A DNA stretch of 64,000 nt, from contig NZ_CM001165.1 of NCBI RefSeq assembly GCF_000213055.1, positions 5,912,945 to 5,976,944 of the forward strand. Reading direction: 5' to 3'. The position numbers and the translations under genes were made by a program. This document shows, piece by piece, positions 1 through 64,000 of this stretch. How positions within the stretch are numbered: the stretch's first letter is position 1; every line of letters starts with the position of its first letter. This DNA comes from Streptomyces sp. Tu6071. Its GTDB lineage: Bacteria; Actinomycetota; Actinomycetes; Streptomycetales; Streptomycetaceae. The notes under the pieces were generated by a model. It had not been told where the DNA came from and made no database searches. It was given only the letters and a program-made list of their open reading frames with translations.

Positions 1-71
1 GGGGAGAGAGGCCATGGAAGCGTCTTCTTCCTCTCGGTGATGGCGAGAACGCTGTGCGATGGAGGGGCGCC

Positions 72-755
72 TTAGCGGGAGCGGTGCGGTGGCGCCGGTG
101 GGGGAGGTGCTGGGGGCCGTCGGCCAGCGGGTGTCTCGCCTGTCGGCGCGGCCGGTCGGGAGGGCGCGGCGTGGGGACGCACGGAGGGCACTGGCGGGCC
201 GGTGCGGCTTGCGAGGTGGGCTCCGACGCGCGCGAGCGCCGCTCCCTGGGCGGACAGGAGGTCGGCGTAGTGCCATCCTTCGCTGTTGCGCAGTTCGATG
301 GCCCGGATCTCGTACAGGTCCCGGTACCTGGACGGCATGGGGTTGAGGTAGGTGACGGCCTCCGCCCACTCGTCCTGCAGCTCGGCGGCCCGTTCGAGAG
401 TGGTGTCGATCCTGCGCAGTACGCTCAGGTCGAGACTGATCGGGCCGTTCAGGTAATCCACCGCCAGCGCGCTCGCCCGGACGCCTGCGAGGACTTCGGG
501 ACCGTGGGCGAGGAAGGTCTCGACGTGGGTCCATGCCTCGGCGTCGCGGCGGACTTTGCCGTCGGCGTAGCGATCTTCGTCCAAGGGCCAGCCGTCGCTG
601 TCGCACAGGGAGTCCGAGATGGCGTCCCATGCGTCGGAGGCGCGGATGATGCCCTCGGCTGCGGCAGCCAGCGCGGGGACGTGATGAATCCAGGCGGGCT
701 CCTCGTCGCGCTCAGAGCCGGGGGCGCCGGCCGGGGTGGTGTTTGCGTCGGTCAT
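72..755 (-). CDS. Hypothetical protein of the conjugation operon
   Basis: A 227-residue protein of no family I recognise. Its first ~170 residues are acidic and helical-looking, with many Asp/Glu and Trp residues. The last ~55 residues are rich in Pro, Ala and Arg and look disordered. There is no signal peptide or membrane segment. ATG start at 755, with a GAGG-like ribosome site just upstream. It is the last gene visible of the leftward mating-apparatus operon, 40 bp after the VirB4-like ATPase, so a cytoplasmic accessory role in transfer is possible but only inferred. The reading frame is convincing; the function is unknown. Confidence 0.6.
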   Translation of the reverse strand: MTDANTTPAGAPGSERDEEPAWIHHVPALAAAAEGIIRASDAWDAISDSLCDSDGWPLDEDRYADGKVRRDAEAWTHVETFLAHGPEVLAGVRASALAVDYLNGPISLDLSVLRRIDTTLERAAELQDEWAEAVTYLNPMPSRYRDLYEIRAIELRNSEGWHYADLLSAQGAALARVGAHLASRTGPPVPSVRPHAAPSRPAAPTGETPAGRRPPAPPPPAPPHRSR

Positions 756-795
756 GTGGTGGACCTCGTGGAGTGTGCGGGCCCTTGCCGGGCGC

Positions 796-2352
796 TCAGC
801 GGGAGCGGGGGGACAGCAAGGGGGCCGCTGGGTCCGCGACCTCGGCGTTTTCGGGTCCCATGCGTGCGTCGGTGTCGAAGAGTCGGCGTTCTTCGGGGTG
901 GAGGATGTGCTGGGTGATGAAGCTGCGGCCGGCGACCTTCCAGAGTCCCCGGCCGCGGGTCAGGGCGGAGACGGCCAGGGCCTCGACGCCGGTGAGACCG
1001 AGGAGCGCGGTCGCGGCGGCGAGCTGGTCCTGCTCCTGGCGGTAGATGACGCGCGTGGAGCAGTCGCTGAGAAGTCCTTCGGCCAGGGCGCGTCCGCGCG
1101 AGCCCGCCGAACCGGCGGCGAGGAGGTCGCTGAGCCGGTGAATGATCATCCAGTTGGCGATGCCGAGGCCGCGGGAGAGCTTCCACTGCGCCTGCATGCG
1201 TTCCAGGAGCCCGGTGTGGCGCATGACGCGCCAGGCTTCGTCGTAGATGACCCAGCGGCGCCCGGCCTCGGGATCGGCGAGGGCGGCCTCCATCCAGGCG
1301 CTGGCGCAGGTCATGGCGAGGACGAGGCCGAGGTCGTCGCCGGTGCCGCCGAGGCGGGAGAGGTCGATGGTGAGCATCGGCGCGTTCGGGTCGAAGGCGA
1401 CGGTGGAGGGGGCGTCGAACATCCCGCTCAGGTCGCCGTGAAGCAGGCGGCGGAGGGCGTGGCCGAGGTCGTCGGCGGCGGTCGCGATGCGTCCGGCGGA
1501 CCCGGCGAGGACGGCGTCGATGCGGTCCGGGTGGGTGAGGACGCTGGCGACGTCGCCGAGCAGCGGGACGGCGCCGGCGCCCTCGGCCTCGGCGACGGCG
1601 AGGTCGAGCGCCGTGTCCAGTGCGGTGTGCTCGGCGGGGCGAAGGTCGCGCCCCAGGATGGTGCGGACGAGTCCGGCGAGCAGCAGAAGGCGCCGCTTGC
1701 GGACTTCGCCGCGCCAGTCCTGCGGCGATACCGAGGCGGGCCGGGCCGGGGCGTCCAGCGGGTTGAGGCGTCCGCTCAGTCCCGGGCCGAGCGCGATCGT
1801 TTGCCCGCCCAGGGCCGAGGCGACCGGCCCCCACTCTCCCTTGGGGTCGGAGGGCACGTAGATCTTGTAGCCGTGCGCGATGGCGCGCAGCGCGATGCTC
1901 TTGGCGAGCGCGGACTTGCCTGTCCCGATGATCCCGGCGATCACGCCGTTGGGGTTGGTGAAGCCCTCGACGCGGCCGGAGGCGTACAGGGCGAAGGGGT
2001 CGTAGCAGAAGGCGGCGTCGGCGTGGACGTCGCGCCCGATGTAGAGGCCCTCGGCGCCGAGGCCACCCTCGGCGAGGAAGGGGTAGGCGCCCGAGACGAC
2101 TGCCGTGGTCAGCCGGTGGGCGGGCAGACGGAGCTTCCCGCCGCGCGCGGAGGCGGGGCCGGGCCTGCCGGAGGCCGGATAGGTGGCCCGCATTTCGGAG
2201 TCGAGCCCTGGCGTGGGCTCCTCGCGGTCGCTCTGTCCGGCGGTGGCTGCGCGGCGGCGGGCGGCGGCGAGGCGGGCGCGGTGGACCTTGCGCTCGGGGC
2301 GGTCGGGCCGCTGGGTGGGGGAGAAGAAGGGGGAGGCGATGGCGCGGCGCAT
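796..2352 (-). CDS. VirB4-like conjugation ATPase
   Basis: A 518-residue cytoplasmic ATPase of the VirB4/TraC type, expected to energise assembly or substrate movement in a type IV secretion-like mating channel. Walker A (GIIGTGKS) lies at residues 140-147 and Walker B (WVIYDE) at 367-372. A VirB4-like tract with FTNPNGVIAG precedes the P-loop, and a helical sensor region with QAQWKLSRGLG follows Walker B. The N-terminal ~60 residues are basic and low-complexity. The usual VirB4 N-terminal domain is short here; the SCO6880-like gene upstream probably supplies it. ATG at 2352 follows a GAGGA site. Shares the operon with the membrane genes upstream. Confidence 0.85.
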   Translation of the reverse strand: MRRAIASPFFSPTQRPDRPERKVHRARLAAARRRAATAGQSDREEPTPGLDSEMRATYPASGRPGPASARGGKLRLPAHRLTTAVVSGAYPFLAEGGLGAEGLYIGRDVHADAAFCYDPFALYASGRVEGFTNPNGVIAGIIGTGKSALAKSIALRAIAHGYKIYVPSDPKGEWGPVASALGGQTIALGPGLSGRLNPLDAPARPASVSPQDWRGEVRKRRLLLLAGLVRTILGRDLRPAEHTALDTALDLAVAEAEGAGAVPLLGDVASVLTHPDRIDAVLAGSAGRIATAADDLGHALRRLLHGDLSGMFDAPSTVAFDPNAPMLTIDLSRLGGTGDDLGLVLAMTCASAWMEAALADPEAGRRWVIYDEAWRVMRHTGLLERMQAQWKLSRGLGIANWMIIHRLSDLLAAGSAGSRGRALAEGLLSDCSTRVIYRQEQDQLAAATALLGLTGVEALAVSALTRGRGLWKVAGRSFITQHILHPEERRLFDTDARMGPENAEVADPAAPLLSPRSR

Positions 2353-2364
2353 GAAGTCCTCGTG

Positions 2365-2733
2365 TCAGGTGCGGAGTTCGGCGGCGGTGGCCCGGCGGCG
2401 GATGAGCCGTACGGCGCCGTGGTGGCGTCGGCACAGGTGGGTGGGCGCGGGGCGCGGCCTGGGTACGGCGTGGGCGGCGCGGTGCAGGAGGTCGGTCAAC
2501 TGCCAGGCGCGAAGCCGTGCTTCGCGTAGTGGTGTGGCGACTTCCCGGATCGGGGTGGCGCGCTCGGCGTGGACATCGAGGAGGCGTAGCAGGGCGCATC
2601 CGAGGTCGTGGAGAGCGTCGAGGTCGTCCGGGCCGGCGAGGAAGGGCCCGGTGCAGGTGGCGCGGTGCAGGTCGAGGGCGGTGGCGGCGAGCGGGAGCAG
2701 GCCGTCGGGTGGGGGCGGTTCAGGCTGGTGCAT
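2365..2733 (-). CDS. Small hypothetical protein between SCO6880-like and VirB4-like genes
   Basis: A 122-residue protein rich in Leu, Ala, His and Arg, predicted mostly helical, with no membrane segment or known motif. It starts at ATG 2733, 12 bp after the stop of the upstream gene, and ends 12 bp before the VirB4-like start. This tight packing is the main evidence that it is real and co-transcribed. Function unknown; a small transfer accessory factor is the natural guess. Confidence 0.55.
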   Translation of the reverse strand: MHQPEPPPPDGLLPLAATALDLHRATCTGPFLAGPDDLDALHDLGCALLRLLDVHAERATPIREVATPLREARLRAWQLTDLLHRAAHAVPRPRPAPTHLCRRHHGAVRLIRRRATAAELRT

Positions 2734-2745
2734 CGGGTTGCCCGC

Positions 2746-4203
2746 TTATGCCGCGAGGGCCAGCGAGAGCGCGGCGCTCGTGAACGCTTCGGCCTGCTGC
2801 ATGAGGAGGGGGCGAAGGTCGAGCTGGGCTGCGACGGCCGCCGTCTCGATCGTGGCGCAGGCGGCGCGCAAGTCCTTGTCGTTCTCGGCGGACACGGTGA
2901 TCAGCCCGGTCAGCGCGACATCGGCGTGCCCGGCGATCAACTGTCGTTCCCGGTCGCGGACATCGGCGTACTCGGTGCTGTCCGCCTCGGATTCCACCTG
3001 TCCGCGCCGGGCGCGCTCGGCGGCGTCCGCGATGATCGCGGACTTCCGGCGGCGTACGTCGCGCAGCGCGGAATCCAGGCCCTGCGGTGTGTAGATGAGG
3101 GAGAGGGAGCGGCGTACCCCGGCGGAGAACTGGACGGGGTGGAGGAAGGCGGCGCTCACGGCCGTGCGGGGCCAGTTCTCCACCCAGTAGGTGGCGTGGA
3201 CGGCGGAGTCGGTGCTGATCCGGTCCCGGTGCTCGACGAGGACGATGGGCCCGGCGGCGGTCGGCGCGGCGGCGGGCAGGGGGCCCTCGCTCCAGGAGTC
3301 GAGGGCGGGAAGGGCTGCCGGGTCGTACGCGGAGCGGGTCACGGCGGCGATCTGCCCGGCGGTGAGCCATCCGGAAGAGGTGAGCCCGGCATCGCGCAGG
3401 GCCTGCTCGGCGGTCGAGGTGAGCTGGGCGAGCACGCCGAAGGCGCCGCTCAGGCCGCCGCCTGTCTGCGCGGCGAGGCGTCGGGTCGCCTTGAGGTCGA
3501 GGGCGAGCGCGACGTACATCTCGTGCGGTGCCGCCGCCGGGCCCGCCGAGGCGATCAGCTCCTCGTACAAGGCCCCGGCCCCGGGGGCGTGCGGGGCGCC
3601 GTGTTCGGCCCAGTAACGGCGCAGGGCGTCGCCGGAGCCGGGCACGGTCCGCTCCAGGACCTGGACGCGCGCCACGTGGCCGGTGCGGGCGAGCGCGGCG
3701 AGCGCGCGGCCCCACCCCGCGACGTTGGCCTGCTGGGTGGCCGGGTCCAGGAGGGCGAAGGCGCGCGAGGAGACGCGTAGCACGGCGGTGAGAGTGGCAC
3801 CGTGGGGGTCGTGCACTGCGGACAGGCGGCCGTCGCCGCTCGTGACGACGCGAAGGCTCGCGGCCCGGCCCGGCAGATGCAGCAGCCCGTCGCGCACCGG
3901 GCGGGAGCCGGGGCGGCGCAGCCACAGGAGCTGGTGGCGTATGCGGCGCAGCGCGTACCGGAGCACGACGGGTGTCCAGTCCGGCAGTGGGCGGCCTCGG
4001 CGGCGGCCGAGAGTGAGGGCGAGGAGGAAGGCCCACAGGGGCAGTAGCGCAAGCGCGGTGAGGACGCCGCCGAGCAGCACCACGAGCAGGAGCAGGAGCC
4101 CGGAGAGGGCGGCGAGCGCGAGCTGCGCGGTGGAGAGGCCGGCGAGCACCCCTCGGCGGGAGCGGTGGGGGAACTTCACGGTCGGGGAGAGGGTTTCAGG
4201 CAT
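2746..4203 (-). CDS. SCO6880-family (PrgI-like) membrane conjugation protein
   Basis: About 485 residues. The N-terminus resembles the PrgI/SCO6880 family: a basic stretch (KFPHRSRRGVLAGLS) followed by two closely spaced hydrophobic segments around residues 25-60. A long cytoplasmic domain follows, similar to the N-terminal part of VirB4 proteins. In related actinobacterial elements this protein pairs with the P-loop ATPase encoded just downstream, and that ATPase is present here. The frame opens at a GTG at 4236, but I prefer ATG 4203, which puts the basic PrgI-like start near residue 10. It is expected at the inner membrane as part of the mating channel. Confidence 0.75.
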   Translation of the reverse strand: MPETLSPTVKFPHRSRRGVLAGLSTAQLALAALSGLLLLLVVLLGGVLTALALLPLWAFLLALTLGRRRGRPLPDWTPVVLRYALRRIRHQLLWLRRPGSRPVRDGLLHLPGRAASLRVVTSGDGRLSAVHDPHGATLTAVLRVSSRAFALLDPATQQANVAGWGRALAALARTGHVARVQVLERTVPGSGDALRRYWAEHGAPHAPGAGALYEELIASAGPAAAPHEMYVALALDLKATRRLAAQTGGGLSGAFGVLAQLTSTAEQALRDAGLTSSGWLTAGQIAAVTRSAYDPAALPALDSWSEGPLPAAAPTAAGPIVLVEHRDRISTDSAVHATYWVENWPRTAVSAAFLHPVQFSAGVRRSLSLIYTPQGLDSALRDVRRRKSAIIADAAERARRGQVESEADSTEYADVRDRERQLIAGHADVALTGLITVSAENDKDLRAACATIETAAVAAQLDLRPLLMQQAEAFTSAALSLALAA

Positions 4204-4278
4204 GGTGGTCCCAGCGGTCGAAGAAGCGAGGGGCACGGGGGCGGGCGGCGCGACGGGCTGCCCGCCCCCTGTCTCGGG

Positions 4279-5580
4279 TCACGAGCCCTCGGGCGGTGGG
4301 GACCCGGGCCCCGGGGCCGGCATGTTCGCCTTGCGAAGGTCCGGCGGGGCCGGGGCCGGGGCCGGGGCCGGGCTCGGCGCGGGAGCGTCGGCGGGCGGCC
4401 GGGTGATGAGCGGGGGGATGCCGGGCCTGCGGATGAGCGGGGTGCCGCCGTCGCCCTCGGCGTCCGGGTCCTCGCCGTAGCGGAAGTGGACGGGGGACTG
4501 CTCCGCCCCGCCGTCGATGCCTTCCTTGCTCAGCCGGCTCCCGCCGCTCGGGTCGATCCCGGCGGCCGTGCCGGAGGAGTCCGTGCCGGGCACGGAGGAC
4601 GGTCCCTGCGGCGCGGGGACACCGGTCGATGCCTGGAACGCGAGACGGCCCGCGGTCTTCGCGGCGTTCGCGGCCACGGTCACGCCCGCGACGGCGGTGC
4701 GGTGCAGGTCGTCGTGGCCGCCGCTGTCCGTCGCCCAGTGCACGAACTTGTAGCAGGCGTAGGGGCACAGCAGCACGAGGACCATCACGACGAGCCCGGC
4801 CAGGGCATCGGAGACCGCGCCGATGCCGTCGCGGGCGTGGGTCTGGCCCAGGGCGGAGACGCCGATGAGGAAGACAACGGTCATCACGAGTTTGGAGAAG
4901 ACGAGGGCGGCGGTCGCCTCGATCCAGCCGCGTCGCCACCGCTTTGCCGCCTCCCAGCCACCACCGGCTCCGGCGAAGACGGCCAGGGTCACCATCACGA
5001 GGACGCCGACCTTGCGCGCGACCATGACGCACCAGTAGAGGAAGGCGCCGATCGAGCAGGCGAGCGCGACGAACGTGGGCGTGACCCACCCGTTGCTGTA
5101 CATCGTGCCGAGGTCGGGTCCGCCCACGAGTCGGCGTACGGCCTCGGCGATCGAGGTGTGCGCGGTCGCGAAGAGGCTCTCCGAGAGGCTGTCGGTCACG
5201 GTGATCGCGACGGATGTGAAGGAGACGGCGCAGAAGGAGAAGAGGACACCCGTGACGGTGCCGGTGACGGCCTGGGCGAGCGCCCGCTCGTCGCGCCGGA
5301 AGGCGGCCTGCACGAGCTGGAGGCAGAAGGTGGCGACGATCACCACCAGGCCGATGGGCAGGATCAACTCGTAGTTCTGCCGGAACCAGTGCGCGTCGAG
5401 GTCGATCGCGGTGGTGGCGTCGACGGTCCTGGCCGCGAGGTCAGCCGCGGACGCGGCCAGCTCTCCCACGCTCTTCGCGATCCAGGCGCCGACCGCGTTC
5501 GTCACCGTCCCGCCAGGATTCTGCGCGAAGTCGATCGCGCCGCACACCTTGTCCATCAAGGGGAGATCACAGACGGCCAC
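4279..5580 (-). CDS. VirB6/TrbL-like multispan channel protein
   Basis: A 433-residue integral membrane protein with roughly six hydrophobic segments. They include residues ~71-94 and ~104-128, a long double segment near 165-210, and further segments near 225-285. A hydrophilic Pro/Ala-rich cytoplasmic tail starts around residue 300. This plan matches SCO6881/VirB6-like proteins that form the inner-membrane pore of actinobacterial type IV-like systems. GTG start at 5580 with a GGGAGG site upstream. Position between the VirB8-like and SCO6880-like genes supports the role. The family call rests on topology and gene order rather than a catalytic motif. Confidence 0.7.
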   Translation of the reverse strand: MAVCDLPLMDKVCGAIDFAQNPGGTVTNAVGAWIAKSVGELAASAADLAARTVDATTAIDLDAHWFRQNYELILPIGLVVIVATFCLQLVQAAFRRDERALAQAVTGTVTGVLFSFCAVSFTSVAITVTDSLSESLFATAHTSIAEAVRRLVGGPDLGTMYSNGWVTPTFVALACSIGAFLYWCVMVARKVGVLVMVTLAVFAGAGGGWEAAKRWRRGWIEATAALVFSKLVMTVVFLIGVSALGQTHARDGIGAVSDALAGLVVMVLVLLCPYACYKFVHWATDSGGHDDLHRTAVAGVTVAANAAKTAGRLAFQASTGVPAPQGPSSVPGTDSSGTAAGIDPSGGSRLSKEGIDGGAEQSPVHFRYGEDPDAEGDGGTPLIRRPGIPPLITRPPADAPAPSPAPAPAPAPPDLRKANMPAPGPGSPPPEGS

Positions 5581-5613
5581 GCGAACCTCCCTTCGTCTTC
5601 GTTGAGTTGGAGG

Positions 5614-6315
5614 TCATGGGGCCACCGCCGGGAGCGCTCCGGCCAGCGCGCACGGGCGCTGGGGCCAGCACTGGACGGCGAGCGTGGCCGTGCGGGTCTC
5701 CGCGCCGGCCTTCGTGTGCCCCTTCCAGGCGATCGACTGGTGGCCGGTGACGGTGACGGCGTAGACGTACGCCGTGCCGAGGCGGGCTGGGTCCTGGCGC
5801 AGCGCGCGGGCGAACGCCTCGGGGTACCGGGCCTCCGTCGCGGTCGCCGTCGCGTACTGCTCGGAGGCCGACATCTCGGTCCACAGCGTCGGTGAGGGCA
5901 CCTGTTCCTCGACGGACTCCCGGTCCACGACCTGCTTCTCGGGGGTGAGCCAGCGCTCCAGCAGTGCGAGGTGCTCGACCTGCGTGGTGCTGCGGGTGTC
6001 GTACGACCACAGGGCGATGGCGGCGGCCTTGGCGTAGGTGAGCGGATCGGATGTCGACGGAGGCTCCAGCACCTTTGAGGGCGGGACCGCTTCGGCCTCC
6101 GGAACGTCCTCGGCGGGGGCGGGCGAGGAGGGATCGCGCCCTGTGGGGGCGGGCGATGCCGCCGGGATGTGAGCGGCAGGTGCGCCGTCGGGGCGGGTGA
6201 GATACCCGACGAGCCCGGCGACAGCGAGCAGGACGACGAGGACGAGCGCGCCGAGTGCGAGCCTGCCCTTCGCGCCCGTGGCGCTGCGGTCAGGTGTGAA
6301 GGAACGTTTCTTCAT
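5614..6315 (-). CDS. VirB8/TcpC-like bitopic conjugation protein
   Basis: A 233-residue protein with a basic N-terminus, one transmembrane helix at about residues 20-43, a Pro/Ala/Glu-rich linker, and a soluble extracytoplasmic domain from ~85 on. That domain begins with an alpha-helical stretch and ends in beta-rich sequence, the layout of NTF2-like VirB8/TcpC proteins. An upstream in-frame start at 6456 would overlap the pilin-like gene. ATG 6315 overlaps that gene's stop by one base (TGATG), so translational coupling is likely. The VirB8 analogy is inferred from topology and operon position. Confidence 0.65.
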   Translation of the reverse strand: MKKRSFTPDRSATGAKGRLALGALVLVVLLAVAGLVGYLTRPDGAPAAHIPAASPAPTGRDPSSPAPAEDVPEAEAVPPSKVLEPPSTSDPLTYAKAAAIALWSYDTRSTTQVEHLALLERWLTPEKQVVDRESVEEQVPSPTLWTEMSASEQYATATATEARYPEAFARALRQDPARLGTAYVYAVTVTGHQSIAWKGHTKAGAETRTATLAVQCWPQRPCALAGALPAVAP

Positions 6316-6644
6316 CAGTGCACCTGTGTGCCCAGGGCGGAGAAGAAGGTCACGATCCCGTTCGCCGCCCCGAGCAGCAGGGCAGCCCCGGCGCTGACGA
6401 GCACGCCCTTCTTGCCGGTCGCCTCCGCCTGGTGGCCGCCGGAGTGGTGTCCCCACGCCCAGACGGCAGCGCTGACCGCGAGTGCCCCGACGGAGGCGAT
6501 GATCGCGAAGAGGTTGATGCCCCCGACGACCTTCTTGAGGACGGAGAGGCCGGGCAGACCGCCCTCGGTGGGTTTGACGCCCGGGTCGTAGGCGAGCTGG
6601 ATGACGTCGAGGACGTGGTGCACGGGCACTCCGATTCCGGGCAT
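6315..6644 (-). CDS. Small two-helix membrane protein, pilin/VirB2-like
   Basis: A 109-residue protein with two hydrophobic helices, about residues 43-65 and 80-103, separated by a short Gly/His/Lys-rich loop. VirB2-type pilins have a similar two-helix plan. It lies directly upstream of the VirB8-like gene and its stop overlaps that gene's start. No classical signal peptidase site is obvious, and the first ~40 residues are hydrophilic. Pilin-like is the best guess. A small structural subunit of the channel without pilus function is the alternative. Confidence 0.6.
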   Translation of the reverse strand: MPGIGVPVHHVLDVIQLAYDPGVKPTEGGLPGLSVLKKVVGGINLFAIIASVGALAVSAAVWAWGHHSGGHQAEATGKKGVLVSAGAALLLGAANGIVTFFSALGTQVH

Positions 6645-7059
6645 GCCGAAGGCAGCCCTGGCGCGGACGGGAGGAAAGAAGAGGAAGGAGAGGGGGAGGG
6701 AGGAAGCGGTCAGCGCTGCCGGGACGACCGGGCGGCGGTCGACGACGGTGCGGCCGGACGGTCGGCGTCGCCGGGGTGCGCGGCGCGACGGGAGCGGGCC
6801 GAGGAGGTGCCGCTCGCTATGCGGCTGAAGACGCCGGGGCGCGTGGCCTTGATCTGCCGGAGCAACTCGGGCTCAGGCTCGGATAGTTCGCTGGAAAACT
6901 CCTCGACGATCCACGCCGCCTCCTTGAGCTGCCCGTGGACGGACAGCACGGAGCTGCGGTACTCGTTCAGTTCGGTGGGCGCAACGGGCTCCGGGGAGAG
7001 GTGGAAGCGCACCGCACACTCCAGGGCCGGTGCCGCCCGCAGCAGCGCCTTGTTCACTA

Positions 7060-7951
7060 GGCAGTGTCTTCAAATGATCACCGCTGGTGGATCATGGTGT
7101 CGTGATACGTCGCCATGAACTGTCGGATGCCGAGTGGGAGTTCGTCCGGCCGCTGCTGCCCGAGTCGTTGCGGGGACGCAAGCGGTTGGACGATCGCAGG
7201 GTCCTGAACGGGATCGTGTGGAAGTTCCGGACCGGGACGGCCTGGCGGGACGTGCCCGAGCGCTATGGCCCGTGGGCCACGCTGCATACGCGTTTCCGCA
7301 GGTGGGCGGCGGACGGGACGTTCGACCGGATGCTCCGCGCCGCCCAGGCGAAAGCGGATGCGGCGGGCGACGTCGACTGGCTGGTGTCCGTCGACTCGAC
7401 GATCGTCCGCGCTCACCAGCACGCGGCCGGGGCCCGAAAAGGGGGCTCCGCGACCCGGCCCTCGGCCGGTCAAGAGGCGGTCTGACCAGCAAAATCCACC
7501 TGGCCTGTGACGGGCGGGGCCGACCCCTGGCATTCGTGGTCACGGGTGGAAACACCAACGACTGCACCCGGTTCCCCGCCGTGATGGAAGCGATCCGCGT
7601 GCCCCGGATCGGACCCGGCCGTCCCCGGGTCCGGCCCGATCACGTCCTAGGCGACAAGGGCTACAGCTCGAAGGCGATCCGCGCCTGGCTCCGTCGCAAG
7701 GGCATCGCCCACACGATTCCCGAGCGGGCCGACCAGGCCCGCAACCGGGCCCGGCGGGGCAGCCGCGGAGGCCGCCCGCCGGCCTTCGACCGCGAGGTCT
7801 ACAAGCACCGCAACGTCGTGGAGCGGTGCTTCAACCGTCTGAAGCAGTGGCGCGGGATCGCCACCCGGTACGACAAGACTGCCGAGTCCTACGAAGCAGC
7901 TGTCACGCTCGCGTCACTCCTGATGTGGGCGTGACATTTGACGACAGAACC
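7060..7951 (+). mobile_element. IS5-family insertion sequence (IS427-like group)
   Basis: An 892-bp element. Its imperfect inverted ends align as GGCAGTGTCTTCAAATG on the left and GGTTCTGTCGTCAAATG on the right (reverse complement). A TA duplication lies at 7058-7059 and 7952-7953, inside a CTAG context. TA duplication is typical of the IS427 group of the IS5 family. It encodes one transposase in two frames. The clean junctions and exactly recoverable target gene suggest a recent insertion. Confidence 0.9.
7087..7934 (+). CDS. IS5-family DDE transposase made by -1 frameshifting
   Basis: Two overlapping frames together encode about 282 residues. The first (7087-7485) carries the N-terminal DUF4096-like domain (ELSDAEWEFVRPLLP) and the first catalytic Asp in VDSTIVRAHQHA. 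The second frame (to 7934) carries the second Asp in GDKGYSS and the Glu in NVVERCFNRLKQWR. The frames overlap at a slippery CGA-AAA-GGG-GGC run (about 7435-7446), where a -1 shift restores the family sequence ending in GRSRGGLTSKIHLA. Programmed frameshifting is common in this group. GTG 7102 is an alternative start that would begin at the family-typical VIRRHELSD. Confidence 0.85.
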
Positions 7952-8245
7952 TAGCAGCGCGGCGTGCGCGTACGCGTAGGTGGCCCTGCGCTCGGCCTCG
8001 GCCTCAGGCGACTCGCTCGCCACGTCGACCGGCCCGACGGCGTTACCGACAAGCCCCGCGTACGACTCGGAGAGGTGCGTCAGCATCTCGGAAAGCCCCT
8101 GCCGGTGAACGGAGTTGAGGGCGGCGAGGCGGTAGAACGCGGCGGCGCACTGATCCAGGTGGCGGGCCGTCTCCCGCAGGAGGTCCGCCTGGCGCTCGAC
8201 CGGCAGGTGAGCCTGCGGCTGGTACGGCAAATGATTCCCTTCTGG

Positions 8246-9340
8246 TCAGACGACCCGCCGGGCGGCGAGGATGTCCCCCCGCCAGGCGTCGAGGGTCGTG
8301 ATGCGGACGACGTCGCCGGTGTGCGGCGCGTGGATGATCAGTCCGGAGCCGATGTACATCCCGACGTGCTCCGGCGCGGCGGCGCTCCCCTCGGTGAAGA
8401 GGAGGTCGCCCGGCTCAAGGTGGTCGACCGAGACCGCCTTGCCTTCCTTGACCTGCGTGTATGTCGTGCGGCTGAGATGGAGCCCGGCGGCGGCGTACGA
8501 CTGCTGCATGAGCGAGGAGCAGTCGCACCGGCCCATCGGGTCCGGGCCGTGCGCATCCGTGCAGGATCCGCCCCACTGGTACGGCGTGCCGAGCTGCCCC
8601 TGGGCCCAGCGGATCGCGGTCCGCACCGGGACCGGGGCGTCCTTCGGGATGGTGTAGCCCCTCGGGACTGTGCCGACCGGAATCGGCCCGAACTGCGCCT
8701 CGTCGGCGACGCACCCGTCGCCCGTGGCGAGGGAGCCAGCGCCTGTGTCGCCGTCGGGATCCAGGACGTGGGCGAGCGCGGTCCGGAGGGCGAGCGCGAG
8801 GTCCTCCCACTTGGCGTAGGCGTCGGGGAGAGCCGAGCGCTGCACTGCCTGCGCCGCCTGGGTGAGGGACAGCGACTGCCACCCGTCCACCTTCCGCAGC
8901 GCCTCGTAGAAGCGCGTCGCCGCGTGCACCGGGTCCCGGATCTCCTCGACCGTCCCCCACCCCTGCGAGGGACGCTGCTGAAAGAGCCCCACGGAATCGC
9001 GGTCCCCGTACGCGAGGTTGCGCAGCCCCGACTCCTGAAGGGCGACCGCGAGGGCGATCACCTGGCCGCGCGCGGGGACGCCGAGCGAGATACCGGTGGC
9101 CACGATCCGCTCCGCGTTCGGGATCTGCTCGGCCGGGTCGGGAAGACCCTCGACGTTCACCTCGGTGGCCTTGCCGCCCGCGAGGAGGTGCTCGACCTGG
9201 CCGGCCACAGCAGCCGTGTCGACGGGGGAGGTTGAGGTGCAGCTCGCTTCGGCCGTCGTACTCGCGACAAGCAGTACGGGCGCGGCGAGCAGCAGGGGTG
9301 CGGCGGCCAGCAGACCGAGCGCCGCTCCGGTGGTCTTCAC
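8246..9340 (-). CDS. VirB1-like bifunctional wall hydrolase (transglycosylase plus NlpC/P60)
   Basis: A 364-residue exported enzyme that should open peptidoglycan for the mating channel. Residues 1-33 form a signal peptide or membrane anchor. A lysozyme-like transglycosylase domain follows, with probable catalytic Glu103 in ALQESGL and the SVGLFQQRPSQGWG motif. The C-terminal NlpC/P60 domain (about 235-364) has catalytic Cys274 in CDCSSL, His325 in PEHVGMYIG and His337 in IIHAPHTG. The same two-domain plan occurs in VirB1-like proteins of Gram-positive conjugative elements. It is the first gene of the leftward operon, just upstream of the disrupted gene. Confidence 0.9.
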   Translation of the reverse strand: MKTTGAALGLLAAAPLLLAAPVLLVASTTAEASCTSTSPVDTAAVAGQVEHLLAGGKATEVNVEGLPDPAEQIPNAERIVATGISLGVPARGQVIALAVALQESGLRNLAYGDRDSVGLFQQRPSQGWGTVEEIRDPVHAATRFYEALRKVDGWQSLSLTQAAQAVQRSALPDAYAKWEDLALALRTALAHVLDPDGDTGAGSLATGDGCVADEAQFGPIPVGTVPRGYTIPKDAPVPVRTAIRWAQGQLGTPYQWGGSCTDAHGPDPMGRCDCSSLMQQSYAAAGLHLSRTTYTQVKEGKAVSVDHLEPGDLLFTEGSAAAPEHVGMYIGSGLIIHAPHTGDVVRITTLDAWRGDILAARRVV

Positions 9341-9739
9341 GAGGTCGTAACGCGTGTTGATGTGTGCATGGATGCCTCCCGTGGTGAGAAGGCGCGGCGC
9401 CGGAGACAGTACGAGAAGGTCCGCGACGCCGCGCCAGGCACGTACCGCTCAAGGCGGCCCGGCCAGAGAGGGATGGGCCCCTGTTGGCCGTGGGTGCGAG
9501 CGCGGCAGCAAGCCGCCCTCGTAATCTCTCGCGCCGCACGAATGCCTCCGAACACGCAGGTCAACGCCCTCCGAACCGGCTTCCGGCGGGCTGTGCGGCG
9601 AGACGGTACGCACGAACCTCGGCCGCACCAAACGGCAGCCGAGGCACGGGAGTCGAGAGGCGGTCGCGTTAGGTACGGCCGAGGTTCGCGGCTACTCTCC
9701 GCCGGACCCATTCCCGCCTGGCAGAAAGGGGGCGAGCCG
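9341..9739. other. Intergenic region between divergent genes
   Basis: About 400 bp separate the VirB1-like gene (leftward) from the methyltransferase (rightward). An open frame continues upstream of the methyltransferase, but its composition is Arg-rich and unlike coding sequence here. The region probably holds the promoters of both transcription units. I see no clear operator or terminator. Confidence 0.4.
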
Positions 9740-10486
9740 ATGGGCTACACGCTTCACCGCGGCGACGCGCTCACCATCCTCAAGACCCTCCCCGACGAAT
9801 CGGTCCACGCCGTCATCACCGATCCCCCGTACAACAGCGGCGGACGCACCAGCTCCGAGCGCACCGGGCGCACCGCGCGCGCGAAGTACGTCACGAGCAA
9901 CAGCGCCCACGACCTCGCCACCTTCCCCGGCGAGAACCGCGACCAGCGCTCCTACCGCTCCTGGCTGACCGAACTGCTCACCGAGGCGTACCGCGCGGCG
10001 ACCGAGCACTCCGTCGCCATGGTCTTCTCCGACTGGCGCCAGGAGCCCACCACCACCGACGCCCTCCAGATGGCGGGATGGACGTGGAGCGGGACGATCT
10101 CGTGGATCAAGCCCGCGAGCCGCCCCCGCAAGGGCGGACCCAAACAGGACACCGAGTTCGTCACCTGGGGTGTCAAGGGCGCCCTCGACAACACCCGCGA
10201 CCTCTACCTCCCCGGCCACTACATCGCCTCACAGCCCCGCAAGGACCGCGTCCACATCACCCAGAAACCCGTCGAGATCATGCGGCAGCTCGTCAAGGTC
10301 TGCCCCGAAGGCGGCACGGTCCTCGACCCCTTCACCGGCAGCGGCGCGACCGGCGTCGCCGCCCTGCGCGAAGGACGCAACTTCCTCGGCGTCGAACTCT
10401 CCACCCACTACGCGGACATCGCCGAACGGCGGCTGTGCGCGGAGCTGACCCAGGACGACTTCGTCCTCGCCGGGCCCGAGGAGTGA
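9740..10486 (+). CDS. Beta-class DNA methyltransferase
   Basis: A 248-residue SAM-dependent DNA methyltransferase. Motif IV (DPPYNSGG) at residues 28-35 comes before motif I (DPFTGSGATG) at 196-205, the beta-class order, and a TQKPVEIMRQL motif lies near 175-185. DPPY suggests adenine-N6 or cytosine-N4 methylation; the target site cannot be read from sequence. The frame extends upstream to 9362, but ATG 9740 has a GAAAGGGGG site and begins with typical MGYTLHRGDA. It converges on the nuclease-like gene. No cognate restriction gene is certain, so it may be an orphan methylase of the mobile element. Confidence 0.9.
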   Translation: MGYTLHRGDALTILKTLPDESVHAVITDPPYNSGGRTSSERTGRTARAKYVTSNSAHDLATFPGENRDQRSYRSWLTELLTEAYRAATEHSVAMVFSDWRQEPTTTDALQMAGWTWSGTISWIKPASRPRKGGPKQDTEFVTWGVKGALDNTRDLYLPGHYIASQPRKDRVHITQKPVEIMRQLVKVCPEGGTVLDPFTGSGATGVAALREGRNFLGVELSTHYADIAERRLCAELTQDDFVLAGPEE

Positions 10487-10525
10487 GGTCGAGAACCGGC
10501 CCGGGGCCGGCGGATCGCAGACGGC

Positions 10526-10570
10526 GAAGGGCGGCTGGTGCACCGTGAGCCGGTGCACCAGCCGCCCTTC
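10526..10570. terminator. Bidirectional terminator hairpin
   Basis: A perfect 20-bp stem with a 5-base loop lies between the convergent methyltransferase and nuclease-like genes, 39 bp past the first stop and 8 bp past the second. There is no T-tract, which is usual in streptomycetes. Confidence 0.8.
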
Positions 10571-10578
10571 CATGTGCG

Positions 10579-11505
10579 TCAGGCCGCTTCGAAGGCCCGC
10601 CGTATCAGCGGCTGCGCCCGCTCCAGGGTGGCGGGTGAGCCGACGCGGACCTCCAGGTCTCCCGTCCCGAGGTGGCCGATCCCGCGCATGTCGCGTGTGA
10701 AGCCCTCCTCCAGCTCGACGGTGTCGGGGTCGAGGCGCAGGTACGTGAGGATCACCTTGTGCCCGGGGCGGAACAGGACCGAGGCGATGTTCACGAGGCG
10801 CCGGTATGCGATGTAGTGCTGAAGCGGGGTGACCTCCACCTCACCCCACGCCGTGAGGGCCTCATCCAGCTCCGCGTACAGGTCCTCCAGGCACGCCGGA
10901 GCGGAGCATCGCGCCGACGGAACCGGCGCGGCGGGCGGCTTCGGTGCCCCCGCGGTCCGCTCTCTTCTGCGCTGCGTCCCGCTGGGGTGCGGCACGCCGG
11001 GTGAGGAGTGCTCCAGCAGGAGGCTCAGCAGGTCCCCGTCGAAGACGCGGTAGCGCACGAGGTCGATCCGCTCGGGGACGTTGTCCACGGCGACGCGGTC
11101 GTGGTGGGAGAAGGCCGACGCGATGCAGATCATCCGGGGGCGACGCCAGTCGATGCTCTCGGCCGCCTCCGCGCCCAGCACGTCACGGACCAGCGCCTCG
11201 AACTCGTGACGCGCCGAACGCAGCCAGGTCATGTACGAGACGGCCTGCGACAGCACGCCGCTGTCCGAGCCCTTCTTGTACTCGATCACGACCGGGGCAC
11301 CGGTCTCGTCGAGCCCGAGCGTGTCGATCCGACCCCGGTGCCACGGACCCGTCGCGTACTCCGAGGCCAGGAACCGCACCCCGAGCATCGCCTCCAGCCC
11401 CGCCTCGACCCGCCGCTGAAGCTCCACCTCCAGCGCCACCGCCGAGCCCACCAGCTCCACGTCCCGCCCGTCTGCACGCCGTCGGAACACCTTCAGCTCG
11501 GCCAC
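10579..11505 (-). CDS. PD-(D/E)XK nuclease-like protein with C-terminal DUF5655
   Basis: About 308 residues. The N-terminal half has a PD-(D/E)XK-type core: Asp61 in RIDTLGL and Glu75-x-Lys77 in VVIEYKKGSDS, followed by a Gln helix (SQAVSYM). The C-terminal ~100 residues match the DUF5655 pattern, ending with a conserved RDMRGIGHLGTGDLEVR block. A Pro/Ala linker joins them. The frame can open at a TTG at 11541, but GTG 11505 has a GGGAGGAG site six bases upstream and starts with the family-like AELKVFRR. Related proteins are annotated as nuclease or transport-like. A role in DNA defence or repair is plausible but unproven. Confidence 0.75.
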   Translation of the reverse strand: MAELKVFRRRADGRDVELVGSAVALEVELQRRVEAGLEAMLGVRFLASEYATGPWHRGRIDTLGLDETGAPVVIEYKKGSDSGVLSQAVSYMTWLRSARHEFEALVRDVLGAEAAESIDWRRPRMICIASAFSHHDRVAVDNVPERIDLVRYRVFDGDLLSLLLEHSSPGVPHPSGTQRRRERTAGAPKPPAAPVPSARCSAPACLEDLYAELDEALTAWGEVEVTPLQHYIAYRRLVNIASVLFRPGHKVILTYLRLDPDTVELEEGFTRDMRGIGHLGTGDLEVRVGSPATLERAQPLIRRAFEAA

Positions 11506-11818
11506 CAGCAGCTCCTCCCGTGATTCCTGCACGGGACCCAATCACCGGGCGGTCGCGAATATTCCACGTGCGCAAGAAGCTCCCGCCGTTGAGGTGGCGA
11601 GGCATCGCTCGTGCCTCCTACAACAGGCGGCACGAGCGCCATCTCGACGACGTGCGCATCACGATGCCGTCCCCCTCCAAGCGACTGAGGTGGTGCGAGA
11701 CAGTGAGCCTTTTCCAACCTGAGGGTGTGGTCCGCCAGTTGGTCGGCTCTGCGACACGAAGAAGCTCCTGGTAGACGGTGTCACGACCAAGATCCACCGT
11801 GCCGCACAGGAGCTTGGT
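11506..11818. other. Non-coding stretch before transposase remnant
   Basis: About 310 bp with no convincing gene. The part closest to 11819 may be the left end of the truncated insertion sequence that follows, but I could not define an inverted repeat. Confidence 0.3.
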
Positions 11819-12062
11819 GTGCTTGTCTACCCGTCGGCGATCGATCTGTCCAGCGTCCATTTGCGGTACCTCGCACACCAGTTGGCGCTTCACCGCCGGG
11901 ATATCGGCTCCCGGTGGCGGCGGCTGACCGCAGGTCGGCAGGCGCTGCTCGTCCTGGCCCATCTGCGCTGCGGCGACACCTACGCCCAGCTCTCCGCAGG
12001 GTTCGGCATCGGGATCGCGACCGTCTACCGATACGTGCAGGAGGCCATCGACGTCCTGGCCG
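11819..12062 (+). pseudogene. N-terminal fragment of an IS5-type transposase
   Basis: From GTG 11819 the frame encodes about 80 residues resembling the helix-turn-helix N-terminus of DDE_Tnp_4-like transposases (YPSAIDLSSVHLRYLAHQL, then [21 protein letters not shown] and [17 protein letters not shown]). Similarity stops near 12060 and no catalytic domain follows. Instead the sequence enters, in another frame, the end of a tyrosine recombinase. The element has therefore been cut by a deletion or recombination. Confidence 0.7.
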
Positions 12063-12299
12063 CACACCCGCCGCTTCCGCCGCCTCCTCCACAGCGCAGG
12101 CCTCCGGGCGATCCGCTTCCACGACCTCCGGCATTCGACCGCCACCCTGCTCCTGGAACAAGGCGTCGACCTCGTCGTCATCAAGGAACTCCTCGGCCAC
12201 GCCCGCATCGGCGTCACCGCCACCGTCTACGCCCACGTACGCCTCCGCTTCCAACGCGAAGCCATGACCGCCCTCGGCGACGCCCTCAACCGCCCCTGA
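12063..12299 (+). pseudogene. C-terminal fragment of a tyrosine integrase
   Basis: This frame encodes about 78 residues of a phage-type integrase catalytic domain. It has the H-x-x-R motif ([13 protein letters not shown]), then [12 protein letters not shown] and the Tyr nucleophile in TVYAHV, and ends at TGA 12297-12299. The N-terminal arm-binding and core-binding domains are missing. It is the only integrase sequence in the window, so the element to the left may have lost its own integrase here. The strict motif match makes the family call firm. Confidence 0.8.
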
Positions 12300-12315
12300 C
12301 CCCGCGCACGGGCAC

Positions 12316-12360
12316 ACGGCAACGGCGGCGCACACCCCTGGTGTGCGCCGCCGTTGCCGT
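12316..12360. terminator. Strong terminator hairpin after integrase fragment
   Basis: A perfect 21-bp stem with a 3-base loop starts 16 bp after the integrase stop codon. It probably ended integrase transcription and may also shield the leftward toxin locus. Confidence 0.8.
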
Positions 12361-12408
12361 CAACTACTGCCGTCAGGTGGAGACGTAATGCCAGATTCCG
12401 GACAGCCG

Positions 12409-12448
12409 GCGACCCCTCTGATTCGCTCAAGCGAATCAGAGGGGTCGC
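12409..12448. terminator. Perfect 19-bp palindrome, terminator-like
   Basis: Two perfect 19-base arms flank a 2-base centre. It lies downstream of the leftward orphan immunity gene (stop at 12515) and could terminate that transcript. Other possibilities are a recombination or protein-binding site, since two strong hairpins within 140 bp is unusual. Confidence 0.55.
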
Positions 12449-12514
12449 AGTCAGAAGGTGTGACCGGCTCACGAGAAGGCGCCGGTCGCGATACCTCCAA
12501 TCGCGGCAGCACGC

Positions 12515-12802
12515 CTACCCGAACAGTCGCTCCAACACATCGAGGGCTTCCTGGATAGCCAGCGCGTCCTCGCGAGGCAATTCATGCAGATCACCCCGAT
12601 CAAGAGCAACAGCATAGATCTCCTCAAGAACCCACCATTGTGAGCGAATTTCCTCGCTCAATGGAGATGTCGCGAGATTTGACGAAACCGAGTCGAGATC
12701 GTCGATCAGGCTCCGGAGCGAGATGTCTCCGGAGCGGTACTTCCGGATCGACTGACGTGCGCCTTCGCGCAACCACTGCTGCGCATCAGAACCCTCACTC
12801 AC
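12515..12802 (-). CDS. Probable immunity protein for the orphan toxin
   Basis: A 95-residue acidic helical protein without membrane segments. ATG 12802 overlaps the toxin stop by four bases (ATGA), so the two are translationally coupled, the classic arrangement of a toxin tip and its antidote. It contains RSQWWVLEEIYAVALDRGD. I do not recognise a named Imm family; the call rests on position, size, acidity and coupling. It should bind and block the DUF4258-like toxin in the cytoplasm. Confidence 0.7.
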   Translation of the reverse strand: MSEGSDAQQWLREGARQSIRKYRSGDISLRSLIDDLDSVSSNLATSPLSEEIRSQWWVLEEIYAVALDRGDLHELPREDALAIQEALDVLERLFG

Positions 12803-13173
12803 TGCTTGATCCTTCCGGAACTAACGGTGACAACCCGCCCAGTTGCGGCATCCGTAATCACCGTCACATTATTCTCCGCTTCATAGTACGCCGTCGTCCC
12901 GGCCCGCTTACCTGGCATCTTTTCGCCGACATGAATGGTGTTTTCCACCGCAGACGGCATGAGGCCGCGCTCCTGCATCCGGTCAATCGCATGTCCGGTG
13001 TAATCGCGACCTGCGATTGTTGCCGGCTCATTTGGCGAAAGATTGCGGAAGTTCGTGCCCCTCCCGCCAACCGGGGTTGTCGGGCAGTTGCCGTTGTGAA
13101 CGAGTACCGGAGTCTGTCCCGCCAGCACATAGTACGTGTGCGGAGCTGCACACCAGCAGCGCACAAAATTCAC
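12799..13173 (-). CDS. Orphan Rhs toxin tip with DUF4258-like domain
   Basis: The meaningful part begins near 13140 with YYVLAGQTPVLVHNGNC, the end of a HINT pretoxin domain. It is nearly identical to the same point in the large Rhs protein. The tip that follows (GRDYTGHAIDRMQERGL, then TTAYYEAENNVTVITD and VVTVSSGRIK) resembles DUF4258 toxin domains. The first ~11 residues of the frame are unrelated to HINT. There is no Rhs core, so this is a displaced cassette that could be expressed only after recombination into the main gene, or weakly on its own. An immunity-like gene follows and overlaps it. Confidence 0.75.
   Translation of the reverse strand: MNFVRCWCAAPHTYYVLAGQTPVLVHNGNCPTTPVGGRGTNFRNLSPNEPATIAGRDYTGHAIDRMQERGLMPSAVENTIHVGEKMPGKRAGTTAYYEAENNVTVITDAATGRVVTVSSGRIKQ
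13094..13140. repeat. Direct repeat at the toxin-tip junction (second copy 13846-13892)
   Basis: A 47-bp stretch encoding the end of the HINT domain occurs here and at 13846-13892 in the same orientation, with 43 of 47 bases identical. Recombination between the copies would delete the current toxin tip and its immunity gene and attach the orphan tip to the main Rhs protein. This is the known route of tip switching in Rhs and CDI-type loci. Confidence 0.85.
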
Positions 13174-13191
13174 AGTCTTCGAAATCTCGGT

Positions 13192-13428
13192 CTACAGCAG
13201 CTCAGATCTCGCAATAGATACAGCCCAGCTAACGAATGCCTCACCCACTGACTTGTCTAGAACATCTACGCCGAACTCTCCATTTGCATCCACGCGCACA
13301 TGCATTAGCTCGCCTGGGCCTCCCGGGGTGAGGTCCCAAAATTCCACCACCCAGCCCTCACTCCCTTCCTTGCCGTCACTAAGCACCGCAACCTCGATCA
13401 GAGCGCCATTGTGGTCATGAAATCCCAT
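13192..13428 (-). CDS. Probable immunity protein for the resident Rhs toxin
   Basis: A 78-residue acidic protein starting at ATG 13428 (MGFHDHNGALIEVAVL). The frame runs further upstream to 13536 but would then overlap the Rhs stop. It lies 80 bp downstream of the toxin tip on the same strand, where a cognate immunity gene is expected. Beta-rich with no membrane segment. No Imm family recognised. A GAAAGGG ribosome site lies a little further upstream than ideal. Confidence 0.65.
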   Translation of the reverse strand: MGFHDHNGALIEVAVLSDGKEGSEGWVVEFWDLTPGGPGELMHVRVDANGEFGVDVLDKSVGEAFVSWAVSIARSELL

Positions 13429-13508
13429 CCGACCCAGCCCTTTCCGAAATGAACAAAAACGCGTGGCCGCCCCGAGGTGAGGCGGCCACACATTTGGTAT
13501 TCGTCTAA

Positions 13509-16500
13509 CTAGTCCCTGAACGAATGCAGCTGCCAACTTCCGCTGCCGCCAGGCTGCCTAAACTGCACTGCACCCCATGGAACATGATACTCAATGACGT
13601 TATCGCCAGCTCTGTTACTATAGCGCTGCACTGCCACCTTCGGATCATTAAGAATTCTGGCGAGTGTCTCCTGTCCGAGGTCACTCCAAGCCCACGGATT
13701 CTTCTTGCCGCTTGGCTCTGGCCATTGGCCAGAATTCGTAGAGCGACCGGCATGCTTTTTCAACTCGTGCCCTGCGCGCGAGTAATTGTTCTTGTCGGGC
13801 GCAGCTCCTCGGGCCAAAAGTTCTGCCACCGTCGGGCACGTCGAATTGTGCACAAGCACCGGAGTCTGACCCGCCAGCACATAGTACGTGTGGAAGACGT
13901 CAACGGTCAGGTTGTAGGTGCGCTGGCGCTTCTTGTAGTGCCGGGTCGCCGTGACCGTGGCCTTGTCGCCTGTGGTCGTGCGCAGGTGGGTGCCGATTTC
14001 GAGTTTGCCGGCGTCGATCCAGCCGTTTGCGTCGATTGACCAGAAGGGGTGCCCCTCCGTCGCGGTCAGAGATGCAGGGCCGTGCTTGGTGACGATTGTC
14101 AGGTCAACGAATTTTTTGTCATGTTCGGTCGTGATGGTGGCGGTGACCTTGTGTGCCTCCGACTCTCCGGTGGAAGGGTCGGTTGCTATAACTTTGTCCC
14201 CGGTTTTGACATCCTCGATCTTCTTTGTGCTGCCGTCGGCTAGTGCCACATCAGTGCCAGCAGTGAAGCTGTTCTTTCCGGATGCGCACGAAACGATCCC
14301 AGATAGACCGCTCGCCTTGGTCTTAGAACCTCTGGATTTGAACCCGCCGCGCATCTCGTTAGGCAGGCCTACATGATCGTCACCCGCCGGAATGAATCGC
14401 ATTTGAACGAGACGCAGCGGATACTGGCCCCCGTTACCGCATTCCATGTCTTCACAGATTTGAAGGACGAGGTTTACCTTTTCGTTCCATTCGCTTTCGT
14501 AGTCAAATGGACCGTATTTATTGAAATTTTTCTCGAAAAGTTTTACGAATTTATTTACGAACTTCTTCAGGTTTCGAGAAGGGAGTTCAATGGTTTGCCC
14601 GGTTATCTGGTTTTTCCAGACGGGTGAGCTTTGAACCTGGCCGGAGTAATTTTCCGACTTCTCATTCATGTCGCTCAGCGGGACCGGTTCCCGGTTGGAG
14701 GCGTCTGATCCATTCAGGCCGTGGTATCTCCCGTTCTCATCCATCAGCTGCAGAATCAGGCCAGTTGGATCCGATGCGGAGACGGGGCTGTTGTTGCTGT
14801 AGCTGTACCCGTTGATCTGTTGCGGGTCGGTGAGGTCCATGACCGGGTCGACGCTGATGAATCGGCCGGTTGTGGTGTCGTATTCGCGGGCGCCGATGTG
14901 GGTGAGGTCGGTAGTGGTGTCGTCGATGCCTACGCCGAGGTAGGTGTGTTTGTCGGGCCAGTTGGTGGGTTTTGTTCCGCGTGTCTCGCCGTAGGGCTTG
15001 AATTCGCGGCGGGTGATCGCTTGGTTGCCGGTGAGTTCGACGGCGGTTGATGAGGTGCCGAGGAGGTCGGCGGGGGTGACGGTGAGGCGGTGGGCGGTGG
15101 TGGCGCCGTTGGAGGTGGAGCGGGTGACGGTGGGGGTGCCGGCCTGGCCGTAGCTGCGGGTGGCCTTGGTGATCTTCCCGCTGGCGTCTGTGGTGAGTTC
15201 GGTTTCGCCGAGGTAGAGGGTGCTGCCGGTGGTGGAGTGCTCCAGGAGGCGGTTTCCCTCGGTGTCGTAGACGTAGGTCGTCTGGGACGTGCCGACGGTC
15301 GCCGTTCGCAGTCGCCCGGCCTGGGTCCACTTCAGGTCTTGGGTGCCGGTGGGCAGGGTGCGGGTTTCGGTGTTGCCGAGGTCGTCGTAGCCGTAGGTGC
15401 TGTTCTGGCCTGTGGCGGTGGAGTTGACGGCGGTGAGGGTGTGGGGCTGGGCGAGCGTGGGGGCGCTGGTGCCGTTGCCGTTGACTTGTTTGCCGTAGGT
15501 GTAGGTGTAGGTGTTGGTGACGTTCTTGGTGGTGTCGCCGGTGTTGTGTTCGGTGAGGGTGTTGCGGTTGGCGGCCCAGTCGTACGTGAAGCTCTGCCAG
15601 TAGCCGGTGGCGCCGGTGCTGACTGTGGTCGCGGCCGGGGCCGCATTGGTGAGGGTTTCGGTGAGGGAGGTGTCAGGCGCTCCGGTGGTGTCCGCGGCGG
15701 TGTCGGAGGCGTCCGCGCCTGCCGGTCCGGAGGGTTCGGCGTTGGTCTGGTAGCCCCACTTGGTGCCGGCGGTGTTCTGGCAGCCGGTTCCCTTGCCGTT
15801 GGGGATGAGGTTGGAGGTCCAGGCGTGGACGAGTTGGCCGAGGCGGTCGTAGGTGTAGCACTGGTTGTCCCAGGTGCCGTCGCCGAACTGCCGTGCCTGG
15901 GAGGAGATGAGGCCGGAGGCGTCGTAGGAGTAGGTGCTGTCCGTGACGCGGTGAGGGCCGGCGGTCTCGCGGTCGGTCACGGTGCGCTGGAGGCGACCCG
16001 TGTGCTCGTCGATGAAGTTGGTGGTCCACAGGCGGGAGGGCTGCTTGCCGCTGACGGAGCGCAGTACTTCGCCGAAGGGCGAGTAGGTGGTGTCGGAGGT
16101 GTACCAGTCGATACCGGACGTGGATTCGGCGAGGCCGTCCTCGTCGTAACGGGTCAGGACGCGCTCGGCGGCCAGACCTCCTACAGCGGGCAGTGTGACG
16201 CTGAGGGGCTTTCCGGTGGGCGTGTAGGCGTACTGGTAGGAGTAGGCGTCGCGGTCCAGTCCCTTGGTGAGGTCGTTCTTCGGGATGACGATGTCTTTGC
16301 CGGTAGGACGGTAGGCGGCGTCATAACCGGTGACCCTGCTGACGTATTTGCTGCTGCCGTCGTAAAGAGTGGAGGACACGGGCAAGCCCAGAGCCCCTGG
16401 CAGCGTGTCGTACGTGTACTCCTTGACCGGGTCGCCGGTCTTGTCGCCTTCCCACACCTTGGTGATGCGGCCGAGGACGTCGTAATCGGTGGACGTGACC

Positions 16501-19500
16501 CGCCCGAGCGTGTCCGTGGCCCTGGTCTGACGTCCGGCGTCGTCGTACTCGAAGCTGCTGTCACCGGAGTCGGGGTCGGCCTGGCTCTTGAGCTGGCCAA
16601 GGGCGTTGTAGGTGTAGGTCCACTCGGTGCCGTCGGGGGCCGTGACGTGGTTGAGGTTGCCGCGCGCGTCGTACTCGTAGCCGGTGAGTCGTTTCGCGGT
16701 CGCGGCGGCGTTGACGTACTGGCGGATGGACGTGGTGCGTCCGAGGACGTCGGTGTAGGTGTCGGTGACGGGGGTGGTGGAGCCGGGCGCGTCGACCTTG
16801 GTGTAGTTGTCGCCGTAGGTGGTGTAGGTGGCGTACTTGAAGGTCTGGCCGTAGAAGGTGGAGACCTGGACGGGGCGTTCGCGTCCGTCGTAGCGGGTGC
16901 GGGTCTTGCTGGGGAGCAGGCTGTCCGAGCGTCGCTCGAACAAGTGGGTCGAGGGCTCGCCCTTGGCGAGGTAGGGACTCGTCTGCTCGTTGACGAGGCC
17001 GTGGTCGTTGTAGCTGGTGTCGGTGACGATCCGCCCGCTGCCGTGGGCCTCCGTCTGTGTCTGGACGGCGCGTTGCAGGCCGTCATAGAGAGTGACGGAG
17101 CTGCTGTAAGTGCCGTCGTCCTTCAACGTACGGGTCGTGATGGCGGCAGGTGAGGTCGTCTTGGCATCCGCCACAGCCGCCTGGTAAGCGATCTGCACGT
17201 CCGGGTTGGTGGCCGAGGCATGTTCCGGGAGCCAACCCTTGACCACGCGGCCCAGTGCGTCGTATTCGGTGCGTGTGACCCGGTTGTTGGGGTCGGTGAC
17301 CGTCAGGGCGGAGCCACGGCCCGGGTCGAAGGTCGTGACGGTGGGACGGCCCATGGCGTTCAGGACCTTTGTGGAGGTTACGGGGCCTCCGTTGTCCTCC
17401 GGCTTGTCGATCGCAGGGGTGTACTGCGTCTCGGCGGTGCCTTCACCGGGCTTGCTGACGGTCCGGGTCCGACCTGCGGCGTCGTAGGTGAAAGTCGTTT
17501 TGAGGTCGCAGCACTTGCCGTCGCCGTTGCTCTTGGCAATGGTCGTGGCTTTGCCCTTGGTGGGTGCGGCCCCGTAGGTGCCGCCGTCGTAGCTGGTCTG
17601 GACAGTGCCGATCAGCCTGGTGGCCGGGTCAGCGTCGGCGGCGCCGGAGCACGGGGTCGCGGTGGTACGGACTTGCTTGGGCAGGCCGATGATCCAGCGG
17701 TCGGCCGCCGGGTCATGGACGTAGTCCGTGGTGACGCACTTTTGCTCGCTGAGGGTTTCACCCCCAGGCTTCGGCTTGACGACGGACGTCTCCATCTTGA
17801 CTGGCAGCCCGTAGGTGTCCTCGACCTCGGTCGTGGTACGCACGGCTTCCCACGTGGTGCCGACGGTCCTGATGGCGTCGGTGCGCTTGATCCCTGAGCG
17901 GTACGACTTCAGGGGCGGGAGGTCCGTGCCGTCTTCGCTCTCGCGCTCGCGGGAGGCTGTCTGCTTGAGCCAGGGGTAGTTCAGGGTGCGCTGGACGACT
18001 CGCCCGTCGGTGCGGTCGTAGGTGATCGCCTCCGCCGCAGTGCCTGCGAAGGGCTCGGCGTCGTCATCGGTGAGGGTGTACGTGCCGGTGGAGTCCTTGA
18101 CCGTGCCGCCTGTGCCCTGGAAATACCGGGTGGTCTGCGTCGACTGGGCCTGGGGGTCGCCGGCCTTGACGTTGCCCTTCTTCCCCTTGGTCGTCGTGAC
18201 ACTGCGGTATCCGCGCCAGTCGCTGTACGTGCGCAGCGACGGCTTGCTGAACTCGTCGTCGCTCTTGGCCCAGGCCGGGTCCTTGTAGGTGTACTGCGTG
18301 TAGACGGGGTCGCCGTGTGCGGCCACCTTGTCCGTCTCCACGACGGAGGCGACGACGTACTTGTTGAACCACGCCTTCGCGGGCTTCTTCTCCTCGCCGT
18401 CCGGCGACCAGCGCACCGGGAAGCAGGTGCCGTTCTTGCTCTCGGCGTCCGAGGCGGGCTCGGCGGAGCAGCCGCCCGTGTACTGGACCTCGATGTCACC
18501 GCCGTCGGGGGTGGAGACGATCCCGATGCGCGGGCGGGTGAACGGGGGCCGCTGGTCCTTGGGGCCGCTGGTGACGAGGTTGGGGAGCTGGCGGTCCAGG
18601 AGCCTGCTGTGCAGAGGGTCGCGGCTGCCGACCGTGTATGCGGTGAAGCTGACGCCGGAGGCGGAGTCCAGGGTTCCGGTGCTGTCGCCTGGGGCGTAGC
18701 CGCGGTGGGTGATGGAGTTCAGCCACAGGCCGGGCGCGCTGTCGTACCACTCCTCGGGGAAGGACTGGTTGAGCTTCCAGCTGTCGACCTTCCCGAGGGC
18801 GCTCTGCCCCGGGCGGGCGGCCTTGGTGGTGATGGTGTCCAGGCGCATCTGCGTCCAGAACGACGGAAAGCTCGGGCACAGGTCCGAAGTCGACTTGCAG
18901 TTGAGGCTGCCGGGGGTGTCCCACCAGTAGCGGTAGGCGCCGGGGTCGTCCGTCTTGGCGAAGTTCGCGGACGCGCACAGGGTGGCCGACTCCAGGCACC
19001 GCTGCGCGGCGGTGAACTCGATGGTGGCAGCGGGCTTCGTCAGGTCCGCCCGCATCCCGTACTCGATGGAGGCCGGGTAGGCGGAACGGTCGTACTGTTC
19101 AGGGGACTTGTACTTCTTCCGGGCGCTGTAGTAGTTGGTCTCCTGCTTCCAGTTGACCACCGTCGTGTTGCCGTGCAGGTCGACGATCTTGTCGAGGCCC
19201 CACCGCCATGCCTGCTGCTTGCCGCTGCCGCACCGGGAGTCGGCGAAGGAGTCCTGGTGGCAGGGCTCGCCGGGGTGGTTGCCGAACACGGGGACGGTGG
19301 AGACGGAGTCCGTGGTGGCGTGCCCGCCGCCGACCGCGTTCAGGCCGTAGTAGTAGTCCGTTCCGTCGGTGGTCGTGACAACCCAGTACTCGCCGTCGTT
19401 GTCGTCATTCGTGCCGCCCGTGCGCAGTTCGACGCGGGTGCCGTCGTCCTGCTGGGGACGGTAGACGTCCCCGTTCGCGCCGACCTTGACGAGTTCCGTG

Positions 19501-20828
19501 TTCTTCCCGTTCAGGGACATCACCGCGTTGTCCGACACCCAGCACAGGTCACCGGTCTTGTCGCTCTTCGCCGTGTTGTTCGGGGTTCCGGCGTTCAGCT
19601 TCTTCGTATCGTCCGAGCAGGAACGGTAACGGCGCTCGATGTGGCCCGGGTCGTACCCCCAGCCCTCACCGATCCACGACGACTGCGGCGAAGCGATCGC
19701 CGTCTTCCCGTCGACCTCCTGCGAGTTGTACGAAAGGGAGACCTGCGGGGTGGGCCCGGCGGGCGCCGGCGGAGTGGTGAGGGGGTAGGACCAGGCGAAC
19801 GCGCCGGACGAGTTGCCCGCCGACCATTTCCCGCTCGACGCCAACGGCGTTGCCTTGAACGTTCCCCCGGGGCCGCTGCCGGAGTCGACGGCACCGACTA
19901 CGGCCGAGGAACCCGAGGCGGTGGCCGAACTGATCGCCGTCTTCGCCCACTGCGCGGAGACGCCTTGCGTGACGAGGGGTGTGTTCGGGCGGGGCGCGAC
20001 GGTGGCGGTGACCGTCTTCGTCAGGGTGTCGTTGGCGGTCTCCAGCTCCTCGTACTGCCGGCACTCCTCGACGTCCGGCGTCGTCCGGAAGCAGTCCGGG
20101 AACTGCACCAGCCGCAGCCGCGAGGCCCAGTCGGCACCGTAGAGATTCTGGAACTTCGCGTAATCGAGCTCGACCGACACCGCAACGGCATCCGCCGAAG
20201 GAGCATCGACCTGGAGGACGGCCCCGTCAACGCCCTGCTCGACCACGTCGGTGCGCGCGTCCAGGCTGACCTGCCAGGTGCCGGTGGGCGCGGGCTGGTC
20301 GGGAGCCTGTCCCAGCTTCACCGGCAGCGAGCCCACCGGTACCGCGTCAGTCGCCGCTTGGGCCGACAAGGTGCGAGCGGCGCTACCGGAGAAGGTCACC
20401 GTGCCCGAGCCTGCCGCAGGTGGTGTCGCCGTTCCCGAGGGCGCCTCGTGCTGGTCGTCGGGGACCTCGGCCTTCAGCGAGTCCAGGTTGACGTCGAAGG
20501 TCCCGCCGTCCACGGGCTTGTCCTGCTTCAGCTTCTCCAGTACCAACTCATCGCGACCCACCTCGGCCTGATCAGGACTCGGTGGCACCGCGAGAGCCTG
20601 CGCCGGCAACAGCCCGAGGACCAGCGCCACACCGAGGACCGTCCTGGTGGCACGACGTGATGGACGGCGATGCGCGCGCCGCGATTGACCGAACACTGGC
20701 GGAAGTCCCCTCGGACCGTGGGAGCGAGACCAGACGGTCACGCGGGAGACAGCAGATGCCCGAGATTTTGTGACGCTCAAGTGAAGATCCGCTACCTGTG
20801 CAGCCTCTGTGTGAACATCATCACGCAC
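13509..20828 (-). CDS. Giant YD-repeat/Rhs polymorphic toxin with HINT pretoxin domain
   Basis: Up to 2439 residues. A basic N-region and hydrophobic stretch (TVLGVALVLGLLPAQALAVP) form an export signal. A beta-rich region follows, then many YD repeats (about 14.9-18 kb) ending at the core boundary SASDPTGL. The variable part holds an unusual AT-rich segment (14.27-14.66 kb), then a HINT domain (14288-13845) starting CASGKNSFTAGTDV and ending PVLVHN, which should self-cleave to free the tip. The ~112-residue toxin tip (AGHELKKHAGR, VIEYHVPWGAVQFR) is unassigned; a small RNase-like fold is possible. Start uncertain: GTG 20828 is the longest, GTG 20741 is an alternative. Confidence 0.9.
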   Translation of the reverse strand: MRDDVHTEAAQVADLHLSVTKSRASAVSRVTVWSRSHGPRGLPPVFGQSRRAHRRPSRRATRTVLGVALVLGLLPAQALAVPPSPDQAEVGRDELVLEKLKQDKPVDGGTFDVNLDSLKAEVPDDQHEAPSGTATPPAAGSGTVTFSGSAARTLSAQAATDAVPVGSLPVKLGQAPDQPAPTGTWQVSLDARTDVVEQGVDGAVLQVDAPSADAVAVSVELDYAKFQNLYGADWASRLRLVQFPDCFRTTPDVEECRQYEELETANDTLTKTVTATVAPRPNTPLVTQGVSAQWAKTAISSATASGSSAVVGAVDSGSGPGGTFKATPLASSGKWSAGNSSGAFAWSYPLTTPPAPAGPTPQVSLSYNSQEVDGKTAIASPQSSWIGEGWGYDPGHIERRYRSCSDDTKKLNAGTPNNTAKSDKTGDLCWVSDNAVMSLNGKNTELVKVGANGDVYRPQQDDGTRVELRTGGTNDDNDGEYWVVTTTDGTDYYYGLNAVGGGHATTDSVSTVPVFGNHPGEPCHQDSFADSRCGSGKQQAWRWGLDKIVDLHGNTTVVNWKQETNYYSARKKYKSPEQYDRSAYPASIEYGMRADLTKPAATIEFTAAQRCLESATLCASANFAKTDDPGAYRYWWDTPGSLNCKSTSDLCPSFPSFWTQMRLDTITTKAARPGQSALGKVDSWKLNQSFPEEWYDSAPGLWLNSITHRGYAPGDSTGTLDSASGVSFTAYTVGSRDPLHSRLLDRQLPNLVTSGPKDQRPPFTRPRIGIVSTPDGGDIEVQYTGGCSAEPASDAESKNGTCFPVRWSPDGEEKKPAKAWFNKYVVASVVETDKVAAHGDPVYTQYTYKDPAWAKSDDEFSKPSLRTYSDWRGYRSVTTTKGKKGNVKAGDPQAQSTQTTRYFQGTGGTVKDSTGTYTLTDDDAEPFAGTAAEAITYDRTDGRVVQRTLNYPWLKQTASRERESEDGTDLPPLKSYRSGIKRTDAIRTVGTTWEAVRTTTEVEDTYGLPVKMETSVVKPKPGGETLSEQKCVTTDYVHDPAADRWIIGLPKQVRTTATPCSGAADADPATRLIGTVQTSYDGGTYGAAPTKGKATTIAKSNGDGKCCDLKTTFTYDAAGRTRTVSKPGEGTAETQYTPAIDKPEDNGGPVTSTKVLNAMGRPTVTTFDPGRGSALTVTDPNNRVTRTEYDALGRVVKGWLPEHASATNPDVQIAYQAAVADAKTTSPAAITTRTLKDDGTYSSSVTLYDGLQRAVQTQTEAHGSGRIVTDTSYNDHGLVNEQTSPYLAKGEPSTHLFERRSDSLLPSKTRTRYDGRERPVQVSTFYGQTFKYATYTTYGDNYTKVDAPGSTTPVTDTYTDVLGRTTSIRQYVNAAATAKRLTGYEYDARGNLNHVTAPDGTEWTYTYNALGQLKSQADPDSGDSSFEYDDAGRQTRATDTLGRVTSTDYDVLGRITKVWEGDKTGDPVKEYTYDTLPGALGLPVSSTLYDGSSKYVSRVTGYDAAYRPTGKDIVIPKNDLTKGLDRDAYSYQYAYTPTGKPLSVTLPAVGGLAAERVLTRYDEDGLAESTSGIDWYTSDTTYSPFGEVLRSVSGKQPSRLWTTNFIDEHTGRLQRTVTDRETAGPHRVTDSTYSYDASGLISSQARQFGDGTWDNQCYTYDRLGQLVHAWTSNLIPNGKGTGCQNTAGTKWGYQTNAEPSGPAGADASDTAADTTGAPDTSLTETLTNAAPAATTVSTGATGYWQSFTYDWAANRNTLTEHNTGDTTKNVTNTYTYTYGKQVNGNGTSAPTLAQPHTLTAVNSTATGQNSTYGYDDLGNTETRTLPTGTQDLKWTQAGRLRTATVGTSQTTYVYDTEGNRLLEHSTTGSTLYLGETELTTDASGKITKATRSYGQAGTPTVTRSTSNGATTAHRLTVTPADLLGTSSTAVELTGNQAITRREFKPYGETRGTKPTNWPDKHTYLGVGIDDTTTDLTHIGAREYDTTTGRFISVDPVMDLTDPQQINGYSYSNNSPVSASDPTGLILQLMDENGRYHGLNGSDASNREPVPLSDMNEKSENYSGQVQSSPVWKNQITGQTIELPSRNLKKFVNKFVKLFEKNFNKYGPFDYESEWNEKVNLVLQICEDMECGNGGQYPLRLVQMRFIPAGDDHVGLPNEMRGGFKSRGSKTKASGLSGIVSCASGKNSFTAGTDVALADGSTKKIEDVKTGDKVIATDPSTGESEAHKVTATITTEHDKKFVDLTIVTKHGPASLTATEGHPFWSIDANGWIDAGKLEIGTHLRTTTGDKATVTATRHYKKRQRTYNLTVDVFHTYYVLAGQTPVLVHNSTCPTVAELLARGAAPDKNNYSRAGHELKKHAGRSTNSGQWPEPSGKKNPWAWSDLGQETLARILNDPKVAVQRYSNRAGDNVIEYHVPWGAVQFRQPGGSGSWQLHSFRD

Positions 20829-21219
20829 TAAATCGTGACTTCACTTTCCAGTCGCGATTTCTGTGCCCAAAGCGGCCAAACCCATTCGCACGGTGCAGTT
20901 AGTAAGGCATCAGGCATTCACTCCTCAAGGGCCCTTAATGCCCCTGCGATGAGGAGATTCATGTCTATTGATGTGCATTCAGTGCCCCTGTGCAGGGTGC
21001 GGACTTCATGCGGCCCATCCCGGCGTCCATGAAGAGCGGGCAATCTAATGCCCGTGATCGCGTATTTCATGTGTGGAGATTCCGTGACCTGCGGTGCGGT
21101 GGCGGGGCATCATCAGCACGCTGACCGCGCTCATCACTGCCCCCGGCATGCGAGGCCGGCGCGTCGCACAGCCGTGCCGGGTCGTTGTGACCAGGCCCCA
21201 AGGGGAGGAACACGTACCG
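20829..21219. other. Divergent promoter region of the Rhs and surface-protein genes
   Basis: About 390 bp between two large divergent genes, with several ATG-rich and AT-richer patches but no convincing gene. Both promoters must lie here. I could not identify an operator. The right end carries the AGGGGAGGAA ribosome site (21201-21210) of the next gene. Confidence 0.45.
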
Positions 21220-24200
21220 TTGTTGTCACAACGACAGAGGCACCGCAGGCGCGGCGCCCTCGCAGCCGGCGGACTCGCCGCCGCGATCCTCGCCTCAGGG
21301 CTCACCTACGCCGGGCTCCACGACGACCCCGCGCAGTCGGCCGACGCGCCCGCCCGGCCCCCGAAGGCCGCACCCCGCACGGTCGACGCGGCTGTCGCCG
21401 CCGCTTCCCGCACCGGGAAAACCGTCGAGGTGACGGCGCTGCGTACGCCCACCTCCACGACGTGGGCGCGTCCCGATCACCTGATGGAACGCCGCATCAC
21501 ACCGGTGCCGGTCAGGGTGTTCAAGGACGGCGAGTGGAAGCCCATCGACGCCACGCTCACGCGCACGAAGAGCGGCTGGGAGACCAAGGCGACCAGCGCC
21601 CGCATATGGTTCTCACCCGGCGGGCGCGGCGAGGGCAAGCGGTCGTCCCGGTCGGTGCGCCGCGTGCCCCTGCTCCAGCAGGCGGCAGCGGCTGACGCCG
21701 AGCCCCAGACCCCGCTGGCGTCCCTCGACGTCGGCGACCACACGGTCCAGTTGACGTGGCCCGGTGCCGTTCCGACGCCCATCGTGGACGGCTCCCGCAT
21801 CCTCTACCCCGAAATCCTCCCCGGCGCCGACCTCGTCCTGACCGCCGACGACGGAGGATTCGCGCAGCTCCTGGTCGTCAAGAACCGTGCGGCCGCCGCT
21901 GACGCGCGCGTGCGCCAGCTCTCGTACGGCCTGACGTCGAGCACCCTCGTCTTCCGCATCGACCCCCTCTCCGACATCGTCTCGGCCGAGGACAAAAACG
22001 GCGACGAGGTCGCCTTCTCTCCCTCGCCCGTCATGTGGGACAACGCCGGCATGCCGGCGGTGACCGACGGCCAGGTGGGTGCGAGCGCGCAGCCCTCCAC
22101 TGCCGAAAGCCTTCCCCCTACCTCCTCCGCGGCCCCCGAGGAAAGTGCCACCCCCACCCCGGAAGAGGAGACGGAGGTGGAGACGGACGAGCAGACCGAC
22201 ACGAACCCGGAGGTGCTCCCAAGCTCCAGCGACGAGCCGGCCCCCTCCTTGTCGGAAGCCCCCCCGCCTTCTGTTCCGGCGGAGCCGACCGCCGCCCCGA
22301 GCCAGTCCGGCAGCGCGGCGACCCTCGGCCTGCCCTCGCTGGACGGCCCCGGCCCCGACAGTCACGGCTCCCTCGTGGACGCCGACCTGGTCGGGGACCA
22401 GTGGCTCATCAAGCCGGACGCGGACTTCCTGGACGCCGACGACACCGTGTACCCGGTCTTCATCGACCCCTCGGTCACCAAACAGCTCAAGAGCTGGACG
22501 ACTGCCTACAGTCGTTTCCCGAAATCCACGTTCTACAACGGCCGCAACTTCAACAAGGGCGGAACTCACGAGGCGCGCGTGGGCTTCGAGTCCGACACCT
22601 GGGGAACGTCCCGCTCCTACTTCAACATGGACTTCGGGTCGGACCTGAAGGGCGTCAAAATGGAGGACGCCACGTTCCGTCTCCTGGAAACGTATTCCTG
22701 GTCGTGCAGCGCCCGCTCCATGAGCGTGCACGTCACCGGAAAGATCGGGTCGAAGACCAACTGGTCCAACGCTCCCAAGCTCCACGACGGCAACAAGATC
22801 ACCAGCCGGTCCTTCGCTCACGGGTACAAGTCCGGGTGCAGGGACGATTACGAGACTTTCAAGGTGACCAAGCAAGCCCAAGCAGCGGCCGACGGCGGAA
22901 AAGACATCATCACCTTCGGCTTGCGCGCATCGGACGAGAAATCGCAGTACGCCTGGAAGAAGTTTCGCGCCAACGGCAACGACGGCATCCCCACCCTGAA
23001 GCTGACCTACAACCGCAAGCCCTCCGCCCCCACCGGCCTCGACCTCAGCCCCGACTCGAAGTGCACCACCACCGAGCCCTACGTCCGCATGGGTGCCGAG
23101 GACATCACCTTCACGGCCAGCGCCGCCGACAAGGACGGCAACCTCGACTACCTCGACTTCGACCTGTGGCCCACCGGCAAATGGGACACCACCAAGGACC
23201 TCCTGAAGACGACGGGACAGGCCAACCTCTCCGGCTCCTCCGCCAAGGCGACCACAGCGAAATTCCCGACGAGCAAACTCACCAACAACACGCTCTACTC
23301 ATGGCGTGTACGAGCCGTCGACGACCGCAAGGCGACCTCCGCCTACTCCCCGTCGAAGACTCCCTGCCGGTTCATCCTCGACACCTCGGCCCCCAAGGCG
23401 CCCGAGGTGACCTCCACCGACTTCCCGGACGCCGATCTGAGTGACAACGGTTTCGGCAACGGCAACGAGGACGCGGCCTGGAGCACCAAGAAATTCGGCA
23501 CTGCCGGCTCCTTCACCTTCCGCGCGCTGAACACCGACGTCGTGAAGTACGAGTACAGCTTCAACGGCGGCAACTACAACTTCTCCCGCACCCGCACCGC
23601 CGGGACCGCGACCTCCGTCAAGCTCACCATCACGGATGCCAAGCCGCCGACGGCCGGCCCGAACGTCCTCTTCGTACGCACCGTCGACGGAGCAGGCAAC
23701 GTCTCCCAGGCCACCAAGTACTACTTCTACGTCTCCCCACGCGACGAAGCCGACACGCCGGGCGACTTCACCGGCGACAAGCTCCCCGACCTCATGGTGG
23801 TGACCGAAGCCGGCAACCTCGCGCTCTACCCCTCCCAGGGCCAGGCAACCGACGTGACGAAGGGCAGCGGCGACCTCGACTACTCCATGTCCGGCGCCTA
23901 CCGCGCCAACCCGAGCAAGGACCCCGCAGGCGACGACCTCCCGCCCTACGTCTCCGCCTCCGGCCACTTCAAGGGCAGCACCCTCATCACCCACAACGGC
24001 GACATCTACGGCGGCGACGGCCTCCAGGACCTCGTCGCCCGCGTCGGCGGAAAACTCTGGGTCTACCCCGGCGACGGATACGGGGCAGTCAACACCGACA
24101 AGCGACGCGAGATCCTCCTTCCGTCCAACGCGCCCGACCCCGCCACCCTCACCCAGATCGTCGCCGCCGGCGACATCACCGGCGACGGCAAGACCGACTT

Positions 24201-24678
24201 CTTCGCCACCGTCGGAGACGCCCTGTGGGCCTTCACCGGCTACAACGGCGCCGCCATCTCCACCGCCACCCGCCTGACCAGCTCGCCCTGGCTCGACCGG
24301 GACATCGTCATGGTCCAGGACGTCAACGGAGACGGCGCCGCCGACCTCGTCTTCCGCGACGACTCCACACAAAAGCTCCAACTCCGCCTCGGAAAGAAAG
24401 CCGCATCCGGCGGCACCGACCTCAACTCACTCGCCGTCGCCGCCAACTCCGTAACGGGCGTGGACGACCCGTACACCGGAACGGGCTGGACCAGCAGCAC
24501 CGTCCCCTTCGTCATCGGTACCCCCGACGCCAACGGTGACGGCATACCCGACGTCTGGGCCGTCCGCAGCGACGGCTCCGTCCGCTTCTACGCCGGAGGC
24601 AAAACCACCCTGCCAGGCTCAGGCACCACCATGATCACCGCGAACGACGCCTGGAAGAAACGCATCGCGGTCGGCTGA
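21220..24678 (+). CDS. Large exported DNRLRE/FG-GAP-type protein, partner of Rhs
   Basis: About 1152 residues starting at TTG 21220, nine bases after a strong AGGGGAGGAA site. The frame is open back to 21094 without a better start. A Tat/Sec-like signal (HRRRGALAAGGLAAAILASG) is followed by a domain common in streptomycete wall-associated proteins and a Pro/Ser/Glu-rich linker (~300-390). A DNRLRE-like beta domain follows (FYNGRNFNKGG region), then fibronectin-like segments and C-terminal FG-GAP/VCBS-type repeats with calcium-binding-like motifs (GDFTGDKLPDL, GDITGDGKTDF, DVNGDGAADL, DANGDGIPDV). Paired divergently with the Rhs gene, a recurrent arrangement. Probably surface-bound; its role is inferred. 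Confidence 0.85.
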   Translation: MLSQRQRHRRRGALAAGGLAAAILASGLTYAGLHDDPAQSADAPARPPKAAPRTVDAAVAAASRTGKTVEVTALRTPTSTTWARPDHLMERRITPVPVRVFKDGEWKPIDATLTRTKSGWETKATSARIWFSPGGRGEGKRSSRSVRRVPLLQQAAAADAEPQTPLASLDVGDHTVQLTWPGAVPTPIVDGSRILYPEILPGADLVLTADDGGFAQLLVVKNRAAAADARVRQLSYGLTSSTLVFRIDPLSDIVSAEDKNGDEVAFSPSPVMWDNAGMPAVTDGQVGASAQPSTAESLPPTSSAAPEESATPTPEEETEVETDEQTDTNPEVLPSSSDEPAPSLSEAPPPSVPAEPTAAPSQSGSAATLGLPSLDGPGPDSHGSLVDADLVGDQWLIKPDADFLDADDTVYPVFIDPSVTKQLKSWTTAYSRFPKSTFYNGRNFNKGGTHEARVGFESDTWGTSRSYFNMDFGSDLKGVKMEDATFRLLETYSWSCSARSMSVHVTGKIGSKTNWSNAPKLHDGNKITSRSFAHGYKSGCRDDYETFKVTKQAQAAADGGKDIITFGLRASDEKSQYAWKKFRANGNDGIPTLKLTYNRKPSAPTGLDLSPDSKCTTTEPYVRMGAEDITFTASAADKDGNLDYLDFDLWPTGKWDTTKDLLKTTGQANLSGSSAKATTAKFPTSKLTNNTLYSWRVRAVDDRKATSAYSPSKTPCRFILDTSAPKAPEVTSTDFPDADLSDNGFGNGNEDAAWSTKKFGTAGSFTFRALNTDVVKYEYSFNGGNYNFSRTRTAGTATSVKLTITDAKPPTAGPNVLFVRTVDGAGNVSQATKYYFYVSPRDEADTPGDFTGDKLPDLMVVTEAGNLALYPSQGQATDVTKGSGDLDYSMSGAYRANPSKDPAGDDLPPYVSASGHFKGSTLITHNGDIYGGDGLQDLVARVGGKLWVYPGDGYGAVNTDKRREILLPSNAPDPATLTQIVAAGDITGDGKTDFFATVGDALWAFTGYNGAAISTATRLTSSPWLDRDIVMVQDVNGDGAADLVFRDDSTQKLQLRLGKKAASGGTDLNSLAVAANSVTGVDDPYTGTGWTSSTVPFVIGTPDANGDGIPDVWAVRSDGSVRFYAGGKTTLPGSGTTMITANDAWKKRIAVG

Positions 24679-24691
24679 GCCGGCACCCGGT

Positions 24692-24727
24692 CCGGGCCGA
24701 GGAGGCGCTACTGCCACCTCGGCCCGG
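24692..24727 (+). terminator. Terminator of the FG-GAP protein gene
   Basis: A 15-bp stem with one mismatch and a 6-base loop, starting 14 bp after the stop codon. The second insertion sequence lies immediately beyond it. Confidence 0.75.
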
Positions 24728-24808
24728 TTCGCCTTACTGATCGTTTCACAATGAGGTCCGTGAGGGACGGGATGCTGGGACGCTCGGCTTCGTCCGTAGG
24801 ATCACTTC

Positions 24809-25294
24809 ATGCCTGCTGACGAACGCGTAACCCGGTCCACGTTCTCCGGTCGTATCCAGCCGATATCAGCTCCTCGGTCCATGCCGGAGCTGCCTCAGCG
24901 GATCTGGTCAGATGAAGACTGGAAGCGGATCCAGCTCGGCTATGCGGCGCGGGACATGGACGAGAAGTGGGACGTCTTCACGGAGGGCGAGGTCGTCTTC
25001 CTGCACCGAAGCTGGACGGGTAACGGAACCTTCGCGGCGACCTTCGCGCCCGTTGATGGCGGTGGATGGCGGATCGACAGTGCCGTAGTCGAACGTGACG
25101 CCGAACGCTACCGAGGAACGGACGATGCCTACGACTGCGTCATGCTTGAGCTGGTGATCAGCGCCATCGTGCTTGGCGAGTCGGCGACAGACCTCCGGAC
25201 GAAGCTGGTCGAGTTGACTCGTCGGGAGTCGGGTTCCGATGCCCCGGCCGGGCTGATTCAGCACAGCGCCCTGGGGCTGCGCTCGGACGCCTAG
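24809..25294 (+). CDS. Passenger gene of the IS5-family element, unknown function
   Basis: A 161-residue soluble protein with no signal peptide. The middle shows a compact alpha/beta pattern with conserved-looking blocks (DEKWDVFTEGEVVFLHRSW, AVVERDAERYRGTDDAYD, LELVISAIVLGE). I recall similar uncharacterised proteins but no function. ATG 24809 lies 72 bp inside the left IS end, and its stop lies 4 bp before the transposase stop on the other strand. The gene is thus enclosed by the inverted repeats and mobilised with the element. It could be a host-interaction, toxin-control or transposition-modulating factor; nothing in the sequence decides. Confidence 0.75.
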   Translation: MPADERVTRSTFSGRIQPISAPRSMPELPQRIWSDEDWKRIQLGYAARDMDEKWDVFTEGEVVFLHRSWTGNGTFAATFAPVDGGGWRIDSAVVERDAERYRGTDDAYDCVMLELVISAIVLGESATDLRTKLVELTRRESGSDAPAGLIQHSALGLRSDA

Positions 25295-25298
25295 CCGA

Positions 25299-26143
25299 TC
25301 ACTCTGGGACCGCTAGACGTCGGATGCAGATCAGGCTGCAGGCCAGTTCGAGCAAACCCTGGTGGAGATCGGCGCGTCGTTCGTAGCGGGTGCGGAGTCG
25401 TTTGAACTGGTGCAGCCAGGCGAAGGCTCGCTCGACGACCCAGCGCACCTTGCCTAGTCCGGAGCCGTGGGCGACGCCGCGTCGGGCTATGACGGGTTTG
25501 ATGCCGCGTTTCCAGAGCAGGCGGCGGTACTTGTCGAAGTCGTAGCCCCGGTCGGCGTACAGACGCCGGGGCTTACGGCGGGGACGTCCCCGAAGACCTC
25601 GAATCGACGGGACGGCATCCAGCAGCGGCAGGAGCTGAGTGACATCGTGCCGGTTGCCACCGGTGAGCGTGACTGCGAGCGGGGTTCCGTCTCGGTCAAC
25701 GATCAGGTGGTGCTTGGAGCCGGGGCGGGCCCGGTCGACGGGCGAGGGGCCGACATGGTCCCCCCTTTGAGGGCGCGGACATGCGACCCATCCACGGAGC
25801 AGTCGTCCAGGTCCAGCAGGCTGGCGCGGCGAAGCTCGGTCAGCAGGGCGGCGTGCAGGCGAGGCCAGACTCCTGCCTCGGTCCAGTCCCGGAGCCGACG
25901 CCAGGCCGTCACGCCGGAACAGCCAACGGTCTCGGTCGGGACATCGCGCCACGCGACACCGGTCCGCAGCACATACATGACGCCGGCGAGCGCCACTCGG
26001 TCGGGAACACGCAGCCGTCCCGGGTGGCGGCGGCGCCGTACGGGAGCAGGCGGCAGCAGCGGGGACACCCGCTCCCACAGGCCGTCAGGAACAAGATCAG
26101 CACGCACTCCGAATACCTTGCCGACCAAGATCGTCAGACACAA
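25299..26143 (-). CDS. IS5-family DDE transposase made by -1 frameshifting
   Basis: Two overlapping minus-strand frames give about 281 residues. The first (26143-25703) has the DUF4096-like start (VPDGLWERVSPLLPP, then RTGVAWRDVP) and the first catalytic Asp in CSVDGSHVRALKGG. The second (to 25299) has Asp in YADRGYDFDKYR and Glu in WVVERAFAWLHQFKRLR. The frames meet at CTC-AAA-GGG-GGG (25771-25760 on the minus strand), where a -1 slip restores KRGDHVGPSPVDRARPGSKHH. Same slip logic as the 7-kb element but clearly a different transposase. Appears functional. Confidence 0.85.
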
Positions 26144-26206
26144 GACCCGCAGCTCAACTCATTCTGAAACGATCAGTTAGAACTCCCAACGGAATGAGCG
26201 TTCGAG

Positions 26207-26648
26207 TCAAAAGTCGGGCTCCCAGTGAAGGGAACCGGCTTGGGCTGGTGCTCTCAGCGCCTTCGTGAGGGCAGCGCGATCGGTGCCGGGCGGCAGGTCG
26301 ACCGACCCGAAGCCACTCGTGTTGCAGGGCAGCTTCAAGGACCTCGTACAGGTGCTCATGCAGCTGGTCCCGGTCTTTGTGCTCCGCGACGAGGGCGACG
26401 CGAAGCGTCCGGTCGCCGGACTTCTGCACCACCGAGGCGACCAGGTGGTTGGTATCGATGGTCACCACGTCGCGGTAGCAGATTCCGTACGTGAAAAACG
26501 GCAGACAGGCCACTTCGAATATGTCTTCGGTGAGCCGACGGGTCCACAACTGCTCGCGCCAGCCCTCCTGTCGCTCCGAGAGGTCAGCGTGAATCATGTA
26601 GTTGCTCGGAACCCGGCCGATGGGGTCCTCGTGCGTGATGATGGTGAT
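26207..26648 (-). pseudogene. DUF4265-like gene, frameshifted
   Basis: The product resembles small DUF4265 proteins: EQLWTRRLTEDIFEVACLPF, then GICYRDVVTIDTNHLVASVV and DRTLRVALV. After HLYEVLEAA the frame continues into unrelated Arg-rich sequence. The neighbouring frame gives a sensible ending (CNTSGFGSVDLPPGTD to HWEPDF, stop at 26207-26209). A deletion of two bases, or one added base, near 26323 therefore broke it. An AGGAGGG site precedes an ATC codon at 26648 where a start would be expected, suggesting start loss as well. DUF4265 genes often occur near toxin loci; an immunity-like origin is only a guess. Confidence 0.6.
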
Positions 26649-26705
26649 GGCGTCCCTCCTGGAGCAGGATCCCGACCTCAAGATCCTGCAACACGCTTCC
26701 CTGCT

Positions 26706-26930
26706 GGAACTTGGCGGGTCGCAAGCAGTCGTCGCCAGCAGATGAGCGCGCATCCCAGGGTGAGGAACGCCTCGTGGATGTCGTCTCGGATCTCCCAGCG
26801 GATGCGCAGGCGGGCGAAACCAGTGCAGGTGAGCGAACGCGCGCACCACGAACCGGCGTTGGGTGCCGAGTCCGAGCCGTGCTCCGTGCTGCGGCGGGCG
26901 ATCAGCATCTGCCTGCCTCCGGCGGTTCGG
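26706..26930 (-). pseudogene. Degenerate C-terminal remnant of another IS5-family transposase
   Basis: Pieces in two frames together read ARRSTEHGS, GLGTQRRFVVRAFAHLHWF and RLRIRWEIRDDIHEAFLTLG, then CALICWRRLL. This is the C-terminal end of an IS5 transposase, with the catalytic Glu replaced (FVVRAF instead of VVERAF). Frameshifts and the lost Glu mark it as dead. It differs from both intact transposases, so it records a third, older insertion. Confidence 0.7.
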
Positions 26931-27213
26931 GGCGGCCCCGGAGAATAGGGCCGGTCGAAAGATCGGAACCGCGCCCCGGTCGACTTGACCATCGGCGGGC
27001 GAGCCGTCGTGGCGCGCACCTTGGTGAACCTCCACAGTGCCGAGAAGGGGCATAGGCGGCCCGGCCAGAACCCCACGCGTGGCAGCGCCGTGGCAGGACG
27101 CCCTCGGACGCGGCGGCACGGGACGGACGCGCTGGACCGGCGCACGTGGTCTGATGAGGCAAAACAGCACTCGGCGGCATAACGTGGCACAAGAGAGCGC
27201 GATCTCTAACGGC

Positions 27214-27258
27214 CTCGTAATGCGTAGGTCTCGGGTTCGAAGCCCGAAAGCGGCTCCA
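27214..27258 (+). other. tRNA-Thr(CGU)-like 3' half, attachment-site-like
   Basis: Forty-five bases match the 3' half of a tRNA. They include an anticodon loop CTCGTAA (anticodon CGU, threonine), a T arm with 5-bp stem TCGGG/CCCGA and loop TTCGAAG, an acceptor strand and an encoded CCA. The upstream sequence does not fold into a D arm or pair with the acceptor, so it is not a complete tRNA. Site-specific integrases typically leave such 3'-half copies, so this is probably an att site of an integrated element. The first 20 bases recur exactly at 37170-37189. Confidence 0.7.
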
Positions 27259-27263
27259 CGGTG

Positions 27264-27300
27264 AACCCCAGGTCAGGCCTCTGACCTGGGGTTTCTTTTT
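27264..27300 (+). terminator. Rho-independent terminator after the tRNA-like segment
   Basis: A perfect 13-bp stem (27264-27276 with 27281-27293), a 4-base loop and a T-rich tail (TTTCTTTTT). It is placed six bases after the CCA, as for a real tRNA gene, so the integrated segment carried the tRNA terminator too. Confidence 0.9.
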
Positions 27301-27347
27301 CGGATGACCTTGGAATCTCGGCAAATCGGGCACCGTCCGCCTGTGCA

Positions 27348-27363
27348 TCGTAATGCGTAGGTC
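27348..27363 (+). repeat. Second att-like core repeat
   Basis: Sixteen bases, TCGTAATGCGTAGGTC, are identical to the core at 27215-27230 and 37171-37186. The following bases (GGAGGTTTGGTTTC) look like a decayed T arm of a different sequence, suggesting a second, older attachment event. Confidence 0.6.
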
Positions 27364-27830
27364 GGAGGTTTGGTTTCTGTGACGAGATCGACGATCCAAC
27401 GCTCTGACCTGGTCTTTTATCTGCCCGTAGGGGATGGAGCATGCTGGCGCAAAGGATCCCGGTGGACACCCGGTGGACAGCCGTGCGTGACACTCCATCA
27501 GGGGACTCTCGCTGGCCCTGGGGCGAGGGGGAAATCCACCGGTCGCCGATGGGACGACCGCGTCGTCGAGACTGTCCGGTCCTGACAGATCTCACGTCCG
27601 GCTCGGGTCTCGGCGAAGATTGGTCGTGAGAACGCTCCGTAGCTGATCTGAGGGCGCAGAAGGAGTGGCTGCGTCGGTGCATGCGGGAGCGTCGGCCCAT
27701 TTCAGAGCGAGATCAGCACTACAGGTTCGGTGCTCTCGTCGTCCCTGGATCTCAGGGTGCGCGGCCTGTTATCGAGCCGGGCGACGAGCGGCAAACGGTA
27801 TCAGTACGGCATAAGGTGCGCGTAGCATTA
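27364..27830. other. Gene-free stretch after the att-like repeats
   Basis: About 470 bp with no frame that looks coding. It contains GGTGGACACCCGGTGGACAG, and a similar GGTGGACGGGCGGTGGACAG lies just upstream of the 37.17-kb repeat. Both may therefore come from related element ends. Confidence 0.4.
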
Positions 27831-28133
27831 ATGGTCATGGATCTCGTGGCACGCGTACGCCGGGCGTTGGGTGAACAGGCTATCCACCCAACGGAGTTTG
27901 AACGCTGTGCCTGTGCGCTCCTGCAATCGCAGTACCCCGGTCTGTCCGCGGTTGAGGGCGGGCATGACTTCGGCCGCGACGCCGATATCTATTTTCCGTG
28001 GGGCCCCGAGGACCTGGACGCTCGTGGGCGTCTGCTTGTCACCACCGGTGATCCGGTGGCGAACCTGCGCACGGGCCTTCGCAGAATGCGCGAAGAGGGT
28101 GTGCAGGCCACTTCGGGTCGAAGGCGGAGCTGA
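27831..28133 (+). pseudogene. N-terminal fragment of an Mrr-like restriction endonuclease
   Basis: From ATG 27831 (or 27837) the frame reads like the start of an Mrr-type PD-(D/E)XK nuclease: HPTEFERCACALLQSQYPGL, then EGGHDFGRDADIYFPWG and RGRLLVTTGDPVANLRTGL. The region including GRDADI should hold the acidic active-site residue. Similarity ends at about 28100 (MREEG), where the sequence runs into the C-terminal half of a TetR regulator in another frame. The nuclease lacks its second half and is presumably inactive. Confidence 0.65.
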
Positions 28134-28606
28134 TGGCCGCGGTCGCCCGCCGCGTGATCGAGCCCATCAACGCGGCCCAGTGCGCAGGGCTCGACAAATT
28201 GCTCGCCCGGACCCCCGACCCATCGGTCGGCGAACTGGTGGAGGCATTCGCGGGGCCGCTGTTCGACGAGATGTCGGCCGGCGGCGCGGGCGGCGCCCGG
28301 ACGTCCCGGCTGATCGTGACGATCCTCAGCGACCCGGCCGAGGAGGCGCGCGCCTGGACCGGCCCGGGCGAGGACATGGTCCGCGAGCGCTACCTCGCGG
28401 CCTTCGCGCGCGTACTGCCCGGCCTTTCCCCGGAGGAGCTGCGGTTCCGGATGCGGGGGATCCTTGCCGTGACGGCCGTCGACCGCCTCGAGGTCCACCA
28501 GCAGCCCTCCCCGGGTTGCACGTCCCCGGTAGCGGGCGAGGCAGCCCGGCGATGGGCGATCACGTTCCTGATGGCAGCGATGAGTGCGCCACCGACCCGG
28601 ACCTGA
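28109..28606 (+). pseudogene. TetR-family regulator lacking its DNA-binding N-terminus
   Basis: The frame begins at the end of the TetR helix-turn-helix (HFGSKAELMAAVARRVIEP) and continues through about 155 residues of a TetR C-terminal ligand/dimer domain (FAGPLFDEM, SRLIVTILSDPAEE, RERYLAAFARVLP, FRMRGILAVTAVDRL). The helix-turn-helix itself is gone, replaced by the Mrr fragment. Translation could start at ATG 28133, but the product could not bind DNA. Part of a patchwork of truncated genes next to the att-like repeats. Confidence 0.75.
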
Positions 28607-28653
28607 CGATCCGAGGCTGACGCTGACGGCGCGGGGCGGGCGGCGTTCACCCT

Positions 28654-28870
28654 GTGGACGAGAGTCAACTGGCCCTGACCCGAATGCCGAAGAAGTACCG
28701 GCGCGGACGGCAGACCCTGATATGCACCGACTCCGCGGGCGGCACCCACGATTTCGTCGCCCTGGTTCGCCCGGCGGGGACGGTGGCTGTCCTACTCGGT
28801 CGGCGTGGTGATCATCGAGGCGATCCACCAGCACGTGCTGAAGTTTCCGGCATCGGCCTGGAGGGAGTAG
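28654..28870 (+). pseudogene. IS1380-type transposase fragment, frameshifted
   Basis: The first frame gives LICTDSAGGTHDFVA, the diagnostic DSAGG catalytic block of IS1380-family transposases. After an apparent one-base insertion near 28759 the next frame gives RRGRWLSYSVGVVIIEAIHQ and HVLKFPASAW, then a stop at 28868-28870. Only a small internal part of a normal ~460-residue transposase remains. Confidence 0.7.
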
Positions 28871-29003
28871 TAGCGGCAACGCCGCATGCCGTGTGTGGGC
28901 GAACACGTTGATCGTGCCCTCGGCTCCGGAGCGGACCGCTTGGCGGGTCCTCCGCTCGGGCGTCGGTTGCTCGGCACGTACTCACCAGCCGGTGCCAGAT
29001 ACC

Positions 29004-29618
29004 TCAGGTGATCAGACCGGCGCTGGTCAGCCAGATGTGTTCGCATGTCTCCGACGCCTCCTGAAGGTTCTCGCGGGATTCCTGTGAGGCGTGGTAGAAG
29101 GTCCGCTCGATCATCCAGCACAGGGCGCTTGCCATCGCCGGGGCCTGGTCTGGCGCGGTGCCGGCCTGGATGCCGGCGCGTTCGAGGACGGCGGTGATGG
29201 CCGCGATGAACAGGTCGGCCGTGTGATTCCACAGCTCGCCGATCTCCGGCACGGTCAGCGACAGGTCGATCGCCGTGCGCATGACCAGGCCGTGCTCGTT
29301 CCACAGCTCGACCGTGCGCCCCATGGCTGCCGCGATGGCCCGGCGCGGCTCGTCGGCCTCCGCGGTGGCCCTCGACCGCTCCCACAGGTGCTCGACGGTT
29401 CGAGCGACGAGTGCCGTGACCACTTCTTGCTTGGAGCCGAAGTAGAAGTACAGCGCGCCGCGGGTGATGCCGGCGCCCTGGGCGATGTCGCCGACGGTCA
29501 TGGCGTCGTATCCCTTGTCCGCCAGCAGGGCCTCGCAGGTGTCGAGGATGGCCCGCTCCCGGACGTCGCCCTTGCGTTCGGCGGCGCGACGGCTTCGTGC
29601 GGGGTGGTGGCCGGGCAT
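29004..29618 (-). CDS. TetR-family transcriptional repressor
   Basis: A 204-residue regulator. The helix-turn-helix occupies about residues 22-68 (ILDTCEALLADKGYDAMTV, then GDIAQGAGITRGALYFYFGS) and a ligand-binding C-terminal domain follows. The frame is open upstream to 29669, but ATG 29618 overlaps the SDR stop by one base (TGATG), which fixes the start and implies coupling. It probably represses its own operon through the short palindrome upstream of the SDR gene; the SDR substrate or product may be the inducer. That is inference from gene order. Confidence 0.85.
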   Translation of the reverse strand: MPGHHPARSRRAAERKGDVRERAILDTCEALLADKGYDAMTVGDIAQGAGITRGALYFYFGSKQEVVTALVARTVEHLWERSRATAEADEPRRAIAAAMGRTVELWNEHGLVMRTAIDLSLTVPEIGELWNHTADLFIAAITAVLERAGIQAGTAPDQAPAMASALCWMIERTFYHASQESRENLQEASETCEHIWLTSAGLIT

Positions 29619-30466
29619 CAGAGCTGCGCGCCGTCGGCGAAGTCGGTCGTACGAGAGAGGGCCTTCCACGCGCGGATGTCCTCGTTCACGGCCGTGCGCG
29701 CGGCGGTGACCAGTCGCAGCGCGTCCGAACCCAGGACGAGGTGGGCCGGCGGCTGCTCGACCGACGCGATGTGGACGACCGCTTCCCCGGCCTTGGCCGG
29801 ATTGCCCAGCTGGTTGCCGCTGGCCTTCTGTCGGGCCTCACGGATGGGGGCGAACAGCTCGTCGTAATCGTCGACGGTCCGCGCGGCGCGTGTCATGGAC
29901 CGTCCGGCCCAGTCGGTGCGGAAGGAGCCGGGCTCGATCGCCGTCACGTGGATGCCGAACTGCGCGACCTCCTTGCCCAGGGCCTCGAGGATGCCTTCCA
30001 GGGCGAACTTGCTGCCGCAGTAGGCGGACATGCCGGGCACGGCCATGAGTCCGCCCATGGAGGTGACGGCCATCAGGTGTCCGCGGCGGCGTGCGCGCAT
30101 GTGGGGCAGCGCCGCCCGCAGGGTGGCCACCGCCCCGAACACGTTGACCTCGAACTGCCGCCGCACCTCGGCCAGTGGGGTTTCCTCGAAGGTTCCCTCC
30201 AGGCCGTAGCCGGCGTTGGCGACGACGACGTCCAGGGAACCGACGCTGCGCTCGACCTCCGCGACCACGCCGGAAACGGCATCATCGTCGGTCACGTCCA
30301 GGATGCGGCCATGAGCGTGCCCGGACCTGAGTTCCTCGAAGGCCTGCAGATCCTTCTCGGAGCGGACGGTGCCGACCACGGTGTGCCCGGCAGCCAGGGC
30401 GGCTTGCGCGAAAGCGCGCCCCAGGCCCGTGCTCACGCCGGTGATGAGCCAGTTCTGCTTCTGCAC
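29618..30466 (-). CDS. Short-chain dehydrogenase/reductase
   Basis: A 282-residue classical SDR that should oxidise or reduce a small alcohol or carbonyl with NAD(P). Cofactor motif TGVSTGLG at residues 9-16, NAG at 84-86, and active-site Ser136, Tyr149 and Lys153 (AYCGSK) are all present. Arg35 after beta-2 suggests NADP(H). GTG start at 30466 with GGAGG five bases upstream. First gene of a two-gene operon with the TetR regulator. The substrate cannot be told; close relatives are annotated only as oxidoreductases. Confidence 0.9.
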   Translation of the reverse strand: MQKQNWLITGVSTGLGRAFAQAALAAGHTVVGTVRSEKDLQAFEELRSGHAHGRILDVTDDDAVSGVVAEVERSVGSLDVVVANAGYGLEGTFEETPLAEVRRQFEVNVFGAVATLRAALPHMRARRRGHLMAVTSMGGLMAVPGMSAYCGSKFALEGILEALGKEVAQFGIHVTAIEPGSFRTDWAGRSMTRAARTVDDYDELFAPIREARQKASGNQLGNPAKAGEAVVHIASVEQPPAHLVLGSDALRLVTAARTAVNEDIRAWKALSRTTDFADGAQL

Positions 30467-30522
30467 TGTTCCTCCAGCAAGTCTTGCGAGGAGAGCCGGG
30501 TCGCTCCCTTCAGCAATAAAGT

Positions 30523-30535
30523 CTACACGGTGTCG
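30523..30535. promoter_or_regulatory. Candidate TetR operator upstream of the SDR-TetR operon
   Basis: The sequence CTACACGGTGTCG contains a 9-base palindrome (ACAC-G-GTGT) about 60 bp upstream of the SDR start, in an AT-richer stretch suited to a promoter. Short symmetric sites of this kind are typical TetR targets, but only position and symmetry support this one. Confidence 0.4.
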
Positions 30536-30970
30536 ATTTTTCTCGTTACTGCGTCGATTGTGGCGAGCCTCGCAGGATGGGGTGGGTTTTCAAGGTCACT
30601 CACGTTCCGCGCATCGCCCGGATCGGCGCCGTCAAGGTCCAGCACTCAGGCTGTCGACCGGGTTGGCGACGGATAAGGTCCGATCTGCCGCACGGGGAGG
30701 ATCCTTTGGCGGTGACTCGGCCTACGTGCGAGGTCCGCCGGTTGGGCAGCCTCCTCGCGGCTCACCGGGCGGGTGGCGCGCAGGTCCTCGGTGTCGTGGT
30801 GGATGCCTGTCGGCAGGCAGGCGGTCTGTAGCGGGTCAGACCACCGGACGGCCATGGACCGTCCGGAACTGGGTTGCGGCGTCGTCGCTGCTGAGTGGGT
30901 TCTGCGAGGTGACGTGAAGTGGCTCTTTGGAGTGACGAGGACCTGTGCGCGAGGCCGTAGTGTCGGACGG
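30536..30970. other. Divergent intergenic region, SDR operon to histidine kinase
   Basis: About 435 bp. The histidine-kinase frame is open upstream from 30773, but no start before 30971 gives a kinase-like N-terminus. I see no clear gene or hairpin. Promoters for both directions are expected here. Confidence 0.35.
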
Positions 30971-32164
30971 ATGAGAGTGAGGGACGGCAGGTGGCCCGGC
31001 TGGAGTGCCGATGCCGGGCTGGTCGTACTGACGTTTGTGCCGGCGCTGCTGTCGCAGCCGTACGTGGACACTTCCGGGCCGGCCTGGGTATCGCTCATGG
31101 CGTACGAGGCGGTGGGCGTGGTGGTCCTGCTGTTGCGGCGCCGACTGCCGGCCACCGCCTTCGTCGTGGGTTTCGGGGCTCTTCTGGTGGCGCTGGTGGG
31201 GAGTGCGGGCGAGGGGGCCAAGCTGTCGCCGCTGGTCTTCCTGCCATTGGCGGTGCTGCTTTACAACCTGGGCCACCACGGCGTGCACTGGCGGCGGACC
31301 GTAGCGGCGGTTCTCGGCGTCAGCGTGCTGAGCGCGGCCGGTCTGTGGGTGAACCGGATGACGACCGACTCCGGCGACTTCCAGGGCGGACTGGACGTCC
31401 TCGCCGCTCTGGCGCCGATGCCGCTGGCCTGGGTGATGGGGTTCGCCGCGCGCACCCGGCAGGAACTGCTGGTCGCGGCCGAGCGACGGGCGGCCGACGC
31501 GCGCCGGGCGCGGGACCTGGAGGCGGCGCAGGCCACGCAGCGCGAGCGGACACGGATCGCGGGCGAGATGCACGACGTGGTCGCGCACTCGCTGACCCTG
31601 CTTGTCGTGCACGCGGAGACGCTGCGGGCCCGCGGCGGCGAGCTGCCCGACTGGGCCCGTGCCCAGGTCGACGGCCTTGCCGCGGCGGGCCGGCAGAGCA
31701 GCGGCGAGCTGCGTGACCTGCTGCGGATGTTGCGCGGCCCGGCGGACGCCGTCCCGCTCCAGCCCGTGCCGGACCTCGGTGAGCTGGAGGCGCTGCTGGA
31801 CAGCCACCGTGCCGTTGGCGGAACGGGCGGGCTGGCGATGGACGTCGCGCTGGAGTCCGTACCGGGACCGGTTCAGCTGGTGGTGTACCGCGTCGTGCAG
31901 GAGGCACTGGTCAACGCACGCCGGTACGCGCCCGGAGCGCCCGTCCAGGTGACCGTCCGCGGGAAGGACGGCGGTGAGCTGCGGTGTGAGGTCGTGAACG
32001 GCCGCGGGGTGCGGCGGGCCGCGGCCGGCGTGGGCATCGGGCTCGGCCTGGTCAGCATGGAGGAGCGGGTGGGCGCGCTGGGCGGCGAACTCGCCGCGGG
32101 CCCGACCGGTGACGGCGGCTTCCGCGTCGCAGCGACTATTCCGTGGGCGTACGCGGATGCCTGA
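30971..32164 (+). CDS. NarL/DesK-type sensor histidine kinase
   Basis: About 397 residues starting at ATG 30971. The first ~160 residues contain five or six hydrophobic segments, a membrane sensor. The HisKA_3 dimerisation domain has the phospho-acceptor His201 in AGEMHDVVAHSLTLLVVHAE. The HATPase_c domain has an N box (QEALVNARRYAPG), and its final Gly-rich box is GLGLVSMEERVGALGG. The stop overlaps the response-regulator start by eight bases, so the two are a cognate pair. The stimulus is unknown; few extracellular residues suggest sensing within the membrane. Confidence 0.9.
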   Translation: MRVRDGRWPGWSADAGLVVLTFVPALLSQPYVDTSGPAWVSLMAYEAVGVVVLLLRRRLPATAFVVGFGALLVALVGSAGEGAKLSPLVFLPLAVLLYNLGHHGVHWRRTVAAVLGVSVLSAAGLWVNRMTTDSGDFQGGLDVLAALAPMPLAWVMGFAARTRQELLVAAERRAADARRARDLEAAQATQRERTRIAGEMHDVVAHSLTLLVVHAETLRARGGELPDWARAQVDGLAAAGRQSSGELRDLLRMLRGPADAVPLQPVPDLGELEALLDSHRAVGGTGGLAMDVALESVPGPVQLVVYRVVQEALVNARRYAPGAPVQVTVRGKDGGELRCEVVNGRGVRRAAAGVGIGLGLVSMEERVGALGGELAAGPTGDGGFRVAATIPWAYADA

Positions 32165-32822
32165 GCAGATCAGCGTGCTCGTCGTGGACGACGAGCCGGT
32201 CATCCGTGCCGGACTGAGCGCGATCCTGGACAGTCAGGCGGACATCACCGTGGCGGGCACCGCGGACGACGGTGAGGAAGCCGTCGAGGCGTGCGCGCGG
32301 CTACGGCCTGATGTGCTGCTGATGGACATCCGGATGCCGCGCCGCGACGGACTGTGGGCGCTGGCCGAGCTGGGCCGCCGGGGGCTGCTCGGGCCGGGGC
32401 GCAGCCGGGCTCTCATGCTGACCACGTTCGACCTGGACGCCTACGTCGACGATGCGCTGGCGGCTGGGGCTTCCGGCTTCCTACTGAAGAACAGTTCGTA
32501 CGAAGAACTGACCGGGGCCGTGCGTGCCGCGGCTGCCGGGCACAGCGCGCTGAGCCCGGCAGTGACCCAGCGGATCATCGAGGGCCATCTCAGCGGCCGG
32601 CGCCGGCCCAGCGACCAGGATCTGGCCCGGCTGCGGGACCTGACCGAGCGGGAGGTCGACGTGCTGCGTCTGATCCGGGACGGGCTGAGCAACGCCGAGA
32701 TCGCCGACCGGCTTGTCGTCAGCCTGCACACGGTCAAGACGCACGTCAGCCGCGTGCTCACGAAGACCGGCTGCCAGAGCCGCGCGCAGGCGGCGGTGCT
32801 GGCCAGGAACACCCTGACCTGA
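32157..32822 (+). CDS. NarL/LuxR-family response regulator
   Basis: A 221-residue regulator starting at ATG 32157, overlapping the kinase gene. The receiver domain has acidic residues Asp11/Asp12, phospho-acceptor Asp57 (LLMDIRMPR) and the TTFD and KNSS switch motifs. A LuxR-type helix-turn-helix covers about residues 155-210 (LTEREVDVLRLIRDGLSN, EIADRLVVSLHTVKTHVSR). It probably controls nearby genes such as the lipoprotein 220 bp downstream; that link is inferred from distance and direction only. Confidence 0.9.
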   Translation: MPEQISVLVVDDEPVIRAGLSAILDSQADITVAGTADDGEEAVEACARLRPDVLLMDIRMPRRDGLWALAELGRRGLLGPGRSRALMLTTFDLDAYVDDALAAGASGFLLKNSSYEELTGAVRAAAAGHSALSPAVTQRIIEGHLSGRRRPSDQDLARLRDLTEREVDVLRLIRDGLSNAEIADRLVVSLHTVKTHVSRVLTKTGCQSRAQAAVLARNTLT

Positions 32823-33042
32823 CCTTGGTCGGAGGGCGGGCCGGCGTGGCGCCGTACCCCGCGAAGTCATTCCTTGGAGTGAGCCCGCGCCGGTGGGAAG
32901 CCCGACTTCGAGCGATGTGCCGGCGGCGCGCCACTGACTGAATGGACGGTGTGCGCGGGACCCGTCGAACGGCCGCCCATCAGGCGGTCGCCCGGTCCCT
33001 CGACGCACACAGCACATCGTTACGCGCCGAAGGGAACTTCCC

Positions 33043-34335
33043 ATGTCCGCACCAACACTGTCCCGCCAGCACCGAATCCGCCGCGGAGCGCTGATCATCG
33101 CCTTGACGACCTGCCTGGGCGCGGCGCTCGTGAGCTGCTCGGACGAGGCCGAACCGGCGGCCGGGCAGAGCGCGGCGAGCCCGGCGGCCGACACGCAGCT
33201 GGCCCGTCTCACGCAGCAGGCGGCCGACACCGGCTCCCTGGGCGTCATCGTCCGGGTCGACTCCGGCGACGGGAAGCCCGTCGAGATCGCCAAGCAGGCC
33301 GCTTGGACCAAGGACGACCACCGCCTCGCCGCCGGCGACCGGTTCCGAGTCGGATCCAACACCAAGACGGTCACCGCCACCCTCGTCCTGCAGCAGGTCG
33401 CCCAGCAGAAGATCAGCCTCGACGACACGGTCGAGAAGTGGCTGCCCGGCCTGGTCAAGGGCGGTGGGCACATCACCGTACGGATGCTGCTCAACCACAC
33501 CAGCGGCCTGGGCGACTTCCTGCTGACCCCGCAATTCCTGCCCTCCCTCACCGGCCAGGAGAAGCGCACCTGGACGCCGCAGGAACTGCTCGCCATCACG
33601 CCCGAGCAGGACCCGCCGGCCGAGCCCGGCGAGACGTACTCCTACAGCAACGCCAATTACGAAGCGCTCGGGCTGATCCTGGAGAAGGCCACCGGGAGCA
33701 GTCTGGCCGAGCTGATCGAGCAGAAGATCACCAAGCCGCTGGGCATGAAGGACTCCTACCTCGCCACGAACGCAGACTGGGGCACCGGTAAAAACAGAGG
33801 CAAGCAGCACGTCACCGGCTACGAGCCGGACGCCGCGCGACTGAAGCAGATCCTGTCCGCAACCGTGGACCTGCCCGAAGGCGTCGGGTTCGCCGGACCC
33901 GAACGTCCCGACGACAACGTCGACACCGCCGCCATCGACCCGAGCTGGTCGTGGGCGGCAGGCGGCATGGTCTCCACCGCGGCGGACTGGCAGACGTTCC
34001 TCACCGCGCTGAACTCCGGCGAGTTGCTGCCCGAAACCCAGCTGAAGCAGATGCGGACCACCGTGGACGCGCCTGAGGAAGGCGGCGGCTACGGACTGGG
34101 GCTGATGCGGGTGGACACGGCCTGCGGCACGGTCTGGGGTCACACCGGCGGTCTGCCCGGCTACTCCAGTGAGATCTACACCGACGCCACCGGCACCCGC
34201 AGCGTCGCGGTCCTCACAAGTACGAACTTCGGCATCAAGGAAAAGAAGGCCGCCGCCACGAACAAGGCCCTCGTCGACGCCGCGACCTGCCAGATGCTCG
34301 GCAAGCCCCAGCCCTCGGACAGCCCGACCGGTTGA
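33043..34335 (+). CDS. Serine beta-lactamase-like/D-Ala-D-Ala peptidase-like lipoprotein
   Basis: A 430-residue lipoprotein of the class C beta-lactamase/DD-peptidase superfamily. The signal peptide ends in lipobox LVSC with Cys32, so it should be anchored outside the membrane. Catalytic motifs: Ser105-x-x-Lys108 (GSNTK), Tyr201-Ser-Asn203, and the HTG box at 367-369 (WGHTGGLPGYSSE). Relatives include D-aminopeptidases, esterases and penicillin-binding-like enzymes, so neither the substrate nor a resistance role can be assigned. It follows a two-component system on the same strand, 220 bp downstream. Confidence 0.9.
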   Translation: MSAPTLSRQHRIRRGALIIALTTCLGAALVSCSDEAEPAAGQSAASPAADTQLARLTQQAADTGSLGVIVRVDSGDGKPVEIAKQAAWTKDDHRLAAGDRFRVGSNTKTVTATLVLQQVAQQKISLDDTVEKWLPGLVKGGGHITVRMLLNHTSGLGDFLLTPQFLPSLTGQEKRTWTPQELLAITPEQDPPAEPGETYSYSNANYEALGLILEKATGSSLAELIEQKITKPLGMKDSYLATNADWGTGKNRGKQHVTGYEPDAARLKQILSATVDLPEGVGFAGPERPDDNVDTAAIDPSWSWAAGGMVSTAADWQTFLTALNSGELLPETQLKQMRTTVDAPEEGGGYGLGLMRVDTACGTVWGHTGGLPGYSSEIYTDATGTRSVAVLTSTNFGIKEKKAAATNKALVDAATCQMLGKPQPSDSPTG

Positions 34336-34563
34336 CGGCCGCGGACATTGGCCGCATCCGCCTTCGCCGGCGGCCGCCTCGCTGCTGACCTGTACGAGAC
34401 GCGCGCCATTACGCGCGTTCTGCACAGGAGGCCGGACGAGCCGCGTCCCGCTCGACCTCCCGGGCATCGGCACCACAGACCGGCACCGGCGGAACAGCGG
34501 GGTTCGTTCCCATCGAGCGAACCTTGGTGGAAGCAGCCGCCAGGGACTTTGAGCCGGACGTCC

Positions 34564-35409
34564 TCACTCGGTGGTCACCGTTGCCTGCCACGCGCCCGGG
34601 CGCATGCCTGTCGCCTTGCGGAAGAAGACCGAGAAGTTGGATGCGTCGGGGAAGCCGAGTACGTCGGCGCAGCGGGCGGCGGTGAGGCGATCGTGTGCGA
34701 GGAGCCGTTTGGCCTCCAGGACGATCCGTTCGACGATGTACGCCTTCGCGGTGCGGCCGGTGGCCTGCTGCACCGCTCGTGAGAGGGTGCGGGGCGCGTA
34801 TCCCAGCGCACGGGCGTAGTAGCTGGCGTCGTGGTGCTGCCGGTAGTGCGCTTCGACGCTGGAGCGGAACGACCGGAACACCGCAGGGGCGAGCCGTGCT
34901 TCGGCGTGCGGGGGGTGCAGCCGGGTGATGAGCGCGGAGAGCAGGATTTCGGGCAGCTCTGTCCGGGAGCCACTGGGTGGGGCGGATGCTTCGAGGAGGA
35001 GATGGCTGCGTGCCGTGTCGACGAAGGACCAGTCGGCGTCGGGGATGCTCCAGTGTGCGGCCGGGTCGGGGGAGGCGGCCAGTTCTCGGGTGGCGTGGGT
35101 GACCGGCGCGGTCGGCACGAACAGCACGAGGTGCCCTGTCACGTCGGCGATGTCATTCCACTGGTGCACGGCGCCGGGTGGAATCCACACCGCGGAGCGG
35201 TCTTCGAGCGGGTGGCGGTGGAAATCGACGGTGACCGAGCCGGGTCCGGCGTCGATGACGGCGAGGACATGGAAGTCGGCGCGCTGTGTGCCGCCGTCGT
35301 TCAGCGCGCGAAGGCGGCCGAAGGTCATCGTCTCGACCGAGGAGGCGCGGCGTCCCACGGGTTGGTAGGTCATTTGCCGGATCACGCTCACGTGTCCATT
35401 TTCCACCAT
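34564..35409 (-). CDS. AraC-family transcriptional regulator
   Basis: About 281 residues. An N-terminal cupin-like sensing domain (RADFHVLAVI, DFHRHPLEDRSAVWIPPGAV) precedes a C-terminal AraC/XylS domain with two helix-turn-helices (SYYARALGYAPRTLSRAVQQ, CADVLGFPDASNFSVFFRKA). The longest frame opens at 35535. I favour ATG 35409; GTG 35391 and ATG 35373 are possible, none with a strong ribosome site. It is divergent from the alpha/beta hydrolase gene 94 bp away, the usual place for an activator of that gene. Confidence 0.85.
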   Translation of the reverse strand: MVENGHVSVIRQMTYQPVGRRASSVETMTFGRLRALNDGGTQRADFHVLAVIDAGPGSVTVDFHRHPLEDRSAVWIPPGAVHQWNDIADVTGHLVLFVPTAPVTHATRELAASPDPAAHWSIPDADWSFVDTARSHLLLEASAPPSGSRTELPEILLSALITRLHPPHAEARLAPAVFRSFRSSVEAHYRQHHDASYYARALGYAPRTLSRAVQQATGRTAKAYIVERIVLEAKRLLAHDRLTAARCADVLGFPDASNFSVFFRKATGMRPGAWQATVTTE

Positions 35410-35503
35410 CGGGTGACCAGTCAGGCCGATGCCCCGTCCGCGGTGCAGCAGTTCAATGGATACACAGATGAATCGCTCAGAACATCGATCGGGAGGAACT
35501 GTC

Positions 35504-36280
35504 ATGGATACGGCGCAGCAGGCGCTACTGCCCACTTACGACTATCGGCCGGGGACCGGACCCACTCTGGTGTTCCTGCACTACTGGGGTGGTTCCGCCC
35601 GTACCTGGGACCTTGTCGTCGACCGGCTGGCGGGCCGTGACGTGCTTGCGGTCGACTTCCGCGGGTGGAGCCGGTCGAGCGCTCTGCCCGGTCCCTACAC
35701 GCTCGGTCAGCTCGCCGATGACACGCTCGCCGTGCTCGCCGACGCGGGGGTCACCGACTACGTCCTGGTGGGGCATTCGATGGGCGGCAAGGTCGCACAG
35801 CTGGTCGCGGCCACCCGGCCCGCCGGCCTGCGCGGCATCGTTCTCGTCGGCTCCGGCCCGGCGAAGCCGGCCGCACAGGTCACTCCCGAGTACCAGGAGG
35901 CCCTGTCGCACGCCTACGACTCCGCCGAGTCCGTGGCCGGGGCACGGGATCACGTCCTCACCGCGACCGAGCTGCCCGAGCCGGTCAAGGCGCAGATCGT
36001 GGAGGACTCGCGGAGTGGTGCCGACGCCGCCCGCGCCGAGTGGCCGCTGCACGGCATCGCGCAGGACATCACCGAACACACGCGCATGGTCAGCGTGCCC
36101 GCTCTCGTCGTCGCCGGAGAACACGACCAGGTCGAGCCCGTCGGCGTGCTCCGCGACAACCTGGTGCCCTACCTCCCCCACCCCGACTTCGTGGTGGTCC
36201 CCCACACGGGTCACCTGATCCCGCTGGAAGCCCCGGCCGCCCTTGTCGACGCCATCACCGCGTTCGCGCCGGTGACCTGA
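35504..36280 (+). CDS. Alpha/beta hydrolase
   Basis: A 258-residue soluble alpha/beta-fold hydrolase with the nucleophile Ser92 in GHSMGG, acid Asp208 in AGEHDQVEP and His237 in PHTGHLIPLE. The oxyanion-side motif HYWGGS follows the third strand. ATG 35504 has an ideal GGGAGGA site at 35491-35497. Substrate unknown; the fold fits esterase, haloperoxidase-like or lactonase activity. It is transcribed away from the AraC gene and likely controlled by it. Confidence 0.9.
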   Translation: MDTAQQALLPTYDYRPGTGPTLVFLHYWGGSARTWDLVVDRLAGRDVLAVDFRGWSRSSALPGPYTLGQLADDTLAVLADAGVTDYVLVGHSMGGKVAQLVAATRPAGLRGIVLVGSGPAKPAAQVTPEYQEALSHAYDSAESVAGARDHVLTATELPEPVKAQIVEDSRSGADAARAEWPLHGIAQDITEHTRMVSVPALVVAGEHDQVEPVGVLRDNLVPYLPHPDFVVVPHTGHLIPLEAPAALVDAITAFAPVT

Positions 36281-37169
36281 CCGTCCCCACGGTCGCCGGG
36301 CAGGCCGCGACGGTGGGCAGCCCGCTGTAACAGCGGAGCTCGCGCTGGGCACCCACCGGCGCCGGCCGGTCCCGGAGGCGGCTGCCCGTGCGGTCGCCCC
36401 CGGCGGGCAGCGGATCGACACCGCCCCCGGCCAGGCGCGGCCCCCTCATCGCCCTTGCCCTGACCGCCCGCGCCTGCGCGTCGCCACCACGAGGACTGGG
36501 TTCTTCACCGCGGCCGCCAGCGCCGACGCCGTGAACGACGGCGCCTTCACGGGTCTTGAACGGAACGGCATGCGCCGCTATGCATCCTGCCCTTGGCGAG
36601 GTAGCGGGTGGTGGTGTTCAACATGCAGGAGTTGTTGCCCAGGACGTAGACGACGTGCCCGCTGTCGTCGACGCTGATCAGCCAGCGCGCGTGTCGAGAG
36701 ATTCGGCAGTGGGGTCCGGAAGCCGGGGCAGACACAGGGCACGCCACGGGACTGCCGTAGTGGCGCTATGAGAGCTCGCCAGTGCTTCGCGGTGTCAGTA
36801 GTACGCCCTTCCGGCGCGGGATCAGGGCCGGTAAATGGTGTAGCAGTGCATCGGGGGTCCGGCGTCATTGGTACCAGGGCTCCGATGCGTCGCCCGGGGC
36901 GGTGCCTACGAAGGTGTCGGGGGCCGCGCATCGTAGGGAAGGCACAGTTGGCGTGGTGCCTTCGGTCCAGTGTGCGCGGTCCTCCGTGAGAGCCGCGAGG
37001 TGGACGGGGATGAGCGGCCGATCGGCTTCGCCGGTGGACGGGCGGTGGACAGACGCCTTTGGACGGTGCGGCACGAGGTGGCACTGGCCAAGCTGCTGCA
37101 GATGCTCTGACCAGGAAAAATGTCACGAGACGGTACGGCAGGGCACCCCCCGGCACGATCGCTCCCGGT
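36281..37169. other. Gene-poor junction between island and core genome
   Basis: About 890 bp with no frame I can support as a real gene. A minus-strand stretch near 36550-36700 encodes WLISVDDSGHVVYVLGNNS and NTTTRYLAKGRM, which looks protein-like and may be the tail of a lost gene, but I recognise no family. The right end carries GGTGGACGGGCGGTGGACAG, similar to a sequence at 27.46 kb. This looks like decayed element DNA. Confidence 0.45.
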
Positions 37170-37189
37170 CTCGTAATGCGTAGGTCTCG
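37170..37189 (+). repeat. Third att-like repeat, island/core boundary
   Basis: CTCGTAATGCGTAGGTCTCG is identical to 27214-27233, the anticodon-loop part of the tRNA-Thr-like segment, in the same orientation 9.96 kb away. The T arm does not follow here. Conserved core genes begin 350 bp to the right, so this probably marks the right boundary of the accessory region. Confidence 0.7.
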
Positions 37190-37341
37190 CTATCTGACGC
37201 GCACTCTTGGCACTCCACATCCGGCGACTCGCCGGTGGCGCTGAGCAGCCAGGAAGCAGGCAGCCTGGCGCGGCGAGCGAGAGCGTCGGCGTACGGACTT
37301 CTCTCCCGAACTATGTCGTCGCTGGGGTGACGAGGAACTGA

Positions 37342-37377
37342 GTGAGGCCACCATCCCGGAAGGGATGGCGGCCTCAC
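37342..37377. terminator. Terminator hairpin upstream of the glnA 3' end
   Basis: A 16-bp stem with one mismatch and a 4-base loop, followed on the plus strand by CTTTACTG. It could end a rightward transcript from the island or, less well, the leftward glnA transcript 157 bp after its stop. Confidence 0.6.
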
Positions 37378-37533
37378 CTTTACTGACGAAGCGTCAGGCG
37401 TCACCGGGCGCGGTGCACACGCGGTGCACGACAGGGTGGAAAGCGAACGGAAACAACGGGCACTAATGAGCAGCGTTTTAGCAGGTCAACCCGTGTGCCC
37501 GACGTATTCGCCCAGGTACCCCCGGCGTGCTCT

Positions 37534-38943
37534 TTAGATGTCGAAGTACAGCTCGAACTCGTGCGGGTGCGGCCGGAGCTGGATCGGGGCGATCTCGGCC
37601 GTGCGCTTGTAGTCGATCCAGGTCTCGATCAGGTCGGAGGTGAAGACACCGCCCGCCTGCAGGTACTCGTTGTCCGCCTCGAGGGCGTCGAGGACGGCCG
37701 GGAGCGAGGTCGGGACCTGGGGGACGCCCGCGTGCTCCTCGGGGGCCAGCTCGTAGAGGTCCTTGTCGATCGGCTCGGCCGGCTCGATCTTGTTCTTGAT
37801 GCCGTCGAGGCCCGCGAGGAGGAGCGCCGAGAAGGCGAGGTACGGGTTCGAGGACGGGTCCGGGGCGCGGAACTCGACGCGCTTCGCCTTCGGGTTCGAG
37901 CCCGTGATCGGGATGCGCATCGCGGCGGAGCGGTTGCGCTGCGAGTAGACCAGGTTGACCGGGGCCTCGAAGCCGGGGACCAGGCGGTGGTACGAGTTCA
38001 CCGTCGGGTTGGTGAAGGCGAGCAGCGAGGGCGCGTGCTTGAGGATGCCGCCGATGTAGTAGCGGGCGATGTCCGAGAGGCCCGCGTAGCCCTGCTCGTC
38101 GTAGAAGAGCGGCTGGCCGCCGGTCCACAGCGACTGGTGCACGTGCATGCCCGAGCCGTTGTCGCCGAAGATCGGCTTCGGCATGAAGGTCGCGGTCTTG
38201 TTGTTGCGCCAGGCGACGTTCTTCACGATGTACTTGAAGAGCATCAGGTCGTCGGCCGCGGCGAGCAGCGTGTTGAACTTGTAGTTGATCTCGGCCTGAC
38301 CGGCCGTGCCCACCTCGTGGTGCTGGCGCTCGACCTCGAGGCCCGCCTTGTCCAGCTCCAGGGAGATCTCGGCACGCAGGTCGGCGAAGTGGTCGACCGG
38401 CGGGGCCGGGAAGTAACCGCCCTTGTAGCGGACCTTGTAGCCGCGGTTGTTCACCTCGGAGCCGGTGTTCCAGGCGCCGGCCTCGGAGTCGATCTCGTAG
38501 ACCGAGCGGTTCGCCGAGGTCTCGAAGCGGACGCTGTCGAAGACGTAGAACTCGGCCTCGGGACCGAAGAACGCGGTGTCGGCGATGCCGGTCGACGCGA
38601 GGTACGCCTCGGCCTTCTTCGCCACGTTGCGCGGGTCGCGGCTGTACTGCTCGCCCGTGATCGGGTCGTGGATGAAGAAGTTGATGTTCAGCGTCTTGTC
38701 ACGGCGGAAGGGGTCCACCCGCGCGGTCGTCAGGTCGGCGCGCAGCGCCATGTCCGACTCGTGGATCGCCTGGAAGCCGCGGATCGACGAGCCGTCGAAG
38801 GCCAGCTCCTCGGCCGGGTCGAACGCCTTCGCCGGCACCGTGAAGTGCTGCATCACACCCGGCAGGTCGCAGAAGCGGACGTCGACGAATTCCACGCCCT
38901 CGTCGGCGATGAACTTCTTGGCGTCATCGGCGTTCTGGAACAT
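37534..38943 (-). CDS. glnA: Glutamine synthetase type I
   Basis: A 469-residue GSI-beta enzyme making glutamine from glutamate, ammonia and ATP as a cytoplasmic dodecamer. Visible signatures: FDGSSIRGF at 49-57, the metal/glutamate-site [10 protein letters not shown] at 126-135, [12 protein letters not shown] near 208-219, the ATP-binding [16 protein letters not shown] at 256-271, and NRSAAMRIP near 337-345. Tyr397 in DKDLYEL sits exactly at the adenylylation position, so GlnE-type control is expected. ATG 38943. Length and motifs are normal. Transcription is probably under GlnR through the operator about 100-140 bp upstream. Confidence 0.98.
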
Positions 38944-39042
38944 CCAACTCCTCCTCCTCCCACCCGGGGAGGGGCGGGGGTTTCAGCTCGTGCCCGTAGT
39001 CAGTGCGGTGACCCACGGTGGAGCCGACCATAGAAAGACGGG

Positions 39043-39080
39043 ATTTCTCAAGCGTGACCCATTTGTTTCACCGAAGTTAA
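39043..39080 (-). promoter_or_regulatory. GlnR-type operator of glnA
   Basis: On the minus strand the sequence reads TTAAC-n6-GAAAC-n6-GTCAC-n6-GAAAT, matching the actinobacterial GlnR pattern gTnAc-n6-GaAAc repeated twice with perfect spacing. Only the first and last bases deviate. A possible -10 hexamer TATGGT (39032-39027) lies just downstream. GlnR sites in front of glnA are well established in streptomycetes, and PhoP is known to compete at such sites. Confidence 0.85.
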
Positions 39081-39209
39081 CCACCTCGGGGCTCCTGAAC
39101 GGCCCGGGTCACGGCGCGCGCCTACCCGCGTCCGCCGCCGTCACGCGCCCGGACGCGAGGGGCGGGGGCTGCCAAGGAGCGCAGGGCGCGGGCGCAGTAC
39201 CGTGGAGCG

Positions 39210-39677
39210 GTGGACAACAGGGATGCAATGGGATCGTGGCTCTCGGGCCCGCGTGCCGCCGCCGAGGAGATGGGTGTCGACTTCGGGTACCGGGGCGAGC
39301 GCCTCGGCCTCCCGCAGGACGGACCCGGCTCCATCGCCCCCCTCGGCCGCCGCTTCGGCGCCCTCATCGTGGACTGGGCCCTGTGCATGCTCATCGCATA
39401 CGGTCTCATCGCGCGCGGTGACCAGCAGGCGGCGGGGAACTGGGCGCTCGCGATCTTCTTCGTCCTGAGCCTGCTCACTCTCGGCACGGTGGGCGGCACC
39501 CCCGGCAAGGCCCTCTTCCGCCTCCGCGTCATCTCCGAGGACGGTGGCAGGCTCGGCATCGTCCGCGTCCTGATCCGCAGCGTGCTCCTCTGCATCGCCA
39601 TCCCCGCCCTCATCTGGGACCGCGATTCCCGCGGCCTCCACGACCGCCTCGCGCGAGCGGTGCAGATCCGGGTCTGA
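39210..39677 (+). CDS. RDD-family membrane protein
   Basis: A 155-residue protein with an N-terminal cytoplasmic stretch and an RDD domain. The signature appears as LGRRFGALIVDWAL near residues 45-58. Three hydrophobic segments follow, the conserved TLGGTPGKALFRLRV-like block (TVGGTPGKALFRLRV) near 93-107, and RDSRGLHDRLARAV at the end. GTG start at 39210. Function of the family is unsettled; some members affect ion transport. It is divergent from glnA, converges on the DUF4191 gene, and this neighbourhood is conserved in streptomycetes. Confidence 0.85.
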   Translation: MDNRDAMGSWLSGPRAAAEEMGVDFGYRGERLGLPQDGPGSIAPLGRRFGALIVDWALCMLIAYGLIARGDQQAAGNWALAIFFVLSLLTLGTVGGTPGKALFRLRVISEDGGRLGIVRVLIRSVLLCIAIPALIWDRDSRGLHDRLARAVQIRV

Positions 39678-39837
39678 GCCCCGGGGGCACGCGGCGTCGA
39701 CGGGATGCCGGGTGAGTGCCCGTACGCCCCTTGGCACGGGCCCCGTGGGGAGCGGCATGTTCTTCACGGTGCCGCCCGTCACCGCGCGTCCGTACCCCCG
39801 GCGAAGGCCGGAACCCCTACGCCCAAGGCTGTCTCAC

Positions 39838-39878
39838 GCCGAAGGGGCGGGCCCATGTGGTGGGCCCGCCCCTTCGGC
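39838..39878. terminator. Bidirectional terminator between RDD and DUF4191 genes
   Basis: A perfect 18-bp GC-rich stem with a 5-base loop, 160 bp after the RDD stop and 24 bp after the DUF4191 stop. It serves the leftward DUF4191 transcript and probably both. Confidence 0.85.
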
Positions 39879-39902
39879 GGTTGTGGTGACGGGTGGGAGG
39901 AG

Positions 39903-40598
39903 TCAGCGGCGCGGGCCGCGAGGCATCCGCATGCCCTTCGGCATGGGCCCCTTCGGGAGCGGCATGTTCTTCATCATGTCGCCCATCGCGCGCAGCCGGT
40001 CCGTGGTCTCGGTGACCTGGGGGCCGGTGAGGACGCGCGGGTACTTCAGGAGCGTCGTACGGACCTTCTTCAGCGGCACCTGGCCCTCGCCGTTGCCCAC
40101 GATCATGTCGTGCACCGGCACGTCGGAGACGACGCGCGCCATCTTGCGCTTCTCCGCCGCGAGCAGGCCCTTGACCCGGTTCGGGTTGCCCTCGGCGATC
40201 AGCACGATGCCGGGCTTGCCGACCGCGCGGTGCACGACGTCCTGGCTGCGGTTCATCGCGACCGCCGTCGTCGTCGTCCACCCGCGCTTCATCTGGTCGA
40301 GCACCGCCGCCGCCGCGCCCGGCTGTCCCTCCATCTGCGAGAACGCCGCACGCTCGGCGCGCCGCCCGAAGATGATCGCCATCGCGAGGACGCCGACGAG
40401 GAAGCCGAAAATGCCCAGGTAGACCGGGTGGCCGATCAGGAAACCGATCGCGAGGAGCACGCCGAAGGCGACGATCCCCACGGCACCGATCACCAGGCCG
40501 ATCCTCGGATCGACCCGTCGGGTCATCTTGTAAGTGAGAGCGATCTGTTTCAGTCGCCCCTGATTCGCAGAGCTCTCTGCGGTGTCCTTCCTCGCCAT
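39903..40598 (-). CDS. DUF4191 family membrane protein
   Basis: A 231-residue actinobacterial protein of the DUF4191 family. Two transmembrane helices at about residues 33-55 and 58-80 precede a cytoplasmic domain (QMKRGWTTTTAVAMNRSQDV, VLIAEGNPNRVKGLL, EGQVPLKKVRTTL). It ends in a basic Met/Pro/Gly-rich tail (KNMPLPKGPMPKGMRM). Function unknown. It is the usual neighbour of lipA/lipB in actinobacteria, which hints at a membrane or lipoate-linked role without proof. ATG 40598. Part of the tail appears duplicated in the 3' intergenic region. Confidence 0.9.
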   Translation of the reverse strand: MARKDTAESSANQGRLKQIALTYKMTRRVDPRIGLVIGAVGIVAFGVLLAIGFLIGHPVYLGIFGFLVGVLAMAIIFGRRAERAAFSQMEGQPGAAAAVLDQMKRGWTTTTAVAMNRSQDVVHRAVGKPGIVLIAEGNPNRVKGLLAAEKRKMARVVSDVPVHDMIVGNGEGQVPLKKVRTTLLKYPRVLTGPQVTETTDRLRAMGDMMKNMPLPKGPMPKGMRMPRGPRR

Positions 40599-40627
40599 GC
40601 TGTGGAGTTTACGTGGCGCGCCCCGCG

Positions 40628-40918
40628 CTAGGACGTGCGGGCGGGCAGCGCGCTCAGGACGGCCTCCGCCTCGGCCCGTTCCCTGGCCCGCGCGCGGTCG
40701 GCGATCACGGCCGTCCGCGCGTTCTGCGCGGACCGGCTGAGCAGGGCGGACTCCACGGCGCGCACGGCCGAGGAGAACGGGGTGAGGAGGGTGGTACGGG
40801 CCTTCGGCAGGTGGTGGACGCTCGGCACGGTGGGGCTCCCCGGGGCTGGCGGCGGTGACGCGCTCGTACGGGCGAGGATGTCGCGCGGACCGGCGCGGCG
40901 CCTCGCTCCCAGCGTCAC
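40628..40918 (-). CDS. Small conserved-looking hypothetical protein
   Basis: A 96-residue frame between lipA and the DUF4191 gene. The N-terminal third is low-complexity. From SVHHLPKARTTLLTPFSSAV on it looks like a real helical protein with many Arg and Ala (ARTAVIADRARARERAEAEA). The GTG at 40918 has no good ribosome site, and a start nearer residue 31 is possible. It lies on the same strand as both neighbours, 30 bp before DUF4191. No family recognised. Confidence 0.5.
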   Translation of the reverse strand: MTLGARRRAGPRDILARTSASPPPAPGSPTVPSVHHLPKARTTLLTPFSSAVRAVESALLSRSAQNARTAVIADRARARERAEAEAVLSALPARTS

Positions 40919-41132
40919 AGCACGGTGTTACCAGCCGGTGACCGAAGGGTCAAACGGTCATGAAGCGGCGGAAGACCGTCCTCCGCGCAAGGAGAGCGAG
41001 CACCCGCGAGCACCCGCGAAAGGCGTCGGCCCCGAAACCGTCCCCACCTGGGGGAACGGCTCCGGGGCCGAGGGGGCCGCGGGGACGGGCCCGCGCCCCG
41101 TACGCGCGAGGCGCGCGCCGCTGTGCCGGACC

Positions 41133-42101
41133 TCACACGGTCGGCAGCGGTCCCGCCATCGCGCCGCGCCGCTCCATCGCCTGCTGGAAGAGGCGCCCGG
41201 CGCGGTACGAGGAACGGACGAGCGGGCCCGACATGACCCCCGAGTAGCCGATCTGCTCGGCCTCCTCCTTCAGCTCCACGAACTCGTGCGGCTTGACCCA
41301 GCGCTCGACGGGGTGGTGCCGGGGCGAGGGGCGCAGGTACTGCGTGATCGTGATCAGCTCGCAGCCCGCCTCGTACAGGTCGCGCAGTGCCTCGCTGACC
41401 TCCTCGCGGGTCTCGCCCATGCCGAGGATGAGGTTCGACTTCGTGATGAGACCGGCCGCGCGGGCCTCGGTGATGACCTTGAGGGAGCGCTCGTAGCGGA
41501 AGCCCGGACGGATGCGCTTGAAGATGCGCGGGACCGTCTCGACGTTGTGCGCGAGGACCTCGGGGCGCGAGGCGAAGACCTCGGCGAGCTGGTCCGGGTC
41601 CGCGTTGAAGTCGGGGATGAGCAGCTCGACCTTCGTGCCGCCCAGGGGCCGCTCGGCGGTCAGCGCGTGGATCTGCCGGACGGTCTCGGCGTAGAGCCAG
41701 GCCCCGCCGTCCTCCAGGTCGTCGCGCGCGACGCCCGTGACGGTCGCGTAGTTGAGGTCCATCGTGCGGACCGACTCACCGACGCGGCGCGGCTCGTCGC
41801 GGTCGAGCGCCTGCGGCTTGCCCGTGTCGATCTGGCAGAAGTCGCAGCGCCGGGTGCACTGGTCGCCCCCGATGAGGAAGGTGGCCTCGCGGTCCTCCCA
41901 GCACTCGTAGATGTTGGGGCAGCCGGCCTCCTGGCACACCGTGTGCAGGCCCTCGCTCTTCACGAGTTTCTGCAGCTCGTTGTACTCGGGGCCCATTTTG
42001 GCGCGGGTCTTGATCCACTCGGGCTTGCGCTCGATGGGGGTCTGGCTGTTCCGGACCTCCAGGCGGAGCATCTTGCGCCCGTCGGGTGCGACTGCGGACA
42101 T
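41133..42101 (-). CDS. lipA: Lipoyl synthase
   Basis: A 322-residue radical-SAM enzyme that inserts two sulfurs into protein-bound octanoyl groups to form lipoyl cofactor. The SAM-cluster motif CTRRCDFC has Cys82, Cys86 and Cys89. The auxiliary sulfur-donor cluster uses Cys56, Cys61 and Cys67 ([12 protein letters not shown]). The C-terminal RSSYRAG contains the conserved RSSY serine that ligates the auxiliary cluster. Full length for the family, ATG 42101. It follows lipB on the same strand. Its product is needed by the E2 enzymes such as SucB encoded further right. Confidence 0.97.
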
Positions 42102-42349
42102 GCCCGGCGCCCCTTTCTGCTGCGATCGCGCGTCGTGGCTTTCGATTCTTCGGCGAGCCCCAGCCTACGCCCGTGAGGGCAGGGGCCCGCCTCCTGCCCA
42201 ACCCACCGAACCGCAGGCACATTCCCCCGTACGGCCCAACGGTCCCGGTCTGTGTCGGCAGGGGTCCGGGAGGGGCCTCCGGTGCGGGGGCGGGGACGGC
42301 CCTCCCGTACGGGCGGTGGCCGCTCTCGCCGTACCGCCCCGGGCCCCCG

Positions 42350-43135
42350 TCAGACCGCCGTCGACAGCGGCGGCGCGCCCGCGCCCGCGAGGACCTCGGT
42401 GAGATGACGCTCCATGACCGGCAGCACCTCCCGCACCGTCACCTCGCGGCCCAGCTCGCTCGAGAGCGAGGCGACGCCCGCGTCGCGGATGCCGCACGGC
42501 ACGATGCGGTCGAAGCCCGTCGTGTCGGAGTTCACATTGAGCGCGAAGCCGTGCATCGTCACGCCCTTCGCGATCCGGACGCCGATCGCGGCGAGCTTGC
42601 GGTCCTCGTGGCGCTGGCCCGCGTTCGAGGGCGCGTACTCGGGGCCCGCGAGGCGCGCGTCGAAGAGCGGGTCCGTGCGCTCCAGTTCGAGGGTCAGGCC
42701 GCCCGGCCGCTTCTCGACCGGGTCCCCGAGAATCCACACGCCGCTGCGGCCCTCGACCCGCGTCGCGGCGAGGCCGAACTCGGCGCACACGCGCAGCAGG
42801 GCCTCCTCCAGGTTCCGTACGTGCGCGATGACGTCGACCGGGCTCGGGAGCCGCAGGATCGGGTAGCCCACGAGCTGGCCCGGACCGTGCCAGGTGATCT
42901 TGCCGCCGCGGTCCACGTCGATCACGGGGGTGCCGTCGAGGGGGCGTTCGCTCTCCTCGGTACGGCGGCCCGCGGTGTACGTCGGCGGGTGCTCCAGGAG
43001 CAGGCACGTGTCGGGGATCTCGTCGGCGACGCGCGCCGCGTGCACCCGGCGCTGCTCCTCCCAGGCGTCGAGGTACGGCGTGTACACCGTCTCGGCGGAC
43101 TCCAGGCCCAGACGGACGAATCGCAGCTCACTCAC
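42350..43135 (-). CDS. lipB: Octanoyl-ACP:protein octanoyltransferase
   Basis: A 261-residue LipB, which moves octanoate from acyl carrier protein onto lipoyl domains, the step before LipA. Catalytic Cys214 ([10 protein letters not shown]) and Lys180 ([12 protein letters not shown]) are present. The octanoyl-binding [19 protein letters not shown] occupies residues 76-94. About 35 residues (roughly 140-178) are inserted between VWILGDP and the catalytic Lys compared with typical ~230-residue enzymes. GTG 43135 follows a GGGAAGG site; the frame also opens at 43150. Upstream of lipA, probably co-transcribed. Confidence 0.96.
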
Positions 43136-43615
43136 GGCGTGCCTTCCCACCAGCGTCCTTCGGCACCCACGCGTGCCTTTGTCACTGTACGGCGGCAGCC
43201 GCGCGGGGCGGCGGGCGGGAGCGGGGGAGGGGGCGGAGGCGCGAAGGGGCCGGGGCGGGGCGTGACGGGTGGGGTGGCGGACGGCCCGGGGTGGGCGGTG
43301 ACGTCAAGGGGTGGGCGGGGCGTGACGGGCGAGGGCGGGAAGGCCGCGGGGCGGGGTGAAGGGCGGGCGGGCGGTGTCCGGAAGGGAGGATTCACGTACG
43401 CGGAACTTGCCCGGTTCAGAGCGAAAGCCGACGCGCCACGAAAGGGTGAACGCGTACGGCCTCCAGGGCCCGCTTTCCGTCAGTTTTCCAGGCAATCCTC
43501 ACACGATCGGATGAACGAGGGGCGAAGGGCGTGATGGGGCGTTCGCCGCCCGTTACATTCGCGCCGTTCCACGAGGGCTGCTTTCGGGCCCGGAAGGCAG
43601 GAGACCGCACAGCTG
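43136..43615. other. Divergent intergenic region, lipB to TPR regulator
   Basis: About 480 bp, extremely G-rich in its first half, with repeated GGGGTGGGCGG-like tracts. No gene is convincing. The half nearer 43615 is less GC-rich and should hold the regulator promoter. The G-rich tracts could form quadruplexes, but I see no defined operator. Confidence 0.45.
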
Positions 43616-45202
43616 ATGACGGACCGAACCCCTCAGCGCACCCCCAACCGACAGCTCGCCGCGCTCATCGCGGAGGCGGGGTTCTCCAACGCGGGGCTCG
43701 CCCGGCGGGTGGACCAGCTCGGACTGGAACACGGGCTCGACCTGAGATACGACAAGACCTCCGTGACCCGCTGGCTGCGCGGCCAGCAGCCACGCGGCAC
43801 GACCCCCGCGCTCATCGCCGAGGTCTTCACCCGGCGTCTCGGCCGCAGGCTCAGCGCCCAGGACCTCGGGCTCGACGCCTGCGCCCCCGTCTACGCGGGG
43901 CTCGAATTCGCCGGGACGCCGGAGGAGGCCGTCGACATCGTCGGCGGGCTGTGGCGCAAGGACTCGGGGAGCCATGCCGAACTGCGCAAGATCGCCTTCA
44001 CGCCCGCGGGCCTCGTCGTCCCGAGCCGCGACTGGCTCATCGGGCGCCCCGACGAACGGGTCGGGCGCTTCGCGGACGAACGCGCCGGACGGACCGGGCG
44101 CACGGAGCCCAAGGAGGGCGCGGAGAACGCCGAGATCCCCCGGCAGGAACCCGTTGCCGTGGGCGCACTCGGCGTCCCCGCGCAGCCGACGGCGGGCGCG
44201 GGCCGGGTCCCGCAGCAGGCCAGGCCGGGAGCCCTGCGCGGTCCCGCCCCCGCGCCGGGCGCCTCGTGGGGGCGTTCGGGGAGCGAGCGCGGGCCCGGAC
44301 AGAAGGTCACGAGCGGCGACATCGCCGCACTGCGCTCGGTCGCGGACCTCTTCCGCTCCCTCGACCACACCTACGGCGGCGGCCACGCCCGGCAGGCCCT
44401 CGTGCGCTACCTGGAGCACGAGGCCGAGCCGATGCTGCGCGGCGTCTACGGCGAGCAGACCGGCCGCCGGCTCTTCGCCGCGGCGGCCGACCTGACGAGG
44501 CTCGCGGGCTGGACCTCGTACGACATCGCCGCGCACGGACTCGCGCAGCGCTACTTCGTACAGGCCCTGCGCCTCTCGCAGGCGGCCGACGACCGCGTCT
44601 ACGGCGCGTACGTCCTCATCACGATGAGCCGCCAGGCCGTCTACCTCGGCCACGGCCGGGAGGCGGTGCAGCTCGCGCGGGTCGCCCAGCAGGGCGTCGG
44701 CTCCGCGGTGCCGCCCGCCGTGCAGGCGCTCCTGCACGCGGCGGAGGCGCGGGGGCACGGGGTACTGGGCGAGACGCGGTCCTGCACGGCCTCACTGGTA
44801 CGGGCCGAGCGGGCGCTCGAAGTGGCCCGCCCCGGCGACGAGGTCCCCGGTTGGGCCCGCTTCTTCGACGAGGCCCAGCTCGCCGACGAGTTCGGGCACT
44901 GCTACCGCGACCTCCAGCAGTACCGGGCCTCGGCGCAGCACGCCGAACGCTCCCTGCAACTGCGCGCGAGCGGCTACGCCCGCAGCCGCCTCTTCTGCCG
45001 CGTCGTCCTCGCCACGGCCCGTCTCGGCCTCGGCGACCTCGACGCGGCCTGCGCCCACGGGGCGGAGGCCGCGCAGGCGGCGGGCGAGATGCGCTCGGTC
45101 CGCGCGGTCGAGTACGTACGCGACTTCGAGCGCCGCCTGGAGCCGTACCGCGACGCGGGCCCGGTCCGGGGGTACCGGGACCGGGTGGCGGCATATCAGT
45201 AA
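43616..45202 (+). CDS. NsdA-like TPR regulatory protein
   Basis: A 528-residue streptomycete regulator. The N-terminal ~80 residues resemble a divergent helix-turn-helix (LAALIAEAGFSNAGLARRV, KTSVTRWLRGQQPRGTTPAL). A low-complexity Arg/Ala/Pro linker (about 150-220) follows, then a long helical-repeat region of the tetratricopeptide type (LAQRYFVQALRLSQAADDRV, GHCYRDLQQYRASAQHAERS). This plan matches NsdA-type negative regulators of sporulation and antibiotic production, but it is a paralogue-rich group and NsdA itself is not claimed. ATG 43616 overlaps no neighbour. Confidence 0.75.
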   Translation: MTDRTPQRTPNRQLAALIAEAGFSNAGLARRVDQLGLEHGLDLRYDKTSVTRWLRGQQPRGTTPALIAEVFTRRLGRRLSAQDLGLDACAPVYAGLEFAGTPEEAVDIVGGLWRKDSGSHAELRKIAFTPAGLVVPSRDWLIGRPDERVGRFADERAGRTGRTEPKEGAENAEIPRQEPVAVGALGVPAQPTAGAGRVPQQARPGALRGPAPAPGASWGRSGSERGPGQKVTSGDIAALRSVADLFRSLDHTYGGGHARQALVRYLEHEAEPMLRGVYGEQTGRRLFAAAADLTRLAGWTSYDIAAHGLAQRYFVQALRLSQAADDRVYGAYVLITMSRQAVYLGHGREAVQLARVAQQGVGSAVPPAVQALLHAAEARGHGVLGETRSCTASLVRAERALEVARPGDEVPGWARFFDEAQLADEFGHCYRDLQQYRASAQHAERSLQLRASGYARSRLFCRVVLATARLGLGDLDAACAHGAEAAQAAGEMRSVRAVEYVRDFERRLEPYRDAGPVRGYRDRVAAYQ

Positions 45203-45223
45203 CGGGGGTGGCTGGAAGCGGTC

Positions 45224-45303
45224 TGTGGACAACTCGGGGTCCGCACGGAAAACGCTCACCGGATCGGGTGAGGGGCGTTGCGGGTCCGCCGGAGTTGTCC
45301 ACA
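45224..45303. promoter_or_regulatory. Inverted pair of perfect DnaA boxes
   Basis: TTGTCCACA, the preferred streptomycete DnaA box, occurs at 45295-45303 on the plus strand and at 45232-45224 on the minus strand. The boxes lie inside exact 13-bp inverted arms (45222-45234 and 45293-45305). A smaller imperfect hairpin lies between them. The region is intergenic between two convergent genes, with no dnaA or dnaN nearby. Confidence 0.6.
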
Positions 45304-45572
45304 GATTTGGTGGGGTGGGCGGGGGAGGGGGGCGATTTGCGGAAGACTGTTAACAGGGGAGCCCCCCGGGTGGGAGGGGGCTGTTCCGGGCCGGGTGCGT
45401 GCGGCCCAGCGTCCCGGCGGGAGGCGGCCGTCCCGGCGGGAGGCGGCTGTCCCGGCCCTGCGGTCCTCCCATGCGACAAGGCCGCCGACTTCCCCCTCAG
45501 CCCCCCACCGCCCCCGTCTCCCCCTCACCGTCCCCGCCGTCCCCTCACCCCCTCACCGCCCCGCCTCCCCCC

Positions 45573-46889
45573 TCAAGCCGCCACCACCTCCGGCAACCCC
45601 CGCGTCCGCGCCGTGGGCGTCACGCCGAAGTCGCGCAGGACCGCGTGGGCGGCGCGGCGGCCTGAGCTGAGGGCGCCCTGGACCGAGCCCGTGTCGCGGT
45701 GGTCGCCGCACACGTAGAGGCCGTCCAGGACGCGGACCACGCGGCGCGGGTCGTGCGGCGGGGCCATCGCCGGGACCGCCTCCGCGTCGTGGTGCACGGC
45801 GAGCAGGTCCCAGTCCCGGGTCGGTACGCCGTACAGCGCCGCGAGGTGCGCCCGGACGGGGCCGTCGAGGCCGGCGGGCGGGCGGCCCGGGACCGTTGAG
45901 GAGACGAGGGCGCGCCCGGCGGGCGCGCGGCCCGGGTCCACGGCGCTCAGCACCGCCGTGTGCGAGACCGGGCCCGAGCGGTCGCCGTCCAGGACGAGCG
46001 AGGACCCCGTGGCGGGCGCGACGGGCGCGCTGTGGTGGAAGACCGTCACCTCGTGGAAGCGCGGCACGCGAAGGCCCGGCAGCAGCTCCGCCGCGTCCCG
46101 CGCCCCCGTCGCCACGAGCAGCGCGCGGCAGCCGAGTTCGCCGTGCTCCTTCGTCGTCACGGCGGACGTCGACACCGCCGTGACATGCACGCCGGTACGG
46201 ATCGTGCCCGCCGGGAGCGTCGCGGCGAGCTGTTCGGCGAGCGCCCCCGAGCCGCCCTCGGGCACGCAGAGCCGTCCGCGCGCGAAATCGCGCAGCGCGA
46301 AGTCCGCGACGCGCGAGGACGTGGACAGCTCGGGGTCGAGGAGCAGCGCGGTGAGCAACGGGCGCAGGAACGTCTGCGCGGTACGGCGCGGCAGGCCCTG
46401 CGCAGCGAGCGCCTCGGCCGCCGTGCGCTCCTCGCGCGCGCTCAGCCGCGCGTCGTCGGCGTGCGCGAGCCGGGTGAGGACGGCGGAGAGCCGCGCCTGG
46501 TCGAGGGCGCGGACCCCGGCCCCGTACGGTCGGGGGGCGCTCGCGAGGGCGCGTGCCGCCGTCAGTGCGCCCCTGGTGCGCCTGCCGTCGCCGATACGGT
46601 GCAGCCGCCCCGCGCTGTGCACGAGCGCGCCCGGCGCGAAGGGCCGCAGCGCGAGCCCTTCGAGGCCCGGCGTGCGGCGCAGTTCGGGGTGCGCGGTGCT
46701 CAGCAGCCGGCCCACCCGGTCGAGCCGGAAGCCGTCCACCTCCTCGGTCGCCATACGACCGCCGACGCGCGGTCCCGCCTCCAGCACGGAGACCGTCACT
46801 CCCGCACTGACCAGGTGGTGCGCCGCCGAGAGGCCCGCCACTCCGGCTCCGACGATGATCACATCCGCTTGCTGTGCCGTATCGAACAC
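45573..46889 (-). CDS. FAD-dependent amine oxidase/protoporphyrinogen oxidase-like protein
   Basis: A 438-residue flavoprotein. Dinucleotide-binding motif VIIVGAGVAGLSAAHHL near residues 10-26, followed by EAGPRVGGRMAT with the ribose-binding Glu. The C-terminal FAD block is GLYVCGDHRDTGSVQGALSS. The overall plan fits NAD(P)/FAD-dependent oxidoreductases related to phytoene desaturase and protoporphyrinogen oxidase; the substrate is unknown. The frame opens at 47027, but GTG 46889 has a GGGAGGGG site and gives the usual short N-terminus. Converges on the TPR regulator. Confidence 0.85.
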   Translation of the reverse strand: MFDTAQQADVIIVGAGVAGLSAAHHLVSAGVTVSVLEAGPRVGGRMATEEVDGFRLDRVGRLLSTAHPELRRTPGLEGLALRPFAPGALVHSAGRLHRIGDGRRTRGALTAARALASAPRPYGAGVRALDQARLSAVLTRLAHADDARLSAREERTAAEALAAQGLPRRTAQTFLRPLLTALLLDPELSTSSRVADFALRDFARGRLCVPEGGSGALAEQLAATLPAGTIRTGVHVTAVSTSAVTTKEHGELGCRALLVATGARDAAELLPGLRVPRFHEVTVFHHSAPVAPATGSSLVLDGDRSGPVSHTAVLSAVDPGRAPAGRALVSSTVPGRPPAGLDGPVRAHLAALYGVPTRDWDLLAVHHDAEAVPAMAPPHDPRRVVRVLDGLYVCGDHRDTGSVQGALSSGRRAAHAVLRDFGVTPTARTRGLPEVVAA

Positions 46890-47174
46890 GGCCCCTCCCT
46901 CGGGGTCGGGCGTCTGCCGCTGGGGCGTGTGCCCCGAACAGCCCGCGCTATGAGCCCAGTTCCTCGACGAGCCTAGGAGCGGGGGTACGGGCCGGGGGAG
47001 CGCTCGTGCGGGGGCGCGGGGTGGCACGGGGTGGCTCGGTACGGGGCACGCCGGGCCGTCGGGACGGCAGCGCCGCGGCCCCGTACCGCCCCCGGCGCTT
47101 CCCGTACGGTCGCGGGCCGCCCCCAGCCGCCCCTCGCCCTCCGTCCCTGCCCTCTCCGGCTCCCCCCGCCGCCC

Positions 47175-48155
47175 TCAGTCCCGTGCCGCCGCCGCGATCG
47201 CCTCCTCCGCGCTTGGGAAGGCGAAGCGGAAGCCGGAGTCGAGGAGGCGGCGGGGGACGACGCGCTGGCTGCCCAGGACGTCGCCCGCGAACTCGCCGAG
47301 GGCGAGGCGCAGCGCCGGGGCCGGGACGGGGAAGGGCGTGGGGCGGCGCAGGACGCGGCCCATCGCCGCGGTGACCTCGCGGTTGGTCTCGGGCTCGGGC
47401 GCCGTGAGGTTGAAGGGGCCTTCGAGCGTGGGCGTGTCGATGAGGTGGCGCAGCGCCGCGATGTGGTCGTGGAGCGCGATGAAGCTCCAGTACTGCCGCC
47501 CGTTCCCGATGCGCCCCCCGAGCCCCGCCTTGAAGAGCGGGAAGAGCCGCCCCCACGCGCCGCCTCCGCGCGAGACGACGAGCCCGGTCCGCGCGAACAC
47601 CGTCCGCACCCCCGCCTCGGCCGCGGCCCCCGCCGCGTCCTCCCACTCCACGCACACGTCCGGCAGGAAGCCCTCGCCGGGGCCCGCGCTCTCGTCCACG
47701 GCGCGCTCGCCCGTGTCGCCGTAGTAGCCGATCGCGCTGCCGCACACGAAGACCTCGGGCCGCTGGTCGAGCGAGGCGACCGCGTCGGCGAGCGCGGCGG
47801 TGCCGAGCACGCGGCTGTCGCGGATGGTCCGCTTGTACGCGTCGGTCCAGCGGTGGTCGCCGATGCCCGCGCCCGCCAGGTTCACGACGGTGTCGCAGCC
47901 CGCGAGGGCCGCCGTGTCCACGTCACCGCGCTCCGGGTCCCAGCGCGCCTCGTCCTCGGCCCGCGCCTCGCGCCGTACCAGCCGCACGACCGTGTGCCCG
48001 TCGGCGCGCAGCGAGCGGGCGAGGGCGCCGCCGATGAGCCCGGAGGCCCCCGCGATCGCCACCCGCCGCCGCGCGGGCACCTCCCGTACCGCCGCCTCGT
48101 CCTCGGCGAAGCCCAAGCCCGCCGCCGCGCCCGTCTCGTCCTCGTGCTCTTCCAT
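47175..48155 (-). CDS. TIGR01777-type NAD(P)-dependent epimerase
   Basis: A 326-residue extended SDR-like protein of the TIGR01777/YfcH family. After a ~30-residue acidic extension, the cofactor motif AGASGLIGGALARSL begins near residue 33, followed by VNLAGAGIGDHRWTDAYKR and the family-typical SAIGYYGDTGERAVDES. A DUF1731-like C-terminal end (RVVPRRLLDSGFRFAFPS) is present. ATG 48155 is the likely start; the frame upstream to 48365 is Arg-rich and non-coding in character. Function of the family is uncertain. Divergent from the acetyltransferase gene 70 bp away. Confidence 0.88.
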   Translation of the reverse strand: MEEHEDETGAAAGLGFAEDEAAVREVPARRRVAIAGASGLIGGALARSLRADGHTVVRLVRREARAEDEARWDPERGDVDTAALAGCDTVVNLAGAGIGDHRWTDAYKRTIRDSRVLGTAALADAVASLDQRPEVFVCGSAIGYYGDTGERAVDESAGPGEGFLPDVCVEWEDAAGAAAEAGVRTVFARTGLVVSRGGGAWGRLFPLFKAGLGGRIGNGRQYWSFIALHDHIAALRHLIDTPTLEGPFNLTAPEPETNREVTAAMGRVLRRPTPFPVPAPALRLALGEFAGDVLGSQRVVPRRLLDSGFRFAFPSAEEAIAAAARD

Positions 48156-48225
48156 GCCGTCATCGTGCCCCGCCGGGCCGGGAAAATGGCGTGAGCGGTG
48201 AGCGGCCCGGGTGAAGGATGGCCCC

Positions 48226-48780
48226 ATGCCGACCGAACAGCCCATAGCCGCGTCCGCGCGGCCACCCGCCCCCGGGGCTCCCCTCGTCCGTCCCGCCCGC
48301 GCCGGGGACGAGCCCGCGCTCGCCGCCCTCGACGCCGCCACCTGGTCCACGCTCCACGCCATCACCCCGCGCCCCGTCCCGCCGCTCCCGTCCTTCTTCC
48401 GCCCGGAGCGCGGCCCCGAGGCCCACCTCGTCGCCGAAGTCCCCGAGAACCCGGGCCACCCGGTCGGCTACCTCCGCCTCGTCCCCTCCATCCCGCTGCC
48501 CGCGAACGCCCACGTGCGCGCGATCCAGGGCCTCGCGGTCGATCCCGCGGTACGGGGCCGGGGTGTCGCCCGCGCCCTGCTCCTCGCCGCCGTCGCCCGT
48601 TGCCGCGCCGAGGGCGCCCGCCGCCTCACGCTGCGCGTGCTCGGCCACAACACGCCCGCGCGGCGCCTCTACGAGAGCGAGGGCTTCGCCGTCGAAGGCG
48701 TCCTGCCGGGGGAGATGTACCTCGACGGGGCGTACGTGGACGATGTCCTCATGGGTCTCGTGGTACACCCCGAGGAGTGA
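48226..48780 (+). CDS. GNAT-family N-acetyltransferase
   Basis: A 184-residue acetyl-CoA-dependent acetyltransferase. The pyrophosphate-binding loop VRGRGVARALLLAAV follows strand LAVDPAV. RRLYESEGFAVEGVLPGEMY forms the C-terminal motif B region and YVDDVLMGL the end strand. Resembles RimI/RimJ-like or small-molecule acetyltransferases; acceptor unknown. ATG 48226 has GAAGGA seven bases upstream and is preferred over GTG 48211. Transcribed away from the epimerase gene; the phosphatase gene follows 114 bp later. Confidence 0.88.
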   Translation: MPTEQPIAASARPPAPGAPLVRPARAGDEPALAALDAATWSTLHAITPRPVPPLPSFFRPERGPEAHLVAEVPENPGHPVGYLRLVPSIPLPANAHVRAIQGLAVDPAVRGRGVARALLLAAVARCRAEGARRLTLRVLGHNTPARRLYESEGFAVEGVLPGEMYLDGAYVDDVLMGLVVHPEE

Positions 48781-48894
48781 TGCGGGGGCCACCCGGCGTG
48801 CGACGCGGGCGCCACCGTACGAGGGTGGGACCGCGCCGCACGAAGGCGGGGCGAACGGTCCGGATCGACAGCGGGCCCGGAGGGAGCACACCCG

Positions 48895-50124
48895 ATGCAG
48901 GGGCCGGAGCCCGACAACACGAGCCGCGGCGAGAACCGGCCCTGGCGGGTCGCGGTCGCCGCGCGCGCGGTGCTGCGCCGCCAGGACCGCACCGGGGACC
49001 CGTTGCGCGTGGCCCGCCCCTCCCGGTGGCTGCGGTGGCTCCCCGTCTACCTGCTCTTCGCGCTCGCCGTGGTGCAGGCGATCGTGGGGAACAGGTTCGA
49101 GCTCGGCTTCCTCATCGGCGCGATCCCGCCGCTCGCCGCGCTCACCTACAAGGCCGTCGGCACCGCCGTCTTCGGCGGCATCGTGCTCGTCCTGCTGTGG
49201 GTGCCCGCGATCCGGCTCGGTCGCGCGGGCGACTCCGACCTCGTCACGGTCGCCTTCGTCGCCGTGCTCAGCGTCGTCATCGCCTGGGCGCGGCGCCGCA
49301 GGGACGAACAGCTCGTCACCGTCCGCACGGTCGCGCAGGCCGCCCAGTTCGCCGTCCTGCCCCCGCTGCCGCCGCGCGTCGGCCCGGTGCGCTGCGCGGG
49401 CCTCTACCGCGCCGCCCAGCACGGCACGCTCGTCGGCGGGGACCTCTTCGACGTCCGCGAGGGCCCGTACGGGGTGCGCGCGCTCGTCGGCGACGTGCAG
49501 GGCCACGGGCTCCAGGCGGTCGGTACGGTCGCCGCGCTGCTCGGCGCCTTCCGCGAGGCCGTGCTCGACCAGGAACGCCTCACGGGCGTCGCCGGACAAC
49601 TGGACCGCAGGCTCAGCGTCGACGCCGAGGACGTGATCGCCGCGGGCCGGGTCGAGGGCGAGACCGACGCCGTCTCGGAACTCTTCGCGACCGCGGTGCT
49701 CCTCGAATTCCCGCCCGGCTCCACGGAGGTGCGGATCGTCTCCTGCGGGCACCCGCCGCCGCTCCTCCTCCACACCGGGGGCGCCCGCGAACTGCCCGTC
49801 ATCGCCGGTCCCCCGCTCGGCCTCGGCGTCCCCTCCGAGGGCTACCGCACGCTGACGGTGCCCCTGCGGACGGGGGAGTGGCTCTTCGCGTACACCGACG
49901 GGGTCACCGAGACCCGCGACCGCACCGGCACCTTCTACCCGCTCACCGAGCGTGCGGCGCGGCTGCGCACGGACGACCCGATCGCCTTCACCGACACCCT
50001 CTGGGACAACCTGCGCGACTACGCGCGCGGCGACATCACGGACGACGTCGCGATGCTCGTCTTCGCCCCCGACCCGCCGGACCTGCCCGACCCGGTGGTG
50101 GGACCGGAGGGCGGCGCGGCCTGA
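48895..50124 (+). CDS. Membrane-anchored PP2C/SpoIIE-family phosphatase
   Basis: A 409-residue protein. Three to four hydrophobic helices span about residues 45-130. A SpoIIE/PP2C phosphatase domain follows, with metal-binding motifs GGDLFDV and GDVQGHGLQAV near 178-210, later SCGHPPPLLL, and the closing ITDDVAMLV. Such enzymes dephosphorylate anti-sigma-factor antagonists in streptomycete partner-switching systems, often sensing at the membrane. There is no PAS or GAF domain, so input probably comes through the membrane segment. No anti-sigma partner gene is adjacent. ATG 48895. Confidence 0.9.
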   Translation: MQGPEPDNTSRGENRPWRVAVAARAVLRRQDRTGDPLRVARPSRWLRWLPVYLLFALAVVQAIVGNRFELGFLIGAIPPLAALTYKAVGTAVFGGIVLVLLWVPAIRLGRAGDSDLVTVAFVAVLSVVIAWARRRRDEQLVTVRTVAQAAQFAVLPPLPPRVGPVRCAGLYRAAQHGTLVGGDLFDVREGPYGVRALVGDVQGHGLQAVGTVAALLGAFREAVLDQERLTGVAGQLDRRLSVDAEDVIAAGRVEGETDAVSELFATAVLLEFPPGSTEVRIVSCGHPPPLLLHTGGARELPVIAGPPLGLGVPSEGYRTLTVPLRTGEWLFAYTDGVTETRDRTGTFYPLTERAARLRTDDPIAFTDTLWDNLRDYARGDITDDVAMLVFAPDPPDLPDPVVGPEGGAA

Positions 50125-50289
50125 GCGGGGGCGCGGGCCCCCGGCCGTCGCGCGCGTACGTCACGCGTCCGCCCGGCCGCGCGACATTCGGCCGCCTCCG
50201 ACGGTACCCGGCCCCCACGGCACCCGACCGCCCGACCCCCACGGCACCCGGCCCCTACCGCAGCGGCCGGGCACCCCCGTCCCGCCCCC

Positions 50290-50817
50290 TCACCCCCCGT
50301 ACCGCTCCCACAGCCGCGGATACCGCGACTCCAGTTCGTCCTCGTCGTCGAGCGGGAACGGCGTGCCCTCGGGCACCTCGGGCTCCGGGGGCAGGCCGAG
50401 CGCGGGCAGCGGGGCCCCGGTGAGCTGCTCGTAGGCGTCCTCGGCCGCCTCGCCCAGCTCGCCCGCGTCCCCGTCGATCTCCTCGTCGAAGTCGGGCAGC
50501 AGCTCCGCGAGTGAGTCGGCGTCGGCGAGCGCGCCCTCGAAGACGGAGCGGCCCTGCGCGATGAGCCAGCAGCGGAAGTAGTCGAAGCTCTCCTCGTCCG
50601 CCCCCTCGGGCGCGGCGAGCAGCACCCCGGCCGCTCCCCACAGCTCCCACGTCCACGCCCGGCGGAAGCGCACCGTGAAATGACGGGCGAAGTCCGCGAC
50701 CGACTCGGGGTCGAGCTGGAGCAGCCGGTCGACGACCACGTCGGCCTGCTCCTCCGGATCGCCGTCCGCCGCCTCGCGGGCGGAGTCGATGAGCTCCCAG
50801 AACTGCGTCTCGTCCAT
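50290..50817 (-). CDS. DUF4240 domain protein
   Basis: A 175-residue acidic cytoplasmic protein with the DUF4240 pattern: MDETQFWELIDSAREAA at the start, then FDYFRCWLIAQGRSVFEGAL and DAYEQLTGAPLPAL. Residues after ~150 are Glu/Asp-rich. ATG 50817 is chosen because it starts exactly at the conserved MDETxFWxLI. The frame continues upstream to 50889 in basic, low-complexity sequence. The family is common in actinobacteria and has no settled function. Confidence 0.85.
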   Translation of the reverse strand: MDETQFWELIDSAREAADGDPEEQADVVVDRLLQLDPESVADFARHFTVRFRRAWTWELWGAAGVLLAAPEGADEESFDYFRCWLIAQGRSVFEGALADADSLAELLPDFDEEIDGDAGELGEAAEDAYEQLTGAPLPALGLPPEPEVPEGTPFPLDDEDELESRYPRLWERYGG

Positions 50818-50947
50818 CACCAGCACAGCATCCGCCCTCACCGCGCCCCGCGCACGCCGGGCCGGGCGGGAACGTGCGTTCTGCCCCATACGTGCGGGTA
50901 CGGACGGCGAGAAAGGGGTACGGGCTCGACGCGGAACCGCGCCCGGC

Positions 50948-51733
50948 TCAGGCCAGCTCCGCCAGACCGCTCAGCGGGTTCAGCGCGAGCGCCCCGAAGA
51001 CCGCGCCCTGCGGATCGCTCAGCACGGTGAAGCGGCCCGAGGCGATCGTGCGGGGCGGGACGAGCACGCTGCCGCCCGCCTTGGCACAGCGCGCGGCCGT
51101 CGCGTCGCAGTCCGCCGTGGCCACGTACACCATCCAGTGCGGGGGCACGTGCGGCGGGAAGGAGTCGTTCATGCGCAGCAGTCCGCCGAAGGGCTCGTCG
51201 TCCACCGTCCACATGCGGTAGCCGTTCTCGTCCGGACTCGTCGTCGCCCAGCCGAGCACGGTCGCGTAGAAGTCGGTCGGCACCGCGGGATCGCGGCTCG
51301 CCAGCTCGAACCAGCAGAAACCGCCGATCGCGTTGACGACGCCGAAACCGGGGTGCGCGCGGCGCTGCCACAGCCCGAAGACCGCGCCCGCCGGGTCCGC
51401 GCACACCGCGTACCTGCCCTGGTCGAGCATGTCGGAGGGCCCCGCGGTCACCGTCCCGCCCGCGCCCTCGACGCGCGCGGTCACCGCGTCCACGCCCTCG
51501 GCCTGGAAGTACGGCAGCCAGGCGGCCGGGCGGTCCGGGCGCGCGGTCGGCGCGAGGCCCCCCACGGTGCGCCCGTCGTCGAGCGCGAAGAGCCCGTAGC
51601 CCCGGGCGTCCCGCCCCGGCAGCTCGCCGGACTCCCAGCCGAGGACGGACCGGTAGAAGCGGCGCGCGGCGCTCGTGTCGGGCGTCGTCAGATCGGCCCA
51701 GCAGGGCGTCGAGGACACGTTGGCGATCTTCAT
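50948..51733 (-). CDS. Two-domain VOC (glyoxalase/bleomycin-resistance fold) protein
   Basis: A 261-residue protein with two vicinal-oxygen-chelate modules. The first (residues ~8-125) has CWADLTTPDTSAARRFYRSV and VCADPAGAVFGLWQ. The second (~135-255) has CWFELASRDPAVPTDFYATV and VLSDPQGAVFGAL. Fused double-VOC proteins in streptomycetes are related to hydroxylase, dioxygenase and drug-binding proteins; metal ligands and substrate cannot be fixed here. ATG 51733. It follows the aceE terminator on the same strand and is probably transcribed separately. Confidence 0.88.
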   Translation of the reverse strand: MKIANVSSTPCWADLTTPDTSAARRFYRSVLGWESGELPGRDARGYGLFALDDGRTVGGLAPTARPDRPAAWLPYFQAEGVDAVTARVEGAGGTVTAGPSDMLDQGRYAVCADPAGAVFGLWQRRAHPGFGVVNAIGGFCWFELASRDPAVPTDFYATVLGWATTSPDENGYRMWTVDDEPFGGLLRMNDSFPPHVPPHWMVYVATADCDATAARCAKAGGSVLVPPRTIASGRFTVLSDPQGAVFGALALNPLSGLAELA

Positions 51734-51844
51734 GGACCGTGCTCCCGCTCCGGTCGGTGGCACGGGCGGCGGCGCGGTGCGCGGGCGCCCTGGGACGAGT
51801 CCATTCACGCACGGCTCGGGGAAGCGGGCAAAAGGGCGGACACG

Positions 51845-51890
51845 GGTACGGGACGGGGCGCGACCCGAAGGCCGCGCCCCGTCCCGTACC
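51845..51890 (-). terminator. Terminator of aceE
   Basis: A perfect 18-bp stem with a 10-base loop, beginning 24 bp after the aceE stop in the direction of transcription. It separates aceE from the VOC gene. Confidence 0.85.
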
Positions 51891-51914
51891 GGGGGCTCGG
51901 ACGCCCCGCCCGGC

Positions 51915-54611
51915 TCAGAGGCCGTAGCGCTCGCGGGCCTCCTTGACGGCGGCCGGCTTGACCAGGCCGCGGCGGGCGAGCTGGGCGAGCGTCGCGACGA
52001 CGACGGACTCGGCGTCGACGCCGAAGTAGCGGCGGGCCGCGTCACGCGTGTCGGAGATGCCGAAGCCGTCCGCGCCGAGCGAGGTCCAGTCCTGCTCGAC
52101 CCACTGCGCGATCTGGTCGGGCACCTGGCGCATGTAGTCGCTCACCGCGACGACCGGGCCCGGCGCCCCGGAGAGGGCGCGCGTCACGTACGGGACGCGC
52201 TCCTCGCCGCGCAGCAGCGCCTCGTCCGCCTCCATGGCGTCCCGGCGCAGCTCGCCCCACGAGGTCGCCGACCACACGTCGGCGGCCACGCCCCACTCCT
52301 CCGCGAGCATCTTCTGCGCCTTGAGCACCCAGTGGATCGCGGTGCCCGAGGCGAGGAGCTGCGCCCGCGGGGCCTTCTCGCCGAGGCTCAGCCCGGCGGT
52401 CTCGGCCGTGTTGAAGCGGTAGAGGCCCTTGAGGATGCCCTCCTCGACGCCCTCGGGCTTCGCCGGCTGCGGCATCGGCTCGTTGTAGACGGTGAGGTAG
52501 TAGAAGACGTTCGGGTCCTCGTCCGCCCGCGTCTCGCCGTACATCCGGCGCAGACCGTCCTTGACGATCGCCGCGATCTCGTAGGCGAAGGCCGGGTCGT
52601 ACGTGAGCGCCGCCGGGTTCGTCGCCGCGATGGCCGGGGAGTGGCCGTCCGCGTGCTGGAGGCCCTCACCCGTCAGGGTCGTGCGCCCCGCCGTGGCACC
52701 GACGAGGAAGCCGCGGCCGAGCTGGTCGCCGAGCTGCCACATCTGGTCGCCCGTGCGCTGCCAGCCGAACATCGAGTAGAAGATGTAGAAGGGGATCATC
52801 TGCTCGCCGTGCGTCGCGTACGACGTGGCGGCGGCGATGAAGTCCGCCATCGAACCGGCCTCGGTGATGCCCTCGTTGAGGATCTGGCCGTTCTTCGCCT
52901 CGCGGTAGTACATGAGCTGGTCGCGGTCGACCGGCTCGTACGTCTGGCCCTTGGGCGAGTAGATCCCGAGGGAAGGGAAGAGCGACTCCATGCCGAAGGT
53001 GCGGGCCTCGTCGGGCACGATCGGGACCCAGCGCTTGCCGGTCTCCTTGTCGCGGATGAGGTCCTTCACGAGGCGGACGAACGCCATCGTGGTCGCGACC
53101 GGCTGCGTGCCGGAGCCCTTGTCGAAGGCGGCGAACGCCTTGTCGGCGGGGGCGGGCAGCGGCGCGAGCGGCTGCGTGCGGCGGGCCGGGGCGAGACCGC
53201 CGAGAGCCGCGCGGCGCTCGTGCAGGTAGCGGACCTCGGGCGAGTCGGCGCCGGGGTGGCCGTAGGGCACCTGGCCGTCGACGAAGGCGGAGTCGGGGAT
53301 CGGCAGGCCGAGCAGGTCGCGCATGTCCTTGAACTCGTCCACCGTGAGCTTCTTCATCTGGTGGTTGGCGTTCTTGGACTCGAAGCCCTTGCCGAGCGTG
53401 TAGCCCTTGACGGTCTGCGCGAGGATGACGGTCGGCCGGCCCTCGTGGGAGAGCGCGGCGCGGTAGGCGGCGTAGACCTTGCGGGGCTCGTGGCCGCCGC
53501 GGGAGGTCTTGAAACACTCCAGGATCTTGTCGTCGCTGAGCAGTTTGCCCAGCTCGACGAGGGCCGGCTCGGCGCCGAAGAAGTGCTCGCGGATGTAGGC
53601 GACGTCGCGCGTCTGGTACGTCTGGAACTGCGCGTCCGGTACCTCGCGCAGGCGGCGTACGAGCGCGCCCGTCGTGTCGAGCCGGAACAGCTCGTCCCAG
53701 GCGGAGCCCCACAGCGTCTTCACGACGTTCCAGCCGGCGCCGCGGAACTCGGCCTCCAGCTCCTGCACGATCTTGAAGTTCGCGCGGACCGGGCCGTCGA
53801 GGCGCTGGAGGTTGCAGTTGATGACGAAGGTCAGGTTGTCGAGACCCTCGCGGGCCGCGAGCGTGAGGGCGGCCGTCGACTCGGGCTCGTCCATCTCGCC
53901 GTCGCCGAGGAAGGCCCACACGTGCGCGTTCGAGAGGTCCTTGATGCCGCGGCTGGTCAGGTAGCGGTTGAAGCGCGCCTGGTAGATCGCGGAGAGCGGG
54001 CCGAGGCCCATCGACACCGTGGGGAACTCCCACAGCCACGGCAGGCGGCGCGGGTGCGGGTAGGACGGCAGTCCCTTGCCGCTCGCCTCCTGCCGGAAGT
54101 GGTCGAGGTGCTCCTCGGTGAGGCGGCCGTCGAGGAAGGCGCGGGCGTAGATGCCCGGCGAGGCGTGGCCCTGGACGTAGATCTGGTCGCCGGAGCCGTC
54201 GCGCTCCTTGCCGTGGAAGAAGTGGTTGAAGCCGGTCTCGTAGAGCCACGCGGCCGAGGCGAAGGTGGCGATGTGGCCGCCGACGCCGTGCTTCGAGCCG
54301 CGCGTCACCATGGCCGCCGCGTTCCAGCGGTTCCACGCGGTGACGCGGGCCTCCATCTCCGGGTCGCCGTCGATCTCGGGCTCGGCGGCCGTGGGGATGG
54401 TGTTGAGGTAGTCGGTCTCAAGGAGTTCGGGCAGCGCGAGACCGTTGCCCTCGGCGCGTTCCAGCGTGCGCCGCATCAGGTACGCGGCGCGGTGCGGCCC
54501 GGCCGCCTCGGTCACGGCGTCCAGGGACGCCTGCCATTCGGCGGTCTCCTCGGGGTCGCGGTCCGGGAGCTGGTCGAGCTCGCTGGGCTGGATGCGGGTG
54601 GGGTCGGTCAT
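51915..54611 (-). CDS. aceE: Pyruvate dehydrogenase E1 component (homodimeric type)
   Basis: An 898-residue thiamine-diphosphate enzyme that decarboxylates pyruvate and reductively acetylates the E2 lipoyl group. The ThDP/Mg motif starts [10 protein letters not shown] at residue 236 and ends with the metal ligand Asn in FVINCNLQ near 262-269. [12 protein letters not shown] near 103-114 and [10 protein letters not shown] in the C-terminal half are typical AceE blocks. Length agrees with actinobacterial AceE. ATG 54611 has GGAAGG upstream; the frame opens at 54764 without better support. Monocistronic, with its own promoter region and terminator. Likely controlled by the adjacent GntR protein. 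Confidence 0.97.
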
Positions 54612-54704
54612 GTCGCCGCCTTCCGTGTCGAAGGGGGGTGTTAGCCCTGTGGAGGCAGGACAGGGCGCGGGACTCGGTGGAGTCCGTCGTCGACTGTAAG
54701 CCGC

Positions 54705-54721
54705 TGATCGATGATCGATCA
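54705..54721. promoter_or_regulatory. Perfect 17-bp palindrome in the aceE promoter, candidate GntR operator
   Basis: TGATCGAT-G-ATCGATCA lies 94 bp upstream of the aceE start. On the minus strand it overlaps a possible -35 (TTGATC) and the spacer of a promoter with a 17-base gap to TTACAG. A bound dimer there would block RNA polymerase. The FadR-type GntR gene is encoded just upstream. Confidence 0.65.
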
Positions 54722-54865
54722 AAGGCTGGGAGGGAAAAAATTGCCCGGAACGGGAAATTGGCATCCAGTGCCCGTCGAATCGGCACCGAGTGTCGCCTGA
54801 CCTGGGGTGATTTGCCGGACTCGCCGCTCGGGTGGGAGTACGGGACGCTCACGTGAGCCCCGGCC

Positions 54866-55489
54866 TCACGGCCGCGGCGCGCACCCCAGGACGTGCGCCT
54901 TCACCAGCGGCCCGATGTGCGGGTCCCGCGCGCGAAAGGCCCGCACCAACTGCTCGTGCTCCTCCGCGTACGACTGCTGCCGCGTCCCCAGCCAGCGGAT
55001 CGACAGCGCCGTGAAGACCTCGATCCCCAGCCCCTCCCACGTGTGCAGCAGGACCGCGTTCCCGGCCGCGCCGACCAGGGCGCGGTGGAAGGCGACGGTG
55101 TGCCGGACCTGCCCGGTGCCGTCCGAGGCACTGTCGGCCTCGTACAGAGCCGTCACGTGCGGCTCCAGGGCGGAGCAGTCCGTGGCGAGGCGTTCGGCGG
55201 CCAGTTCCGCCGCGATCTGTTCGAGCCCGGCCCGCACCGGATAGGACTCCTCCAGGTCGGCCGCCGTGATGTTGCGCACCCGGACGCCCTTGTTCGGCGC
55301 CGACTCGATGAGCCGCAGGCTCTCCAGCTCGCGCAGCGCCTCCCGCACCGGCGTCTGCGAGACCTCCAGCTCGACGGCGATGCGCCGCTCCACGATCCGT
55401 TCGCCCGGCTTCCAGCGACCGCTCACGATCCCTTCCACGATGTGCTCGCGGATCTGGTCACGCAGCGAATGGACGACGGGCGCGGTCAT
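54866..55489 (-). CDS. GntR-family (FadR/FCD subgroup) regulator
   Basis: A 207-residue regulator. The winged helix-turn-helix (residues ~8-72) has EGIVSGRWKPGERIVERRIA, ELEVSQTPVREALRELESLRL and NKGVRVRNIT. An all-helical FCD ligand domain (about 78-205) carries metal-binding-type His and Asp residues (FHRALVGAAGN). FCD regulators commonly sense organic acids. Its place directly upstream of aceE on the same strand, with a symmetric site in the gap, suggests control of pyruvate dehydrogenase, as PdhR does elsewhere. ATG 55489. The effector is unknown. Confidence 0.9.
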   Translation of the reverse strand: MTAPVVHSLRDQIREHIVEGIVSGRWKPGERIVERRIAVELEVSQTPVREALRELESLRLIESAPNKGVRVRNITAADLEESYPVRAGLEQIAAELAAERLATDCSALEPHVTALYEADSASDGTGQVRHTVAFHRALVGAAGNAVLLHTWEGLGIEVFTALSIRWLGTRQQSYAEEHEQLVRAFRARDPHIGPLVKAHVLGCAPRP

Positions 55490-55538
55490 GGGGGCTCCTA
55501 CGACTCCTTCGACAGGGTGTCGGTACGAACCATACGGC

Positions 55539-55575
55539 GGCGCCCCCGCCCGGACATGGTCCGGACGGGGGCGCC
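55539..55575 (-). terminator. Terminator of the lpd-sucB transcript
   Basis: A 17-bp stem with one mismatch and a 3-base loop, 89 bp downstream of the sucB stop and 50 bp upstream of the gntR start. It isolates the regulator from the lpd-sucB unit. Confidence 0.75.
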
Positions 55576-55663
55576 GTGGGTGAGGAACCTTACAGACGGC
55601 GGCGGTGCGCCACCCTCCGTGCTCCCCGGGCCGCTGCGGTATGCACCGGTCCGTGCGGGAAGG

Positions 55664-57484
55664 TCACAGACCCAGCTCGACCTCGAACTCCCCGGCCTCC
55701 AGGATCGCCTTGACGGTCCCGAGGTAGCGGGCGGCGTCGGCGCCGTCCACCAGGCGGTGGTCGTAGGAGAGCGACAGGTACGTCATGTCGCGCACGCCGA
55801 TGACGGTGCCCTCGGCCGTCTCGATGACGGCCGGGCGCTTGACGGTCGCGCCGATGCCGAGGATCGCCACCTGGTTCGGTGGGACGATCACGGTGTCGAA
55901 GAGCGCGCCGCGCGAACCCGTGTTGCTGATCGTGAAGGTCGCACCCGACATGTCGTCGGGGGTCAGGCCGCCACCGCGCGCCTTGCCGGCGATCTCGGCG
56001 GTCTTCTTCGCGATCCCGGCGAGGTTCAGGTCGCCCGCACCCTTGATGACCGGCGTCATCAGGCCCTTCTCGGCGTCCACGGCGATGCCGATGTTCTCCG
56101 AGTCGAAGTACGTGACGGTGCCCTCGTCCTCGTTGAGGCGGGCGTTGACGACCGGGTGGGCCTTGAGCGCCTGCGCGGCGGCCTTCACGTAGAAGGGCAT
56201 CGGCGAGAGCTTGACGCCCTCGCGCGCGGCGAAGGAGTCCTTGGCCTGCGCGCGCAGCTTCATGAGCCGCGTCACGTCGACCTCGACGACCGTGGTGAGC
56301 TGCGCCTGCGAGTGCAGGGCCTTCATCATGTTGTCGCCGATGACCTTGCGCATGCGGGTCAGCTTCACGGTCTGGCCGCGCAGCGGCGAGACCTCCAGCT
56401 TCGGCGCCTGCTTGCCCGCGGGGGCGGCGGGGGCGGCGGCGGCCGGAGCGGGCTGCGCCTTGGCCTTGGCGGCCTCGGCGGCGGCGAGCACGTCCTGCTT
56501 GCGGATACGGCCACCGACACCGGAGCCCTTGACCGAGGAGAGGTCCACGCCCTGCTCGTGCGCGAGCTTGCGCACCAGCGGGGTCACGTAGGCACCCTCG
56601 TCGCTCGCCGAAGCGGCGGCGGGCGCGGGAGCCTGCGCGGCCGGGGCGGGCTGCGCGGGGGCGGGCGCCGGGGCGGCGGGCTGCGGGGCCGGCGCGGGCG
56701 CCGGGGCGGCCTGCTGCGGCGCGGGCTGCGGGGCCGGGGCGGGGGCCGGGGCCTCCTGCTTCGGCGCCTCCTGCTTGGGGGCCTCCTGCTGGGGAGCCTC
56801 CTGCTTCGGGGCCTCCTGCGCCGGGGCGGGCTGCTCCGGGGCCGGGGCGGCGGCCGGGGCGGCGCCGGGCTGACCGATGACGGCGAGCTTCGCGCCGACC
56901 TCGGCGGTCTCGTCCTCGGCGACGGTGATCTCCAGGAGGACACCAGCGGCCGGGGAGGGGATCTCGGTGTCGACCTTGTCGGTCGAGACCTCAAGCAGCG
57001 GCTCGTCGGCCTCGACCGAGTCGCCGACCTCCTTGAGCCAGCGGGTGACGGTGCCCTCGGTGACGCTCTCGCCGAGCGCCGGGAGGACCACGTCGGTGCC
57101 CTCGGCCGAGCCGGAGCCGGCGGCGGCCTCGGCGGTCGGGGCGGGGGCGGGCGCCTCGGCCTCGGTGGAGGGCGCGGCCTGCGCGGGCTGCTCCGGCTCG
57201 GCGGCCGGGGCGGCCTCCTGCGCGGGGGCCTCGGCCGGGGCGCCGGAGCCGTCGTCGATGAGCGCCAGCTCGGCGCCCACCTCGACGGTCTCGTCCTCGG
57301 CGACCTTGATCGAGGAGAGGACGCCGGCGGCGGGCGAGGGGATCTCGGTGTCGACCTTGTCGGTCGACACCTCCAGCAGCGGCTCGTCGGCCTCGACGCG
57401 CTCGCCCTCGGCCTTCAGCCAACGGGTGACAGTGCCCTCGGTGACGCTCTCGCCGAGCGCCGGAAGGGTGACGGAAACCGGCAT
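55664..57484 (-). CDS. sucB: Dihydrolipoamide acyltransferase E2 (succinyl/acetyl type)
   Basis: A 606-residue E2 with two lipoyl domains, lipoyl-lysines Lys43 and Lys170 in identical [12 protein letters not shown] motifs. Long Ala/Pro/Glu/Gln-rich flexible linkers follow, then a peripheral-subunit binding domain (about 296-335, [20 protein letters not shown]) and a C-terminal catalytic domain ending in DHRLVDG (575-581, catalytic His576). The catalytic sequence is annotated as 2-oxoglutarate dehydrogenase E2 in actinobacteria. In these bacteria the same E2 also serves pyruvate dehydrogenase, so an acetyltransferase role with AceE is possible. ATG 57484, 52 bp after lpd; same operon. Confidence 0.94.
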
Positions 57485-57536
57485 GGTTTCAGTTGCTCCT
57501 TACGAAAGTGGAAAAAGTCCGTGATCCCGAGGGATG

Positions 57537-58925
57537 TCAGTCGTGCGAGTGCAGGGGCTTGCCCGCGAGCGCCAGGTGGGCCTCGCCGAGCGCCTCGCTC
57601 TGCGTGGGGTGCGCGTGGATGAGCTGGGCCACCTCGGCGGGCAGCGCCTCCCAGTTGTAGATGAGCTGGGCTTCGCCGACCTGCTCGCCCATGCGGTCAC
57701 CGACCATGTGCACACCGACGACGGCGCCGTCCTTGACCTGGACGAGCTTGATCTCGCCCGCGGTCTTCAGGATCTTGCTCTTGCCGTTGCCCGCCAGGTT
57801 GTACTTGAGTGCGACGACCTTGTCCGCGCCGTAGATCTCCTTGGCCTTGGCCTCGGTGATGCCGACCGAGGCGACCTCGGGGTGGCAGTACGTGACGCGC
57901 GGAACACCGTCGTAGTCGATCGGCACGCTCGCGAGACCCGCGAGGCGCTCGGCGACGAGGATGCCCTCGGCGAAGCCGACATGCGCGAGCTGGAGGGTCG
58001 GGACGAGGTCGCCCACGGCCGAGATCGTCGGCACGTTGGTGCGCATGTACTCGTCGACGAGGACGTAGCCGCGGTCCATCGCGACGCCCTGCTCCTCGTA
58101 ACCGAGCCCCTGCGAGACCGGGCCGCGGCCGATCGCGACGAGCAGCACCTCCGCCTCGAAGGTCTTGCCGTCGGCCAGCGTCACCTTCACGCCGTCCTGC
58201 GTGTACTCGGCGCCCTGGAAGAACGTGCCCAGGTTGAACTTGATGCCGCGCTTGCGGAACGCGCGCTCAAGGAGCTTCGAGCTGCTCTCGTCCTCGACCG
58301 GGACGAGGTGCTTGAGGCCCTCGATGATCGTGACGTCGGTGCCGAAGGACTTCCACGCCGAGGCGAACTCGACGCCGATGACGCCGCCGCCCAGGATGAT
58401 CGCCGACTTCGGGACGCGGTCGAGCTTGAGCGCGTGGTCCGAGGAGATGATCCGGTTGCCGTCGATCTCCAGGCCGGGCAGCGACTTCGGGACGGAGCCG
58501 GTCGCGAGCAGCACGTGGCGGCCCTGGACGCGCTGGCCGTTGACGTCGACCGAGGTCGGGGACGACAGGCGCCCCTCGCCCTCGATGTAGGTCACCTTGC
58601 GCGAGGCGATCAGGCCCTGGAGGCCCTTGTACAGGCCCGAGATGACCTCGTCCTTGTACTTGTGGACGGCCTCGATGTCGATGCCCTCGAAGGTGGCCTT
58701 CACACCGAACTGCTCGCTCTCGCGAGCCTGGTCGGCGATCTCACCGGCGTGCAGCAGCGCCTTGGTGGGGATGCAGCCGTTGTGCAGGCAGGTACCGCCG
58801 ACCTTGCCCTTCTCGATCAGGGCGACGTCCAGACCCAGCTGCGCCCCCCGCAGCGCCGCGGCGTAACCGCCGCTACCACCGCCGAGGATCACTAGGTCGA
58901 AAACGGTGCTGGCGTCGTTCGCCAC
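57537..58925 (-). CDS. lpd: Dihydrolipoamide dehydrogenase
   Basis: A 462-residue FAD disulfide oxidoreductase (E3) that reoxidises dihydrolipoyl groups using NAD+. FAD motif LVILGGGSGGYAAAL at 11-25, redox disulfide Cys46/Cys51 in GGTCLHNGCIPTKALL, NAD motif ILGGGVIGVEFASAW, and catalytic dyad His439/Glu444 in HAHPTQSEALGE. GTG 58925 has GGAGGA at the right distance; the frame extends to 58943. First gene of the lpd-sucB operon, next to aceE, so all three activities of 2-oxoacid dehydrogenases are encoded here. Confidence 0.97.
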   Translation of the reverse strand: MANDASTVFDLVILGGGSGGYAAALRGAQLGLDVALIEKGKVGGTCLHNGCIPTKALLHAGEIADQARESEQFGVKATFEGIDIEAVHKYKDEVISGLYKGLQGLIASRKVTYIEGEGRLSSPTSVDVNGQRVQGRHVLLATGSVPKSLPGLEIDGNRIISSDHALKLDRVPKSAIILGGGVIGVEFASAWKSFGTDVTIIEGLKHLVPVEDESSSKLLERAFRKRGIKFNLGTFFQGAEYTQDGVKVTLADGKTFEAEVLLVAIGRGPVSQGLGYEEQGVAMDRGYVLVDEYMRTNVPTISAVGDLVPTLQLAHVGFAEGILVAERLAGLASVPIDYDGVPRVTYCHPEVASVGITEAKAKEIYGADKVVALKYNLAGNGKSKILKTAGEIKLVQVKDGAVVGVHMVGDRMGEQVGEAQLIYNWEALPAEVAQLIHAHPTQSEALGEAHLALAGKPLHSHD

Positions 58926-59243
58926 GTCACGTCCTCCATGCATGTGCGCCGTGCTCCGGTCGTGGATGACCGGTCGGCGGCGGTCGTCGGCCGCTCGTTA
59001 CTTCGGCCCTCGGGTGGGGCCCTGTCCTGCCAATCACCCATCTTCGCACCTACCAGGGGGAGAACGGACGCGCCCCCGGGGTGTGAGACGTGCGACACGC
59101 GGGACGGCGGCTGCCCCGCCGCTCGCGGAGGGCGGACGGGCCGGGCCCATGTCGTCGCCCTCGTCAACGAAATGGGCCGCTTTGTCATTCCCTGGTGTCC
59201 TTTGCCCGCGCTTGAGGACGGCCCGGGGGACGGGGGCACGGGA

Positions 59244-59277
59244 ACGGCCGGTGCCCCCCGCGGGGGACACCGGCCGT
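59244..59277 (-). terminator. Terminator of pepA in a 375-bp intergenic region
   Basis: An 11-bp outer stem continuing into C- and G-runs around a GCGG centre, 24 bp after the pepA stop. The rest of the 58926-59300 gap shows no gene and should contain the lpd promoter. Confidence 0.7.
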
Positions 59278-59300
59278 CTCACGTCGTACGGGTGCGGGCC

Positions 59301-60806
59301 TCAGCCCAGCTCGCCCTCGCCGGCCGCCTCGACGAGCCGCACCAGGGTGCGCACCGCGGTGCCCGTGCCGCCCTTCGGGGTGTAGCCGTACGGGGCGCCC
59401 TCGTTGAAGGCGGGGCCCGCGATGTCGAGGTGCGCCCAGCGGATGCCCTCGCCCACGAACTCCTGCAGGAAGAGCCCGGCGGTCAGCCCGCCGCCCATCC
59501 GGCCGCCCACGTTGGCGAGGTCGGCGACGCCGGAGTCGAGGCCCTTGAGGAGCGACTTCGGCAGCGGCATCTCCCAGGACGGCTCGCCCACCGACTCCGA
59601 CAGCTCGTGCAGCGTCGCGCGGAACTCGTCGTCGTTCGCCATGACACCGAACATCTCGTTGCCCAGCGCGACCATCATCGCGCCGGTCAGCGTCGCGACG
59701 TCCACGATCACGTCGGGGCCGTCCTCGCTCGCCCGCGCGATCGCGTCGGCCATCACGAGGCGGCCCTCGGCGTCCGTGTTGAGCACCTCGACGGTCTTGC
59801 CGCCGTACATGCGCAGCACGTCACCCGGGCGCGTCGCCGAACCGGACGGCATGTTCTCGGCGAGACAGAGCCAGCCGGTGACGTGCGCGGGGAGCTTGAG
59901 CTTCGCGGCGGTGAGGACCGAGGCGAGCACCGCGGCGGCGCCGCCCATGTCGCACTTCATCGTCTCGTTGTGCCCGGCCGGCTTGAGCGAGATGCCGCCC
60001 GAGTCGTACGTGATGCCCTTGCCGACGAACGCGAGCGACGCCTTGGCGCGCGCGCCCTTGTACTCGACCTTGACCAGCCGCGGCGGGCGCTGCGAGCCCT
60101 GGCCGACGCCCATGATGCCGCCGAAGCCGCCCTTGGTGAGCGCCTTCTCGTCGAGCACGGTCACCTTGACGCCGTAGTCCTTGGCGAGGCCCTGGACGAG
60201 CGCGGCGAAGGACTCCGGGTAGAGGTCGTTCGCGGGGATGTTGACGAGGTCGCGGGCGCGGTTCAGCTCCTCGGCGAGGACCTGCGCGCGCTCGGCGGCG
60301 GCCTTGTGCCCCTTGTCGCGCGGCTTCGCGCCGACGAGGACCACCTCGGCGAGCGGCGCCTTGACGCCCTCGTCGTCCTTGTACGTGGTGAAGGCGTACG
60401 CGCCGAGCAGCGCGCCCTCGCCGATCGCGGCGACGTCGTCCGCGTCGCCGACGGGCAGCGCGTAGACGGCCTTGGCCTTGCCGGCCAGGGAGCGGGCGAC
60501 GACGCCGGCGGCGCGGCGCAGGGTCTCCGTGCCGAAACCGCCCTCGTCCTCCTCGGCGCCGAGGCCCACGGCGATCACGAGCGGGGCCTTGAAGCCGCTC
60601 GGCGCCGCGAGGCGGGTCAGCTCACCCGGCGCACCGGTGGCGCCCAGCGTCTCCAGGAGATCGGCGAGCTTCCCGTCGTAGCCCTTGTCGACGGCCTCGG
60701 CGCCGGGGGCGAGCCGCGGGCCCTCGTCGTCCTTGACCACACCGACGACGATCGCGTCGGCCCGCAGGCCGGGAACGGCGGCGGTGCTGAGTGTCAGAGC
60801 AGTCAC
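59301..60806 (-). CDS. pepA: Leucyl aminopeptidase (M17)
   Basis: A 501-residue cytosolic M17 aminopeptidase that removes N-terminal residues from peptides. The signature NTDAEGRL sits at 343-350 with metal-binding Asp and Glu. Lys263 and Asp268 lie in VGKGITYDSGGISLKP, and Asp286 in MKCDMGGAAAV. The N-terminal regulatory domain is intact and length is normal for the family, which forms hexamers with two metal ions. GTG start at 60806 after a GAGAGAG stretch. PepA of some bacteria also binds DNA in site-specific recombination; nothing here indicates that. Monocistronic. Confidence 0.95.
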   Translation of the reverse strand: MTALTLSTAAVPGLRADAIVVGVVKDDEGPRLAPGAEAVDKGYDGKLADLLETLGATGAPGELTRLAAPSGFKAPLVIAVGLGAEEDEGGFGTETLRRAAGVVARSLAGKAKAVYALPVGDADDVAAIGEGALLGAYAFTTYKDDEGVKAPLAEVVLVGAKPRDKGHKAAAERAQVLAEELNRARDLVNIPANDLYPESFAALVQGLAKDYGVKVTVLDEKALTKGGFGGIMGVGQGSQRPPRLVKVEYKGARAKASLAFVGKGITYDSGGISLKPAGHNETMKCDMGGAAAVLASVLTAAKLKLPAHVTGWLCLAENMPSGSATRPGDVLRMYGGKTVEVLNTDAEGRLVMADAIARASEDGPDVIVDVATLTGAMMVALGNEMFGVMANDDEFRATLHELSESVGEPSWEMPLPKSLLKGLDSGVADLANVGGRMGGGLTAGLFLQEFVGEGIRWAHLDIAGPAFNEGAPYGYTPKGGTGTAVRTLVRLVEAAGEGELG

Positions 60807-61054
60807 GGTGGTGAAATCTCTCTCTCGTGTCTCGGGGCCTCGGGTGCGCGAAGGCGCCTGCGTGCTCGTGCAGGGGTGACGGCCCGGCGCGCGGGGTCCG
60901 ATGGGACCGGCGCCGGGGCAGAGCCTACGCTCCGTGACGGCTCTCGCCCATGGCGGCGGGGCCTACGGCGTACGGGCCCGGCGGGGCGGTACGGGACGCG
61001 CGGCCCCGCACGCCGCCAAGTCCCGTGCGCTCGCGCCCACTCGGCGCCCCACGC

Positions 61055-61822
61055 TCAGCGCCCCAGCGCCAGGACCACGAGCGCCGCCGTCGCGGCCGTC
61101 TCCTCCAGGCCGCCGAAGACGTCCCCCGTCACCCCGCCGAAGCGCCGCACACAGTGCCGAAGGAGCAGCGCCGCGCCCGCCGCGCCCCCGAGCACCGCCG
61201 CACCGAGCCGCACGACCGCGCCGGGCCCCTCGCCGAGCCCCGCCGCCGCGCACGCGAGCAGGCACAGCGCCCCGGCCCCGTACGCCTCCGCGGGGGGCAC
61301 CGTCCCCGCGACCGCCGCGCCGAGCCCCTCGGGGCGCGCCGCGGGGACCCCGCGCCGCGCCGCGAGCGTCATCGCGAGCCGCCCCGTCACCCCGGCGACC
61401 GCCGCGCCGAGCGCGCCCTCGGCCCAGCCGAGCCCGTAGAGCCGGTCCAGGACCGCGACCTGCGCGAGGAGCACGAGCAGCAGCGTCACGACCCCGAAGG
61501 GACCGATGTCCGAACGCTTCATGATCGCGAGCGCCTCGGCGGCCGGTTTCCCGCTCCCGAGCCCGTCCGCCGTGTCCGCGAGCCCGTCGAGGTGCAGCCC
61601 CCGCGTCAGCACCGCCGGTACGGCCGTGCTCGCGACCGCCGCGAGGAGCGCGCCCGCGCCGAGCGCGCTCAGCGCCCCGCCGAGCGCCCCCGCGCCGAGC
61701 CCCACCACGAGCCCGGCGAGCGGCGCCCACAGCATCCCCGCGCGTGCGGCCCCGCGATCCCAGCGCCGCACCCGTACCGGCAGCACGGTGAGGGTGCCGA
61801 AAGCGAAACGTATGCCGTCCAT
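61055..61822 (-). CDS. cobS: Adenosylcobinamide-GDP ribazoletransferase
   Basis: A 255-residue integral membrane enzyme that joins adenosylcobinamide-GDP to alpha-ribazole, the last assembly step of cobalamin. The family motif TRGLHLDGLADTADGLG covers residues ~73-89, with the Asp-rich loop. GRLAMTLAARRGVPAARPEG follows, and five to six hydrophobic segments are evident. FGGVTGDVFGGLEE near the C-terminus is the second conserved block. ATG 61822. It is separated from cobT by an opposite-strand membrane gene, so it is probably a separate transcript, although functionally tied to CobT and CobU. Confidence 0.95.
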   Translation of the reverse strand: MDGIRFAFGTLTVLPVRVRRWDRGAARAGMLWAPLAGLVVGLGAGALGGALSALGAGALLAAVASTAVPAVLTRGLHLDGLADTADGLGSGKPAAEALAIMKRSDIGPFGVVTLLLVLLAQVAVLDRLYGLGWAEGALGAAVAGVTGRLAMTLAARRGVPAARPEGLGAAVAGTVPPAEAYGAGALCLLACAAAGLGEGPGAVVRLGAAVLGGAAGAALLLRHCVRRFGGVTGDVFGGLEETAATAALVVLALGR

Positions 61823-61912
61823 GGGGGGATTTTCGCAGGTACGGGGTCCGCGGACGGGCAGCGGGCGGCCGGAGGGGATACAACGGGCGGGAGGCGGGAC
61901 GAGGAGGGGCGT

Positions 61913-62671
61913 ATGGGGCACTGGCTGGACCGCAACTTCGTCGAGCCGGGCAAACTGCCCCTCCTGCTCGCCCTGCTCGCTTTCGTCGTGACCTTCCTCG
62001 TGACGCGCACCATCACGCGCCTCATCCGCGCCGGACGCGGCCCCTTCCGCAACCTCACCCCCGGCGGCGTGCACGTCCACCACTGCGTGCCCGGGATCAT
62101 CCTCGCCGTCGTCGGCGGCTTCGGCGCCGTCGGCAGCGGCAAGCACGGGATCGCCGCCGGGATCTGCGCCGTCGTCTTCGGCATCGGCACGGGACTCGTC
62201 CTCGACGAGTTCGCCCTGATCCTCCACCTCGCCGACGTCTACTGGAGCGAGCAGGGCAGGCAGAGCGTCGAGGTCGTCGTCCTCACCGCCGCGCTCGGCG
62301 CGCTCGTCGTCGCGGGCGCCGTGCCGATCGGCGTCGACCAGGTCTCGCAGGGCGAGGCCGCCGGACGCGCCACGGCGATCGGCACGATCCTCTTCGACCT
62401 GTGCTTCGTCGTCGTCTGCCTCGCCAAGGGCAAGATCCGCCTGGGCCTGATCGGCGTTTTCGTGCCCTTCGTCGCGCTCGTCGGCGCGGTCCGCCTCGCC
62501 CGCCCCGGCTCCCCCTGGGCCCGCCGCCGCTACGCCGACCGCCCCCACCGCCGCGCCCGCGCCCTGCTGCGCGCCTACCACGCGGACCGCACCTGGCGGC
62601 GCTGGGTGCGCCGCTTCCAGGACCTCGTGGGCGGCACCCCGGACGAGGACGTGCCGCCCACGGGCGGGTGA
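61913..62671 (+). CDS. Conserved integral membrane protein
   Basis: A 252-residue protein with about six hydrophobic helices and a basic C-terminal tail. A conserved-looking block NLTPGGVHVHHCVPGIILAV with clustered His and Cys could bind metal. GLVLDEFALILHLADVYW follows. ATG 61913 has an excellent GGAGGGG site. It lies between cobS and cobT on the opposite strand. I recognise it as a common uncharacterised actinobacterial membrane protein; a cobalt- or cobamide-related role would be speculation from position alone. Confidence 0.8.
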   Translation: MGHWLDRNFVEPGKLPLLLALLAFVVTFLVTRTITRLIRAGRGPFRNLTPGGVHVHHCVPGIILAVVGGFGAVGSGKHGIAAGICAVVFGIGTGLVLDEFALILHLADVYWSEQGRQSVEVVVLTAALGALVVAGAVPIGVDQVSQGEAAGRATAIGTILFDLCFVVVCLAKGKIRLGLIGVFVPFVALVGAVRLARPGSPWARRRYADRPHRRARALLRAYHADRTWRRWVRRFQDLVGGTPDEDVPPTGG

Positions 62672-62680
62672 GCGCGCGGC

Positions 62681-63757
62681 TCACTCCTCCGCGTCGGCGG
62701 CCCCGGTCCCCTCCGCGCGCTCCGGGAGCTCGTCCGTCAGCGAGGCGGCGGCGCGCACGAGCGGCAGCGAGAGCAGCGCCCCGACACCCTCGCCGACCCG
62801 CACCCCCTGGTCGAGCAGCGGTTCGAGCGCCATCCGGTCGAGCGCCTTGGCCTGCGCGGGCTCCCCGCTCGTGTGCCCGGCGAGCCACCAGTCGGGCGCG
62901 CGGAACGCGGCCCGCTGCGCGACGAGCGCGCACGCCGCCGAGACGACCCCGTCGAGGATCACCGGGGTACGGCGCACCGCGCACTGGAGCAGGAAGCCCG
63001 TCGTCGCGGCGAGGTCCGCGCCGCCCACGGCCGCGAGGAGCGCGAGCTGGTCGCCCAGCACGGGCCGGGCCCGGCGCAGCGCGTCCCTGATCGCCGCGCA
63101 CTTGCGCATCCACGTGAGGTCGTCGATCGGCTCGCCGCCGCGCCCCGTGACGACCGAGGCGTCGACCCCGCACAGCGCCGCCACGAGCGTGCCCGCGGCC
63201 GTCGTGCCGCCCACGCTCACGTCCCCGAGCACCACGAGATCCGTACCCGCGTCGGCCTCCTCGTCGGCGACGGCCATCCCGGCCCGTACCGCCGCCTCGG
63301 CCTCCTCGACGGTGAGGGCGTCCTCACGGTCGATGCGCCCCGAGGAGCGCCGCACCCGGTGCCGTGTCACCTCGGCGGGCAGCCCGGCGGGGTCGCAGTC
63401 GAGCGCGATGTCCACGACGCGTACGGGCACGTCCTGCGCCCGCGCGAGCACGGCGACGGGCGCGGCCCCGTCGAGCACGGCCCGTACGAGCGCCGCGGCC
63501 CCGCCCGCGGGCCGCCGCGACACACCGGCCGCGGCCACCCCGTGGTCCCCGGCGAACAACACGACGCGGGGCTGCCGCACGGGCGCCGCGGGCACGGCCG
63601 ACCGCGCGGCGGACAGCCACTCCCCGAGCGCGTCGAGCCGCCCGAGCGCCCCCTGAGGCACCGTCAGCCGCGCACGCCGCTCCTCGGCGGCCCGTCGCAC
63701 TTTGCCGTCGGGCCGCTCAATGAGATCGGAGAAGTCGTCGAGATCAATGCCGCTCAT
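62681..63757 (-). CDS. cobT: Nicotinate-nucleotide:dimethylbenzimidazole phosphoribosyltransferase
   Basis: A 358-residue CobT that makes alpha-ribazole phosphate for the lower cobalamin ligand. Conserved blocks: QGALGRLDALGEWL near 35-48, FAGDHGVAAAGVS near 68-80, GDVSVGGTTAAGTLVAAL near 178-195, and the catalytic Glu323 in GVRVGEGVGALLSLPL. Length is normal. ATG 63757. It lies 76 bp after the cobU fragment on the same strand, so cobU-cobT probably form an operon feeding CobS. Confidence 0.96.
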   Translation of the reverse strand: MSGIDLDDFSDLIERPDGKVRRAAEERRARLTVPQGALGRLDALGEWLSAARSAVPAAPVRQPRVVLFAGDHGVAAAGVSRRPAGGAAALVRAVLDGAAPVAVLARAQDVPVRVVDIALDCDPAGLPAEVTRHRVRRSSGRIDREDALTVEEAEAAVRAGMAVADEEADAGTDLVVLGDVSVGGTTAAGTLVAALCGVDASVVTGRGGEPIDDLTWMRKCAAIRDALRRARPVLGDQLALLAAVGGADLAATTGFLLQCAVRRTPVILDGVVSAACALVAQRAAFRAPDWWLAGHTSGEPAQAKALDRMALEPLLDQGVRVGEGVGALLSLPLVRAAASLTDELPERAEGTGAADAEE

Positions 63758-63833
63758 TCGGCAGACAGTACCGAAACGAAGGGGGCCTGTACGCAGCCCC
63801 TCCGGCGATCGGGCGGCGGGGCCGGGGAAGAGG

Positions 63834-64000
63834 TCACCCCGGCAGCGGGAGCACCCGCCCCGCGACGACGAGCACCGCTTCCTCGCACTCCCCGGAGACG
63901 CCCGCGTTCACCCGCCCCAGCTCGTCCCGGTACCTCCGCCCCGACGCGGTGGCGGGCACCACCCCCGACCCCACCTCGTTGGAGACCAGCACGACCCGCC
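63834..64000 (-). CDS. cobU: Adenosylcobinamide kinase/guanylyltransferase, C-terminal part
   Basis: The last ~54 residues of a CobU/CobP enzyme; the gene continues beyond the window edge. VVLVSNEVGSGVVPATASGR is the diagnostic block of the family, followed by YRDELGRVN and the closing AVLVVAGRVLPLPG. The enzyme phosphorylates adenosylcobinamide and then adds GMP, making the CobS substrate. The P-loop N-terminus is outside the window. Stop codon at 63834-63836. Confidence 0.9.
   Translation of the reverse strand, partial: RVVLVSNEVGSGVVPATASGRRYRDELGRVNAGVSGECEEAVLVVAGRVLPLPG

Follow-up and report, generated by a model that had tools for sequence, protein, structure and literature searches.

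Both insertion sequences (IS) that bear passenger genes and cassettes that consist of genes only are already known. The ISsaga paper defines a transporter IS (tIS) as an IS with passenger genes unrelated to transposition (PMC3129680), and the term also appears in a review on the IS6 family (PMC7986276). IS231-MIC231 of Bacillus cereus, a member of the IS4 family, has extra genes between its left end and the transposase gene (PMC2266710), and gene-only cassettes (MIC) are named in two of these sources (PMC2266710; PMC3129680). ARG-centred systems, the regulators of which are WYL or Nudix proteins, have been described as a likely defence against ADP-ribosylation by viruses (Iyer et al., 2022, PMC9503650). 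The literature searched, outside of which lay ISfinder and most subscription journals, contained no mention of an IS5 lineage that exchanges its cargo.

The element described here is located in the window, i.e., the whole stretch of 64,000 nucleotides from Streptomyces sp. Tu6071 that was analysed. It is an IS5-family element of 1440 bp (24737..26176) with the following features:

24734..24736, no strand: left target-site duplication TTA, identical to the trinucleotide at 26177-26179
24737..24755, plus strand: outer terminal repeat on the passenger (distal) side, CTGATCGTTTCACAATGAG, which is the working left end; found by repeat search and kept in relatives
24797..24802, plus strand: TAGGAT, likely -10 element of the passenger gene, with a similar upstream block in homologues
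24809..25294, plus strand: passenger gene of 161 aa (MDEKW...HRSWTG domain), from the list of open reading frames
25290..25308, minus strand: decayed inner IS end, at the place where plain elements stop, with 10 of 19 mismatches and unrecognisable by its letters
25299..25768 (start approximate), minus strand: second frame of the transposase with the DDE domain (DDE_Tnp_1; NCBIfam transpos_IS5_3), from profile matches
25703..26143, minus strand: first frame of the transposase (PF13340, DUF4096), from a profile match
25760..25768, minus strand: A3G6 run joining both transposase frames, candidate site of -1 frameshifting or slippage
26158..26176, minus strand: outer terminal repeat on the transposase side, CTGATCGTTTCAGAATGAG when read inward, with 0 mismatches to the consensus
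26177..26179, no strand: right target-site duplication TTA

A preliminary description of this DNA had reported ends that match at 18 of 19 bases, bordering TTA on both sides and a mobile unit of 1440 bp. Reinspection bore this out for the 19-mers 24737-24755 and 26158-26176, and a repeat search yielded arms of 23 nt each (24733-24755 and 26158-26180) that are 91% complementary. Equally correct were the convergent 161-residue gene, the end of which (25294) is separated by 4 bp from the transposase stop codon (25299-25301, minus strand), and the assignment as an IS5-family element that encloses a passenger: the gene lies inside both ends, the open reading frame of the second frame scored 139.6 bits against NCBIfam transpos_IS5_3 (cut-off 110), and the Pfam families DUF4096 and DDE_Tnp_1 were above cut-off. 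Target duplications of the form TNA are usual for part of the IS5 family, and the window element combines such a duplication with inverted ends and a DDE transposase. This transposase is split over two overlapping frames (26143-25703 and ~25768-25299), an organisation possibly akin to that of the IS427 group of the family. The frames meet at the A3G6 run, a candidate frameshift or slippage site that 27 of 37 related elements also contain.

Like a tIS, the window element has one transposase and cargo within a single pair of ends and, judged from its sequence, it would count as one, since the passenger is located within the ends and its domain is found elsewhere mostly alone or fused to ADP-ribosylglycohydrolase (ARH) or NUDIX domains. 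It differs in that its IS5 clade is mostly cargo-bearing in our sample, the cargo slot holds many different genes and the inner end has decayed. As in IS231-MIC231, an extra gene lies between one end and the transposase gene, but the lineage is IS5 rather than IS4, and the extra DNA is mostly 3' of the transposase gene. The element has a transposase of its own and is, therefore, no MIC, whereas the small unit of locus L122 described below would be one. A composite transposon is its likely ancestor, as remnants of a second IS are present at the distal end of seven relatives. However, a single IS is left, which is probably immobile alone if its inner end is dead, and the window element is itself no composite transposon, its passenger side consisting of the 19-bp end only. 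Finally, there is a resemblance to the ARG-centred systems of Iyer et al. (2022): fusions with ARH or NUDIX are found among homologues of the passenger domain, one of which is located in a WYL-ARH-NUDIX-DUF262-SNF2 cluster on the Aeromonas plasmid pE31A. Unlike in those systems, the window passenger stands alone, the element contains no ARH, and the protein matches no Pfam family.

The enclosed 1440-bp unit recurs with both ends. A genome search for copies with both ends and the passenger, as proposed in the preliminary description, revealed nine in eight genomes, with the window copy counted; the others are from S. fuscigenes (L043), S. humidus (L056), S. shenzhenensis (L048), NBC_00154 (L051), S. 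hydrogenans (L046), DH12 (L057) and G005 (L013 and L058). The nine measure 1440, 1444, 1433, 1355, 1434 and, in three cases, 1437 bp, except for one that contains further internal DNA and reaches 3863 bp. The target trinucleotides match in six copies (TTA in the window, L056, L048 and L058; TAA in L043 and L057) and are unmatched in three (TCA/TTA in L051; TTA/TAA in L046 and L013). Between recognisable ends, the passenger frame is broken in L056, and the passenger is partly deleted in L051. Two further copies (L042 and L007) have lost the right end, and L009 has the left end only. The existence of further copies excludes a chance origin of the ends of the window element, and the nine copies identify 24737, not 25295, as the working end; counterparts of its terminal repeat are retained in L043, L056, L057, L048, L051, L046 and others.

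Copies with the same passenger are mostly located at unrelated sites. When 56 flanking stretches from 28 elements, including four elements with a lost or approximate end, were compared, a single weak match of 60 bp was found between different elements. In L013, which was compared later, the left flank resembles those of L046 (132 bp, 77%) and L153 (60 bp); thus, the sites of L013, L046 and L153 are not clearly independent. The left flank of the window element matches G010 at 93% up to 24727 and is divergent beyond. Regarding empty target sites, which the preliminary description had suggested to look for in relatives, no clean one was found for the window copy, whereas there is one for L211, a relative of 1693 bp with SMI1-like cargo and TAA on both sides. 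Its joined flanks align at 78% to an uninterrupted gene homologue in G024, with no gap at the junction, and G024 differs there by lacking the element together with one copy of the target.

Searches for the passenger protein detected it in 43 of 392 genus genomes, in 10 plasmid records and at 18 loci of a species-genome collection. A transposase gene adjoins the passenger at 6 of the 30 places retrieved from the genus, the window's own among the 30, and at 7 of the 18 loci of the collection, with remnants in L040 and L044. The protein does not, therefore, always co-occur with the transposase, a point that the preliminary description had proposed to test. Copies ending near 25295 and homologues situated mostly without the transposase had been named there as findings that would refute an enclosed passenger. 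As to the former, the outer ends recur and the working end is 24737. The latter applies to most of the homologues found; it indicates a gene family that extends beyond the element and does not refute mobility.

The exact 15-base core of the end is present in 105 of 382 genus genomes. For end pairs, 121 loci were examined, most of them around ends among the matches listed. Inward-facing pairs were present at 49 loci, 28 of them with matching TNA, and no pair was found at the other 72; as controls, the same 121 loci gave four direct, one outward and zero backwards pairs, none with matching TNA. The inward pairs comprise 17 plain elements (855-900 bp, ~887 bp; 10 with matching TNA), three short ones (two) and 29 enlarged ones (16). 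The number of plain elements is an undercount, as seven more pairs of plain length in G347, G019 and G371 fall outside the 17, and one that was counted as plain, L173, represents the element of L116 and is followed after 650 bp by a third end. Not all enlarged pairs enclose cargo: L207 contains an unrelated insertion, and L162, L189 and L230 are nested or composite. Those without matching target bases include L151, L163, L169 and L180.

About a dozen cargo types besides the window passenger are held by the enlarged elements; they were named by likeness where no Pfam scan was made. Proteins with no assigned family are the 'RLEWWAN' protein (L121, L221, L231, L238 and L152), a protein of 103-119 aa (L196, L205 and L162) and a protein of 180-198 aa encoded upstream of the transposase gene (L217 and L153). 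Others are SMI1/KNR4-like (L211, with 24.8 bits below the cut-off of 25.4; L129 by likeness) or belong to DUF6896 (L194; L186 and L230 by likeness), NTP_transf_6 (L225), GNAT (L237), ABM (L177) or PHP (L156 and L167, at or just under cut-off; L227 by likeness). There are, furthermore, FAD_binding_3 and TetR_C_31 proteins (L150; L184 and L199 by likeness), a 258-aa protein with no Pfam match (L137, with five mismatches in the far end), a 'DIDVEV' protein (L189; L159, where the right end was not found) and a secreted-looking protein of 209 aa (L239). For nine of these types, one or more units had matching TNA. Many 'hypothetical proteins' adjoining IS5 transposases in Streptomyces may, thus, be cargo, and such a status would help to explain the interspecies spread of small orphan genes.

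Several of these units deserve separate mention. Three of 2.7-2.8 kb in three genomes, all with matching TNA (L150:309-3033, L184:1672-4457 and L199:310-3091), carry a divergent FAD-binding monooxygenase-like gene together with a TetR-type regulator. A unit of 436 bp with two ends and TAA on both sides (L122:2196-2631) contains one open reading frame of 103 aa and no transposase gene, and resembles a mobile insertion cassette of this IS5 element family. L210:331-4055 looks like a composite: it encloses LysR and DHDPS-family genes, and its far end retains a remnant of an IS. The DUF6896-bearing element L194 is centred in an inverted repeat of ~298 bp with 100% identity.

A first tree was built from 37 transposases. 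It had 15 from plain elements and three from elements of reverse architecture, which carry the window passenger, on one side, and the 18 remaining cargo rows and L116 on the other. A second tree contained 28 added rows, thus 65 in total, which were chosen by us and include some fragments. Here, a clade of 41 rows (100/99) comprised 32 with cargo, L116, which has a third end and possible cargo, one plain element (the minus-strand copy of L162) and seven rows of unresolved structure. Outside this clade were 16 plain rows, three of unresolved structure, the three of reverse architecture and the cargo rows L189 and L159. Cargo is, thus, also found with transposases of the plain clade (the three reverse-architecture rows and L189) or outside both clades (L159), and the split between cargo and plain elements, with which the first tree agrees, is strong but not absolute in this chosen sample. 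The notion that passengers are uncommon in such elements does not hold for the transposase clade of the window, where 32 of the 34 structure-resolved rows have cargo.

Within the cargo clade, the PHP and SMI1 types are grouped, and the 103-aa, DUF6896, FAD and 180-aa types are not, the number of changes needed on the 65-row tree being three each for the first three of these and two for the 180-aa type. The scattering suggests that cargo and transposase have been reshuffled, and the presence of the same cargo on different branches is compatible with exchange. In four copies (L046:3932-5368, L057:3932-5365, L013 and L058), the window passenger and the distal end are combined with an inverted transposase that belongs to the plain clade, and a third end is located mid-element. 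The passengers of these reverse-architecture copies fall among other IS-borne passengers; thus, the passenger and distal end were kept and the transposase was replaced.

With the elements oriented by the transposase, the outer end on the transposase side has 0-2 mismatches. In the inner end, near position 885, the number of mismatches among the 19 bases is two in L194, four in L186 and L156, five in L177 and 7-10 in the others, where 9-10 means that the end is not recognisable. The inner end is one base short in the 'RLEWWAN' elements (type B), and in the copies with reverse architecture 2-3 mismatches were counted in the middle end. Inner ends are, thus, mostly decayed, and close relatives of the window element hold cargo of other kinds. 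Beyond the distal repeat, 17-24 of 26 bases agree with the IS 3' end in seven elements (L121, L238, L231, L184, L199, L210 and L239), which span four cargo types, and these remnants of a second IS copy suggest collapsed composite transposons. The remaining distal ends share 4-13 of 26 bases with the IS 3' region; the window, with 13, is at the top of this background, so that an origin from a second IS is suggested by the remnants in the relatives and not by the window copy itself.

We consider it likely that the window unit is one transposon of an IS5-family lineage that carries and exchanges cargo, mostly singly. Most likely, such an element goes back to a gene between two copies of the IS, of which one was then reduced to hardly more than its terminal repeat. 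The transposase would act on the outer ends at 24737 and 26176, and, with the inner end beside its stop codon decayed beyond recognition, the IS probably cannot leave without the cargo. The latter, with its own promoter, would be carried for the benefit of the host and not for transposition.

Alternatively, the cargo units could stem from capture via mis-recognised end-like sequences or from fusion with a gene-only cassette (IR-gene-IR) instead of composite collapse. The transposase-less unit of L122 would represent such a cassette, the passenger beside a different, inverted transposase and a third end in L046, L057, L013 and L058 could be read likewise, and in most elements the distal end shows the 19-bp repeat alone. 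Nevertheless, we regard this origin as rather unlikely in view of the IS 3'-end sequence beyond the distal repeat in seven elements with four types of cargo and of the end with an IS remnant beyond the LysR and DHDPS-family genes of L210. The collapse of a composite transposon, which we prefer, would offer a concrete route from an IS to a gene carrier, i.e., a gene is bracketed, one IS copy is lost and the inner end is lost. Possible intermediates of this route are found within one genus, Streptomyces, which makes it testable.

The passenger is under purifying selection in intact IS-borne copies, with dN/dS values of 0.12-0.30 over 36 pairs of nine such copies. The TAGGAT motif is located 6 bp before its ATG, and a block like TCCGTA(G/A/C)GATC..ATG precedes most of the IS-borne and solo homologues printed; given the spacing between TAGGAT and ATG, the transcript is probably leaderless and made from its own promoter. 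The preliminary description had recognised no function for the protein. Indeed, it matched no family in Pfam, NCBIfam or PADLOC, and its structure model (mean pLDDT 89) gave no clear structural match, but the picture is sharpened by fusions of the homologous domain. In Streptomyces, a distant homologue is located C-terminally to an ARH (L062, Pfam 208 bits; L063-L066 by likeness), and on a viral contig (L074) a homologue is N-terminal to an ARH-type domain, by likeness. C-terminally to NUDIX, it is found in L077 (by likeness) and on pE31A of Aeromonas (annotated). On this plasmid of Aeromonas media, a row of annotated genes (L254, 754-8342) encodes WYL, ARH, a fusion of NUDIX with the passenger-type domain, DUF262 and SNF2, and is a candidate ADP-ribose conflict cluster. 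Solo passenger genes had no recurrent neighbour among 15 loci.

The window element contains no ARH open reading frame, and the link to ADP-ribose enzymes concerns homologues of the domain only. Quite possibly, although we would stop just short of calling it probable, the passenger is an accessory or immunity-type protein linked to ADP-ribose, with a part in detecting or undoing the ADP-ribosylation that toxins or phages bring about. The results for the structure model and the varied neighbours of the solo genes speak against such a role. In any case, a domain that has no Pfam entry and is associated with ADP-ribose enzymes is a testable lead in bacterial conflict. The passenger might instead serve transposition or protect the element, for example as a regulator or an antitoxin-like stabiliser, and its retention in nine copies and the selection on the intact ones would suit such a role. 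We deem this improbable: the gene is mostly found alone and its domain fused to ARH or NUDIX, and modulation of transposition in particular is unlikely, given that close relatives have unrelated genes in this slot and that two copies have broken passengers, by frame in L056 and by deletion in L051, between recognisable ends. More broadly, we tentatively entertain the view that this IS5-family lineage of Streptomyces acts as a set of gene shuttles, mostly for a single gene each, in which the inner end is switched off and every copy is thereby forced to bring a gene along, modules are exchanged, the transposase at least once, and the cargo consists partly of small orphan genes of conflict systems, that of the window being linked to ADP-ribose. 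That the window contains a plain IS of ~880 bp with ends near 25295 and 26176 beside an ordinary chromosomal gene, the left repeat being coincidental, would agree with the location of most homologues found away from the transposase and with an inner boundary where plain elements end, but is considered refuted by the nine copies that have this gene enclosed between the outer ends, at mostly unrelated sites, and by the 10 of 19 mismatches of the inner end next to near-perfect outer ends.

The source genome contains one full copy of the element and two diverged fragments elsewhere. The right flank of the window copy contains, at 26726-26917, degraded remains of a further transposase of IS5-like type, with 40% over 70 aa; thus, the element is located in an insertion-rich spot.
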